Below, one piece after another: positions 1 to 64,000 of a stretch of 64,000 nucleotides of DNA (the stretch's first letter is position 1; every line of letters starts with the position of its first letter). A program made the position numbers and the translations under genes. Source of the DNA: Lathyrus oleraceus. Taxonomy: Eukaryota > Streptophyta > Magnoliopsida > Fabales > Fabaceae. The stretch covers positions 460,867,197 through 460,931,196 of the forward strand of contig NC_066581.1 of assembly GCF_024323335.1 (NCBI RefSeq), written 5' to 3'. The notes beneath the pieces are model-generated. The model did not search any database and was not told the DNA's origin. It saw only the letters and a list, made by a program, of their open reading frames with translations.

Positions 1-297
1 GAGGGAGAAATGATTATGGCTCATTAATGATGTCTAATCCCAACAGTTCGCACACAACTCGAGGAGATCTCAAGAGTCTGTTCCTTGATTACTGCTGGAC
101 AGCTGTCTAGAAGTTCCAAGGTTAGACGCAAGTCACTCCACGTGTTTTTGATTTATCTGATCTTCAGGAATACCAAACGAATGGTTCATGGAGATTTCTA
201 ACTTAGATAGCTTCTTAACTAGGTAGAAGTATCAGGGTTAGAGGCAGAATCTATTTGTTTATGTCAGAGTCTCATTTTACAACTTCAGAGGCACATT

Positions 298-3200
298 TTA
301 TTCAGGGCAGTTTTGAATGTTCAGATTTTCTAAGATAAAGAGGAATCTATCTTCAGCTAAAGGCTTAGTAAAGATATCAGCCCATTGATGATCTGTATCA
401 ATGAACTTCAATGTTACTATCCCTTTCTGAACATAGTCTCTGATAAAATGATGTTTTTTTCAATGTGCTTAGCTCTGAAGTGTAAAATGGGATTCTTACT
501 TAGACAAATGGCAGCAGTATTATCACAAAAGATAGGAATGTTACTCTCGAAGATTTGCAGATCTTCTAACTGATTCTTCATCCAGAGCATCTGAGTCGTG
601 CACAGTGATGCTGAGATATATTCTGCTTCTGCAGTGGACAGAGCGATAGTTGATTGCCTTTTGCTTGCCCAGGATATTAGATTGTTTCCCAGGAGCTGAC
701 AATTTCCAGATGTGCTTTTTCGTTCCAATCTATCTCCTGCGTAATCTGCATCACAGTAACCAGAAAGTCTATACTCTGATGTTTTCTCATACATCAGGCC
801 CAGGTTAGGAGTTCCTTTCAGATATTTGAGAATTCTCTTAACTGCAGTTAAGTGAGTTTCTCTAGGATCTGATTGGAATCTGGAACAGAGACAGACACTG
901 AAGAGAATATCAGGTCGAGTAACAGTCAAATAGAGAAGGGAGCCTATCATACCACGATAGAGCTTCTGACAAACCTTTTTACTGACTTCTTCCTTTTCAA
1001 GAATGCATATTGGATACATGGGAGTCTTTGTAGAGTTGCATTCAGCCATGTCAAATTTCTTCAGAACATCTTTTATGTATTTACTTTGATGAACGTACGT
1101 GACTTCTGAAGTTTGGTTAATTTGAATTCTCAGAAAGAACTTTAGTTCTTGCATTAAGCTCATTTCAAATTCTGCCTGCATTAACTCAAAGAATTCTTGA
1201 CACACAGAGGCGTTAGCTGAACCAAAAATGATATCATCAACGTATATCTGGCATATCATGAGATCATTGTTAAGGTTTTTACAGAAGAGTGTGGAGTCAA
1301 CTCTCCCTCTGATAAAATTGTGTTCCAGAAGAAAGTTACTTAAACGTTCATACCAAGCTCTAGGAGCTTGTTTAAGTCCATATAAAGATTTTTTAAGTTT
1401 AAAAACATGTTCTGGATAATTTGGATTTTCAAAACTTGGAGGTTGGTTGACATACACTTCTTCTGATATATAACCATTAAGGAATGCGCTCTAGACATCC
1501 ATTTGATATAATTTAATAGAATGGTTTATAGCGAAAGATGCAAGAAGACGAATAGATTCTAACCTTGCGACTGGAGCAAAGGTTTCATTGTAGTCAATAC
1601 CTTCTTGTTGACTGTTACCTTGAGCTACCAGTCGAGCTTTGTTTCTGACGACTTCTCCTTTCTCGTTCAGCTTGTTTTTGAATACCCATCTGGTTCCGAT
1701 AACGTGAGTGCCTCTGGGCTTGGGAACAAGATCCTAGACATCATTCTTTGTGAATTGATCTAACTCTTCTTGCATGGCTAGAACCCAGTCGTTATCTTGA
1801 AGTGCTTCATCACAGGACGTAGGCTCGATCAGAGACACTAGTCCCAGAGGAGTCTCTTCAGAGGTCTTGAAGGTATATCTGGTTCTGACAGGTTCGTCCT
1901 TGTTGCCCAGAATTAATTCTTCAGATATGTTAAGGCGACTTTTAGCTTTCTTTGGGATTAGTGGAAGATTAATTTCCTCAGGGTTTTGAATGGCAGTTGC
2001 TTCTAGAGCCTTGTCAGATCCTGCAAGAGTGATTTCTAAATCTGCAAAATTCTCAACCAGCTTTGACTTTTCAGGGTCAAGCTTATCGTCAAATCTGACA
2101 TGAATTGATTCCTCCACAGTTTTGGTTTCTGTATTGTATACTCTGTAGCCTTTAGAGCGTTCTGAGTATCCTAACATAATTCCTTTCTGTGCTTTGGAAT
2201 CAAACTTGTTCAGATGTTCTTTAGTGTTTAAAATAAAACAGGAGCATCCAAAAGGATGAAAATATGAAATGTTTGGTTTTCTTCCTTTACACAGTTCATA
2301 GGGAGTCTTTTCCAGAATAGGTCTTATGGAGATTCTATTCTGAATATAACACGCTGTATTTACAGCTTCGGCCCAAAAGTGCTTAGCCACATTCGTTTCA
2401 TTGATCATGGTTCTGGCCATCTCTTGGAGTGTCCTATTCTTCCTCTCTACAACTCCATTTTGTTGTGGAGTTCTAGGGCAGGAGAAATCATGGGATATTC
2501 CATTAGAGTCAAATAATTCCTCAAAAAAATTGTTTTCAAATTCACCACCATGATCACTTCTGACTCTGACAATTTTAGAGTCAAATTCTGTTTGCACTTT
2601 GGAGCAGAAACTGGTGAATACAGAGTGAGACTCACTCTTGTGTTTTAGGAATTTAACCCATGTCCAGCGACTGAAATCATCAACAATGACTAGTCCATAC
2701 TTCTTTCCATTGACTGATGCTGTTTTCACAGGACCAAATAAATCAATGTGAAGAAGTTCCAGAGGCTTAGAGGTAGTAACAATATTTTTCTTTTCAAAAG
2801 ATGTTTTTGAAAATTTTCCTTTCTAACATGCTTCACATAGAGCATCTGAAGAGAACTTCAGCTTTGGTAGGCCTCTGACTAACTCGAGTTTATTTAGCTG
2901 AGATAGTTTTCTCATGCTAATGTGGCCCAAGCGTCTATGCCATACCCATTGCTCTTCGTGAATAGACATCAGGCATTGCACGTTTTGTTCTTTTAAATCA
3001 GAAAGATTAATTTTATAGATATTGTTTTTCCTCTTGCCAGTGAATAGGACAAAACCATTGTTTTGATTTATGGCTTTACATGTTTTTTGATAAAAGATTA
3101 CATCATAACCGTTATCACTTAATTGACTGATTGATAACAGGTTATGCATTAATCCTTCTACATATAAAACATTAGATATAGAGGGAAGAGTACCATTACC

Positions 3201-3420
3201 AATAGTTCCGGAGCCTCTGATCCTTCCTTTCTGATCACCTCCGAAACCAACGTATCCAACATCTTTAAGTTCCAGGCTTTGGAACATAGACCTTCTTCCC
3301 GTCATGTGTCGTGATCATCCAGAGTCCAGGTACCATGACTGGTGTTTGAACTTTGCTGCATAGGATATCTGCAACATAAACAATCTTATCTTTTGGTACC
3401 CAGAGTCTCTTGGGTCCTTT
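298..3420 (-). pseudogene. SIRE copy 1 pol pseudogene (protease-integrase-RT-RNase H)
   Basis: This is the polyprotein that would process, integrate and reverse-transcribe the element. In one frame I see the protease motif, a GAG-pre-integrase region with HRRLGHIS, the integrase core (DDFSRWTWVKF, VRSDHGGEFEN), RT (SLYGLKQAPRAWYERL, YVDDIIFGS) and RNase H (DADYAGDR, KHIE). It is broken by a stop in the protease motif (DSG followed by TGA, where copy 2 has Cys), and by stops near 2823, 1734 and 1486. A frameshift near a T-run at about 450-470 follows. The intact relative is at 45505-48627. The upstream limit is approximate because the frame overlaps gag. Confidence 0.9.
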
Positions 3421-5073
3421 ATGATTAGTTTTCCCAGAGTTTCTGATTACCTTGGGTTTTCTAGCATTATCAAATTTTTGTTCTTGTGTGTGTGTATAGT
3501 GATATGAAAAAGGGGATTTAGGTTGGTCACTAGTAGAAGTTTTATCTTCCTTAGGATCATACCCAATTCCTCTTCTATTGTTCTGACTGACTCCATAAAT
3601 CATGGATGCCATAACACTCCTTCCTATCCCATTTTTCAGAAACTTTTGAAATGCCTTTTCATATTTATAAATTATCGTGTTTGAAGTTTGTGGAGCTTGA
3701 GATAACGCTTCTTCCAGTTTTGAACAATTTTTCTTTGCAGCATTTCTTTCTAAGGTTAAAATTTTGTTTTCATCTTTTAGTTTTGAAATAGTTATCTCAA
3801 GTTTGTCACACTCTTCAAACTTATCTTCAAGGCAATCTTTTACAGCTTTAAATTTTTGTTTCAGTTTCTGATATGAGCTAAGAGTTTCAGACAAGCATGA
3901 TTCTAAGTCAGATCTAGAGAGTTCAGAAAATACCTCTTCTGATTCAGTTTCTTCATCTGAGGTGTTATTGGATGTGGTAGCCATGAACGCTACATTGGCC
4001 TGTTCATCAGAGTCAGATTCTGATGAGTCAGACTCGCTATCATCCCAGGTAGCCATTAATCCCTTTTTGGTTCTGAGGGAATTTTTCTTGAAGCTCTCTT
4101 TTCTGGAACTGTCTTTCTTTAACTTGGGGCATTCATTCCTGTAGTGACCTGTTTCTTTACATTCATAACAAATAACATCTTTGTTAGTTTTACCTTTAGA
4201 CGTTGATTCTGATCGATCCCCTCTGGGTCTTGGTCTCCTGAAGTTATTATTCCTCTTCTTCCAGAGTTGTTTAATTCTTCTGGTTAGGAGGGACAATTCT
4301 TCTTCATCATCAGAATCTTCCTGTTCAGAGTCATCAGCATCTTCTGTTTCGGCCTGGAATGCTTTGTTTCTGTCAGATTTGCGTCTTTCAGATCTGGACT
4401 TTAATGCTACAGACTTGTTCTTCTTCTGAGGCTCATATTCCTCTAGTTCTATCTCATGGCTTCTAAGGGAACTGACAAGCTCTTCAAGACTGATGTTGTT
4501 CAGATCCTTTGACAGCTTCAGAGCAGTGACCATGGGTCTCCACTTCTTGGGCAAGCATTTGACTATCTTTTTGACGTGGTCTGCAGTTGTGTATCCTTTG
4601 TCTAGAACTTTGAGACCTGCAATAAGAGTTTGGAATCTAGAGAACATTACCTCTATGGCTTCGTCATCCTCCATTTTGAAGGCTTCATACTTCTGGATTA
4701 GAGCCAGAGCCTTTGTTTCTTTGACCTGAGAGTTTCCTTCATGAGTCATCTTTAGAGAGTCAAGTATATCTTTAGCTGTTTCCCTGTTGGTGATTTTTTC
4801 ATACTCATTATAGGATATGGCATTGAGAAGTATCGTTCTGGCTTTGTGATGATTCTTGTATTCGCGTTTCTGATCATCTGTCATCTTACTTCTGGGAACT
4901 TCAACTCCAGCATTAGTTACAGGAGGTTTGTATCCATCTGTGACAATGTCCCAGAGATCAGCGTCATAGCCTAGAAAGAAACTTTCAATTCTATCTTTCC
5001 AGTAATCGAATTTCTCTCCATCAAAGACAGGAGGCTTAGCATTGTAACTGTCTCTTTCGTTTGTCTGGGCCAT
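3265..5073 (-). CDS. SIRE copy 1 gag (602 aa, open)
   Basis: This is the capsid/nucleocapsid protein that packages element RNA in cytoplasmic particles. The N-terminus (KPPVFDGEKFDYWKDRIESF) and the following 200 residues match the copia gag fold (UBN2-like). A basic/acidic stretch leads to one CCHC zinc knuckle (CYECKETGHYRNEC) near residue 300. A Ser/Asp/Glu-rich segment and a coiled-coil-like stretch follow, then a tail with GPKRLWVPKDK. The ATG lies about 80 nt downstream of the primer site. The frame stays open although pol is dead. The last ~113-155 nt overlap pol in another frame, as in copy 2, so the overlap is a family trait and not damage. Confidence 0.9.
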   Translation of the reverse strand: MAQTNERDSYNAKPPVFDGEKFDYWKDRIESFFLGYDADLWDIVTDGYKPPVTNAGVEVPRSKMTDDQKREYKNHHKARTILLNAISYNEYEKITNRETAKDILDSLKMTHEGNSQVKETKALALIQKYEAFKMEDDEAIEVMFSRFQTLIAGLKVLDKGYTTADHVKKIVKCLPKKWRPMVTALKLSKDLNNISLEELVSSLRSHEIELEEYEPQKKNKSVALKSRSERRKSDRNKAFQAETEDADDSEQEDSDDEEELSLLTRRIKQLWKKRNNNFRRPRPRGDRSESTSKGKTNKDVICYECKETGHYRNECPKLKKDSSRKESFKKNSLRTKKGLMATWDDSESDSSESDSDEQANVAFMATTSNNTSDEETESEEVFSELSRSDLESCLSETLSSYQKLKQKFKAVKDCLEDKFEECDKLEITISKLKDENKILTLERNAAKKNCSKLEEALSQAPQTSNTIIYKYEKAFQKFLKNGIGRSVMASMIYGVSQNNRRGIGYDPKEDKTSTSDQPKSPFSYHYTHTQEQKFDNARKPKVIRNSGKTNHKGPKRLWVPKDKIVYVADILCSKVQTPVMVPGLWMITTHDGKKVYVPKPGT

Positions 5074-5141
5074 AGTTTTTCTCGTTCTGGATCTCTCTAC
5101 ACGGTTAAGTGTTTGATTGGAAAATCAATAACAGAGCCGAA

Positions 5142-5153
5142 GCTCTGATACCA
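5142..5153 (-). other. Primer binding site, initiator tRNA-Met (SIRE copy 1)
   Basis: On the minus strand TGGTATCAGAGC follows the LTR end by two bases. It is complementary to the 3' end of plant initiator tRNA-Met and primes minus-strand DNA synthesis. Confidence 0.92.
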
Positions 5154-5155
5154 AT

Positions 5156-6206
5156 TGAAGGTGAGAAAAACAAGAAAGGGGGGGTTTGAATTGTTTTGGA
5201 AAGTAAGCGCTTTTTGCAAAATAAAATCACACAGGATTTTATACTGGTTTGCTTATAACACAAAGCTACTCCAGTCCACCCGGCCAAGGTGATTTCGCCT
5301 TCAACAAGGACTTAATCCACTAATCTTGAAAGATTCTTACAACCAATGTCTAAGAGAAAGATCTCTTAGTCCTCTCAAGTATACAGACTGCGCAGAGTCA
5401 CTTGAGGAATTAAAACAATTGAGATAAAAACATAATTTGTAATCTAGAGTGCTTCTAGGATAAAGCAAGTATTACAGCAATTAGAGCAGATAAGAAGTTT
5501 CACGTTATGAGCAAAAGCTCGTGAATGATTAGAGAGAGAGTAGAGTAATTCTGTGTGTTCAGGTGTTTCTCTCAATGAGGTTCGCCGTTCTTTATATAGA
5601 GGTGAAAAACGACCGTTTGTAGTGATGGCAGATATTTAGTCTTGATGAGAGTTTAATGCCATAACTTCGTTGTTTCTTGCCAGAACAAGTTTGTCTCCGT
5701 GAATAACTTCTTTCCAAATATAGTTTCTTTCCATTTGAAGTTGAAGTTACCGTTACTCTTTCTGGATAAGGAAATCCATTATCAGAGTCTGCGTTACTCT
5801 GTTAATCTGAGATCTTGAGATGAGGCTTCAGAGCTTCTGATAGTCCTGATCTTTTAGATTTTCAGTGTTGTCTTTGGATGACGTTGAGACTTCTGGAATT
5901 CTGATATACCGTTGCTCAGAGTCAGAACTTCTAGAGCGCGCTTCTTCTTCAGATGCTTCTGATATTCTGATATGCTGTTTTGCTCAGAGTCAGAACTTCT
6001 AGAGCGCGTTTCTACTTCAGATGCTTCTGATCTTCTGGTAATTTGTATCTGATTTGATTCTGTATCTGATGACGCGATCAGATTCCTTTCTTCTTGTTTA
6101 GAGTCTTGCACACTTAGAAACTTTTCGTTAGAGTGCCATTTTTGGTTTCATCCTTTGTTATCATCAAAATCCTGGAATCTGTTGTAGAACTATTTTTGTT
6201 CTTACA
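5156..6206 (-). repeat. 5' LTR of SIRE copy 1 (1051 bp)
   Basis: The LTR begins TGTAAGAAC and ends ACCTTCA on the minus strand. It aligns with the LTR at 50352-51452 but differs by many substitutions and indels, including a G-run of 7 instead of 14. A TATA-like TCTATATAAA lies at 5591-5600. The U3 holds two direct repeats of about 70 bp (around 5906-6050) sharing a core that reads cagagtcagaacttctagag. Confidence 0.9.
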
Positions 6207-6211
6207 AGAGC

Positions 6212-6711
6212 ATGATCGTTTTTATGGTATTATATGTAGATGACATATTACTCATTGAAAACGATGTCCCTACCCTACAACAAGTAAAGTCTTGGTTGGG
6301 GAAATGCTTTTCTATGAAGGACCTAGGTGAAGCAGCCTATATATTAGGAATAAGAATCTATAGAGATAGATCATAAAAACTGCTTGGCCTAAGTCAGAGT
6401 ATATGCATAGACAAAGTGTTGAGACGTTTTAATATGCATGATTCCAAGAAAGGATTCATGCCTATGCAACATAACATGTGTCTATTAAAAACACAATCCC
6501 CTTCAACTTAGGAAGAAAGGGATCACATGAATAAGATTCCATATGCATCTGCAATAGGATCTATCATGTATGCCATGTTATGTACTCGACCAGATGTATC
6601 GTATGCTTTAAGTGCAACGAGTAGGTACCAATCTAATCCTGGTGATGCTCATTGGGTAGCTGTCAAGAATATCCTTAAGTATTTGAGAAGGACTAAAGAC
6701 TCATTCTTGAT
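6212..6711 (+). pseudogene. Ty1/copia reverse transcriptase fragment (older element)
   Basis: This is the RT C-terminal part of a + strand copia element of a different lineage from SIRE. Visible are LYVDDILLI with the catalytic YVDD, LGEAAYILG, and the connection region PYASAIGSIMYAMLCTRPDV and NILKYLRRTKDSFLI. Stops occur near 6375 and 6510. The SIRE element removed or displaced the upstream part. The frame continues exactly at 8606 once the solo LTR and its TTGAT duplication are taken out, so both insertions hit one older element. Confidence 0.88.
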
Positions 6712-7020
6712 TATCGCAACCTGAAAAATGGAATGCGAAAAAAAAAACAATCGGCGAAGAAAGACAGGAGAGTCGCCACCGTGCGTTATTTATCCCAAAG
6801 GAGGGAAAGGAAACGCTCGAAGTAAACCTGGGAAAAGGAAAGGACAAGACAGGGTCTCGCAACCAAATCTTGGGTTCGGGAGTCGATTATGCGAAGGGAA
6901 GGTATTAGCACCCCTACGCATCCGTAGTACTATACGGGATCCACTTTTGTAGTTCTTGTCTAAAGGGTGTGGGTTTATCTAATGTGTTATTTACTAAAAA
7001 AAAGGGTCAAAAGAAAATGA

Positions 7021-7196
7021 CTCGCACAGATGTCGCATCCACTGCATACGTATCTCATCTGAATATGAGAATCAGAGTCTTCGTAGCTCGGCTACCTAGG
7101 GGTTAAGGGTAATTGTGCTCGCTAAGACATCGCGTCTTATGCCTACGTATCTCATCTGAAATGAGAATCAGATCAAGCCGTAGTTCGGCTAACTGC
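7021..7196 (-). other. Two copies of the Ogre LTR double-hairpin module
   Basis: Copy one has hairpin 2 stem TCTCAT/ATGAGA (7053-7070) with loop CTGAAT and an outer TACG/CGTA pairing. Copy two has hairpin 1 stem AAGAC/GTCTT (7124-7138, loop ATCGC) and hairpin 2 stem CTCAT/ATGAG (7151-7165, loop CTGAA). See findings for the covariation. Confidence 0.7.
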
Positions 7197-8180
7197 GGGG
7201 TTATGGATTGGGTTTTGGACGAACGACGTTACTACGCAATCTACCAGATGCTCGACCTTTGGAGACTTACTCGCCTGTAGTAGAAGGAGTTAACGTGTTC
7301 TTAGGAGAAGAAAAATCAATGAGTTGGTAGGGTTAGGGATGCTCATGCAAAAGGGAAATCCTAGACGAAGGAACCTGCATAAAGTAAACACACAAAACAT
7401 TGCCTCCTATCGAGGTCTTCCAGCTAAGAAAGCGGTAAAAATACGGGAAAATGTAAAAGTACCACACGGATAAAGATCCGAAGTAACAGTAATTAACGGA
7501 ACAAGGAAACCCTGAGATCCTCCCAAGCTAACACCATCAAAGAAAGTGAGTCAGTACAGGTAATCGAAATGAAACCTCCAGGCGGTATCCCACAAATAAA
7601 GTGGAACACCAGGCAAACCATCTCTGCAAGAGTCATATGAGCCCTCACAAAACAAAACTCAACAAACAGGTTAGAGAAACAAAATAGGATAACCAAGAGT
7701 TGCCCCCAAATCAAAATGTAACCACATGAATCATGCCATTAAAATTCACAAAAAGCTCACAAAAAGCAACCAAGGGTAGGAGGCCTAAACCTCTTGTCAA
7801 ACACATGCATCAAAAGGGTATCAAATTCACCCATAATACCTCATACATTTAGAGCATTCAAATTAAAGGCATAAAGATGATGGATATAGGGCAAACCTGA
7901 TTGGAGAGATCGGTTGAAATCAAATGGCACGGCTGGATTTGCAAATCAATGTTAGGGTTTGCTTGAGCTAAAAGTGTGTGAGTCATAATGAACCTTTCAG
8001 AGTTGCCTAGAGGTTGCTGCAGATTAATTCTCACTCTCTCTGTCTAGGTTTCTCTTCAGGTTTTGTCCAAGGAAACCTCAGAGTGTTTTGCTTCTCTTCC
8101 TTTTTCTGTCTGTTCTCCCTTTTTTATAACCTGATTTTCATGGCTTTGTGGGCTCAAATGAGAGAGGTCCAAGTCTGAGA

Positions 8181-8318
8181 TTTTTTCTTTTATTTATTTA
8201 TTTATTTATTTATTTTATTTATTTATTTAATTTTTTTTTTGTTTTTGTTTTTGTTTTTTTTTTGTTTTCCGTTTTTTTTTGTTTTTTTTTTGTTTTGTTT
8301 TTTTGTTTTTTTTTGTTT
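8181..8318. repeat. Low-complexity T-rich tract in solo LTR
   Basis: TTTA repeats followed by long T-runs broken by G or C. The same tract, with different lengths, is at 33590-33672 and 54030-54156, which marks it as a fast-changing part of this LTR family. Confidence 0.9.
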
Positions 8319-8605
8319 TGTATAACACGTGGGCTTCGCCTAGCGAGCATGACAACTCATGAACAAACCTCTGCTCCTTCAAGATTAACGTTTTGACTGA
8401 CGAATAGACCCCTGTTGGAAGTAACTCAAGTCTTTCCCTTGTGTTGACTGATCATCTAAATAGAACCCACAAAGTGTCCTGGATGATGTTCAAGCTTCTT
8501 GGAGCTAATCCCGATTGACATGATGAAATGCAATGTATCTAATGTTAAATGACCTAAAAATGAATGCGTGAATAAGGAGGGCAAATTTTGGGGTGTTACA
8601 TTGAT

Positions 8606-9110
8606 ATATGGAGGTCAGGAAGAACTGGCTATAATTGGATACACCGATGCTAGCTTCCAGACAAATAAGGATGACTTTAGATCACAGTCTGCTTATGTGT
8701 TTTGCTTAAACGATGGCGCTGTGAGCTGGAAAAGTTCAAAGCAAGATACAGTTGCTGATTCTACAGCCGAGACCGAGTATATTGTTGCCTCAAGTGCAGC
8801 AAAGGAAGCTGTTTAGATCAAAAAGTTCATTAGTGAACTTGGCATGGTTCCTAACATTGTGGATCCTATTGATCTCTATTGTGATAACAATGGTGCTATC
8901 GCACAAGCTAAGGAACCTAGATCTCACCAATGATCCAAACACATACTTAGGCGTTATCGCCTCATTCGAGAGATAATAAATAGAGGAGATGTGAAAATAT
9001 GCAGAGTACATACACTTGACAATATTGCTGACCCACTGACAAAGCCTCTTGCGCAGCAGAAGCATGATGTCCATACTAGATCTATGGGCATTAGGGGTAT
9101 GTCTGATTGA
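8606..9110 (+). pseudogene. Ty1/copia RNase H and pol C-terminus (older element)
   Basis: This continues the RT fragment of 6212-6711 after the solo LTR. RNase H motifs are present: GYTDASFQ, SWKSSKQDTVADSTAETEY, DLYCDNNGAIAQAKEPRSH and the terminal NIADPLTKPLAQ. A TAG replaces the Trp of the usual EAVWIK, and a further stop or frameshift lies near 8930. The purine-rich agtgggaga just before 9131 is the likely polypurine tract. Confidence 0.88.
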
Positions 9111-9130
9111 CTCTAGTGCTAGTGGGAGAT

Positions 9131-10490
9131 TGTTGGTGTAAGCCCTAGAGGCCAATACTTTTGGTACTTGTATCGAATTATTTATTAATAATAAAAGGCT
9201 TTTTCTTTATTATGTTTGTTTAATAAAGTCCCTAGAATAGTTAGTCCGTTTAATTTATCAAGTGTGACTTAATCATGAGATCACATTAAACATAAGGACA
9301 CTATTCTTAAAGTATTTGTAGTCGAGCTTTATTGTGAAGTGGGATAACATTAAAGCATAAAGACTATTATGTATATAGACTGATGATCACATCTCATGGA
9401 TCATGGATAAGGAGTTATCAATTCTTAAACATAGGTGTGAATATTAAGAGTAATATTTATACTGGATTGATCCGCTATGAGAATACTGTATAGAATGTTA
9501 TGTAAAGTGTCATAAGTTATTCTCATGGTGATAATGGTGTATACCACCCTTTGACCTGAAACCACTATGGACCCTAGATGTAGAGTCGAGTGCCTTGTTG
9601 CTGATCAAACGTTATCCGTAACTGGATGACCATAAAGAAAGTTGATGGGTACTCCACGAAGCATGCTAAGGGACATGAGTGACCTAGATGGAATTTGCCC
9701 ATCCTGCATAACAGGATAAATGTCTATAGGCCCAATATTGAACTGGACAAGGATGACACAGTCTATGCCTTGTGTTCAATATAGACATAAGGGCAAAATG
9801 GTAATTATACACATAAGTATTATCACAGAAGGATTTGTCAGATCACATGACATTTTCGTGTCTTGGGTAGCAGTGATGTGTTGCTAGATACCGCTCACTA
9901 TTTATCATGTTAAATGCGTGATTTAATATAATTGCCAATGCCGTGAAAACCTATAGGGTCACACACAAAAGGACGGATTGATGAGAGATAAAGTAACTAA
10001 GGAACATCGTAAGGTATGGTGCACTTAAGTGAATTGTAGAACATTGTAAGGTACGGTGTACTTAAGTAAAATACGAAATATGGTAAGGTACCACGCGCTT
10101 AAGTGATTTTGGCATATTATAAGATATGGGCCACATACACTTAAGTGGGCTTTTTAGCTTGCAGCCCACACAAGTGGTTCTATAAATAGAACCCTTGTGC
10201 AGAAGCATTTGAGTAGTTGTAATTTTCGTTTCTCTCTCTCTCTCTCACTCAAAGCCTTCATTCGTAGCAGCTAGCACTGAGATTGAAGGAATCCGTTCGT
10301 GTTGACTGAGTAAAGGTGTTGTCATCATTCAACGTTTGTGATCGCTCTGTAGATCTGCATTAAAGGTTTCAATCGTCACAAGAGGTAACGATCTATCACT
10401 GATCATGCCCATTCGTAAGGATCACTAAAGGAGAAAATTTTAAATATCATTGCGTTTTGGATCGCTATTCTCCTTCAAAAACAACCAACA
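9131..10490 (+). repeat. 3' LTR of the older copia element (1360 bp)
   Basis: The ends are perfect short inverted repeats, TGTTGG and CCAACA. It follows the pol stop and polypurine tract. A CT-rich stretch at about 10230-10246 follows the TATA box. The next five bases (aatct) are the predicted target duplication; the partner lies off-window. Confidence 0.82.
10181..10189 (+). promoter_or_regulatory. TATA box in copia LTR
   Basis: TATAAATAG in the LTR, followed within about 50 bp by a CT-rich stretch, typical of a plant LTR promoter. It marks the probable U3/R border. Confidence 0.6.
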
Positions 10491-10835
10491 AATCTGTATT
10501 TTCTACCATGAACTACGAAACTCTGATATTCTCATTGCACTATGAGAATACGTAGGCACGAGGGTCTGAATCCTTGGCGAGCACACTGATTTAAAACTTA
10601 TTTTCCCCTATCACAAGTAACTTTCAGATAGCAACGTCCATCCACGCAAAGAACAATGAAAGCGGTTCCCGTTGAGTACAACGGATATGAGGGTGCTAAT
10701 ATCTTTTCCTTGCATAATCGACTCCCGAATCTACTCTTGGTTGTGAAGACCATTTTTAGAAGTTTTATCGATATTTTCCCTTTCCTTGGAATAAATAAAG
10801 TTCGGTGGCGATTCTATATTTTTCGCGACGCGACA
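10491..10835 (+). repeat. Decayed terminal part of an Ogre-family LTR
   Basis: In reverse complement this resembles the terminal 350 bp of the Ogre LTRs here: the structured module, a stretch like gtattagcacccctacgcat, the ggtggcga...ct decoy, and a terminal gcgaca. It ends CA at 10835 and no primer site follows, so it is probably a 3' LTR end. The copia element inserted into it; the rest is off-window or lost. Confidence 0.7.
10505..10590 (+). other. Ogre LTR hairpin module, diverged copy
   Basis: The stem ATTCTCAT/ATGAGAAT encloses TGCACT, with an outer CTACG/CGTAG pairing. The same architecture lies in the younger LTRs with other stem sequences. Confidence 0.6.
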
Positions 10836-10974
10836 TGGATGCCAAATAAAATGTAGAAAAAAAATTAGATTATAAAATGGGTAATGTTAAAAATAAATTT
10901 ATTAGTTTAGTGGCAATGCGTCTTATGGTGTAAGGTGATCAAAGAGATTTTGACATTGAATGATATAGTGTCTA

Positions 10975-11460
10975 AGACATCTCTTGTAAGTTATACCATG
11001 AGCAATTATAATCTATGATCGTCATAGACACACTTTTAATATAAAGGAAACACATGACCATAACAAAGGGAGGTCGAATGGAGACTATCAGGTCCAACTG
11101 AATAGAGGTTGGTGTGACTGTGACAAGTTTCAAGCCTTCCGTATGCCTTTCTCCCATGTCATTGGGACATGTTCATATACTCGCTATGACGCTTTCGATG
11201 TTTACAAAATTATAAATATTTTCAATGTGTACAACAATAGCTTCCCGGTGGTAGCATTGGAAAATTATTGGCCTACATATCAAGGGAACATGATTTGGCA
11301 GAACGAAAAATATGCGCCGGAAGAAAAAGGGTCGCCCCAACAGAGCGAATTAGAACAAAAATGAATATAGCTGATAAAATGGTAAGATTATGTGGTATAT
11401 GCCGTCAACCCAGACACAATCGGACAAATTATTCCAATGTTGGAGCAAGTTCTACATGAT
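10975..11460 (+). pseudogene. Mutator-like (MULE) transposase C-terminal fragment
   Basis: The C-terminus of a MuDR-type transposase. I see the SWIM-like zinc finger start (LNRGWCDCDKFQAFRMPFSH), then FNVYNNSFPVVALENYWPTY and the family tail, including the zinc-knuckle-like ICRQPRHNR after a frameshift near 11320. The third SWIM cysteine is Phe (MPFSH) and the knuckle Cys is Tyr, so metal binding is lost. No terminal inverted repeats were found. Confidence 0.82.
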
Positions 11461-12400
11461 CATTTATTTTTTCTTTAAATTTTTGTAACCTTAACATTTA
11501 TAATATATATAGCAACTTTTGGTTACAACAAAAATAACATAAACTCCCATAAACACCCCTAAAACAAATAATTTTCGCAAACGCACAATACATGACATAA
11601 CATACCAATATAAATACGCCCAAAACAACACAAACAACATATAAAAAAGACTTAACACCACAACATGTCTAAGAGATTACAACAATCAAAACAATGTTAG
11701 TTGCTGCATACATCATATCCCAAACATCATTGTCATCTTTAACTCGCACCCACATACACTGCGTGACATTATTGTCATATGCAATTGAGATATACGAAAC
11801 AAACCTCTCGATAGTTCTAATTATTTTCCCATTATTAATCTCTCAATCTAACCAACTTTTCAATCTCCTTTCAAGATGCTCGAAATTTTGGATGTTCCAA
11901 AAAAGCATTTTCATTGGAGGTTTCATTGCCGAATAACATACATAACAATCATGATAGAACTAATTAAAAAAGTAAAAGAAGAATTTGAAATTAGATGTGA
12001 AGTGAATGAAGTAAATGGTACGAGACATCTCTATTTATACTAAGAAAATTTCATAATATATACTCGTGCCAGATGAATTCACGCCACCTTTGATAAATTA
12101 TACAGTAACGTCAATTAAATTGACTATATCATATACAATCATCAATTTAAATAGTCTTCATTAAAAAAATTAAGTATTATTGTCGATTGGTCTAGCAAGA
12201 CCACTTTTGTTCCAATTTTTTTGTTTGAATCTTTTTTAAACCTTATTATTTTGGAAATAAAATTTTAAAAGTGAATTATTTGGATAAAAAATAAAAAATA
12301 AATTAAATTTATAAATAATTTCTTAAAGAAAAAATCAATAAATAAAATAGAAAAAAAAGAAAAAGAGAAAGCTTCAAGATCGGAAGATAGATAGGGTTTG
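11461..12400. other. AT-rich spacer upstream of the MUB gene
   Basis: I see no gene here. The stretch is AT-rich with short A- and T-runs. A TATA-like tatttatact at about 12033 is far from the gene and unproven as a promoter. Confidence 0.5.
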
Positions 12401-12532
12401 TCTGAGTGATGTATCAAATTATAATTTTTATCTTTTTATTAGATTCTCTCACAATTTTCTTACACCTTTAGATTCTCTCTCCCACTCCCTAAATATCTCT
12501 CTCATTTCAATTTCAATTCCAATTCCAATTCA

Positions 12533-12549
12533 ACTCTCTCTCTCTCTCT
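12533..12549. repeat. CT microsatellite in the MUB 5' leader region
   Basis: About eight CT units lie 170 bp upstream of the MUB start codon. CT-rich leaders are common near plant transcription starts, which fits a start at about 12400-12530. Confidence 0.75.
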
Positions 12550-12558
12550 AAAATCACC

Positions 12559-12600
12559 ATGTATAGTTACGAAGAAAACAAAACCAACACTTTCAATTGA
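12559..12600 (+). CDS. Possible short upstream ORF (13 codons) before MUB
   Basis: An ATG in the context tcaccATGt opens a 13-codon frame ending TGA, 118 nt before the MUB ATG. It counts as a uORF only if transcription starts upstream of it, which the CT-rich leader suggests but does not prove. Confidence 0.35.
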   Translation: MYSYEENKTNTFN

Positions 12601-12718
12601 TCATTCACCACCAAAAACCACCGCAAAACGCTACTAATTGCTCTGAAACAGTGCTATTCTGAGATTGTTAATTTGATTGATTGATTTCGTTTCTTAGTTG
12701 TAATTATTGCGATTCGAG

Positions 12719-12848
12719 ATGCCGGAAGAAGAATTGGTGGAGCTCAAGTTCCGTTTATACGATGGATCGGATATTGGACCGTTTCGTTATTCACCAACTT
12801 CAACTGTATCTATGCTCAAGGAAAGGATTTTTGCTGAATGGCCTAAAG
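12719..12848 (+). CDS. MUB: MUB exon 1 (coding)
   Basis: It encodes residues 1-43 plus the first base of codon 44. The donor is AAAG|GTTAAT. The ATG is the family start (MPEEELVE). Confidence 0.93.
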
Positions 12849-15800
12849 GTTAATTGATTAAGCACTTTTGATTTTTTTATTTTCGATTTTGTTAATCCGT
12901 GCTTTGTTTTGGTTTGATCTTTGTTTAGTGTTTGTTTGGTGTTTGTTTTTAATTTTTGATATTTTGATTGTAATTTCAACTATTAGGACTTTGAGTTCTT
13001 TGGCTTGAATGAAGTCAATGATTTAGCTCTTTTGGTGTGAGGTTTCATTGCATTTTTTTCTCATAATAGCTGCATTTTTGTTGTTGTGCAAGTTGTTTTG
13101 AGAAAATAAAAGTGATTGCATGTAAACCTGCACTCTGGAGCTTCTTTGTAGCACCGACTCCTTTCGAAGAAAAAAAAGTAAAAAAAGTGTGTATGTGATA
13201 GTGTCGGTGTTCAAAACCGCCACAAATGATACTTTTAATTAATTTATTTTTTTAAATCATTATCGGTGTCAACGTGTCGGTTTCGGTGTCGTGTTTCCGG
13301 TGTCTGTGCTTCATACCTATGTAGTACAGACAACTCTGAGAAAAGTGTGTCTCTGTCAGTAACCGAAACCGCTATTTGTGAATAGGTTAAATTTCTTTAT
13401 TTTTTAAAATTATTACCGACTATTGGTATCGTGTTTCCGGTGTCCGTCTTTCATCTGCATCCATCGATGTTGTGTTTGAATTGAATTGTTGGTGCTATTT
13501 AGCCGAATTAGGGTTTTCTTATTAAATTTATTTTTATTGTGTTTGATGCTCTTTTTGTGAAGGTGATAATGGATTCTATTTTGAGGATAATGTTTTTTTA
13601 TGTTTGTTTGTACCCAAATGGGGCAAGTGGTGTGTTAATTTATTTTTGTTTTGCAGTTCTATATATGTACTTTGTTAGAAGTTGGATAAATTTGCTTTGA
13701 ATAAAAATGCTTTTGGCTTCAATTGGGTGGTTGAATTAGGTGAAGCATAAGATTCTTTTCTTTGATTGGATAAGAAAAATAGTGAATGTGATGTCATAGG
13801 TTTAGTTTTCTGGGTGTGTTTTTTTGTTTCTTGTCTTGTTTTTAAAGAGAAGAAAGTTCTGCCTTTTTTGTTTGGAAACACTAATAAATGTTAATATCTG
13901 TTGGATCAGTAAGGGGAACTACTTGGTAGATTTTATCTAGAAAAGTCTCAATGGTGTTTTTTTGGCAACCTGCATTTTTAGGTATGTGAATTACAGTTTT
14001 GGGAGTTGGATATGCAAAATAAATACAAAAGAAAATGGTGTTCGTAGGTTCGTGTATACATAGTAATTGTTTGGGCGAGCATTTTGGTTATTGTGATTTG
14101 AATCAACTTGATTGTGTTAATTGATTTGGTTCAAATTGAGTTTGAAGTGAAGTCATTTATGTGCGAGTGTTTTTACTCTGAAAGCTTGAGATGTTAAGAT
14201 ATTGTCTACAATTCTATTGGCTAAAAAGGGAAAATGTGTATATGCTACATTTTGCTATAAATAAATGATTTGGTTTGGTTGGTAATGGTTATAGAGGTCA
14301 TTGAGAGGCTTTTATTTGTCATCACTATCTTGTGGTTATTGTGGTCATGCAATTGACTATTTTGGCTCTTTCATTTTAGGTGGCTATGTTTTTAAGCTCA
14401 GATAGCATTGCATAATGTTATAGTGGATAGCGGGATAGCCGCCATTAAAAAAGACAAAAAAGTCAATACTCAAAGTAAACATAAATATTTAAAAATAGAA
14501 AATACACAAAATTAAAGAGACCATAATACTTAATAGGTAAGAAACCTGAAGTGTAAAACAATAAAACTTAAGCAAAGAAGAAGAACTGGACTAAGCCGTA
14601 AAGTAGAAGTAGGAAGAAGAACAAAACAATTGTTTGTGAGCAAGAATACAATGGAATAAAAAACATAATATTACCCTTAAAAATGTTTAGATTGAAATTT
14701 ATACCGTTACAAAAGATAACGGCTTAAAAAAAAGAATTTGAGGAATTTATCCTTGAAATTCTAACAGCAGAAACCATTACGGTTCAAGGCCGCAATTTTG
14801 TGGTAATTAGCAGCCGCAATTTCACGGCAATTAGTTGCTGCCGCAACAACGACTATTGCTGGTGGCAACTCGTAGGCCCAAAGTGTCGGACCAAACCCTC
14901 TCACCGCTATGCTATTCCGCTTATTTTGGCCGCCATGCTATTCTGCTTAGCATGCTATTGACAACATAATTAGGTGGTTTAGGCATTTAAGAGACCTGTA
15001 GCCTGTAGGGGCACCAGTTACGACACAGAGTTGACCTGAAGTCTCATAGAACAAATTCACAGAACAATTTCAAGAGTTAGTATCGAGATATATACTTTTT
15101 TCAGATGATATAGTCCTACTTGAAGAGTCAAAGGAGGTTTTAAATGAGAGGTTGGAGACTTTGAGATGAGCCTTAGAAAGATATGACTTTCGCCTAAGCA
15201 AAAGTGGAGTATATGGAATGTACGTTTAACAAAAGGAGAAGTGTTTTTAAGTTCTAACTTAAAGGTGAAAGTTGGAGATCATAATATACCACAAGTCATA
15301 CAGTTTAAATATCTTGGGTTTGTAATACACAAGAAGAATTAGAAGGGGATGTAAACCATCTAATTCAAGCTGAAGGATTGAAATGGAGGAGAGTCTCAGG
15401 AGTTTTATGTGACACAAAAGCATCTCTCAAGCTGGAGGGAATCATTTTTCGAACAATAGTAAAACTTGCGATGTCATACAAGACTGAATGTTTAGTGGTT
15501 AAGAATCAACACTGGAATAAAATAAGTGTAACGGAGATGAAGATGTTGCGTTGAATGTGTGGTAAGATTAAACTAAATAAAATTAGAAATGATAATATTA
15601 GAGAGTGTTGAGGTAACACCTATAGTAGAATAGATGGTGGAAAATAAATTTAGGTGGTTTGAGCATGTAGAGAGAAGACTTGTAGATTCTGTTGTAAGGG
15701 GAGTAAATAAGATGGAGAGGAGTCAAATAACTAAATATAGAAGAAGACTTAGAAAAACTATAAAAGAAACTATTAAGGAAGATCTTGAGATTAACTGATT

Positions 15801-18387
15801 GGATTGCATATAGCCAACCCTTAGTGAGATAAGACTTGGTTGTTGTTGTTGAAAAAGGTACTCCTAGATAAAGATTTATGATTTTTAGTAAGACATAGAC
15901 TCTGCATCAGAGTTAATTGAGTTAAGTATTTAATTCCAGCTGATTGGCAACTTGTAATTATGGTTTGGTATATCCTCCTTTGTTAAATTTCACTTATAAT
16001 AATAATGCAGATTTTGTATCATGATATTCTGGTTTGATCAAAACGATTAACTAGACAACAGTTCCAGTTACTAAAATCTCTTTTAGACATACAAATGTGC
16101 AACATATGAAGTAGTAACTTCGTATTCTCTTCTAAATGTTTATCGTTTAGGAACCAATTATATTTGATTGAATACTTCCAGTGGATGTTGCCATCCGCGA
16201 AGTCATACTCCACTTTGTATTAGTGATGGACGTGGGACATAGCTCCTGTGATTTTTCCCTTGGGCTATGTTGGATTAATGGAAATGAATGATTGAATCAT
16301 CATTTAATGTGGCATTGTTTGAATAGTTTGAAATAGGATGGAATAAAATGGAGTATGATGGAATGATTCTATCCCATTCCATCAAATTTCCACTATTTCT
16401 TCAATTTTGGTGGAGGGGATGGAATGAGTTTTTTCTCAGACAATGGAATGCTGAGTGTATTCCCTCTCATTCTTTTCTGTTTCATTATATTTCGTTTCAT
16501 TCCATTTCATTCTATTATGCTCCACTCTTTATTTAGTACCCAACGATAATTTGTGTTGCTTTAGTACTATATTCTTGTCCTTTACTTTTGAACAGTTCTT
16601 TTTCTAACCCTTTTATTTTATTTTAAAATTTGTCTTTTGTTCTGGTTTGTCCATAGACAAGAAAATCATACCAAAGGCAGCAAATGATATAAAACTCATA
16701 AATGCTGGTAAAATTTTGGAGAACAACAAAACGGTTGGCCAGTGTAGAGTGCCTTTTGGTGAGCTTCCTAAGGGGGTCATCACCATGCACGTTGTCGTCC
16801 AGCCATCTTTGGCAAAAGCAAAATCAGGTAGATTTTACTCCCAAATCCAAAGTAAATTGTGTGATTATTTATTACTGTTTTGATAATCAATTAGTTAGTT
16901 CCAGAAGTTAATGCATTTATACTTGTATGCCGCCGTTGAAATAATAGAGATTTGAATAAGGGAGGAGGAGAAGAAAAAAACTCAAAATAATCCAATTATA
17001 TTGATTGTGAGGGATTTGATGCTAAGGCCAAAGTACTAACCCATGATTGTGTTTATTACCATCCTTATTGAGAAACATATCTTCAAATATGAAAGCAACT
17101 CTTGAGATATTAATAGTATCTCTAAGATATTATAGAATGATGATATTATGAGATATTTTGTAGATATTCTAAAAGGTACTAGCTTATTAAATGAGGCCTA
17201 GTTAATTAATTTTTCTCTGTTTACATATGTTCTGTTCTGCTATTTAGTTACACTTTAATTTTAGGGCCATTTCTTGATTTTGAATATTTGAATTCTAGTT
17301 TATTAGTTCCATCCAGTTCTTGTGTCAGTCTCACCAGTAACAACCCAAAACAGAAAACTATTCTCATTATAATGGTTGCTTTTAGGGATTAAGGCACCCC
17401 AAGGTTTTCTTATCAAGTAAGCAACCAATTTGGTCCCTGAAGCTGTTAAGAGTGTATCAACCTAGTCTCCAAATTTTCATTATTCCAAAATGATCCATAG
17501 AATTGGAAATCATAATTAGGTTTGTTCCTCGGTCTGGATCTGTTATCTAATGCATCCCTAACATTACTCACTCACTGTCATTATAATCCCTCCATATTTG
17601 AATTGAGTGACGGCCGTGATTAAATATTTGCAATTTCAATTATCATTTTAGATCATTAATAGTGGGAGTTTTAAGTTCTAAGTCTTACAATTTTAGGACC
17701 AAATTAGGTATTTATGGTTTTGTTATCATAACTCCTAGGCACATTTTTTTTATAGCTATATAGCACTGATAATTGTACAGGTGTAGAAATGTATATAATT
17801 TGAATCATTTTAGAATCCTTAGTTAGGCAGCCCTTGCCTGCAGCGATATTTTTAATGTGTTCTCAATAGACTTGATAGCATTTGTGTTTGTTACAGCAAT
17901 GTCTCAAAGAGACAGCTCAATGTTGGTTGTAAGCTATTAGGTCTGAGTATTGTGACCTATGTAGCACCAATACTTCTTATCGAAAGCGTGTCTGACACAT
18001 GTCAGTGTTTGGCCCTAACACATTATATTTCCTTAATTAATACTACCTCCGGTCCTTTTCACAAGAGATTATTTACTTTTTAGATTAATTAGATAATCAA
18101 TGTATCTGATCTTATATAGTTCAAATATATTAATTATTTAATGCATCTGATCTTATATAGTTCAAATATATTAATTATTTAATGCATTTATAAAGTGAAT
18201 CCTTTTCTTATAAAAAGGAGGAGGGAGTATAAATGTTGATGTTTTTGTATCAGTTGCCTGTTTGATGTCTGTCTCAGTGTCGGTGTTTTATGGATTATGA
18301 CCGAATGTTAAAATTTTTGTGTTGACATGAACAGACAAAGTTGATGATACACCCAGAAAACATTTTTGTGGGTGTACAATATTGTGA
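12719..18387 (+). CDS. MUB: Membrane-anchored ubiquitin-fold protein (MUB), three coding exons
   Basis: MUB proteins are ubiquitin-like proteins held at the plasma membrane by a lipid anchor; they are known to bind group VI E2 enzymes. The spliced product is 117 aa, the usual family length. Exon 1 (12719-12848) begins MPEEELVELKFRLYDGSDIG, exon 2 (16657-16827) holds INAGKILENNKTVGQCRVPF and GVITMHVVVQPSLAKAKS, and exon 3 (18335-18387) ends KHFCGCTIL. The final CTIL is a CaaX box whose Leu predicts geranylgeranylation, and the Cys two residues upstream is a likely palmitoylation site. All junctions are GT-AG, and both introns are phase 1. Intron 1 (3.8 kb) carries LINE and MITE debris and intron 2 a Stowaway. 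No stop or frameshift is seen, so the gene looks functional. Confidence 0.94.
14400..14965. mobile_element. Possible MITE-like insertion in MUB intron 1
   Basis: The left side holds atagcggg...gccgcc and the right side ggccgcc...atgctattc, forming imperfect inverted ends rich in the GATAGCGG motif. No clean target duplication was identified and the limits are approximate. Confidence 0.35.
15085..15853 (+). pseudogene. LINE reverse transcriptase fragment in MUB intron 1
   Basis: This is the 3' part of a LINE ORF2. Visible are SDDIVLLEES (the RT catalytic box in degraded form), FKYLGFVI, and the LINE tail FRWFEHVERR followed by KETIKEDLEIN. Stops and indels abound. The end carries a TTG run (about 15840-15851), like the simple-repeat tails of plant LINEs. 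It lies in the same sense as MUB. A second copy of the RWF-H tail motif near 14970 suggests an older LINE piece beside it. Confidence 0.75.
16336..16527. mobile_element. TGGAATG-rich inverted-repeat element (MITE-like) in MUB intron 1
   Basis: The left arm is rich in ggatggaataaaatggagta and the right arm in its approximate complement (cattccatttcattc...gctccac). This foldback structure suggests a small nonautonomous DNA transposon. The ends are not sharp. Confidence 0.4.
16657..16827 (+). CDS. MUB: MUB exon 2 (coding)
   Basis: The acceptor is TTGTCCATAG|AC and the donor TCAG|GTAGAT. It encodes most of the ubiquitin-fold core. Confidence 0.93.
18041..18229. mobile_element. Stowaway-like MITE in MUB intron 2
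   Basis: TA dinucleotides flank imperfect terminal repeats: ctacctccggtcctttt on the left and the complement of ctccctcctccttttt on the right. These are typical Tc1/mariner Stowaway ends. Internally a 41-bp segment is tandemly duplicated (18102-18142 and 18143-18183). Confidence 0.78.
18335..18387 (+). CDS. MUB: MUB exon 3 (coding, lipid-anchor tail)
   Basis: The acceptor is ATGAACAG|AC. It encodes the last 17 residues, ending FCGCTIL and then TGA. The C-terminal Cys-Thr-Ile-Leu is the prenylation box. Confidence 0.9.
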
Positions 18388-20159
18388 AAACCCATTAGCA
18401 TGGATAATAAGCTGCTGATCTGAAGTTATGGAAATGTGTAGCTGTGAAGGCAATAATCTGTTGGACAGTCCCATCCCCCTCAGATGAATGTTGCTGGAGA
18501 GCAATCTGTTCAGCATTGATTATTTTCTCATGTTTTATAAAATGTATGTTTAATGTATGTTAGTAAATGCAGTCTATATTACAACATCAAATATATTTTA
18601 TAGAAAGAAAGGTTTTGAACAATATTCCCTGCTGGAATCATCATATACCCGTTTCTTGTGCATTGGTGACAACAGAAATACTTTTCAAGCGTTTGGTGTG
18701 AAATACCTTAACAATATTATTGTCTCTTTATTTCTTATCATCATTGTCTTGTACAATAGAAAGAGACATTTTGTCATTTGTATAGATGAGATTCCATATT
18801 TTTCATTATTTATCGATCCAATTGCAAGATAATGTCGGAGTATCTAAGGAAAATTTATATCTTCATAATACCATCTATTTTCCTATATTCATGATTGGGT
18901 TGGAGACATCGTCATGGAATGAATACTCCTGGACGTATTATAGTCCTTCAGTAGTCTAATGGCCATTGTCATTAAAAAATGTCTAATGGCCATTGATCAA
19001 TAGTGTTAAATATTATTTATGATGAATTTTTTAGAGCATTTCATTAATACAAGTAAGAATATTAATAAAAAGATGAAGGGTGGTGTTCACTACACTTCAT
19101 GTAGTGATCCCACATTCTATTGTAATTGGATCTCAAATTGTCCTTCATATATTTTGGATGGTTGAGGCACTACAAGTTTGGCAAAAAAAAAACTGGTAAG
19201 TATCCAATCTACTTGTCATACATCCGGATTTTAATATTAAATGGAATTTGACATTTTTTAATATCTAGTTGACAATGTTTCTCACCATTTGATAATAAAT
19301 TAAATGGAATTTGACAATTTTTTATAAACATGAATTATAAATTTATAAATCAATCTAAGTAAGTGATGCTTTAGGAGTTACTATCCCACGTATAATTTTT
19401 ATGGGTATTTTTTATTGCATCCTATCTTTTTTTAGTCACTACGCAAAAAATATAATTGTCATCAGTTTTCAGAGATGTATCTTAGGACGCATCAAAGACT
19501 CAATTAATGTTAAAATATTTCAGAGGTGTATCTTTGAAATACATTGGAGGTTAAATCACGCTAGATTCTTCCTTAGTCTCATTTTTTTAAAATCAACTTC
19601 AAACACTCTCAACTTTTTTCTCATCACCAACTCAAAAATCAATCAACGAAGTTCAAGGAAATTTTAATCAATATCATCCAACATTGAAGGAAAGTTGAAA
19701 TTTGTAAGTTTTTTGAGTTTTTGATAAGTCTTTGAGTTTTTGTGTTAATGAGTAGAAATTGATGATTAAGGTTAGAAATGAGTAGAAATTGCATGTATGA
19801 TAGTTAAGACATAGTGTATTACATGTTTGTTGGCTGAAATGAGTGATCAAAATATCTTTTTGGGATTGCATGTATGATAGTTAAGACATAGTGTATTACA
19901 TGTTTGTTGGCTGAAATGAGTGATCAAAATATCTTTTTGGGATTGCATGGGTACATTCCGCTATTGACGCAACTGTTGAGTTGCAGAAATTTTTAGAGAT
20001 GCATCTCAATAATTTTTTAACGTTTTAGTTTTTCCAGATTCCGGAGATGCTTCTACGGAGCAAGTATTATTTTTTTTTTAATTTTCTTGCTTGTGGTATT
20101 TTTGCTTACATTAATTGTCTAATTTACTTTAACTTACATGTATAATGGTTGATAGAGTC
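18388..20159. other. MUB 3' flank and AT-rich spacer
   Basis: I see no gene. The MUB 3' UTR probably ends before about 18560. The part from about 19430 has several gagatgcatctc-like motifs (19469, 19522, 19996, 20041) that belong to the 5' flank of the plant-mobile-domain element downstream. Confidence 0.45.
19791..19944. repeat. Perfect 77-bp tandem duplication
   Basis: The segment starting gcatgtatga is repeated once head to tail with period 77 and no visible difference, so the duplication is recent. Confidence 0.9.
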
Positions 20160-21801
20160 AACAGGTTTCGAAGACTCCTGGTCCCTCTGGCCATGCAAAG
20201 CCATCTATTTATAAGGCTCGTGCTTCTCCTCATGTTACTCCATCTTCTTCTTTCCGTAGGAGACAAATTTATCTACTAGCGCATCACCCCCTCCATCCTC
20301 CCGCAGGCGTCAGGTTTTCGCTATGCAGGTGTCAGAGGTACCCGATTCACTAGTGCCACCTCATACTGTAGATGCTTATGAGTTCATGTCATCTCATACT
20401 GTTGATGCTGCTAATCTAGTGCCACTTCCGGAGGATGAGGCTGCTGTGGATGTGAGCCAGAGGCATTTGGAGGAGGTCATGTAGATTTGTCATTACTGTC
20501 TCTGTACCCAGACCATACTGCCAGACATATTTGAAATAGAGACGTATCATTAGTTGGATTTATACTTTTTTATTTACGTTAATTTTAATTGATAAATGTA
20601 TGACATTGCTTTTTTTTTCAGGAGCATGATTCGCAAAAATTTATTAACCACAGGCGAAAGATTACTTGCCAGCCTCAACTGATTGAGGATTGGTTTAAGC
20701 GGTTTTTATCCTTATCTGGCTTGAAGGGATTGTGCATGACCGATTATACTACGGTTAACCACGAGATGCTTAATGCATTCATGGAGATATAACACTCAGA
20801 GACCTCGTCATTTCATCTCCCGCTTGGTGAGATGTTTATCACACTCGACGATGTCTCATGTTTGCTACATCTTGCGATCATAGGGAGACTCCTAGATCAT
20901 GAGAGGATTACCAAAGATGATACACTCGAGATGATGGTAGATTATCTAGGGGCTGACCCAGGGGAGGCGAAAAAGGAGTTAGATAGGACCAGAGGGGCTC
21001 ATGATAGATATTAGTACCTGAAAAAGGTATATACATATGAGCTATAAAGAGAACATCAGGCCACGAGTGATGAAGAGCGGGTGGGCCTCCACATAGTGCA
21101 TGCTATGAGAGCATATCTACTATATTTAGTTGGCACTACAATTTTTGTGTATAAAAGTGCCACTTATACAGATGTCGTCTACCTAAGATACTTCCAGGAT
21201 TTCGAGCGGATCTATGAATACAACTGGGAGGCCGCTTATTTGGTTTACATATACTCGAAGTTGAGAGAGGGCTGTATGTGGAAGATGAAGTAGTGTCACA
21301 GGCAACGCCACACTACTGACTGTAATAATTATTGGTATTTTAATATTTCTTTGCCATTTTCATTTCATCTTTGCAAAGCCATTATTGATGATTCATGTGA
21401 TCCAGACTTTTCATTTCAGGCTTAGGTCATTCAGCACTTCCCGTGCATCTCTGGCTAGGCGAGTGTTGAGACTTACACTAAGGATATGTCGCGTGCTACT
21501 GCTTTTTCCCCGCTCAGAGGGAACCAGGCGACTGTGCCTTTCAGAGTGTATCTTGACGTTGCCGATGACATGCACTTCAAAAGCTATGTCGATCACCGTC
21601 AAACCCAACCATTTGATGAGATAATGTTATACTCTGGATGGATGGCCTATGGATCACTTCTCACAGCTCCTCATCTGCCCGAGCGTGTCATGCGACAATT
21701 TGGATACACCCAGACCATTCCTAAGCACCCTATTGTCTCTAATCCTACTACTTTGAGACATATAAAAATATATGGCATGTTTGATGATTATGAGAGTCAT
21801 C
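20160..21801 (+). pseudogene. Plant mobile domain (PMD/MAIN-like) protein, broken
   Basis: PMD proteins are plant proteins of transposon origin; some, such as the Arabidopsis MAIN family, became host genes. Visible in order: GGHVDLSLL and PDHTARHIW (20478-20530), a probable intron ending ttttcag at about 20621, LIEDWFKRFLSLSGL, LDDVSCLLHL, EAAYLVYIYSKLREGC, and after a second probable intron FRVYLDVADDMHFKSYVDHR. Stops near 20791, 21013 and 21045 break the frame. The Tekay LTR cuts off the 3' end at 21803. The intron-like gaps argue for descent from a spliced gene, not a retrocopy. Confidence 0.78.
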
Positions 21802-22636
21802 TGTGTAATACCCCGTATTTTCTTAAATACCTAAATTTCTATTAATTGAGGTCAATTGAGTTCCTATGTGCTCTAAAAATTGTCAATTGGGATAAATAGA
21901 GTAAATAATGAGTTCAGGTTGACTTAATTAATATTAATTGAGACTGGTCTTTTATTAATCGGGACATTTTGGTAACACTAATAATGGGTCAATTGCTTTG
22001 GTAGAACAAATATTATGGTTAATACCACTTAAGATATTTGTTTCTACCACTTATTAACCACACAAATGCTCACGGCCACTTGCAAATAACCTTTGACTCA
22101 CTCACCACCACATGTTATTATCTCTTACCAACTACCCACATGTGTCATTTCATTTGCTCTATGTATCAGAAATCTAGAGAGATAGAAGAAGAGGAAGCAA
22201 GCTAGTGAAGAATAAGAAAAAGAACCTTGGAGAAATCAAGAGCTTGGAACCAACACCATCATCTTCAATAACTTCTCCTCTTCTATTTCTTGAGATGGGT
22301 TCTAGTTAGAAACCCTAGGATTTCTAGAAGATTAGGGTTGTAGAATCATAGATAAATCATGAAAATCCATGCTATATGATGGATATTTATCTTGATGTTG
22401 TTGTTTTTATGAACATGTGCTTTGATGTGTTCTTATGATTGTTATTGATTACATGATTGTTGTGGTTGTGGGTAAGTGATTGGTTGTGGTTATGAACATG
22501 GAATCCTTGATATATATGTGTATATGAGCATGTAGTATGATGGGTTTGTTGGAAGAAGGAGTGGGTGTTATGTTGGAAATGGATTAACAGAGGATATGCT
22601 GTTTTGTGAATTGAAAATGTGGAAATGTGTGAGGAC

Positions 22637-22885
22637 CCATCGATTGGTCCCTGCAACCAATCGATTGCACAACCCTTTTGTTTTGCAGAAAATGTAATTT
22701 TAGCAAGACCAATCGATTGACAGTGTATTACAATCGATTGCACAAACTTTCTGTTTATGAACAGTGGAAAATTTTAGTGAACCAATCGATTGACACTCAG
22801 GATCAATCGATTGATCCTCTGCAAACTTTGAAAAACAGAAATGTGAGAGGAACCAATCGATTGGGCCTCCCCAACCAATCGATTG
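22637..22885. repeat. Phased array of eight ATCGAT palindromes in Tekay LTR
   Basis: ATCGAT, mostly as CCAATCGATTG, starts at 22639, 22660, 22712, 22733, 22785, 22806, 22856 and 22878. Pairs are 21-22 bp apart and the pairs repeat every 71-73 bp. The sequence between sites has diverged much more than the palindromes. Confidence 0.9.
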
Positions 22886-23383
22886 AATTATGTTAAAAAC
22901 TTCAAAATCCATTTGTTAAGTGTTTCTAAGTGCATTCTTCCATCCATTAATCAATCGTGATGCTATGCTTGTGTTGAATACATGCTAATGGTGAAAATTA
23001 CATGACGAATCTAGTAAGTTAACCTAGGATTGGTATTAGGCCATGAGTTAGGTTTATAACTTAGATAACATTGGATGACGATATTCATTCGTATGACGCT
23101 TATGTGGAGGTCATGGACGAATTGTTTCCATGATTGAGAATGAGACGCATTGTATGGAACACGCCATGTTATTGTTTTTACATTGTGGTGAATGAAGTCA
23201 CTTGTAAGTGATGAACCTTGTTATGGTTTGTGGAATCGATCATGTATTCATAATGTGTGTTTTTATGTGATGGTGCACATCTCTATTTTGGTATGCTTAG
23301 ATAAGTAAGCATTGGGATGTGAGACCGATGATTCGAGCCTCAATTGGGTTTGAGTCCCAACCACGGCGGACATGGGGTAAAGG

Positions 23384-23490
23384 TGGACACCTAAGTGGGT
23401 TAGATTCCCATACGGTGAAAGAGACCCTAAGTGGGTTATATTCCCATACGGTGAAAGAGACCCTAAGTGGGTTAGATTCCCATACGGGTG
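23384..23490. repeat. Three 36-bp tandem repeats in Tekay LTR
   Basis: Three near-identical units hold the core taagtgggttagattcccat followed by acggtgaaagaga. A length of 36 keeps all frames open, which explains small spurious ORFs on both strands. Confidence 0.85.
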
Positions 23491-24084
23491 ACGGTCGCTT
23501 GAATTGGGGATTAAGCCTCATAGAGGACCCGATATCCACCGTGAAAGTCGAATCATACGAGCATGCATGAACTGGACCCGGCTTAGACGTAAGTCCGTTC
23601 GAGAATTGATGTTTCGTGATCTGAATAATGATCGTGGTTGAGTTGTGAGAACTCAGGTGCATATTGCCATACATTGCGAGTTAGTTTCCCCATCGCTTAA
23701 GTCTCCGTTCCCTTGTTGAGTTGAGTTGAATATTGATTAGAAAACCCTGTAGAGCCGAGTGTCGCTCCCCAGATTTCCCGAATCCAAGTACAAACGCGAA
23801 AAAAGTGGCGAGGAAAAAGAGTAGAGTCGCCAGCTATGTACTTTTATCCCATGAGGAGGGAAAGGTAGTACTGCATAACCAAGAGGGAACGAATAAAACA
23901 AAGTCTCGAACCAAAGAAAACTGAGTAAGGGGGCCGGTTACGTGAAGGGAAGGTTATCGCACCCCTTCACGTCTGTGGTACTCCACAGGATCCACGCTTG
24001 CCATTTATGTCTAAAGTGTGCGTGTAAAAAGTCCTATACGCGATACGAAAGAGAGAAAATCAAAGTAGGGAAAAGAAAGAGTTA

Positions 24085-24165
24085 TTGCTCGCACAGGCCC
24101 TACCCTGCTGCATACGTATCTCAAGAAGGATTGAGAATCCGAGCACCGTAGCTCGACTAACCTAT
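24085..24165 (-). other. Ogre A LTR double-hairpin module (3' LTR copy)
   Basis: Hairpin 1 is CAGG/CCTG (24094-24107). Hairpin 2 is TCTCAA/TTGAGA (24119-24136, loop GAAGGA), enclosed by TACG/CGTA. It lies downstream of the TATA box, so it is in the transcript. Confidence 0.7.
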
Positions 24166-25784
24166 TTTTGTTTGTTTTGTGTTTTTTAGATGAACGACGT
24201 TACTACGCAATCTACCGGATGCTCGACCTTTGGAGACTTACTCACCTGTAGTAGAAGGAGTTAACGTGTTCTTAAGAAAAGAAAATCAAAGAGTTTGTTT
24301 GTGTTTTAGGAATGCTCATGCAAAAAGGAAGTCCTAGACGAAGGAACCGTGCTACCTTAATTGACATGCAAACGTGAGACTATACGAAGCCTAGCAATCC
24401 TATGGGGAGACGATCACACCACACAAAAACATATAGCATAAAGTAAACACACCAACAAGGGGGCTCAAACATACATGGGTAGGGCTTTAGTCAAGAGGGG
24501 TCATATCAACCTCGACAAACAAGCCATGGAAAGGTAATCAAATGGGCTCTTAACGACTAACATTGAACGTCAGGGTGAGCAGATCAAAAGGGTAATGAGG
24601 ATAAGACCTCATAGCTCTTAACCCTGGACAGGGTGAGCTCATGACAAAGCGTGGGGGTTCAGAAAGATGGAACCCTCTACACTGACTGACCGGACAAAAG
24701 ATCTCGGGCTTTTATTCTGAAGCATCGACACGAAATGCGAGCATATAGAACGACACACTGAATAATGGGGGATTGACTGCTGATCCCTTTTATCCGTCAA
24801 TTGCCTCTTCATGGAGGTCTTTAGCACTGGTGCCTCCTCTTGGAGGTCTTTGGGCACAAAAGTAAACACACAAAAACATTGCCTCCTATCGAGGTCTTCC
24901 AGCTAAGAAAGCGGTAAAATGCGGGAAAGATGTAAAAGGGATCAAGAGATCTACCACACGGATAAAGATCCGAAGTAACAATAACTAAAGAATCAAGAAA
25001 CCCAGAGATCTCTCAGGCTAGCACCATCAAAGAAAGCAAGTCAGCAAAGCAATCAAAATAAATCTCCAAATGGCATCCCACAAATAAAGTGGAATACCAA
25101 GCAAGCTATCTCTTTAAGAGTCATGTGAGCCCTCACAAAAACTCAACAAACAAGTTAGAAAAACAAGATGGGGTGCAATCAAGAGTTGCACCAAACAAGA
25201 GAATCATAACAACAACAACGTCAGGTAAACAGTGCACGAATGCAATAGGGAACATGTCACAACAAACACAAAACAGATTAGAGAGCAAACAGAAAAACCA
25301 ACTACTGTCATGATCGCTACTGCTTCGCTTAGCGAAGACTTAGCGAAGCTTCGCTACAGGTTCGCCTAGCGAGGTGCTAGCGAATGCCTGCGGGTTCTGG
25401 GTTCTTCCTTGATAACAGTCCAATTTCAGAAAACCCTAAATCCTATGGTATCCATTTCAGAAACTAAGTGATTAAACATTCAAGGCATTGTTCTACACAT
25501 TCATGCACATCTTAACCCACATGCAAAACCTAATGATACCCACTCTCCCAAATTCACCCGTAATGTCTCATACTTCAAAAATTTCAAATTGAAAGAATAA
25601 AGTAATGGAAATAGAGCAAACCTGATTGGAGAGATCGATTGAAATTGAAATGCACGGTTGGATTTACAAAGCAATGTTAGGGTTCATGTGAGATGGAATT
25701 GATAGAGGTGGTTTTGTGCAAGTGAGTTTTTAGTGTGTATGGAGGCTGCACGAAAATTAGGGTTTTGCTCAAATGAACTTTTAG

Positions 25785-25794
25785 AATTTATACT
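25785..25794 (-). promoter_or_regulatory. TATA-like box, Ogre A 3' LTR
   Basis: The minus strand reads AGTATAAATTC. This places U3 at 25800-26547 and the structured modules in R/U5. Confidence 0.5.
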
Positions 25795-25864
25795 CTGATT
25801 TTTGTGGCTTGGTGGGCTCAGAATGAAGGCAATCCAAGTCCAAGACTTTTCGTTATTTTTGTAA

Positions 25865-26185
25865 GCTCCCTAGGCGAGCGAGGTAGCGAAGGGTTCGCTA
25901 GGCGAGCACTCAGCGAGGTTCCAGCGAACACTCCCAGACTTGGATAAAAACATAGCTAGCACTTACTCACTAGGCGAGTGTCCAGCGAGCAGGTAGCGAG
26001 CAATTCCAGTAGCAACATCGTCAGGGTTCGCTGGAGCGAAGGGGGAAGCGTGGGCTTCGCCTAGCAAAGGATTGCTCGCCTAGCGAGCATGACAGTTCAG
26101 GAAGTTCTTCTGGGCGCAGGTGACTCCGGTGGCTAATTTTGGGACTCGCTAGGCGAACCATTCTGCTCGCCTAGCGAGCATGACA
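25865..26185. repeat. Cluster of CGCTAGGCG / CGCCTAGCG palindromes in Ogre A U3
   Basis: About ten short inverted units recur, such as gctcgcctagcgagc (stem GCTCGC/GCGAGC), ttcgctaggcgag and ttcgctggagcgaa. The partner cluster is at about 57970-58300 in the 5' LTR. One unit also occurs at 8334-8351 in the solo LTR. Confidence 0.8.
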
Positions 26186-26547
26186 GCTCAGGAACATCTT
26201 TCCAAATTTAGTAACCGGTGCACTGGACCTTTGTTCCTTCGAGATTAATGTTTTGAATGATGAATATACCCCATTTGAACATGTTGGAAGTATCTCAAGT
26301 CATTCCCTAGCCATTTGACCCTCAGTTGACCAACAGTTGACTTTTGACTTCACAGTTGAATACAAACTTCCTTGAGTGTTGACTGATCATTCAGATAGAA
26401 CCCATAAAGTGACTCGGATGATATCTAAGCTTCTTGGAAGACAAACTCTTGGAGCTAATTCTGATTGACATGATGAAATGCAATATGAAATGTTAAATGA
26501 CCTAAAAATGAATGCATGAATGAGGGTGACAAATTTGAGGTGCTACG

Positions 26548-26682
26548 GCTGCCCCTATTCAATCAAGTGTGAACCTGAACGGATGAAAGCAGCTGCTATC
26601 AGACTTTCAAGGTAAACAGGGATTGAATACAAAAAAAACCGGAGAATTTGCACTCTGTAGGTGATGAATTAAGGAAAGCGGG
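26548..26682 (-). other. Ogre A polypurine tract and 3' flank
   Basis: On the minus strand AATAGGGGCAGC abuts the LTR and is the likely polypurine tract. The same sequence abuts the Ogre B 3' LTR. ATTCAATC here pairs with GATTGAAT about 60 bp away, in both elements. Confidence 0.65.
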
Positions 26683-27570
26683 GCCATTTACCGATGGCGG
26701 CTTCAAAACAAATTGATATTTACCGATATCAAGGAAAGCGAGGCCATTTACCGATGGCGGCTTCAAAACAAATTTGATATTTACCGATATCAAAGAAAGC
26801 GAGGCCATTTACCGATGGCGGCTTCAAAACAAATTTGATATTTACCGATATCAAAGAAAGCGCTACACAACCAGACATTTACCGATGATTGGGAAGGAAC
26901 TCGATGTTTACCGACATCGAACAAAGATGTTTGTAAGTGAAACAGGACCAGACATTTACCGATGACTGGGAAGGAAATCGATGTTTACCGACATCGAACA
27001 ATGATGTTTATAAGTGAAACAAGACCAGACATTTACCGATGACTGGGAAGGAACTCGATGTTTACCGACATCGAACAATGATGTTTATAAGTGAAACAAG
27101 ACCAGACATTTACCGATGACTGGGAAGAAACTCGATGTTTACCGACATCGAACAAAGATGTTTATAGACACCAAGGAAAGAATACATTTATGAAACGAAA
27201 CCATTTACCGATGGCGAAAATGAAATACTTGATATTAACGGATAGAGAAAACACACAGTTATTTAAACGACAAAACCATTTACCAATGGTTAACAAGCGG
27301 ATGATGTTTACTGACATCGAATCAATGATGTTTACAGACACCAAAAAAGGAAAGGACACACACGGGTGTTGACATAACGATTTTTTTGTAGACACCATGA
27401 GAGATATGCCATTTACTGATGGCCAACGATTTGAATTCGACGTTTATCGACATCGGAAGATGATGTTTGCCGACATCAAAGAAAAGCACAGACATTTACG
27501 GGGATCAACACGACACTTACCGATATCGCAAGGATGATATTTACATATGTCAAAATAAGGAAGACACTTA
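26683..27570. repeat. Ogre A 3' tandem array of mini-hairpins with TTACCG loop
   Basis: The first block has three units of 60-61 bp (starts 26683, 26743, 26804), each with stem GCCAT/ATGGC and stem TTGATAT/ATATCAA. The second block has four units of 77 bp (TCGATGT at 26901, 26978, 27055, 27132). Degenerate units continue to about 27570. Most hairpins enclose TTACCG, while the stems differ and stay complementary. Confidence 0.85.
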
Positions 27571-28891
27571 CTGGTGACTAAATCGGAAGAGAATCAAGCT
27601 TTCCTTTCACGGACTGGTGAGAAAATAAATCTCACTGGGATTATCAATTCTGAATGTTGCTAAGAGCAACTGCTGCAAATGCGCTACACTGATGTTGAAA
27701 AATGATCCGTCTCTTCCGGAGATATGATCCAACCTGGTTTAATACATGTATGCATATGTTTGAGTTTTCCATGGCGTAATGCTCCATACTGAATGGAAAT
27801 GCTACGCGATTTGAGAATGCGAAAGCAAATGATGATTACTACATGCGAGATGCAAAGGGAGGAAAACTCCTGCTGGGAAAGTAAATGATCACTTTGTTGA
27901 GCACACAATTTCTGATTCGATCTTCCAACTTTGTGGGGACACGCAAAAATTCTGCTGAGGATACTTACTGATCTGACATTCTCGGAACGGTAGAGAAACC
28001 AACTCAACTGGGGAGTCACTTGTTGGGAAAACACCAACCTCTCGACCATGCTGGGGAAATAAATTCTGAACTCGACTTAGACGACCCAACTTCTTACATG
28101 ACTGGACAGTGTTGAAACAACGGGGTTTTCCTTTGAATAAACTTTGGCTCATCTGCTTTAGCCATCAATCAAAGATAGTAACCTGCAAAACGGCAAGACA
28201 TACATGCCCCAGGGGATCGTGTGGACAAAATATACTCAAGTGTACTCAACATTCAAAATGATTTTCAGATGTTTTATCTTTCCGTACGTCATTGTCTAGC
28301 CTTCAGGTTTTTTAGATGCAATGTTTATCAAAAATTCGGACGTTTTTTGCAAACAAAACAGTAGAGATAAAAAACAAGAGAGCAATTTGACTGAATAACG
28401 ACTTTTATTGATTGAAAATGGCCTATAAAGGCAAATACATCAGGAAGCAATTCCTAGGAATAGGTAATTGCACCAAAAGAGAAAATAAACTATCCTATTG
28501 GCAATGTGAACGGCATTCCACTATTTTCCAATTCTGTTATGACTCATAGATCTTCACTTTCCCCCAAATTCTTTGCTTTCTGAGAAGAGTGATTGGACCG
28601 ATCGTATCCTTCAAGATGGTAGACACTGAAACGCGATGAAGTACAGATAACTCAGACTGTAGTCTTCGCTTTAATCCCTCTTTTGCCTGGACCGCCTTTT
28701 CAGGTTTTCAATCCACCGGGATACCCATTTTTTGCCTAAGCCGCCTTTGCAGGTTTTCGACTTACCGGGTGTACATATTATTTTTATTCTTTATCCCTAA
28801 CTTTTGCCCGAACCTTTTTCTTTTTTTTTCTCTTGGTTCGCCGGGATGCCCTTTTTTGCTTGGACTTTCTTTTTTTGTCCAGCGGGTCAGT
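27571..28891 (-). other. Ogre A 3' noncoding region between integrase and array
   Basis: I see no coding. Degenerate ctgctggggaa-like motifs recur at 27640-28070. At 28680-28890, directly after the integrase stop, four imperfect units begin ttttgcc and hold ccgggat or ccagcggg. The same block sits at the same place in Ogre B (36040-36258). Confidence 0.7.
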
Positions 28892-30364
28892 TTATGCGAA
28901 GTATTTTTTGACTACATCTGAATTCACAAGAGACGAAAAATCTTCACCATCCATAGATGTAAGCATCAAGGCTCCACCAGAAAAGACCTTTTTAACAACA
29001 TATGGACCTTTATAATTCGGAGTCCACTTGCCCCTGTTATCTGTACCGGGAGGAAGGATCCTCTTCAAAACTAAGTCACCTATCTGATAGCTTCGAGGAC
29101 GCACTTTCTGATCAAAGGCCTTCTTCATCCTTCTCTGATATAGTTGTCCATGGCACACAGCTGCTAATCGCTTCTCCTCAATTAAATTTAACTCATCAAA
29201 CCTGGCTTGAACCCACTCAGCCTCGTCAAGTTTTACATCCATCATCACCCTCAAAGAAGGGATTTTAACTTCTACTTGCAAGACTGCCTCCATGCCATAC
29301 ACAAGTGAAAACGGAGTTTCCCCGGTTGACGTACGCACTGAGGTACGATACCCATGCAAAGCGAAAGGCAACATCTCATGCCAATCCTTGTACGTCACAA
29401 CCATCTTTTGCACAATCTTCTTAATGTTCTTGTTTGCCGCCTCTACAGCACCATTCATCTTTGGTCTGTAAGGAGAAGAATTATGGTGTTCGATCTTAAA
29501 GTCTTTGCAAAGCTCTTTCATCATCTTGTTATTGAGATTCAAACCATTATCAGTGATGATTCTCTCAGGAACCCCATAACGACAGATAATTTCTTTCTTA
29601 ATGAATCGAGCAACCACTTGTCTGGTAACATTGGCATAGGAAACTGCTTCCACCCACTTGGTAAAGTAATCAATCGCGACTAGGATGAAGCGATGTCCAT
29701 TAGAAGCAGTAGGTTCAATCTTTCCAATCATATCGATGCCCCACATCGCGAATGGCCAAGGAGAATTCATAATATTCAGAGGGTTTGGTGGTACATGCAC
29801 TTTATCTGCATAGATCTGACATTTGTGGCACTTCCGAGCGTATTTGAAACAATCAGATTCCTTGGTTATCCAGTAATAACCGACTCTTAACAACTTCTTG
29901 GCCATTGCATGACCACCAGCATGGGTACCAAAAGATCCCTCGTGTACTTCCTGTATTAACATGTCTGCTTCGTGTCTAACCACGCATCTGAGCAGAACTA
30001 TGTCAAAGTTCCTCTTGTACAACACATCATCCTTGTTCAAGTAAAAGCTTCCAGCTAGCCTTCTTAGTGTCTTCCTGTCATTCTTTGACGCTCCTTCAGG
30101 ATACTCTTGGCTTTTGAGGAAATTCTTAATATCATAAAACCACAGCTTCTCATCAATAACAGACTCGGCTGCAAACACATACGCAGGCCTCTCGAGTCGA
30201 TTCACAGCAACGTGTGGCACATGATTCTGCCAATGAACTTTAATCATGGAAGACAATATGGCTAAGGCATCAGCCATTTGATTTTCATCTCGGGGTACAT
30301 GATACAACTTTACTGTCTTGAAGAAAGTCAGGATCCTTCTGGTGTAATCTCTATAAGGAATCAA
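28892..30364 (-). pseudogene. Ogre A RNase H end and integrase (490 aa open)
   Basis: This is the C-terminal half of Ogre pol. It opens with the end of the second, archaeal-like RNase H (VPRDENQMADALA). The HHCC zinc domain follows (HEGSFGTHAGGH ... CHKCQ), then the DDE core: Asp in WGIDMIG and AIDYFTKWVEA, Asp in ITDNGLNL, Glu in GAVEAANKN. A C-terminal domain (GDLVLKRILPPG ... GKWTPNYKGPYVV) ends at KKYFA. The only break in this part is the stop at 30383, where TAG replaces the Trp codon of NGDW and separates it from the RT part. Insertion of Ogre B upstream makes it nonfunctional. Confidence 0.9.
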
Positions 30365-30382
30365 ATGCGGCTGATGAGTATT

Positions 30383-32094
30383 CTAGTCTCCATTGACTTG
30401 GTTAATCACTAGAGCAGAATCTCCATAGATGTCCATAGTTTTGATCCTTAGATCGATGGCTTCCTTAATCCCTATGATATAGGCCTCGTACTCAGCTTCG
30501 TTGGTTGTTACTTCAAAAGTCAATCTGGCGGAAAAAGGTATGTGTGCACCTTTAGGATTAATGAGTACTGCCCCAACACCATTTCCATTCACATTTACCG
30601 CCCCATCAAACATCAGTGTCCACTTGTCATCGGGATCCGGTCCTTCCTCGACAAGAGGCTCTTCACAATCTTTCATCTTTAAGTACATGATATCTTCATC
30701 GGGGAATTCAAACATCATCGGCTGATAGTCATCAATTGGTTGCTCAGCAAGGTAATCAGACAGAATACTACCCTTGATGGCCTTTTGCGATGTTGACTGG
30801 ATATCATACTCTGTCAAAATCATCTGCCAACGAGCCACTCGTCCGGTAAGAGCCGGATTTTCAAAGATATACTTTACTGGGGCCATCTTAGAAATTAACA
30901 AGGTAGTATGGTTCAACATATACTGTCTTAGTCGGCGAGCAGCCCATGCCAAAGCGCAACAAGTTTTCTCGAGCAGCGAAATACTTGTTTCACAGTCGGT
31001 AAACTTTTTACTAAGGTAGTATATTGCATGCTCTTTTCGACCAGACTCGTCATGCTGTCCCAATACACACCCCATCGAATTCTCTGTTACTGAAAGGTAC
31101 ATTATCAGAGGCCTCCCAGGAACTGGAGGTATAAGAATTAGAGGTTTCTGCAAATATTCTTTTATCTTATCAAAAGCTTTTTGACAATCATTATTCCACC
31201 TGATTGCTTGATCTTTTCTTAGCAATTTAAATATCGGTTCGCACGTAGCTGTTAGGTGAGATATGAACCGTGCAATGTAGTTCAGTCTCCCTAAAAACCC
31301 ACGAACCTGCTTTTCCGTTCTTGGTTCAGGCATTTCTTGAATAGCTTTTACTTTCGCTGGATCAACCTCAATCCTTTTCTCACTGACAATGAAACCTAAC
31401 AGCTTTCCAGATCTCACTCCAAATGTACACTTGTTTGGATTCAACCTCAGTTTGAACTTTCTCAATCTTTCAAACAACTTTTGCAAGTTTACCAAGTGCT
31501 CCTCTTCTGTCTGAGACTTCGCAATCATATCATCCACGTACACTTCAATTTCTTTGTGCATCATGTCATGAAAGAGAGTCGTCATAGCTTTTTGGTAGGT
31601 AGCACCAATGTTCTTCAACCCAAATGGCATTACCTTATAACAGAACATGCCCCAAGGTGTAATGAATGTCGTCTTCTCCATGTCTTCTGGCGTCATCTTG
31701 ATCTGATTATAGCCAGAAAATCCATCCATGAAAGAGAAAACCGAGGACTGAGCAGTGTTATCGACCAATACAACAATGTGAGGTAATGGGAAGTCATCTT
31801 TCGGATTGACTCTGTTTAAATCTCGGTAATCGACGCACATCCTGACTTTACCATCCTTCTTCGGCACGGGTACGATGTTGGCCACCCAAGGGGGATAATT
31901 GGTAACTGCTAGAAAACCTGCATCCAACTGTTTCTGAACCTCTTCTTTGATCTTGACAGCCATATCAGGACTAGTTCTGCGAAGCTTCTGCTTTACCGAA
32001 GGACAATCTTCTCTGAGAGGTAGCCTGTGCACCACAATATCTGTATCCAAACCAGGCATATCTTGATACGACCATGCGAATACGTCCACATATT
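30383..32094 (-). pseudogene. Ogre A reverse transcriptase and RNase H (5' end displaced)
   Basis: RT of the Tat/Ogre lineage. Visible: VCVDYRDLN-type block (MCVDYRDLNRVNPKDDFPLP), FSFMDGFSGYNQIKM, catalytic EVYVDDMIAKS, LGFIVSEKRIEVDPAKV, gypsy RNase H (LSVTENSMGCVLGQHDE, AIYYLSKKF), then a second RNase H (LMFDGAVNVNGNGVG, TNEAEYEA). Dual RNase H is known for this lineage. The frame starts abruptly at the Ogre B border; the N-terminal 90 residues lie at 54298-54589 beyond it. It ends at a TAG in place of Trp at 30383. Confidence 0.92.
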
Positions 32095-32397
32095 TGTCGC
32101 AACCTGAAAAATACAGTGCGCGAAAAAACAACCGGCGAAAGAAAAAGACAGGAGAGTCGCCACCGTGCGTTATTCATCCCAAAGGAGGGAAAGGAAACGC
32201 TCGACGTAAACCTGAAAAAGGAAAGGACAAGACGGGGTCTCGCAACCAAATCTTGGGTTCGGGAGTCGGTTATGCGAAGGGAAGGTATTAGCACCCCTAC
32301 GCATCCGTAGTACTCTATGGGATCCACTTTTGTGGTTTTCGTCTAAAGGGTGTGGGTTTACCTAATGTGTTTATTTACTAAAAAGGTTAAGAGAAAT

Positions 32398-32582
32398 GAC
32401 TCGCGCGGATGTCGCATCAACTGCATACGTATCTCATCTGAATATGAGAATCAGAGTCTTCGTAGCTCGGCTGACCTATGGGTTAGGGGATGTGTGCTCG
32501 CTAAGACATCACGTCTTATGCCTACGTATCTCATCTGGAATGAGAATCAGAGCAAGCCGTAGTTCGGCTAACTACGGGGTTA
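32398..32582 (-). other. Two copies of the LTR double-hairpin module (Ogre B 3' LTR)
   Basis: The first has GGAT/ATC(A) and TCTCAT/ATGAGA (loop CTGAAT). The second has AAGAC/GTCTT (loop ATCAC) and CTCAT/ATGAG (loop CTGGA), with outer CTACG/CGTAG. Both lie downstream of the TATA box. Confidence 0.7.
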
Positions 32583-33525
32583 TGGAGTGGGTTTTGGATG
32601 AACGACGTTACTACGCAATCTACCGGATGCTCGACCTTTGGAGACTTACTCACTTGTAGTAGAAGGAGTAAACGTGTGTTATGGAGAAGAAAAATCAATG
32701 AAGGGTTTGTTTGCATTGTAGGAACGCGCATGCAAAAGGGTAATGAGGATAAGACCTCGTAGCTCTTAACTCTGGACAAAGGAACCTGCATAAAGTAAAC
32801 ACAAAAACATTGCCTCCTATCGAGGTCTTCCAGCTAGGAAAGCAGTAAAATGCGGGAAAAATGTAAAAATACCACGCGGATAAAGATCCGAAGTAACAGC
32901 AATTAGAGGAATGGGAAACCCTGAGATCCTTCCAAGCTAACATCATCAAAGAAAGTGGGTCAATACAGGTAATCGGAATGAACCTCCAGGGGTTATCCCA
33001 CAAATAAAGTGGGAAACCATGCAAGTTATCCCTGTAAAAGTCATGTGCCTTCACAAAAACTCAACAAAAGGGTTAGTGAAACAAGATAGGGTAACCAAGA
33101 GTTGCCCCCAAATCAAAATGTAACCACATGAATAATTCCATCAAAATTCACAAAAAGCTCACAAAAAGCAACCAAGGGTAGGAGGCCTAAACCTCTTGTC
33201 AAACTCATGCATCAAAAGGGTATCAAATTCACCCATAATACCTCATACATCTAGAGCATTCAAATTAAAGGCATAAAGATGATGGATATAGGGCAAACCT
33301 GATTGGAGAGCTTGATTGAAATTGAGTTGCACCCGTGAGGTTTACAAAACAATCTTTAGGGTTTATGTGAGGCAGAGGTGATTCTGTGCAGTTGAGTTCC
33401 CTTCAGGGTTTGGAGGCTGCTCTGAACTCTGTTAGTTCTTCTCTCACTATCTTTTTCCTCAGGGTTTTGTTCCAAGGAAACCTCAGAGTATTTTGCTTCC
33501 CTTCTTTTCTCAAGTGAAGCCTTGG

Positions 33526-33534
33526 TATTTATAG
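33526..33534 (-). promoter_or_regulatory. TATA box, Ogre B 3' LTR
   Basis: CTATAAATA on the minus strand, conserved at 53976-53984 in the other LTR. It sets R/U5 to the left, where the modules are. Confidence 0.6.
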
Positions 33535-33589
33535 ACTGAATTCCATGGCTTTGTGGGCTCAAATGAGAGGGACCCAAGTCCAAAATTTT

Positions 33590-33672
33590 TTTGTTATATT
33601 TTATTTATTTATTTAATTAATTTTATTTATTTATTTATTTTTAACTTTTTTTTTTTTCGTTTTTTTTTTTTT
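33590..33672. repeat. T-rich low-complexity tract, Ogre B 3' LTR
   Basis: TTTA units and T-runs; shorter than the 54030-54156 counterpart. Confidence 0.85.
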
Positions 33673-33979
33673 AAAGTTTCTTGGATCTAATTCTGATTGA
33701 CATGATGAAATGCAATGTATCTAATGTTAAATGACCTAAAAATGAATGCATGCATGAGGTGTAAAGCGTATGCTTCCAGGAAAAATGAAGGGTAAATTTT
33801 GGGGTATTACAGCTGCCCCTATTCAATCAACTGGAGACCCGGAAAGAAGATGGCAGCTGCTTTCGTACTTTCGAGGTATCAAGGGATTGAATACAATAAA
33901 AGCCCAAAAATTTGCACTGAAGTGAAGTGAAGTGACAATGCCTATCAGAATCGGCAAAGAGGTGGCCTTGAAAGAAGAA

Positions 33980-34820
33980 TCCGTCTGGTACGGTGAGAGT
34001 CAGTCTGAATATCGAAAAAGAATGTTAAACTGGATACCAAAATAAATGGTAACACATAAATAACCATGGCCTGAATGCCGCTCATCAGTCTGAATACTAG
34101 AAATGACTTCGATCTGAACATCGGGAGATATGAGATTATTAATATCGGTCTGAACACCGAGAGGTTGGCCTGAATGCCACAAGTTGCGTCGACCTGAACG
34201 TCGGAAACTTCTTCGATCTGAACATCGGAAAATTGGCCTGAACGCCACAAGTTGCATCGACCTGAACGTCGGAAACTTCTTCGATCTGAACATCGGATAA
34301 TTGACCTGAATGCCACAAGTTGCATCGACCTGAACGTCGGAAACTTCTTCGATCTGGACATCGGAAAACTGGCCTGAACGCCACTTCGGTCTGAATACCA
34401 GAAACTGGCCTGAACACCACTTCGATCTGAATATCGGAAATTGGCCTGAACGCCACTTCGATCTGAATATCGGAAATTGGCCTGAACGCCACTTCGATCT
34501 GAATATCGGGAAAACTGGCCTGAATGCCACTTCGATCTGAATATCGGAACACTGGCCTGAATGCCACTTCGGTCTGGATACCGGAAAACTGGCTTGAATG
34601 CCACTTCGGTCTGGATACCGGAAAACTGGCCTGAATGCCACTTCGGTCTGGATACCGGAAAACTGGCCTGAATGCCACTTCGGTCTGGATACCGGAAAAC
34701 TTCATGCCTGTCAACATTGGCAGAAATAGGGAAAGATAATAGAGGCGGCGCATGGGCCAATGACACTTGCTGGGGATAACCAAGGTGGGTCATGAACAAT
34801 CTTCAGTCTGAGTACTGGAA
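33980..34820. repeat. Ogre B 3' tandem array of mini-hairpins with CTGAAY loop
   Basis: The main part has 37-bp units (CGGT starts at 34570, 34607, 34644, 34681). Upstream is a 68-bp higher-order unit (34180-34340). Each 37-bp unit holds two short hairpins with loop CTGAAT, CTGAAC or CTGGAT. Stems seen: CGAT/ATCG, CGAC/GTCG, CGGT/ACCG, TGGC/GCCA, CCGT/ACGG, CAGT/ACTG. The array is free of stops in all three minus frames, giving overlapping false ORFs of 200-284 codons. Confidence 0.9.
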
Positions 34821-36260
34821 ACAACTTCTAGCTTATCACTTGGGATACCGAGAATGTTTTATGCTTACATGCGTATGTTTGAATCTTTCAATGGCGTAAT
34901 GCTCCATGAAAATGGAAATGCTACGCGATTTGGGAGGATGCAATGCAATATGATTCTACATGCAGGGATGCGAAATGCTGGGTAGAATGCCAAGCTGAGG
35001 CAAGGGGATCTACTGGGGAAATGATCACCATCTTCTGGACCCTGGCAAGGCTGTTGGAGATGCACAACGCAAAGAATTCTGTGGGGAAATGACCCGCCAC
35101 ACGGTGTTCTAGCAATGACGAAATACCGAGATTCTGACTAGGGAGAGAACGACACTGAACACCTGCTGTTGGGGAAAGCGATAGTGGTTCTGGCAACCAC
35201 GATCTGCGAGAGATGACTCAACAGGGGAAGCAAACACTGATACGGTACCGAGGTTCTGCTTCAAGGAAAGAAACCATGGATCTGGCATTGGGGTAATCGA
35301 TCTGGCCTCGAACTCTAAGGAGCAGCCACTTCTGCTGGGAAGATACAATCTGGCACTGTCAACTCCGCTGGGGGTATACAATCTGGCACTGTCAACTCTA
35401 CTGGGGAGTGTATATTCTGAAACAACCGCTTGGGGAAGTACGATGGTGAGAAACTGCTGGGGATTGAAGAATCCAACACTCTGATCAGCTCTGCAGGGAT
35501 AAGATACCGAATTCGTCTGTTGGTGACTTCACTGGGGAAGATATTCACGGTCATCTGAAGGGGATTTTAAGGAAATGCCCCGAGGGTATCTGTTCTGAAT
35601 AGACGATCCAAAGCACTTAAAATTTACAACAATTTTAAATGTTTATTAAGCATGTACCTGTAAAGCCCTTATGTGTCATGATGCAATGTTTATCAAAAAT
35701 TCGGACGTCATTTTTGCAAACAAAACAGTAAAATGAAAATGAAAACAGAGATATACTGAATAACATGATTTTATTGATTGAATGGCCTTTGAATAGGCAT
35801 TTACATCAGGAAGCAATCCCTGGAAAGAGGTAATCGCACAAAAGATAAAAACAGAAATTAATCTAATGGCAATGTGAAATGGATTACTATTGGGTTCCAA
35901 TTCTGCTATGACTTGCCCGTCTTCAAGATCCTCCAGATGATCAGCCTTTTGAAAAGGTGATTGGACTGTTTCCTACCTTTCAAAAATTTCCAGTCATCGA
36001 CATGAGATGAGATTCAGAACTAACTCAGAACGCAGTCTTTCGCTTAATCCCTAACTTTTGCCTGGATCGCCCTTTTCGGGTTTTCAATCCACCGGGATAC
36101 CCATTTTTGCCTAAGTTTCCTTTTCAGGTTTTCAACTTACCGGGTGTACGATCTTTTCATTTTTAATCCCTAATTTTTGCCCGAACCTTTTCATTTTCTT
36201 GATTCGTCGGGATGCCCATTTTTGCCTGGACTATTCTTTTTACTGTCCAGCGGGTCTATT
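34821..36260 (-). other. Ogre B 3' noncoding region
   Basis: I see no gene. Degenerate ctggggaa motifs recur every 30-80 bp from 34755 to 35545. The stretch 35690-35880 resembles 28310-28500 of Ogre A. The stretch 36040-36258 carries the same ttttgcc...ccgggat units that follow the Ogre A integrase. Confidence 0.7.
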
Positions 36261-38165
36261 TTATGCGAAGTATTTTTTAACTGCGTCTGAGTTCACAGGG
36301 GAAGTGAAGTTTTCACCATCCATAGTTGCAAGCATTAAGGCCCCACCATCAAAAACCTTGGTGACAATATACGGTCCATCATAGTTAGGAGTCCACTTGC
36401 CCCTGTGATCTGTCTGAGGAGGAAGGATCCTTTTCAACACTAAATCTCCGACTTGGAAACAACGAGGACGCACTTTCTGATCAAAGGCTCTCTTCATCCG
36501 ACTCTGATACAACTGCCCATGACAAATGGCTGCCATTCGCTTCTCTTCGATAAGACTCAACTCATTGAACCTTGTCCGAATCCATTCGGCTTCGTCTAAC
36601 TTGACATCCAACAAGACTCTTAGAGAAGGAATCTCCACTTCAACAGGTAGGACTGCTTCCATACCATACACCAGGGAGTAAGGGGTTGCCCCGGTCGACG
36701 TACGTACTGAAGTGCGGTACCCATGCAAGGCGAAAGGTAGCATCTCATGCCAATCTCTGTACGTGACGACCATCTTCTGCACAATCTTCTTTATATTCTT
36801 ATTTGCCGCCTCAACAGCGCCGTTCATCTTAGGGCGGTAAGGGGAAGAATTGTGATGCTGAATGTTGAAGTTCCGACACAACTCCTTCATCATTTTGTTG
36901 TCGAGATTAGAACCATTATCAGTAATGATTCTTTCGGGAATCCCATAGCGACAAATGATTTCTTTCTTGATGAAACGGGCAACCACATGTCTGGTGACAT
37001 TCGCGAACGACGCTGCCTCGACCCACTTGGTGAAATAGTCGATGGCAACAAGGATGAAGCGATGCCCATTGGAAGCAGTCGGCTCAATCTTTCCAATCAT
37101 GTCAATGCCCTACATAGAAAACGGCCACGGCGAAGACATCACATTCAGAGGATTTGGCGGTACATGCACCTTATCAGCATAAATCTGGCATTTATGACAC
37201 TTCTGAGCATATTTGAAGCAATCTGACTCCATGGTCATCCAATAATAACCCGCTCTCAACAATTTCTTAGCCATTGCATGTCCGCCGGCATGAGTACCGA
37301 AGGAACCTTCATGAACTTCCGGCATTTACATGTCTGCCTCGTGTCTGCCCACGCATCTGAGCAAAACCATGTCGAAGTTCCTCTTATACAGCACATCGTC
37401 TTTGTTCAAGAAGAAACTACCTGCCAATCTTCTCAAAGTCTTTCTGTCATTGTTGGATGCCCCTGCAGGGTACTCTTGATTCTTCAGAAAGCACTTGATA
37501 TCGTGATACCAGGGCTTGTCATCGACTACCAGTTCAGCAGCAAACACATATGCGGCCCTGTCAAGGCGCATCACACCGATCCTGGGAGCATGGTTCCAAC
37601 GAATTACCTTGATCATGGAGGATAAAGTAGCAAGTGCGTCTGCCATCTGGTTCTCATCACGAGGTATATGATACAATTTTACTGTTGTGAAGAAAGTCAA
37701 CAGTCTTCTCGTGTAATCTTTGTAGGGGACCAGAGTGGGCTGGAGAGTATTCCAATCACCATTCACTTGATTGATCACCAGAGCCGAATCTCCAAAGATG
37801 TCCAGAGTCTTGATTCTCAGATCAATGGCTTGCTCAATACCCAAAATACAAGCCTCGTACTCAGCTTCATTATTTGTGCACTCAAAAGTCAAACGAGCGG
37901 TGAAAGGTATGTGGGCACCTTTCGGAGTTGTAATGACAACACCAATTCCACTTCCTCTAGCATTGACAGCCCCATCAAACAACAAAGTCCACTTTTCGTT
38001 TGGATCAGGTCCCTCCTCAACAACTGGCTCTTCACAGTCTTTCATCTTGAGGAACATGATGTCTTCATCAGGGAATTCAAACTTCATCGGCTCATAATCA
38101 TCAATCGGCTGCTCGGCAAGGTAGTCTGACAGAATACTACCTTTGATGGCCTTCTGTGACGTGTA
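36261..38165 (-). pseudogene. Ogre B second RNase H and integrase, broken by stops
   Basis: Collinear with Ogre A 28892-30620. Visible: LLFDGAVNARGSGIG (RNase H), VPRDENQ-like IPRDENQMADALA, HHCC (HEGSFGTHAGGH, CHKCQ), DDE core (GIDMIG, AIDYFTKWVEAA, ITDNGSNLDN, GAVEAANKN), and a C-terminal domain ending KKYFA. Two stops interrupt it: TAA for Leu near 37326 (after HEADM) and TAG for Trp near 37110 (before GIDMIG). A third at 38166 cuts it off from RT. The first is a T-to-A change; the other two fit C-to-T/G-to-A change, as expected from methylated silent DNA. Confidence 0.92.
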
Positions 38166-39773
38166 CTAAATATCATACTCTGTTAAAATCATTTGCCAAC
38201 GAGCGACCCTTCCGGTGAGAGCTGGCTTCTCGAATATGTATTTCACTGGATCCATCTTAGAAATCAACAAGGTAGTATGGTTCAGCATATACTGCCTCAG
38301 TCGGCGAGCAGCCCAGGCCAAAGCACAACAAGTTTTCTCAAGCTGCGAATATTTGACTTCACAGTCGGTAAACTTTTTGCTAAGGTAGTATATGGCATGC
38401 TCTTTTCGACCAGACTCGTCATGCTGTCCCAATACACACCCCATCGAGTTCTCAGTCACTGATAGGTACATTATCAGAGGTCTCCCAGGAACTGGAGGTA
38501 TAAGGATCGGAGGTTTCTGTAGATACTCTTTTATCTTCTCGAAAGCCCTTTGACAATCTTCATTCCACCTGATAGCCTGATCTTTCCTCAGCAATTTGAA
38601 AATTGGCTCACACGTGGTTGTTAGGTGAGAGATGAACCTTGCAATGTAGTTCAACCTCCCTAAGAAACTACGGACTTGCTTCTCTGTTCTTGGCTCAGGC
38701 ATTTCCTGTATCACTTTTACTTTGTCGGGATCCACCTCAATCCCTTTTCCGCTAACGATAAAACCCAACAATTTTCCCGATCTCACCCCGAAAGTGCACT
38801 TGTTCGGGTTAAGTCTCAGTTTAAATTTCCTCAAACGCTCAAACAGTTTCTGCAAATTCACCAAATGTTCTTCTTCTGTCTGAGATTTGGCAATCATATC
38901 GTTCACATAAACCTCGATTTCATGATGAATCATATCATGGAACAGAGTTACCATAGCTCGTTGATATGTTGCTCCGGTATTTTTCAGACCAAACGCCATC
39001 ACCTTGTAGCAGAAGGTGCCCCATGGGGTTATGAAAGTTGTCTTTTCCATGCCTTCTGGTGCCATCTTGATTTGGTTATAGCCAGAAAAGCCATCCATGA
39101 AGGAGAATACCGAGAACTGAGCTGTATTATCCACCAAAACGTCGATGTGAGGTAATGGGAAATCATCTTTAGGGCTAGCTCTGTTCAGATCCCGGTAGTC
39201 GACACACATCCGTACCTTTCCATCCTTCTTAGATACTGGGACGATGTTTGCAACCCATGGCGGATAATTGGTGACTGCTAGAAACCCTGCATCCAACTGC
39301 TTTTGCACTTCTTCCTTTATCTTGACAGCTATCTCTGGTCTTGTTCTTCTGAGCTTCTGCTTGACCGGAGGACAACCTTCTTTGAGAGGCAAGCGGTGTA
39401 CCACGATGTCTGTGTCCAGCCCAGGCATGTCCTGATAAGACCAGGCGAAGATGTCAACGTATTCTTGCAGCAATTCAATCAGCCCTTTCTTCACATTATC
39501 TTCTAAAGCAGCCCCTATCTTGATTTCTCTCTTGGCGTCCTCGGTGCCGAGATTAATCACTTCAACAGACACTTGATGCGGTTGAATAACCCTTTCCTCT
39601 TGTTTTAATAACCTGGTAAGCTCTTCAGGGAGTTCACAGTCTTCATCACCCTCTTCTTCAGCTTGAAAGATTGGATTTTCAAAGTCAAAGCGAGCCATAG
39701 CAGAACCGTTATCAATAGGATCCGGTGATGTGCATCTGCATGAGTGATGGTATGTGCTTATGAGTGTGAACAA
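38166..39773 (-). pseudogene. Ogre B reverse transcriptase and RNase H, catalytic Asp lost
   Basis: The frame of 535 codons includes the N-terminal MARFDFENPIFQAEEE region, DIFAWSYQDMPGLDTDIV, MCVDYRDLNRASPKDDFPLP, FSFMDGFSGYNQIKM, RNase H LSVTENSMGCVLGQHDE and ALTGRVARWQMILTEYDI. The catalytic box reads YVND where Ogre A has YVDD, so the first metal-binding Asp of the pair is gone and polymerase activity should be lost. It ends in TAA in place of Gln at 38166. The first 25 residues before MARFDF may be the end of an intron plus exon start, as Ogre RT is known to follow a spliced intron. Confidence 0.92.
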
Positions 39774-39978
39774 GAAGTGAAAACTAAACTAAACATTGCC
39801 ATTTTTTTTATTTTGAAAAACTGCAAAAATAGAAAGACAGAGAACGAAATATTTGAATGCAAAAATACGTCCTTTATTTATGATAAAAATGCAAGTGTCA
39901 CATAGACAGGCCCTACAATGAGTCATTACGCCCTAGGCGGAACGTAAGACTTGGATATGCATGAATAAACAAAGAAAA
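39774..39978 (-). other. Putative Ogre intron between pro and RT
   Basis: The stretch separates the end of the gag-pro frame (VTFLKE stop) from the RT frame. Published Ogres splice an intron here. A possible acceptor ATGCAG lies near 39740 on the minus strand. I infer this from the family; no splice site is proven. Confidence 0.5.
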
Positions 39979-42029
39979 TTACTCCTTCAGAAAAGTGACT
40001 TGGACAATCTCCTCAGAAGACCAATTGTTGATGACTTCACCCGGGATCCTCAGACGCACCCAGTTGTCGATGTCGCAATCACTATCCCCATCTTCATCAT
40101 TGACCGTAGAGACCTGGCCATATTGGATGACACCCGCACTGGAGAAAGTAATCGGCCCCTGACGAGTCTGAGGCGTTGAAGTACACACATCCGAAACATC
40201 GGAATCAAGTTCAGCAAGTACATCAGAATCAAACGCCATGTTTGGAATATTAGCGGCAACATCATCATGGATCACAGAATCAGTAGGAACAACATCTGCA
40301 AATTCATCAGTAGCATCTTCAAACACTTCTTTCTCAACCCCTTCCACAGACTCTTGGATAGACAAATCTTCAACCTGGAGGATACCTTTGTCGAGCAAGG
40401 CCTGGATACCCCGCTGTAGCTTCAAACAACCTCCACTCTGAGTGGCACAATCCAAACAATCCTTCCCACAACCGGGAAAAACATCGGCCTTCAGCAAGCA
40501 TCCTTTGATATCCAACAATGAAGTCTTCAACTTCAACACATCCTTAATGGGCTTGGCTTTTCCTTCCATCATATTAATGTTTGCACCACCATGCTGCGGC
40601 ATGGGATTGTTGACGACATTAGGAGCCGGTGCAAGGTTGATGGCTTTTGAATCTATGAGGTCCTGAACTACGTGCTTAAAAGCTTTGCAGTTCTCAATGT
40701 TGTGGCCAGGTGCCCCAGAGTGGAAGCTACACCTAGCGTTGGCGTCGTAACCCACCGGAAGTCTACCAACAGGAGGAGCCAGAGTGCGCAACTGCACAAG
40801 TTGTAGTTGTTGAAGACTAGAAAGCAACTGAGCGTACGACATTGGAAGGGTGTCGAAACGCCGGTCCATCATCCTTTGCCTCTGTTGATAAGCGGGTCTG
40901 TTACCCGGTTGCTGCTGCTGTTGATACTGAGCTGGTTGACGTTGTGATTGTTGTTGTTGTAGTGGCGCTGCAGCTGGAATGGTCACAGCCGCAACATACG
41001 GTTGCTGATGATAATTCTGAAAATTATTCCTCCGGTTATCGCTGTTCTGATAAGAAGATATGGCATTTGCATCCCCTGTCCCCTCTTCTGTCCCTGAATG
41101 AACGGCTTCTTCACCCCTGATGAGGATCCACCTCCACTCTGGCTCTTATAGGTCTTTAGGTAATTCTCCACCCTTTCTCCAGTAGAGACCACATCAACAA
41201 AGTTGGAAGCATTGCAACCTACCAGACGCTCCAAGTAAGGTCCAGGCAGCGTATTCATGAACATGTTGGCCATTTCCTTTTCCAACATAGGAGGCTGAAC
41301 ACGGGAAGCTGTATCCCTCCAGCGTTGAGCGTATTCCCTGAAGCACTCATTGCTTTTAAGAGACAGATTCTGAAGTTGAGTTCTGTCCGGAGCCATGTCT
41401 GCATTATACTAATACTGCTTCACGAAAGCCTCTGCCAAATCCCTCCAGCAACGAATGTGGGCTCTGTCCAGCCTCATATACCATTCCAAGGATGCCCCAG
41501 CTAGGCTATCCTGGAAGAAGTACATAAGTAGCTTCTCGTCATCAGAGTATGCAACCATTTTACGGAAATAGGCTTGCACGTGAGTTTTGGGGCAAGAGCT
41601 GCCATGGTATTTGTCAAATATCGGGACCTTGAATTTCGGTGGCACCCTCACACCTGGGACCAGCCCCAAGTCAGCAACATCTACTCCCAGAGGATTCTGT
41701 CCTTCCACTGCTTTCAACCTCTCTTCCAATCTTCTAAACATGGGGTCCATGCCAAAGTCTTCCTGAAGCAAGGGAAACTGATCATCCTGACCATCCTGAA
41801 TGGGTTGTTGATCTAGGTTGACATGTGGGATCGGGATAGGCCCCGGTACATTGGGACCATTAGCCTCTCCAGCTGGAGGATCCGCCAACGTCTCTGGTTG
41901 AGTAATAGGGGGATCCCTCTGTACCAACAATCTAAGCTCCTGCTGTCCTTGAGCCACCCCTTGAACCAAATCCATGAATTGATTCATGCGAATCTTCATC
42001 TCGGCGAGCTCTGCTTGTAGGCTCTCCAT
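39979..42029 (-). pseudogene. Ogre B gag with pro remnant; protease absent
   Basis: The gag starts MESLQAELAEMKIRMNQFMD at 42029. Then come the capsid region (SLEWYMRLDRAHIRCWRDLA, ERLVGCNASNFVDVV), a Gln-rich stretch and a CCHC-like finger (CSFHSGAPGHNIENC). A TAG for Gln near 41407 and a frameshift near 41070 break it. After GCLKLQRGIQALLDKGIL the frame runs through an acidic linker straight into DGDSDCDIDNW and VQVTFLKE, the family's C-terminal end. The aspartic protease (a DTGSS-type motif) and its long flanks, normally between these points, are not present, yet the reading frame is kept. Confidence 0.85.
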
Positions 42030-42421
42030 CGCTCTCTATTGATTCCTTCGGGTACCGTATCGGTGAATGCCTGTGTCAGCTATCCTACTAGTGGGACACC
42101 AAACAATATGAGAACACTGCAGCGGTACCTGTTATGCAAGATATGACAATGAATATGTAAATGCAATGCCATGTTTATCAAATCCAAAAGGTATCCTACC
42201 CCCTTGATTCTAGTCTCACATCAGGCGAATAGTGCAAGAAGACTGAGTCATGGATAAACTTCTGAGATCAAGATGCAACAAAGGGAAACCAACATACAAA
42301 TGAGTTCCAGGAAAGGGGCCTTAGCCAAAAGTACATCAAAAGAGGATCCCCACAACAAGCCTGTGGATTATCACTACACAGCAACGAAACAAAAAGTAAA
42401 GGGAGGAACATAAACCAGGGA
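42030..42421 (-). other. Ogre B spacer between ORF1 and gag
   Basis: I see no coding in these 392 bp. Ogre elements are known to keep ORF1 separate from gag-pol. Confidence 0.6.
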
Positions 42422-44094
42422 TCAGCCTCCTGTATACAACCCATAAGGACTGCTCCTCACTTTATCCAGTAATGCCACCGTGTCGGGATGATCTGGAGAT
42501 TCTGTCAACTGCCGGATAAACAGATTCCTCTTGTGAATGATCCCATCCAGTTTGTTGATGTGCTCTCTGTAGTAATTCCCATCATCTTCTCCGAATACCT
42601 CTTCAAGTCTGGATTTCTTCAAACCTGCCAACAGCTTGAGTTCTTCAATCTGTCCTCGAGCCTCATGGAGTTGATCTGTGATGTAGCCATTAGTAGAACG
42701 GGTGCACAGAAGCTCATTGTTTTTCCCCTTCAACAAAGTCGTCAATTTCTCTATCTGACCAGTCAGTTCGGCTACTGTCTCCTCCTCCTTTGCCTTCCGA
42801 GAAGTTGAAAATGCATCCCATTGCTTCTGCCACCCAACTAATTTACCATGAGCATCTACTAACTGCTGCTTGACTCGCCTCAACTCAGAACTGGATGATC
42901 TCAAGGCTTCGTCTGTCTTCCTGAAGAAGTCCGCCTCCACAGCAAATCTCCTCTCTGCTTCCTTTTGCACTCTGACGGCTTCCCCCTTCTGATATTCTGC
43001 CTTTTGGAATTGATGCATACAGTCTTGCAACTTCTCACTTAACTCTGAGTTCTTGGTTTGAAGTCCCTCCATGGCACTCTTCAACTTGTCGTACTCCTCT
43101 CGGCTCACCATTGTTGACTGCTCAGGAGTAGGTGGATACAAAGGTTCTTCAATAGGGAACGACAGACCAAACTCTTCGACTCTTCCTTGAAGCCACTCTT
43201 CATACCGAGGGTAAGTTCTACAATCTCCTTTTCCAAGGACGGTTCTTCCTCTCTTGATCACCTTGAGCCAGGCCTCAGCTGCCTTACGGGATACCGTCAA
43301 ATCAGGCGAAGAATGGAAAAACAGAGATTCTTCCACATCCTTTTCCCAAAGGCGGAGTTCTTAAAGCATATCCAAACTGTCTAACTGCTAGAGAAGGATT
43401 ATAGTTGATTCCTCCTCTTCTTCCTACCAACGGAACATTTGGGAAGTTCCCACAACTATGAATAATATCTGCCCGAAGCAAGCTCCGGTCGAACCACCAA
43501 GAAATATCTTCAGCTCTCAACCCCATCAATCTCTTCGACCAACTCAACGAGTCCTTGACATTAGCGAACACTCCTGATTTGGGTAGGTGAGAACTGAACC
43601 ACCTATAAAACAAAGGCACACAATAATTCAACAATCCCCCTTTTCTATTCTTATTTCTGTGGTGCACTGAATGAAAGAAATCTCCTAGCAAGGTCGGTAC
43701 TGGATTTCTCAACACGAAGAGGCGTATTGCGTCCATGTCCACAAATTTGGCGACATTAGGGAACAAGACAATCCCATACACGCAAAGAGCCAACACAGCA
43801 TTGAAACCCCTCTGGTTACCGTCTTCCAGCTTCTTCTTTGCTTCTCCCAGTAAGAAACTCAGATGAAAACCACTAACTTCTCCCTTCTGACACATATTAG
43901 CCTTCCAGACTGATTCCTCCAAATATGCGGCTGAAGCAACCATGCTGAGATCGGGCAGAAACTCAGAACTGTAGAACAATAATTGTGACCTGATAGGAAC
44001 TCTGAGAAAACTGGCAATCTCCTCCAGAGTAGGGACCAAGATATAATCCGAGAATGTGAAACACCTCAATGGAGGGTCATAGAACTGTAGCAGT
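42422..44094 (-). pseudogene. Ogre B ORF1, main part (cut by SIRE)
   Basis: ORF1 is an extra gene typical of Ogre, upstream of gag, of unknown role. The N-terminal part (RCFTFSDYILVPTLEEIASF, LALCVYGIVLFPNV, WSKRLMGLRAEDISWW) resembles plant-mobile-domain proteins. The C-terminal 200 residues are a long charged coiled coil (about 42500-43100). A 1-nt frameshift at about 43302-43336 splits the two parts. The first ~60 codons lie at 51453-51636 beyond the SIRE, which entered at GCAGT. Confidence 0.88.
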
Positions 44095-45145
44095 TGAAGG
44101 TGAGAAAAACAAGAAAGGGGGGGGGGGGGGTTTGAATTGTTTTGAAAAATAAGCGCTTTTCAAAATGAAAAATCACACAAGGATTTTATACTGGTTCGCT
44201 TATAACACAAAGCTACTCCAGTCCACCCGGCCAAGGTGATTTCGCCTTCAACAAGGACTTAATCCACTAATCTTGAAAGATTACAAACAACACCTAAGAG
44301 AGAAGAGAATCTCTTAGTCTTCTCAAGTCTACAGACCACACAAAGTCACTTGAGGAAATCAAACAAATAAAAGATACAAGATATGTAATCTAGAGTGCTT
44401 CTAAGAAAGCAAGTATTACAAACTTAAGAACAGATTTTTCACTTAATAAGCAAAAGCTTAGTGAAATTCTTTGAGAGCAAAGATGATTTTCTTGAGCGTG
44501 AAATAATTCAGTATAGTTTTGGCTAGTTGATTTCTTGTTACTGAATGTTGATTGCAGCTCTATTTATATATGAGTTGAAGTAGTGGTTGAACTGGTGGAT
44601 ATTAGAAGGAGTTTACTCCATTTCATAAATAGCTTCTGCAGTTTAACTTTTCATCTTTGAAGTGACTACTTACCACAAGTAGTATTTTTCTTATTGGAAT
44701 TGAAGATTAACGTCTCTTTCTCTGTTTAGGAAATCTATTTGAAAATCTTTACTTGACTTGAACGTTACTTTTTCATGATTAGCAAATCCATAATCAGAGT
44801 ATTTGTGTTTCTGGAGAATCTTGGAATCTTGCTTCTGATGTTGATCTCTTGAGAGTTCAGATGGCGCTGATAACTTTCAGAATATACAGATAACGTTTCT
44901 CCAGAATCAGAGCTTCTAGACTTTACTTCATGTTCAGATGCTTCTGATACTTTGCAGTTTTGTCCAGAGTCAGAGCTTCTAGACTTTCTTGAACGTGCTT
45001 CCACTTCAGATGCTCCTAATACTCTAGAATTTGTATCTGATCTTGTTGTGCATCTGATGACATCATCAGATTCATTTCTTCTTTCTTTAGAACCCTGCAC
45101 ACTTAGAAACTTTTCGTTAGGGTGCCATTTTTGGTTTCATCCTTT
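44095..45145 (-). repeat. 3' LTR of SIRE copy 2, missing 50 bp of U3
   Basis: It aligns with 50352-51402 at a constant offset of 6257 and no indel. From 45146 the sequence departs, so the counterpart of 51403-51452, including the TGTAAGAAC end, is missing. A TATA-like tatttatata is at 44561-44570. Confidence 0.92.
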
Positions 45146-45504
45146 CTCGTTCAGCTTGCAAAACGACACCTCAGAATGCGTTAAACACAACACTCAAAAT
45201 AGCACGCTTGGGGGAAAAATGATTACAGCTAATAAATGAATGTCTAATCCCAACAGTACGCACACTGCTCTAGGAGATTTCAAACGTTCTGACCTTTGAT
45301 TTCTATTGACAGCTGTCTAGAAGTTCTAGGGTTAGACGTTTAACGCTCCACGTGTTGATGTATCTGATCTTCAGGAATACCAAAGGATTGGTTTCTGAAG
45401 ATTTCTAACTCAGATATCTTCTTAACTTGTAGAAGTATCAGAGTCAGAGGCAGAAGTGTATTTGTTTTTATCAGAGTCTCATTTTACATGTTCAGAGCCA
45501 AATT
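45146..45504 (-). other. SIRE copy 2 3' noncoding stretch
   Basis: It lies between the pol stop and the 3' LTR. It matches the first 297 bases of the window (copy 1) from about 45212. There is no env-like ORF, unlike some SIRE elements. Confidence 0.75.
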
Positions 45505-48500
45505 TTACTCAGGGCAATTTTTAATGTTCAGATTTTCTAATATAAAAAGAAATCTATCTTCAGCTAGAGGCTTAGTAAAGATATCTGCCCATTGATGTTC
45601 TGTATCAATGAACTTCAATGTTACTATCCCTTTCTGAACATAGTCTCTGATAAAATGATGTTTTATTTCTATGTGTTTGGCTCTGGAATGTAGAATGGGA
45701 TTCTTACTTAAACAAATAGCAGCAGTATTATCACAAAAGATAGGAATGTTACTCTCAAATATCTGAAGATCTTCTAGCTGATGTTTCATCCAGAGCATCT
45801 GAGTTGTGCACAGTGATGCTGAGATGTATTCTGCTTCTGCAGTTGATAGAGCAATTGTTGACTGTCTTTTGCTAGCCCAGGAGATTAGATTGTTTCCCAG
45901 AAGCTGGCAATTTCCAGATGTGCTTTTTCGTTCTATTCTATCTCCTGCGTAGTCTGCATCACAGTAACCAGAAAGTCTATACTCTGATGTTTTCTCATAC
46001 ATCAGGCCCAGGTTAGGAGTTCCTTTCAGATACTTAAGAATTCTCTTAACAGCTGTTAAATGAGATTCTCTAGGATCTGATTGGAATCTGGCACAAAGAC
46101 AGACACTAAAGAGAATATCAGGACGAGTAGCAGTCAGATAGAGAAGAGAGCCTATCATACCTCGATAGAGCTTCTGACAAACTTTGTTGCTTACCTCTTC
46201 CTTCTCCAGAATGCAAGTTGGGTGCATGGGAGTCTTTGCAGAGTTGCATTCAGTGATGTCAAACTTCTTCAGAACGTCTTTAATATATTTACTTTGATGG
46301 ACGTACGTGACTTCTGGAGTTTGATTAATTTGAATTCCCAGAAAGAACTTTAGTTCTTGCATTAGACTCATTTCAAATTCTGCCTGCATTAACTTAGAAA
46401 ATTCTTGGCAAACAGAGATATTAGCAGAACCAAAAATAATATCATCAACATAAATTTGGCATATCATGAGATCATTATTAAGGTTTTTACAGAAGAGTGT
46501 AGAATCAACTTTCCCTCTGATAAAATTTTGTTCCAGAAGAAAATTGCTTAAGCGTTCATACCAAGCTCTGGGAGCTTGTTTAAGTCCATATAAGGATTTC
46601 TTAAGTTTAAAAACATGTTCTGGAAAGTTTGAATTTTCAAAACCTGGAGGTTGATTGACATACACTTCTTCTGAAATATAACCATTAAGAAATGCACTCT
46701 TGACATCCATTTGGTATAATTTGATAGAATGATTAATAGCAAAAGATACAAGAAGACGAATAGATTCTAACCTCGCGACTGGAGCAAAAGTTTCATTATA
46801 ATCAATACCTTCTTGTTGACTATAACCTTGAGCTACCAGTCGAGCCTTGTTTCTGACAACTTCTCCTTTCTCGTTCAGCTTGTTTCTGAAAACCCATCTG
46901 GTTCCAATGACATGAGTGCCTCTGGGTTTAGGAACGAGATCCCAGACATCATTCTTGGAGAATTGATCTAACTCTTCTTGCATAGCTGCCACCCAATCGT
47001 TATCTTGAAGAGCTTCATCACAGGACGTAGGCTCAATCAGAGACACTAGTCCCAGAGGAATATCTTCAGAAGTTCTGAAGGTAGATCTGGTTCTAACAGG
47101 TTCATCTTTGTTTCCCAAAATCAAATCTTCAGATACGTTAATACGACTTTTAACTTTCCTTGGAATTTCTGGAGATTTAATTTCTTCAGAGTCTAGAGTG
47201 ACAGTTGCTTCTGGAGTTTTCTCAGATTCTACAAGAGTGATTTCCAAATCTGCAAACTTTTCAACTAGCTTTGACTTTTCAGGGTCAAGCTTATCATCAA
47301 ATCTGACATGAATTGATTCCTCCACAATTTTGGTTTCTGTGTTGTATACTCTATAGCCTTTAGAGCGTTCTGAGTATCCTAACATAATACCTTTCTGTGC
47401 TTTGGAATCAAACTTGTTCAGATGCTCTTTAGTATTTAATATAAAGCAAGAGCATCCAAAAGGATGAAAATATGAGATGTTGGGTTTTCTTCCTTTACAC
47501 AATTCATAGGGAGTCTTTTCTAGAATAGGTCTTATAGAGATTCTATTCTGAATGTAACACGCTGTATTTACAGCTTCTGCCCAAAAGTGCTTTGCTACAT
47601 TTGTTTCATTGATCATGGTTCTGGCCATCTCTTGGAGTGTCCTATTCTTCCTCTCTACAACTCCATTTTGTTGTGGAGTTCTAGGGCAGGAGAAATCATG
47701 GGATATTCCATTAGAATCAAATAATTCTTCAAAATCTTTATTTTCAAATTCTCCACCATGATCACTTCTGACTCTAACAATTTTGGAGTCAAATTCTTTT
47801 TGCACTTTGGAACAGAAACTGGTGAATACAGAGTGAGACTCACTCTTGTGCTTTAGGAATTTTACCCATGTCCAGCGGCTGTAATCATCAACGATTACTA
47901 GTCCATACTTCTTTCCATTGACTGATGCTGTTTTCACAGGGCCAAATAAGTCAATGTGAAGAAGCTCCAGAGGCTTAGAGGTAGAAACAACATTTTTCTT
48001 TTTAAAAGATGTTTTTGAAAACTTTCCTTTCTGACAAGCTTCACACAGAGCATCTGAAGAAAACTTCAGTTTAGGTAAGCCTCTGACTAACTCAAGTTTA
48101 GTTAGCTGAGAAAGTTTTCTCATGCTAATGTGGCCTAAGCGTCTATGCCATACCCATTGCTCTTCGTGAACTGACATTAAACATTTAACATTTTGATCTT
48201 TTAAATCAGAAAGATTTATTTTATAAATGTTGTTTTTCCTCTTGCCTGTGAAAAGGACAGAGCCATCGTTCTGATTAATGGCTTTACATGTTTTTTGATT
48301 AAAGATTACATCATAACCGTTATCACTTAATTGACTTATGGATAACAAGTTATGCATTAATCCTTCTACATAAAGAACATCAGATATAGAGGGAAGAGTA
48401 CCATTACCAATAGTTCCGGAGCCTCTGATCCTTCCTTTCTGATCTCCTCCGAAGCCTACAAATCCAGCGTCTTTAAGTTCCAGGCTTTGGAACATAGACT

Positions 48501-48627
48501 TTCTTCCCGTCATATGTCGCGAGCATCCAGAGTCCAGGTACCATGACTGGTGTCTGAACTTTGCTGCATAGGATATCTGCAACATAGATAATCTTATCTT
48601 TCGGTACCCAGAATCTCTTGGGTCCTT
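45505..48627 (-). CDS. SIRE copy 2 pol polyprotein (open; first ATG at 48585)
   Basis: Polyprotein with, in order: protease motif WYLDSGCSRHMTG at its start, HRRLGHIS and a zinc-binding pre-integrase region, integrase core (VDDYSRWTWVKF, VRSDHGGEFEN, GVVERKNRTLQEM), RT (WVFRNKLNEKGEVVRNKARL, QMDVKSAFLNG, catalytic YVDDIIFGS) and RNase H (SGYCDADYAGDR, ALSTAEAEYISAS, HIEIKHH), ending ADIFTKPLAEDRF and NCPE. All key residues I can check are present. The frame is open upstream to 48627, so it overlaps gag by 155 nt and lies +1 to it. The ATG at 48585 is internal; normal synthesis probably needs a ribosomal shift or another route. Confidence 0.93.
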   Translation of the reverse strand, partial: KDPRDSGYRKIRLSMLQISYAAKFRHQSWYLDSGCSRHMTGRKSMFQSLELKDAGFVGFGGDQKGRIRGSGTIGNGTLPSISDVLYVEGLMHNLLSISQLSDNGYDVIFNQKTCKAINQNDGSVLFTGKRKNNIYKINLSDLKDQNVKCLMSVHEEQWVWHRRLGHISMRKLSQLTKLELVRGLPKLKFSSDALCEACQKGKFSKTSFKKKNVVSTSKPLELLHIDLFGPVKTASVNGKKYGLVIVDDYSRWTWVKFLKHKSESHSVFTSFCSKVQKEFDSKIVRVRSDHGGEFENKDFEELFDSNGISHDFSCPRTPQQNGVVERKNRTLQEMARTMINETNVAKHFWAEAVNTACYIQNRISIRPILEKTPYELCKGRKPNISYFHPFGCSCFILNTKEHLNKFDSKAQKGIMLGYSERSKGYRVYNTETKIVEESIHVRFDDKLDPEKSKLVEKFADLEITLVESEKTPEATVTLDSEEIKSPEIPRKVKSRINVSEDLILGNKDEPVRTRSTFRTSEDIPLGLVSLIEPTSCDEALQDNDWVAAMQEELDQFSKNDVWDLVPKPRGTHVIGTRWVFRNKLNEKGEVVRNKARLVAQGYSQQEGIDYNETFAPVARLESIRLLVSFAINHSIKLYQMDVKSAFLNGYISEEVYVNQPPGFENSNFPEHVFKLKKSLYGLKQAPRAWYERLSNFLLEQNFIRGKVDSTLFCKNLNNDLMICQIYVDDIIFGSANISVCQEFSKLMQAEFEMSLMQELKFFLGIQINQTPEVTYVHQSKYIKDVLKKFDITECNSAKTPMHPTCILEKEEVSNKVCQKLYRGMIGSLLYLTATRPDILFSVCLCARFQSDPRESHLTAVKRILKYLKGTPNLGLMYEKTSEYRLSGYCDADYAGDRIERKSTSGNCQLLGNNLISWASKRQSTIALSTAEAEYISASLCTTQMLWMKHQLEDLQIFESNIPIFCDNTAAICLSKNPILHSRAKHIEIKHHFIRDYVQKGIVTLKFIDTEHQWADIFTKPLAEDRFLFILENLNIKNCPE

Positions 48628-50269
48628 TCAGATTAGTTTTCCCAGAGTTTCTTACAACTTTGGGTCTTCTAGCATTTTTAAATTTGTGTTCTTGTGTGTG
48701 TGTGTAGTGATATGAAAAAGGCGATTTAATTTGGTTACTGGTAGAGGTTTCATCTTCCTTAGGATCATACCCAATTCCCCTTTTATTATTCTGACTTACT
48801 CCATAAATCATGGATGCCATAATACTCCTATCTATTCCATTCTTCAGAAATTTTTGAAAGGCTTCTTCATATTTATAAATAATTTCATTTGAAGTTTGTG
48901 GTGCTTGAGACAACGCTTCTTCTAATTCTAAGCTTTTTGTTTTAGCTCCATCTCTTTCCAACGTTAAAGATCTGATTGTATCTTCACGTGCTAGAATTGT
49001 TGTCTCAAGTTTACTACATTCTTCAGATTTTGCTTTAAGAAGGCCTTTAATGTTTTTAATTTTTTGTTTTAATTTCTGATAAGAAGTAAGAGTTTCTGAC
49101 AAACATGATTCTAAGTCAGATCTAGAAAGTTCAGAAAATACCTCTTCAGATTCTTCGTCTGAGCAGCTGGATGTGGTAGCCATAAGTGCTACGTTAGCCT
49201 GTTCATCAGAGTCAGATTCTGATGATCCAGATTCACTGTCATCCCAGGTAGCCATCAGTCCTTTCTTTGTTCTGAAGGTGTTTTTCTTGAAGCTTTCTTT
49301 TCTAGGGTTGTCTTTCTTCAGCTTGGGGCATTCATTTCTGTAATGACCTGTTTCTTTACATTCATAACAGGTAATATCTTTGTTAGCTTTACCTTTTGAA
49401 GTTGACTCTGATCTATCCCCTCTGGGTCTTGGTCTTCTGAAGTTGTTGTTCCTCTTTTTCCAGAGTTGCTTGACTCTTCTGGTTAGTAGGGACAACTCTT
49501 CTTCGTCATCAGAGTCTTCTGGTTCAGAATCGTCAGTATCTTCAGTTTCTGCCTGGAGAGCTTTGGTTCTGTCAGGCTTCCGTCTTTCAGATCTGGACTT
49601 AAGCGCTACAGACTTGTTCCTTTTCTGAGGCTCATCCTCCTCTAGTTCTATCTCATGGCTTCTGAGAGAACTAACAAGTTCTTCAAGGCTGATATTGTTC
49701 AGATCCTTTGACAGCTTTAGAGCAGTAACCATAGGTCTCCATTTCTTTGGCAGACTTCTGACAATCTTCTTAACATTATCTGCAGTCGTGTATCCTTTGT
49801 CTAGCACTTTAAGACCTGCAATAAGAGTTTGGAATCTGGAAAACATAGCTTCTATAGCTTCGTCATCTTCCATTTTGAAGGCTTCATACTTCTGGATAAG
49901 AGCCAGAGCCTTCGTCTCTTTGACTTGGGAGTTTCCTTCATGAGTCATCTTCAGAGAGTCAAGAATATCTTTGGCTGTCTCTCTATTGGTGATCTTTTCA
50001 TATTCGTTGTATGATATAACATTTAGAAGTATTGTTCTGGCCTTGTGGTGATTTTTGAAGACACGTTTCTGATCTTCTGACATCTTACTTCTGGGAACTT
50101 CAGCTCCATTTAAGACTGGAGGTTTGTATCCATCTGTGACAATGTCCCAGAGGTCAGCATCATAACCCAGAAAGAAACTTTCGATTCTGTCTTTCCAGTA
50201 ATCAAATTTTTCTCCATCAAAAACAGGAGGCTTGGCATTGTAAGAATCTCTTTCATTTGAGTGGGCCAT
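48473..50269 (-). CDS. SIRE copy 2 gag (598 aa, open)
   Basis: Structural protein with KPPVFDGEKFDYWKDRIESF at the start, a conserved helical gag domain over about 220 residues, an acidic DDSEPEDSDDEEE stretch, a CCHC knuckle (CYECKETGHYRNEC), a Ser/Glu-rich segment, a coiled coil (about residues 400-460) and a tail with GPKRFWVPKDK. The ATG at 50269 is about 70 nt after the primer site, the first good start. It is 598 codons against 602 in copy 1, and the stop after KVYVPKPGT is at the same place in both. Confidence 0.94.
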   Translation of the reverse strand: MAHSNERDSYNAKPPVFDGEKFDYWKDRIESFFLGYDADLWDIVTDGYKPPVLNGAEVPRSKMSEDQKRVFKNHHKARTILLNVISYNEYEKITNRETAKDILDSLKMTHEGNSQVKETKALALIQKYEAFKMEDDEAIEAMFSRFQTLIAGLKVLDKGYTTADNVKKIVRSLPKKWRPMVTALKLSKDLNNISLEELVSSLRSHEIELEEDEPQKRNKSVALKSRSERRKPDRTKALQAETEDTDDSEPEDSDDEEELSLLTRRVKQLWKKRNNNFRRPRPRGDRSESTSKGKANKDITCYECKETGHYRNECPKLKKDNPRKESFKKNTFRTKKGLMATWDDSESGSSESDSDEQANVALMATTSSCSDEESEEVFSELSRSDLESCLSETLTSYQKLKQKIKNIKGLLKAKSEECSKLETTILAREDTIRSLTLERDGAKTKSLELEEALSQAPQTSNEIIYKYEEAFQKFLKNGIDRSIMASMIYGVSQNNKRGIGYDPKEDETSTSNQIKSPFSYHYTHTQEHKFKNARRPKVVRNSGKTNLKGPKRFWVPKDKIIYVADILCSKVQTPVMVPGLWMLATYDGKKVYVPKPGT

Positions 50270-50337
50270 TGTTTTTCTCGTACTGGATCTCTCTACACGG
50301 TTAAGTGTTTGATTAGAAAATCAATAACAGAGCCGGA

Positions 50338-50349
50338 GCTCTGATACCA
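50338..50349 (-). other. Primer binding site, initiator tRNA-Met (SIRE copy 2)
   Basis: TGGTATCAGAGC on the minus strand, two bases after the 5' LTR end. Confidence 0.94.
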
Positions 50350-50351
50350 AT

Positions 50352-51452
50352 TGAAGGTGAGAAAAACAAGAAAGGGGGGGGGGGGGGTTTGAATTGTTTT
50401 GAAAAATAAGCGCTTTTCAAAATGAAAAATCACACAAGGATTTTATACTGGTTCGCTTATAACACAAAGCTACTCCAGTCCACCCGGCCAAGGTGATTTC
50501 GCCTTCAACAAGGACTTAATCCACTAATCTTGAAAGATTACAAACAACACCTAAGAGAGAAGAGAATCTCTTAGTCTTCTCAAGTCTACAGACCACACAA
50601 AGTCACTTGAGGAAATCAAACAAATAAAAGATACAAGATATGTAATCTAGAGTGCTTCTAAGAAAGCAAGTATTACAAACTTAAGAACAGATTTTTCACT
50701 TAATAAGCAAAAGCTTAGTGAAATTCTTTGAGAGCAAAGATGATTTTCTTGAGCGTGAAATAATTCAGTATAGTTTTGGCTAGTTGATTTCTTGTTACTG
50801 AATGTTGATTGCAGCTCTATTTATATATGAGTTGAAGTAGTGGTTGAACTGGTGGATATTAGAAGGAGTTTACTCCATTTCATAAATAGCTTCTGCAGTT
50901 TAACTTTTCATCTTTGAAGTGACTACTTACCACAAGTAGTATTTTTCTTATTGGAATTGAAGATTAACGTCTCTTTCTCTGTTTAGGAAATCTATTTGAA
51001 AATCTTTACTTGACTTGAACGTTACTTTTTCATGATTAGCAAATCCATAATCAGAGTATTTGTGTTTCTGGAGAATCTTGGAATCTTGCTTCTGATGTTG
51101 ATCTCTTGAGAGTTCAGATGGCGCTGATAACTTTCAGAATATACAGATAACGTTTCTCCAGAATCAGAGCTTCTAGACTTTACTTCATGTTCAGATGCTT
51201 CTGATACTTTGCAGTTTTGTCCAGAGTCAGAGCTTCTAGACTTTCTTGAACGTGCTTCCACTTCAGATGCTCCTAATACTCTAGAATTTGTATCTGATCT
51301 TGTTGTGCATCTGATGACATCATCAGATTCATTTCTTCTTTCTTTAGAACCCTGCACACTTAGAAACTTTTCGTTAGGGTGCCATTTTTGGTTTCATCCT
51401 TTGTTATCATCAAAATCAAGGAATCTGTTGTAGAACAATTTTTGTTCTTACA
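50352..51452 (-). repeat. 5' LTR of SIRE copy 2 (1101 bp, complete)
   Basis: Begins TGTAAGAAC and ends ACCTTCA on the minus strand. U3 holds direct repeats sharing cagagcttctagactt (around 51160-51260). A run of 14 G is at 50374-50387. Confidence 0.96.
50818..50827 (-). promoter_or_regulatory. TATA box, SIRE copy 2 5' LTR
   Basis: TATATAAATA on the minus strand, the best TATA match in this LTR; identical at 44561-44570. Confidence 0.65.
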
Positions 51453-51636
51453 GCAGTGTGAATGGGGCGTCATGTTGATCTTTGGAAAGAACCGTGACGA
51501 AACTTAGAATCAGACCGTAATCCTCTCAGAATCCTCCTAGAGAACCAGGATCCATTAACTGCATCAACTGTTGGATGGGCTCCAGACAGACCACCGGAAA
51601 CTTGTAGGCGACAAGTCTCTTTCTGCCAATATCCAT
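51453..51636 (-). pseudogene. Ogre B ORF1, N-terminal part
   Basis: Starts MDIGRKRLVAYKFPVVCLEP at 51636. A TAG at 51526-51528 ends the frame after GSLGGF; beyond it coding-like sequence runs to the GCAGT border and rejoins 44094. It is the 5' end of the ORF1 described at 42422-44094. Confidence 0.82.
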
Positions 51637-52528
51637 CTTAAGAGAACCAGAAAAACTCCGACTGGAATCAAGAAGAAGATCTAAACCCCCTTGAAATGGA
51701 TAAACATGTGTTAAATGATATGAATGCAAATGATGTGATGATGTGAATGCAATGCAGTGGTATGTCAATCAGGATTGCTGTATCTGCTTGAACATCTGTC
51801 GGGTTACACTGTCTGAAGAGAAAACCACTGAGGAATATAATACAAGATCAAAGCTCTGCTCCAGAAAACCGGGTTGGTTGGAGGTTAAGGTTTCCTGAAT
51901 TTAGCCCGCCCCTCACTGGTAGGTTCTAAGAACAGAAGTTCGTCAACTTCAGCCCTTCAGTCGCGAATAATACGTTTACCACTGAAGGTTTGACATTATT
52001 ACGGGATAAAAGACCTCCACTGACTCCCCTCAACAGGACATCCTAAAGCAAGTTCCCAGTCTCGGGGTCCTCGGATTGATCAGCGAGAATGCGCCCACCA
52101 GAGTTAACATAATCACGTCTCGGAGGAGAGGCCTGGACTAAGTTCTCGGGAAATGGTCACCAGAGTCGATGATTTCTAAAGGAACATCATGTCATTACGG
52201 AACATCCGTAGGACATAATATATCCAAAAGAAACCTCGTCTGGGTATGGTTCTTCATGAACGACTTAACGTAGCAACATGCCACGCAAGCCTCATGATCA
52301 TCCACTCTAAAACCTGTGTGTACACTCAAGCCTGGGTAATGGGCTTATCTCTCGTAGAACATCCCATCCCAACAAACAAACAACAGCTCCAACAGATACA
52401 ACAGATGAATGCAAGTAAGTAAGTAAATAAATGTACAAAAGCATGAACACCTAATGAACAAGAAATCACACGAGCTAGGAGGGACTCGCTTAGGGAAGAT
52501 GGACTAGTAAGAGGTCAACTTCTCATGG
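51637..52528 (-). other. Ogre B 5' untranslated leader
   Basis: Noncoding leader between the primer site and the ORF1 start, about 890 bp. I see no ORF of note. Parts near the primer site resemble 55680-55850 of Ogre A. Confidence 0.7.
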
Positions 52529-52546
52529 TCCCCAGCAGAGTCGCCA
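52529..52546 (-). other. Primer binding site, tRNA-Arg (Ogre B)
   Basis: TGGCGACTCTGCTGGGGA on the minus strand, two bases after the LTR end. It is the primer site known for Ogre elements. Confidence 0.93.
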
Positions 52547-52847
52547 GCTGTCGCAACCTGAAAAATACAGTGCGCGAAAAAACAACCTGTGAAAGAAAAA
52601 GACAGGAGAGTCGCCACCGTGCGTTATTCATCCCAAAGGAGGGAAAGGAAACGCTCGAAACCTGAAAAAGGAAAGGACAAGACGGGGTCTCGCAACCAAA
52701 TCTTGGGTTCGGGAGTCGGTTATGCGAAGGGAAGGTATTAGCACCCCTACGCATCCGTAGTACTCTACGGGATCCACTTTTGTGGTTTTCGTCTAAAGGG
52801 TGTGGGTTTACCTAATGTGTTTATTTACTAAAAAGGTTAAGAGAAAT

Positions 52848-53032
52848 GACTCGCGCGGATGTCGCATCCACTGCATACGTATCTCATTTGAATATGAGAA
52901 TCAGAGTCTTCGTAGCTCGGCTGACCTATGGGTTGGGGGATGTGTGCTCGCTAAGACATCGCGTCTTATGCCTACGTATCTCATCTGGAATGAGAATCAG
53001 AGCAAGCCGTAGTTCGGCTAACTACGGGGTTA
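52848..53032 (-). other. Two copies of the LTR double-hairpin module (Ogre B 5' LTR)
   Basis: First: GGAT/ATCC (loop GTCGC) and TCTCAT/ATGAGA (loop TTGAAT). Second: AAGAC/GTCTT (loop ATCGC) and CTCAT/ATGAG (loop CTGGA), with outer CTACG/CGTAG. Confidence 0.7.
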
Positions 53033-53975
53033 TGGAGTGGGTTCTGGATGAACGACGTTACTACGCAATCTACCGAATGCTCGACCTTTGGAGACTTACT
53101 CACCTGTAGTAGAAGGAGTAAACGTGTGTTATGGAGAAGAAAAATCAATGAAGGGTTTGTTTGCATTGTAGGAACGCGCATGCAAAAGGGTAATGAGGAT
53201 AAGACCTCATAGCTCTTAACTCTGGACAAAGGAACCTGCATAAAGTAAACACAAAAACATTGCCTCCTATCGAGGTCTTCCAGCTAGGAAAGCAGTAAAA
53301 TGTGGGAAAAATGTAAAAGTACCACGCGGATAAAGATCCAAAGTAACAACAATTAGAGGAATGGGAAACCCTGAGATCCTTCCAAGCTAACATCATCAAA
53401 GAAAGTGGGTCAGTACAGGTAATCGGAATGAACCTCCAGGGGTTATCCCACAAATAAAGTGGGAAACCACGCAAGTTATCCCTGCAAAAGTCATGTGCCT
53501 TCACAAAAACACAACAAAAGGGTTAGTGAAACAAGATAAGGTAACCAAGAGTTGCCCCCAAATCAAAATGTAACCACATGAATAATTCCATCAAAATTCA
53601 CAAAAAGCTCACAAAAAGCAACCAAGGGTAGGAGGCCTAAACCTCTTGTCAAACTCATGCATCAAAAGGGTATCAAATTCACCCATAATACCTCATACAT
53701 TTAGAGCATTCAAATTAAAGGCATAAAGATGATGGATATAGGGCAAACCTGATTGGAGAGCTTGATTGAAATTGAGTTGCACCCGTGAGGTTTACAAAAC
53801 AATCTTTAGGGTTTATGTGAGGCAGAGGTGATTCTGTGCAGTTGAGTTCCCTTCAGGGTTTGGAGGCTGCTCTGAACTCTGTTAGTTCTTCTCTCACTAT
53901 CTTTTTCCTCAGGGTTTTGTTCCAAGGAAACCTCAGAGTATTTTGCTTCCCTTCTTTTCTCAAGTGAAGCCTTAG

Positions 53976-53984
53976 TATTTATAG
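53976..53984 (-). promoter_or_regulatory. TATA box, Ogre B 5' LTR
   Basis: CTATAAATA on the minus strand. Modules at 52848-53032 are about 950-1130 nt downstream, so they lie in the RNA leader. Confidence 0.6.
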
Positions 53985-54029
53985 ACTGAATTCCATGGCT
54001 TTGTGGGCTCAAATGAGAGGGACCCAAGT

Positions 54030-54156
54030 CCAAAATTTTTTTGTTATATTTTATTTATTTATTTAATTAATTTTATTTATTTATTTATTTTTAACTTTTT
54101 TTTTTTTCGTTTTCTTTTTCGTTTTTTTTTTTTGTTTTTTTGTTTTTTTTTTTTAA
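54030..54156. repeat. T-rich low-complexity tract, Ogre B 5' LTR
   Basis: Counterpart of 33590-33672 with extra T/G/C interruptions; accounts for most of the LTR length difference. Confidence 0.85.
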
Positions 54157-54297
54157 GTTTCTTGGATCTAATTCTGATTGACATGATGAAATGCAATGTA
54201 TCTAATGTTAAATGACCTAAAAATGAATGCATGCATGAGGTGTAAAGCGTATGCTTCCAGGAAAAATGAAGGGTAAATTTTGGGGTATTACAATATT

Positions 54298-54589
54298 CTT
54301 GCAGCATTTCAATCAGCCCTCTCTTGACCTTTTCCTCTAAAGCAACCCCTATCTTGATCTCTTTCTTTGCGTCCTCAGTACCAAGGTTAATGACTTCCAA
54401 CTCTTCCTGATGAGGTTGAATGACCCTTTCCTCCTGTTTCAATAGTCTGGCCAACTCTCTGGGGAGTTCACAATCTTCTTCACTCTCCTCTTCGGCTTGG
54501 TAAATGGGATTATCGAAGTCATACTGAGCCATAATAGAACTGTTTTTAATGGAATCCGCAAGATCAATTCTGCACGAACGGTGTTTCAT
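54298..54589 (-). pseudogene. Ogre A RT N-terminal part, displaced by Ogre B
   Basis: It encodes MAQYDFDNPIYQAEEESEED, LARLLKQEERVIQPHQ and VINLGTEDAKKEIKIG, matching the start of the Ogre B RT frame. It runs into the Ogre B LTR at the ATATT border and continues at 32094. A short upstream segment with RSCRIDLADSI resembles the exon start of other Ogre RTs. Confidence 0.9.
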
Positions 54590-54827
54590 GCTTTATTTTA
54601 GAAAAGAGTTCAAGGAAGTCACAGGAAAACAAAAAAACATTGCCATTTTTATTGTTTTGAAAATGAAAGTAATAAAAACAGAAAGACAATGAACACAAAT
54701 TTGATTGCAAAACATCCTTTATTGATGATAATCATTGAAAATTCAAAACATGATGTGGCCCTACAATGAACCACTACGCCTTGGGCAGAGCGTAGGGCTT
54801 TCATGCAAAATGGAAAACAGAAGAAAA

Positions 54828-55060
54828 TTACTCTGTCTGAAGAGTAACTTGGACTATTTCTTCAGCAGTCCAGTTGTTGATCTTCTCCCCTGGAGCGCAC
54901 GGGCGCACCCAATTATCCATATCACAATCACTGTCACCATCTTCATTGTCTGTTGCAAAGACATCCCCGTGATTCATCAATCCAACACTAGTGAAAATAC
55001 ACGACCCTTTCTGATTCTGGAACGGGAACAAGGATGAGAAATCCTCTTCAAGAACACCTG
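54828..55060 (-). pseudogene. Ogre A pro C-terminal remnant
   Basis: Only the last ~75 codons of gag-pro remain, recognisable by DGDSDCDMDNWVRP and EEIVQVTLQTE, as in Ogre B. Upstream the coding match stops abruptly at about 55060 next to a CACAG. ORF1, gag and protease are gone. The gap 54590-54827 is the putative intron. Confidence 0.78.
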
Positions 55061-55854
55061 TGATGATGCAAGAATGATATGTGTATGATGCGTATGCTAT
55101 GTTTTATCATGAATAAACCGGAAAAATGATATGCATATGCGGGTTAACCCCTTTTTTTTCTTTTTTTATGCATTATTTTTTTGAAAATGAACATGCTATG
55201 ATGCAAAAATGATGAAACAATGGCTGGTTGGCTGTGTATCACAAGGCACAGGATCAGAACTTCAGCATGAATTCGGAACCGGGAACCATAAAACACATTC
55301 ATCAACTTAGAACCCATACTTCAGAACCAACGGTCACCAACAAGAACCAAACAGAAGTCACCAACAAGACACAATCATCAACAGAACAAGTCACCATCAG
55401 AACAAGTCACCACCAGTACCTGTAAATGATTCATTCACGCCCCACTCACGGGTGTAATCTAGGCCAGGGTAAGGTCAAGAGAAACGCAGGATAAACAATC
55501 CTTTCAAGAATATCATCATATGCACACCAGGTGTATGCAACGATAATACCCCATCAGAATCTGAACTGCTCGTGATACCATGTTCCGCTAAGTGGCGCCA
55601 TACCACCCGCTTCCCATGAATCACTCTATTCCTAGGTGTCCTAAAGTTCACTCATAGCCTGTGTATTGGGCCTTTTACCTCTTGTGACTCCCACCCAACA
55701 GCGAAACAGATACACAACCAGCACAGTATGCATGAAACAGTAAAGCGCACATAGGATGCAATGCAAGCAAATAAGTATACAAAGCAATAAATAAATGACA
55801 CACAATAGACAATAAACAAACAAACGCTAGGAAAGGCCCACTAGGGAAAATAAG
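55061..55854 (-). other. Ogre A leader joined to the pro remnant
   Basis: Noncoding stretch of about 800 bp with no gag-like sequence. The right part (55680-55850) resembles the Ogre B leader. The left part ends at the coding remnant, so a deletion or template switch joined leader to pro. Confidence 0.65.
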
Positions 55855-55872
55855 TCCCCAGCAGAGTCGCCA
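55855..55872 (-). other. Primer binding site, tRNA-Arg (Ogre A)
   Basis: TGGCGACTCTGCTGGGGA on the minus strand, identical to Ogre B. Confidence 0.93.
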
Positions 55873-55874
55873 GC

Positions 55875-58662
55875 TGTCGCTCCCCGGATTTCCCGAATCC
55901 AAGTACAAACGCGAAAAGGGGTGGCGAGGAAAAAGAGTAGAGTCGCCAGCTATGTACTTTTATCCCATGAGAAGGGAAAGGTAGTACTGCATAATCAAGA
56001 GGGAACGGATAAAGCAAAGTCTCGAACCAAAGAAAACTGAGTAAGGGGGCCGGTTACGTGAAGGGAAGGTTATCGCACCCCTTCACGTCTGTGGTACTCC
56101 ACAGGATCCACGCTTGCTATTTATGTCTAAAGTGTGTGTGTAAAAAGTCCTATATGCGATGCGAAAGAGAGAAAATCAAAGTAGGGAAAAGAAAGAGTTA
56201 TTGCTTGCACATGCCCTACCCTGCTGCATACGTATCTCAAGAAGGATTGAGAATCAAAGCACCGTAGCTCGGCTAACCTATTTTTGTTTGTTTTGTGTTT
56301 TTTAGATGAACAACGTTACTACGCAATCTACCGGATGCTCGACCTTTGGAGACTTACTCACCTATAGTAGAAGGAGTTAACGTGTTCTTAAGAAAAGAAA
56401 ATCAAAGAGTTTGTTTGTGTTTTAGGAATGCTCATGCAAAAAGGAAGTCCTAGACGAAGGAACCGTGCTATCTTAATTGACATGCAAACGTGAGACTATA
56501 CGAAGCCTAGCAATCCTATGGGGAGACAATCACACCACACAAAAACATATAGCATAAAGTAAACACACCAACAAGGGGGCTCAAACATACATGGGTAGGG
56601 CTTTAGTCAAGAGGGGTCATATCAACCTCGACAAACAAGCCATGGAAAGGTAATCAAATGGGCTCTTAACCACTGACATTGAACATCAGGGTGAGCAGAT
56701 CAAAAGGGTAATGAGGATAAGACCTCATAGCTCTTAACCCTGGACAGGGTGAGCTCATGACAAAGCGTGGGGGTTCAGAAAGATGGAACCCTCTCCACTG
56801 ACTGACCGAACAAAAGATCTTGGGCTTTTGTTCTAAAGCATCGACACGAAATGCGAGCATATAGAACGACACACTGAATAATAGGGGATTGACTGCTGAT
56901 CCCTTTTATCCGTCAATTGCCTCTTCATGGAGGTCTTTAGCACCGGTGCCTCCTCTTGGAGGTCTTTGGGCACAAAAGTAAACACACAAAAACATTGCCT
57001 CCTATCGAGGTCTTCCAGCCAAGAAAGCGGTAAAATGCGGGAAAGATGTAAAAGGGATCAAGAGATCTACCACACGGATAAAGATCCGAAGTAACAGTAA
57101 CTAAAGAATCAAGAAACCCAGAGATCTCTCAGGCTAGCACCATCAAAGAAAGCAAGTCAGCAAACAATCAGAATAAATCTCCAAATGGTATCCCACAAAT
57201 AAAGTGGAATACCAAGCAAGCTATCTCTTTAAGAGTCATGTGAGCCCTCACAAAAACTCAACAAACAAGTTAGAAAAACAAGATGGGGTGCAATCAAGAG
57301 TTGCACCAAACAAGAGAATCATAACAATAACAACGTCAGGTAAACAGTGCACGAATGCAATAGGGAACATGTCACAACAAACAAAAAACAGATTAGAGAG
57401 CAAATAGAAAAACCAACTACTGTCACGATTGCTACTGCTTCGCTTAGCGAAGACTTAGCGAAGCTTCGCTACAGGTTCGCCTAGCGAGGTGCTAGTGAAT
57501 GCCTGCGGGTTCTGGGTTCTTCCTTGATAACAGTCCAATTTCAGAAAACCCTAAATCCTATGGTATCCATTTCAGAAACTAAGTGATTAAACATTCAAGG
57601 CATTGTTCTACACATTCATGCACATCTAAACCCACATGCAAAACCTTATGATACCCACTCTCCCAAATTCACCCGTAATGTCTCATACTTCAAAAATTTC
57701 AAATTGAAAGAATAAAGTAATGGAAATAGAGTAAACCTAATTGGAGAGATCGATTGAAATTGAAATGCACGGTTGGGTTTACAAAGCAATGTTAGGGTTC
57801 ATGTGAGATGGAATTGATAGAGGTGGTTTTGTGCAAGTGAGTTTTTAGTGTGTATGGAGGCTGCACGAAAATTAGGGTTATGCTCAAATGAACTTTTAGA
57901 ATTTATACTCTGATTTTTGTGGCTTGGTGGGCTCAGAATGAAGGCAATCCAAGTCCAATATTTTTCGTTATTTTTGTAAGCTCGCTAGGCGAGCGAGGTA
58001 GCGAAGGGTTCGTTAGGCGAGCACTCAGCGAGGTTCCAGCGAACACTCCCAGACTTGGATAAAAACATAGCTAGCACTTACTCGCTAGGCGAGTGTCCAA
58101 CGAGCAGGTAGCGAGCAATTCCAGTAGCAACATCGTCAGGGTTCGCTGGAGCGAAAGGGAAAGCGTAGGCTTCGCCTAGCGAAGGATTGCTTGCCTAGCG
58201 AGCATGACAGTTCAGGAAGTTCTTCTGGGCGCAGGTGACTCCGGTGGCTAATTTTGGGACTCGCTAGGCGAACCATTCTGCTCGCCTAACGAGCATGACA
58301 ACTCAGGAACATCTTTCCAAATTTGGTAACCGGTGCACTGGACCTTTGTTCCTTCGAGATTAATGTTTTGAATGATGAATAGACCCCATTTGAACATGTT
58401 GGAAGTATCTCAAGTCATTCCCTAGCCATTTGACCCTCAGTTGACCAACAATTGACTTTTGACTTCACAGTTGAATACAAACTTCCTTGAGTGTTGACTG
58501 ATCATTCAGATAGAACCCACAAAGTGACTCGGATGATATCCAAGCTTCTTGGAAGACAAACTCTTGGAGCTAATTCTGATTGACATGATGAAATGCAATA
58601 TGAAATGTTAAATGACCTAAAAATGAATGCATGAATGAGGGGGGCAAATTTGAGGTGCTACA
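55875..58662 (-). repeat. 5' LTR of Ogre A (2788 bp)
   Basis: Same length as the 3' LTR with scattered substitutions. The outer CA at 58661-58662 is intact. It contains one double-hairpin module and two palindrome clusters (about 57435-57500 and 57970-58300). Confidence 0.95.
56195..56278 (-). other. Ogre A LTR double-hairpin module (5' LTR copy)
   Basis: TCTCAA/TTGAGA with loop GAAGGA, enclosed by TACG/CGTA. Hairpin 1 is weakened by a substitution (CATG opposite CCTG). Confidence 0.65.
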
Positions 58663-58667
58663 CCGAG

Positions 58668-59022
58668 TGAACCCATAAGATAGGGAACCCACTGAGATTA
58701 TCATCTCACCCCATGTTGTCGAGTATTTTTTTCCAGGTGGTTCTGAGCAGGCAAAGTGTAAGGGTAAGATAGAGTGATGCCTTGCTTACCTAATGACTGG
58801 ATGACTTTTCCGCTATGTAGATATTTTGGGGATCATTGTTTAATGATCTAGCTCCTAGTAGTTTTATTTTGGGCACTTTTATGTACATTTTATGCCATGT
58901 TATGTATCTTTTGGGCATGTATATATATGTACACTGTGCTGCTAGGTGCTTATGTATTTTAGTACCAGTTTTACACTATGTATAATATGTATTCCAGACA
59001 TATATTATATATGGGTGTTACA
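58668..59022 (+). repeat. 5' LTR of Tekay-like element, second part
   Basis: Continues the LTR of 21804-23759 after Ogre A. It ends gggtgttaca, directly followed by a primer site. Confidence 0.85.
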
Positions 59023-59024
59023 GT

Positions 59025-59036
59025 TGGTATCAGAGC
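59025..59036 (+). other. Primer binding site, initiator tRNA-Met (Tekay-like)
   Basis: TGGTATCAGAGC two bases after the LTR end, as in chromoviruses and copia elements of plants. Confidence 0.9.
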
Positions 59037-59177
59037 AGGTCGTATCCTCGACCTAGCCATGAAATATTATAAGTATTTCTTTCTGCCTCATATGTGGGTT
59101 GTCATCATTGTCCTTGGTTTTATATTCATAGTATTGAGCCTGATCAACTTAATCCTATTTGTATGACATTCAGGATC

Positions 59178-59674
59178 ATGGCTGATAGACGCAGAGGTCG
59201 TGGTAGACCCAGAACTCAGAATTCAGACTCTGAACCACCAAATGGTAGTGAAGGTTTTTAATGGCCTCAGTTTGTGCAATAGATGCAATAGCAACAAAAC
59301 CAATTCATGCAACAGTAGAATGATGGTTTGCATCCTCAAGGGGTTCCACAAGAAGCTGCAGGTGGTAGTTTCCGAGATTTCTTCCGCATGAATCCTCTTG
59401 AATTCCATGGTGGGTTGAATCCTGTGAAGGCTCGGGAGTGGATAACCAGCATGGAAAGGATTTTTCAGATAGTGCATTGTAGTGAAGAGAATAAGGTTGT
59501 ATTTGCTATTCACATGATGAAGGGTCCAGCTGTGAGATGGTGAGAGAGTGCTTCGACTCTTATGACCAATCAAGGAGTACCTAGGGATTGGGAGCATTTT
59601 AAGACTATTTTCCTGGATAAGTATTTTCCTAGTTCTTTGAGGACTTAGAAAGAGTTTGAGTTTCAACAGCTTAG
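59178..59674 (+). pseudogene. Tekay-like gag, 5' part, broken
   Basis: Starts MADRRRGRGRPRTQNSDSEP, and after several stops (near 59258, 59278 and 59313) shows the capsid signature FFRMNPLEFHGGLNP, KAREWITSMERIF and HMMKGPAVRW, typical of Tekay-type chromovirus gag. TGA follows RW and TAG follows SSLRT. Ogre C cuts it at 59674. Confidence 0.85.
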
Positions 59675-59967
59675 TGTCGCATTACGCGAAAAACCGGTGG
59701 GAAAACGAAACAACAGAGCCGCCACCGTGCGTTATTTATCCCAAAAGAGGGAAAGGAAACGCTCGAAGTAGACCTGGAAAAGACATGGTCTCGCGACCAG
59801 AGAAAGATGGGATCGGGAGTCGGTTATGCGAAGGGAAGGTATTAGCACCCCTACGCATCCGTCATACTCGACGGGATCCACGCACAAAAGAATAGAATAA
59901 GGTTGCTAAAAACTGCTCAGACATCACACAAGGCTGGAAGGAAACACAGAAAAACAAGAGAAACTAA

Positions 59968-60125
59968 CTCGGTAGGATATCGCATCCTGGGACTACGTAG
60001 TCTGTCAGGCACAGACATCAAAGTCGACGTAGTTCGGGACAGGGGAAACGTGCTCGCTAGGATGTCGCATCCTATTCATACGTATCTTCTCTGACAGAAG
60101 AAGAATCAGAGCACTTGTAGCTCGG
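59968..60125 (-). other. Two double-hairpin modules in Ogre C LTR
   Basis: First: AGGAT/ATCCT (59974-59988, loop ATCGC) and GTCTGT/ACAGAC (60000-60016, loop CAGGC), enclosed by CTACGT/ACGTAG. Second: AGGAT/ATCCT (loop GTCGC) and TCTTCT/AGAAGA (loop CTGAC). The stems differ from Ogre A and B but stay paired. Confidence 0.72.
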
Positions 60126-60151
60126 CTAACGCACGCCAAACAAAACACAAA

Positions 60152-60368
60152 TAGGAAACCGACTGCCAATCGATGGACTTATGTTAGACTCCACACAAAC
60201 AGGAAAACCTGGAAACCGAATGCCAATCGCTAGACTTACATCAGACTCCGAACCAACAAACACACACAAGAAACCAACTGCCAATCGCTGGACTTACGTT
60301 AGACTCCAACAAGCAAACAAGACACAGGAAACCAACTGCCAATCGTTGGATTTATGTCAGACTCCAAC
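60152..60368. repeat. Four ~58-bp direct repeats in Ogre C LTR
   Basis: The core tgccaatcg...gactta...agactcc starts at 60164, 60221, 60279 and 60337 (spacing 57-58). The core is kept and the linkers vary. Confidence 0.85.
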
Positions 60369-60409
60369 ACAACACAAAGGGTTGAAAAAGAAAAAGGGCG
60401 TCCGGAGAG

Positions 60410-60475
60410 ATCAGCTCATCTCCTGCCTACGTACCTCATCTGGTATGAGGATCAGGGTGACGTAGTTCCTCTACG
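60410..60475 (-). other. Third hairpin module in Ogre C LTR
   Basis: CCTCAT/ATGAGG with loop CTGGT, enclosed by CTACGT/ACGTAG. Confidence 0.65.
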
Positions 60476-63400
60476 CAGGGAAAGAACTTCCAACCTAACC
60501 AGAAACAAAGGGAGACACAAACTACTAGGGAGACTACGACTCGAGCCTAGAAGTTGTCATGCATACGATCCCTATGTTAAGGTTTCTATCTAACTTGCAC
60601 AGGGAGCGAGCTATCCTAAACAGCACAGGCAAATTCATACAAGCACAAAAAGCAAGCACATACACTATATGCAAACAATTTGGCTCATACAAGGTTAAGC
60701 TGTAAAACACAAGCCAACTGGAATTGGGTGTGGTTAGCTCTTAACCCTAACATTGAGAGTTAGGGTGAAGCAGATGAAATGGGAAGTGAGGGTAAGACCT
60801 CACAGCTCTTATCCCTGGCCTGGGAGAGCTTGACTCAAAATTGAAAATGTGGGAGTTCAGAATGTAGGAACTCTTCTCCACAGATGACTGACACAACATA
60901 GATCTTGGGCTATTATCCACAATGCATCAACACAAGGTGTGTGAGCAAAGTGAATGACACACTGAATAGCAGGAGATGGATTACACATCTCTTTTATCTG
61001 CCAATTGCCTCATAAGAGGACTTTTCCTGCTTGGTACAAATTTAAACATCCACAAGCATTGCCTCTTAAGGAGGGCTTCAGACAGGTGCCTGCCCACATA
61101 ACAGGACAGGTCTTCCAGACTACATGAAGTCAGAGAGTTATACCTCAATGGTTAAGCAACCAAGCAAAGCAAAAGCAAGTTCAAAAGAACTCAATGCAAC
61201 TTAGGTACCTGAAAAAATCTAACCCAATCAGTTTACAAGTCAAATAAACAGACAGACAACAGTCAACCATACAATCAGACAAATAGTCAAGGCATTAGGC
61301 AAGAAGGAGCAAGGCACAAGCTCAATGGAACTTGTTCTCAAAACCTACAAAACAACTCAATATTAGCCAACATCAATCAACTAATCAATCCAAATGAGTG
61401 AGCCACTTCAACCATGGTAATGTGCTTCTTAACCTGAAATCTACAATCCAAACAGTGAGTCCAAACCACTAGGTCAAAGCCTAGGGTCAACAGTAGGTCA
61501 AACATTCAAAACAGAACATGAAATTTAACATGAATTAACTTCATTCAATCAAGAACATATTCCAAAAGGTCCCATATCAATATCCTTAACCAAAAGCATT
61601 TCATGAACCAAACATGGCAAGGTATGCAAATTGTGACCACATTGTGACATCAGAAGAAATAAATGCACCTTAAATCAAAAATGATTCAAATAATCTTGGC
61701 AAATTTCATGAGTAAATAGGACATACAAAATGATCATCACACAAAAAATTAGAGGCATTGGACATCATTAAGCATGGCAATCACATATCATAAGTCAAGA
61801 CAAGCACAACAAGCCCATGTGTGACACAAATTATCACACCAAGTTAGCATAGGCATAAAACAGGGATGGATCAGGGTAAAAGCCTCAAACCAAAGCCAAA
61901 ACAACACTCAACATGTCTAGAAATAGTGTGCAAAAATTCAGAAGCATTGGATAAGAAACAAGCATTTTGTGATCAAATGAAGTTCAAGGCAATTTTAAAG
62001 CTCAAATGTGACCAACCAGAATGAAAAATCTCAATTAAATCAGAAATGATCCCAAAAATTCCAACCAAAATCATGAGCAATCACAACATCCATAACATGC
62101 ATGATACAAAAAATCAGGACAATTGGATATCATTTGGCATGGCAAACACATCATTCAAGTTGAACATCACAAGGTGTGACACAATTTGTCACACCTAACT
62201 TAGCACAATCATAAAACAGTCATGGTAATTGATAAAAATACCAAATCAACACCAAAATGCCAAGCAAAGTGTCTAGTTTCATCATGCAAAATTTCACATT
62301 CATTGGATAAAAATCAAGCATTTCACAAATGATATAGCAAGGCAAGGTCAAGTATGGACATGTATTCAATCACTCTAGCACCAAAAAATATCCAGCCAAG
62401 CACAATATTCATTTTAATGATCAAAAAATAATAGACAGCATGAGGATCACAATGCAAAAAATCTCATAATTTTTGGATCAATTTTCAATTTGATGTGCAT
62501 TTTGGAAGTTTGAGAAAAATTGAAATCACAAACATGAAGCATGGTATGAAATATGAAGGAAATGATGAAAAGGCAAGGCAATTTGGAATATACACTCAGC
62601 AGGATTCGAACCATGTGCATTTTCAAACCTACATGCGCACCAAACACAAAACGCTGGCGTTTTGGCCTACAAACCCTAAGCGCGCGCCCTGCCTGGATTC
62701 AAAAAATCCGCAGGTAACTAACATGAACTCGTGGAAAATTCCGTAGGTAAGCCTATGCGTTCCGCAGGTAAACTTGCAGGAAAACTGGAAACGTGATGAA
62801 CATGATGAAGATCATGAAGATCTTCATCCAAATTTTTCCAGAAAAATCCAAACGTTCCAGAAATCAAAAACGTGCACATCATTTAACTCATCATGCATCA
62901 AACAACAAGAATCCATGAATATTTCATCAAGAAACAACATCAAACGCATGGATCGAAGGAAATAAAAATCTACACCAAAACTTCAAATGCACGGATCTTC
63001 ATGTATATAGCACCAAATCACTCCATTCAAAGCTCAGATTCATCACCAATCTATGAACTATACAATAGGCACCACAATTTGGAGAATTAAAGAGGTCAAA
63101 AAACCTACCTCTTGATGAGCAGCAATTGAAATCACGTGTTTCCAAGGCCTTTGATGCTCCAATTCTTATCCAATATGCTTCTTGTAGTAAATGATGATGA
63201 AATGGACGCTTGAATGTACACGAATCTTGCTCAATCTCCACTTGCCATGGAAGCTTCACACCTTGAACATGAACTCGAATGCAATGCTCAATAATACCTC
63301 AGGATGATGAATGAATCAAGGAAAAGTGCTTGTGTTTGCAGAATTTTGGAGAAAAAAGTGAGAGAGAATTTTGAGAATTTGTGAAAATCTAGATCTAGAA

Positions 63401-64000
63401 TTGGTAATTGTGATGCAATCAGTTATCATTAAGGCTATATAGTCCATGCTAATCATGTTTAGGCAATGGTTTAAGCAAATGCAAATGAGATTAGGGACTT
63501 TGTGGTGTGAATGCCAAAAATTAATTTCATGCTCCATGCATCCTCATGCACGTGAACAATGCATGTGCAAGGCCAAAATCCACTTAAAAACATGCCATGC
63601 ACACTTTGGAAATGATTTGGTATGCTCATGTTACACTAAAATGAGTTTATGCATTTTTTCACAAATATCTTCATGATTGAACCAATGCTATGCAAATGAG
63701 ATTTTATGCCAAGTGATGCCAAGCTTGGAAAATACATGTTACAAGGATCAATGTGCAAAAAGAACCACTCAAATTGGAGTTTTGGTTTGAAAGTTATACT
63801 CATTTGAAGTTTAAACCACACTTTTCCATGATTGAACCATATCTCCTCAACCACACTTGAGAAATCCATGATCTTGGACTTTTTGGAAATGGGAGAGAAA
63901 GATATTCAACTTTCATGTTGGACAAAATTTCATTTGAAGCTTTCTTGATGATGTAATCTTGAGTTGAAGTTGCTCTAAAACCTTTCCATTTTTGGAAAGT

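Follow-up and report, generated by a model that had tools for sequence, protein, structure and literature searches.

The long Ogre pol reading frames of the window (the whole 64-kb stretch of DNA analysed here) lie on the minus strand and include the Pfam domains RVT_1, RT_RNaseH, RVT_3 (a second RNase H-like domain) and rve (integrase). The name Ogre is our assignment, presumed from the overall layout of the elements. The reading frame upstream of gag carries Pfam DUF7745, not the plant mobile domain, and two reading frames of the gag region match no Pfam family. Elements A and B fit a Ty3-gypsy LTR element, with TG...CA LTRs, a 5-bp target site duplication (TSD) and a primer binding site (PBS) adjoining the 5′ LTR (Table 1). 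In large plant genomes, Ty3-gypsy elements account for much of the DNA. The insertions are nested: a copia-like element (44.1–50.6 kb) is found within Ogre A (54292 to 32095, minus strand), which is itself within Ogre B (23760–58662). Since reading frames are present on both sides, Ogre A is placed inside the pol gene of the older Ogre B. Only the copy at 10.5 kb (family C) appears to be sense on the plus strand, and family D is oriented like A and B. Tandem repeats around 'GAACATCGG/CTGAACGCC' occur upstream of the Ogre A 3′ LTR (33900–34800) and keep several frames open.

An earlier, sequence-only reading of this DNA had taken the plus strand as sense. This is ruled out by the genes, PBS, TATA box and TSDs, which are on the minus strand, and is wrong for 11 of the 12 modules described below. 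The 'TATA box' which it cited on the plus strand, TTATTTATCC (family D, 59732–59742), corresponds to a GGAUAAAUAA towards the 3′ end of the LTR, read in reverse complement, and the true box, TATAAATA, is on the other side. Its proposal that the modules are in the RNA probably stands for element A, where they are downstream of the real TATA box. In this element the TATA box precedes the modules by about 1 kb, and a poly(A)-signal-like sequence and the PBS follow them after a few hundred nt. In 74 of 100 LTR loci sampled from the genome, GGAUAAAUAA occurs with at most one mismatch within the last 160 nt before the PBS, the expected place of a poly(A) signal. With the TATA box upstream and the poly(A)-like signal and PBS downstream, the element A modules should be in R and hence not far from either end of the genomic RNA. 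Judged from these landmarks, the element A module is probably in the RNA.

Table 1. Features of the window, numbered from its first letter
Feature	Position	Strand	Remarks
5′ LTR, element A (TGTAATACCCC ... TTGCGACA)	52549..54292	-	TSD AATAT at 54293-54297 and 32090-32094
3′ LTR, element A	32095..33811	-	
TATA box TATAAATA, element A 5′ LTR	53976..53983	-	counterpart 33533-33526 in 3′ LTR
Poly(A)-signal-like GGGATGAATAA near LTR 3′ end	52624..52634	-	family D counterpart 59732-59742
PBS TGGCGACTCTGCTGGGGA, element A	52529..52546	-	element B PBS begins 55872
5′ LTR, element B	55875..58662	-	TSD CTCGG at 58663-58667 and just after 23760
3′ LTR, element B	23760..26547	-	
Family D LTR, 3′ part	59675..60475	-	3′ end at 59675
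Module, family A 5′ LTR, type UGCUC/GAGCA	52936..53017	-	covariance model 88.7 bits, E 1.3e-16
Helix a 5′ arm CUACG	53008..53012	-	family A module
Helix b 5′ arm UGCUC	53000..53004	-	family A module
Unpaired conserved UGAU	52996..52999	-	family A module
Hairpin S2, UCUCAU (52995-52990)/AUGAGA (52984-52979) and loop	52979..52995	-	family A module
Helix a 3′ arm CGUAG, after unpaired UA	52972..52976	-	family A module
Hairpin S1, UAAGAC/GUCUUA, loop GCGAU	52952..52968	-	family A module
Helix b 3′ arm GAGCA, conserved C before	52945..52949	-	family A module
Second module, element A 5′ LTR, type GACUC/GAGUC	52839..52920	-	covariance model
Module, element A 3′ LTR	32486..32567	-	covariance model
Module, element A 3′ LTR	32389..32470	-	covariance model
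Module, third family A LTR copy	7107..7188	-	covariance model
Module, third family A LTR copy	7010..7091	-	covariance model
Module, element B 3′ LTR	24077..24156	-	covariance model
Module, element B 5′ LTR	56193..56272	-	covariance model
Module, family C LTR	10508..10592	+	covariance model 51.4 bits; sense from LTR-end landmarks
Module, family D LTR, C-rich helix b type	60390..60470	-	covariance model
Module, family D LTR, UGCUC type	60042..60125	-	covariance model
Module, family D LTR, GACUU type	59957..60037	-	covariance model

The module is a sequence of about 75 nt in the LTR, on the sense strand of the element, with four helices in the order a-b-S2-a′-S1-b′. Helix a crosses helix b and the arrangement is therefore a nested pseudoknot. 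In sense orientation the layout is GA-R-(a CUACG)-(mostly 1 to 3 nt)-(b NNCUC)-UGAU-(S2)-UA-(a′ CGUAG)-GC-(S1)-C-(b′ GAGNN). The sequence-only reading had described a double hairpin: both hairpins are real and correspond to S1 and S2, but the unit is larger, and the two long-range crossing helices, a (CUACG/CGUAG) and b (NNCUC/GAGNN), are added here. Helix b was first visible in the folding of single modules and helix a through its compensating types, which include CUACG/CGUAG, CUACA/UGUAG and CUACU/AGUAG. Those of helix b are UGCUC/GAGCA, GACUC/GAGUC, AACUC/GAGUU, UACUC/GAGUA, GUUC/GAAC and GUUU/AAAC. The joining nucleotides (GA, UGAU, UA, GC, C) are nearly invariant, the conservation of UGAU being partly imposed by the search pattern, whereas the hairpin loops are variable. 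A C directly precedes b′ in 56 of 57 modules. Loop sequence differs among the S2 hairpins, and the UUUUGAU families do not retain the GCGAY loop of S1. The letters of the common S1 loop GCGAC, with an A added, recur in the LTR terminus GCGACA, which may be a coincidence.

Modules were collected from a genome of 3.8 Gb in 1550 contigs. The PBS has 81,744 matches, from which we sampled the 100 loci listed, the first on contig 1 (L010–L109); sampling by the PBS and then searching upstream avoids choosing modules by their stems. The search pattern specified parts of helix a, CUCUGAU and UACGUA, with GC as a filter, and left S1, S2 and the outer part of b free. This pattern gave 200 hits in the 100 loci, the window and L001–L008, of which 187 passed the core filter and 13 failed. 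Removal of 70 identical copies left 117 distinct modules, including three likely chance hits (L034 -810, L043 -545 and L060 -546). For a second alignment, A1, 59 modules were selected and two of these likely chance hits omitted. A covariance model built from the resulting 57 diverse modules was then run against the window and 99 of the LTR loci (L109 left out).

The model gave 165 matches at E 0.05 or better. Twelve of these are in the window, and each overlaps one of the starts listed in the sequence-only reading (that at 10505 within 3 nt), so that its count of at least ten copies with one layout is borne out. At least one module is present in 79 of the 99 PBS-anchored loci, in all 79 on the PBS strand and upstream of the PBS (the weakest is L045, E 0.002). 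The remaining 20 carry no module detectable by the model; 'all Ogre LTRs', as had been claimed, was thus too broad and the module can be lost or replaced. Module-bearing LTRs contain one to four copies, near the LTR end. Genome-wide, GARCTACG-N3-6-CTCTGAT-N12-26-TACGTAKGC, in which the stems are left free, occurs at 56,510 + 56,051 = 112,561 exact places, and the same pattern reversed, used as a control, occurs at none. When 20 modules were drawn by pattern instead of by PBS, 19 had an LTR-end landmark downstream on the same strand. Scans of IMG/VR and GTDB revealed no plant relatives; the sole IMG/VR pattern match, L009, has bacterial-looking surroundings and was judged to be due to chance.

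Eight representative module-bearing LTRs (A–H) were compared by blastn at E 0.01. Of the 28 pairs, 25 aligned over the last ~240 nt of the LTR and 13 over a module. Alignments elsewhere also occur in several pairs, whereas B–F, B–H and B with the module-less N gave no blastn alignment. In these sequence comparisons the module stands out as conserved, though less than the LTR end. A group of 17 of the 100 LTR loci (L010, L048 and similar) end in ATGACAGAAC or GTTACAGAAC with the same PBS, and the covariance model detected the pseudoknot module in none of the 16 searched (L109 left out).

Covariation was addressed in two alignments, sampled across families of one genome and from loci in one stretch of contig 1. 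The first, in fixed register, contains the 117 distinct modules, 99 of which are usable for b and S1 (18 lack a readable b′). Standard pairs occupy 93.7% of the cells in a, 92.5% in b, 90.7% in S2 and 96.0% in S1, although part of the core conservation and of the inner b pairs is built into this set: the search pattern already demanded the greater part of UACG, CUCUGAU, UACGUA and GC, and a C with three purines was used to place b′. In a null model where the same substitutions were re-dealt along the same tree (500 runs), the means were 51, 59, 47 and 60% for a, b, S2 and S1, and the observed pairing was reached in 0, 1, 0 and 0 runs, respectively. Double changes which keep the pair number 6 in a, 11 in b, 14 in S2 and 14 in S1 against 0.89, 0.97, 0.88 and 1.23 expected, a total of 45 versus about 4. 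Those which break it number 5 over all helices, versus about 4.4 in the null. A further test used trees built without the columns of the helix tested, and here pair-keeping double changes numbered 9 (a), 11–14 (b), 22–23 (S2) and 24 (S1) against 0.73, 0.70, 1.24 and 1.27 expected. Pair-breaking double changes were 0 in a, b and S1 and 5 in S2 (null 1.4).

An R-scape-like all-against-all G test was passed by 5 of 1891 column pairs, four of them among the 22 pairs of the structure. In the fifth, the base preceding helix a is coupled to the final base of a′ (GAG-C/CGUAU, GAA-C/CGUAG). The sequence-only reading had proposed a search for covariation across several legumes and would have taken its absence as a refutation; here, across families of one genome, covariation is present and significant. 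The second alignment, A1 (57 modules, MAFFT, without the b′ anchor), has 92.4% of 1247 cells paired compared to 75.5% in shuffles and a covariation score of 0.555 compared to 0.231, neither value being reached in 500 shuffles, and contains 253 double-change cells. When the partner is slid by 1 to 3 columns, only 27.5–46.4% of cells pair. Three of five measures exceed all 500 shuffles; the two which fail are the number of pairs with a double change (17 vs 15.6) and that of further pair types (47 vs 44.8). RNAalifold recovers b, S2 and S1 without guidance. The helix with the least variation is a, in which one pair carries most of the covariation in A1.

Other indications are less marked. The balance of G·U and A·C changes favours the sense strand only slightly (47 vs 36 events), leaning to sense in S1 and S2 (S1 cells 57 vs 7) and to the opposite strand in b (13 vs 26). 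Folding energies of seven modules give z of -0.8 to -2.8, and the best folds contain b in three of the seven and a in one. The mean MFE is -19.8, compared with -10.2 for b plus the hairpins. As modelled, folding energies single out the fold only weakly, and the programs used cannot score pseudoknots.

Could such matching inverted repeats have been generated by subfamily ancestry, gene conversion or template switching, with no selection on structure? Within a family the modules are close copies and deep families are few, the power of the all-pairs test is limited, and one-sided pair-breaking changes are no rarer than in the null (75 vs about 79), although this is expected if many of the sampled copies are decaying. 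We nevertheless regard this origin as very improbable: tree-based nulls preserve ancestry, and yet each of the four helices has many more double changes than they predict, and repair of palindromes would not yield two long-range crossing helices. Such repeated joint change of paired bases suggests that it is the folded RNA as such that serves the element. The observation that the stems differ but stay paired thus extends, as compensatory changes, to all helices. Within this one genome the proposal of a selected RNA structure is strongly supported by covariation beyond phylogeny-aware nulls, and the fold of the module is very likely under selection.

A function at the DNA level, as a cruciform or as paired transcription factor sites with an ACGT core, is scarcely credible. 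TACGTA is a palindrome, and plant bZIP factors bind ACGT cores, but the variants TATGTA and TAAGTA, which have neither the palindrome nor the ACGT core, still pair with the distant arm; moreover, crossing helices are incompatible within one cruciform and the element A modules are downstream of the TATA box. The same variants bear on dimerisation, which had been suggested from the sequence and which might proceed via the palindrome UACGUA: UAUGUA and UAAGUA lose the palindrome and keep the pairing of helix a, the loops are variable and there is no conserved self-complementary loop. Dimerisation by this route is therefore disfavoured.

Crossing helices might in principle alternate. The spacer between a and b is 1–2 nt in 167 of 187 modules, which is the spacing required by pseudoknot geometry; it suits a pseudoknot and is still compatible with alternating helices. 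In 52 loci with several readable modules, full pairing was found for 110 of 137 combinations of b with its own b′ and for 32 of 246 combinations with the b′ of another module. It is probable that a and b are formed simultaneously and do not represent alternative states.

The helix order is identical to that of the hepatitis delta fold, P1-P2-P3-P1′-P4-P2′, also a nested pseudoknot, in which the catalytic C occurs just before the last strand. This C is shared by the module. That the module is a self-cleaving ribozyme of this type is nonetheless very unlikely. There is no regular counterpart of P1.1 (the loop is complementary to GC in 9 of 57 modules, or 17 of 57 with G-U), helix a begins with C in 54 of 57 and has a conserved GA upstream, in contrast to the 5′ start of P1 in delta-type ribozymes, and UGAU is inserted between b and S2. 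One to four cuts in the genomic RNA would also harm an autonomous element. No Rfam 15 family was found above the gathering threshold in the 64-kb window, and two module stretches searched against Rfam at E up to 10 gave no ribozyme and a single match, to ftsZ-DE (E 5, opposite strand), which was judged to be due to chance. Plant retrozymes, which are hammerhead ribozymes in LTRs, provide another comparison. They resemble the module as small structured RNAs within plant LTRs (PMC11722881), and differ in that the Ogre window has no Rfam match, hammerheads included, at the gathering threshold. A more speculative possibility, which we consider doubtful, is that Ogre carries a new kind of compact RNA fold, not described before, at more than 100,000 places of this one genome. 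It would share its helix order with the delta ribozyme and have a different core. Such a fold could be catalytic or bind a ligand or protein, and could switch between splicing or translation and packaging.

A junction that is conserved, next to loops that vary, points to the folded core as the part that is recognised, more than to loop-loop contacts. We propose that this core would provide a landing site for a trans-acting factor deciding the fate of the full-length Ogre RNA. As a first choice, Gag would select genomic RNA for packaging via the module; as a second, a host factor would export unspliced RNA through it. Extra copies of the module would add binding sites. Taken as a whole, a covarying LTR pseudoknot located in R and acting as such a landing site is the explanation that we moderately favour. 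The position in R, the repetition and the partial splicing of Ogre RNA suggest, as a best guess, a signal for genome RNA fate, with packaging placed before export. The chances that the module is such a candidate signal, for packaging or for export, seem to us evenly balanced, and its assignment to packaging in particular is tentative and less likely than not.

The main rival is one of RNA transport, in which the pseudoknots would recruit a host export factor for unspliced Ogre RNA in a manner analogous to CTE-type elements and the MusD transport element (MTE); taken alone, this appears rather unlikely. The position of the modules near the RNA 3′ end and the repeated copies fit, while the 20 of 99 loci without a module do not. 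The Ogre intron is spliced in only a subset of transcripts (PMC6317226), and as it is partly spliced, unspliced RNA must be exported. The MTE, from a mouse LTR retrotransposon, is a cis-acting RNA in which a pseudoknot is required and the fold outweighs the sequence (PMC3362945; for the fold also PMC12786077), and differs in also having a kissing loop (PMC3362945). By analogy, it would be the nearest functional precedent for the Ogre module. Alternatively, a putative control of translation or RNA stability, in which the modules would either act on ribosomes (pausing, shunting or recruiting them) within a long leader rich in upstream AUGs or stop exonucleases, is a somewhat remote prospect. It is consistent with the 24 AUGs in the 1402 nt from the assumed start site (53950) to the end of the element A LTR and with the multiple copies of the module in tandem. 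On the other side, a non-systematic look at the sequence linked no start codon or reading frame to the modules.

To our knowledge, the leader structures of Ty1, Ty3 and HIV-1 are not present as one to four repeats of one module inside R, and little is known of cis-acting signals in the RNA of plant Ty3-gypsy elements. Like the module, the leaders of Ty1, Ty3 and HIV-1 are structured sequences close to the 5′ end of the RNA; those of Ty1 and HIV-1 contain pseudoknots, and the dimer site of Ty3 is a palindrome (PMC11381356), a feature which is not conserved in the Ogre module. Among the papers listed in literature searches there was no report of this module or of cis-acting Ogre RNA signals, and PMC11656987 is without mention of Ogre, hairpin, conserved motif or splice. 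The strong covariation, near-invariant core and huge natural library of variants offer a testable handle on Ogre RNA export, packaging and translation. The module is also a candidate family for RNA databases and could help to find and classify Ogre LTRs.

Several other features of these LTRs were noted. A strong splice-donor-like CAG/GTGAGTAAGTCTCC immediately precedes the modules in the LTRs of families A and B (53106, 24248 and 7277, all on the minus strand). A general splice-donor logic, with CAG/GTGAGTAAG near the modules by comparison with retroviral packaging signals, was rejected: matches within 2 mismatches occur in only 19 of the 100 loci, 15 of them at -565 to -575. The sequence GGGUGCUAAUACCUUCCC (59831–59849 and 52727–52745, minus strand, and other LTRs; with up to 3 mismatches in 80 of the 100 loci) seems to form the apex of a longer hairpin with variable arms. 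A fixed-register alignment of the GUGCUAAUACC/GGGUGCUAAUACCUUCCC hairpin did not hold, probably owing to differences in the length of the G-run. Another hairpin, with loop AGUA, is found on the sense strand just before the LTR 3′ ends, on the 5′ side of the GUGCUAAUACC motif, and its stem covaries from one family to another (L010–L109). Its stems are CCGUAG/CUACGG, CCGUCG/CGACGG, CCGUUG/CAACGG, CCAUGG/CCAUGG, CCUAGG/CCUAGG and CUGUAG/CUACAG, and 13 of the 27 distinct forms found in 80 loci are fully paired. Finally, GGUGGCGRCU, which nearly repeats the beginning of the PBS (TGGCGACTC), is found inside the LTR (52608–52618, minus strand) and in the last 140 nt of 84 of the 100 loci; in element A it is about 70 nt upstream of the true PBS.
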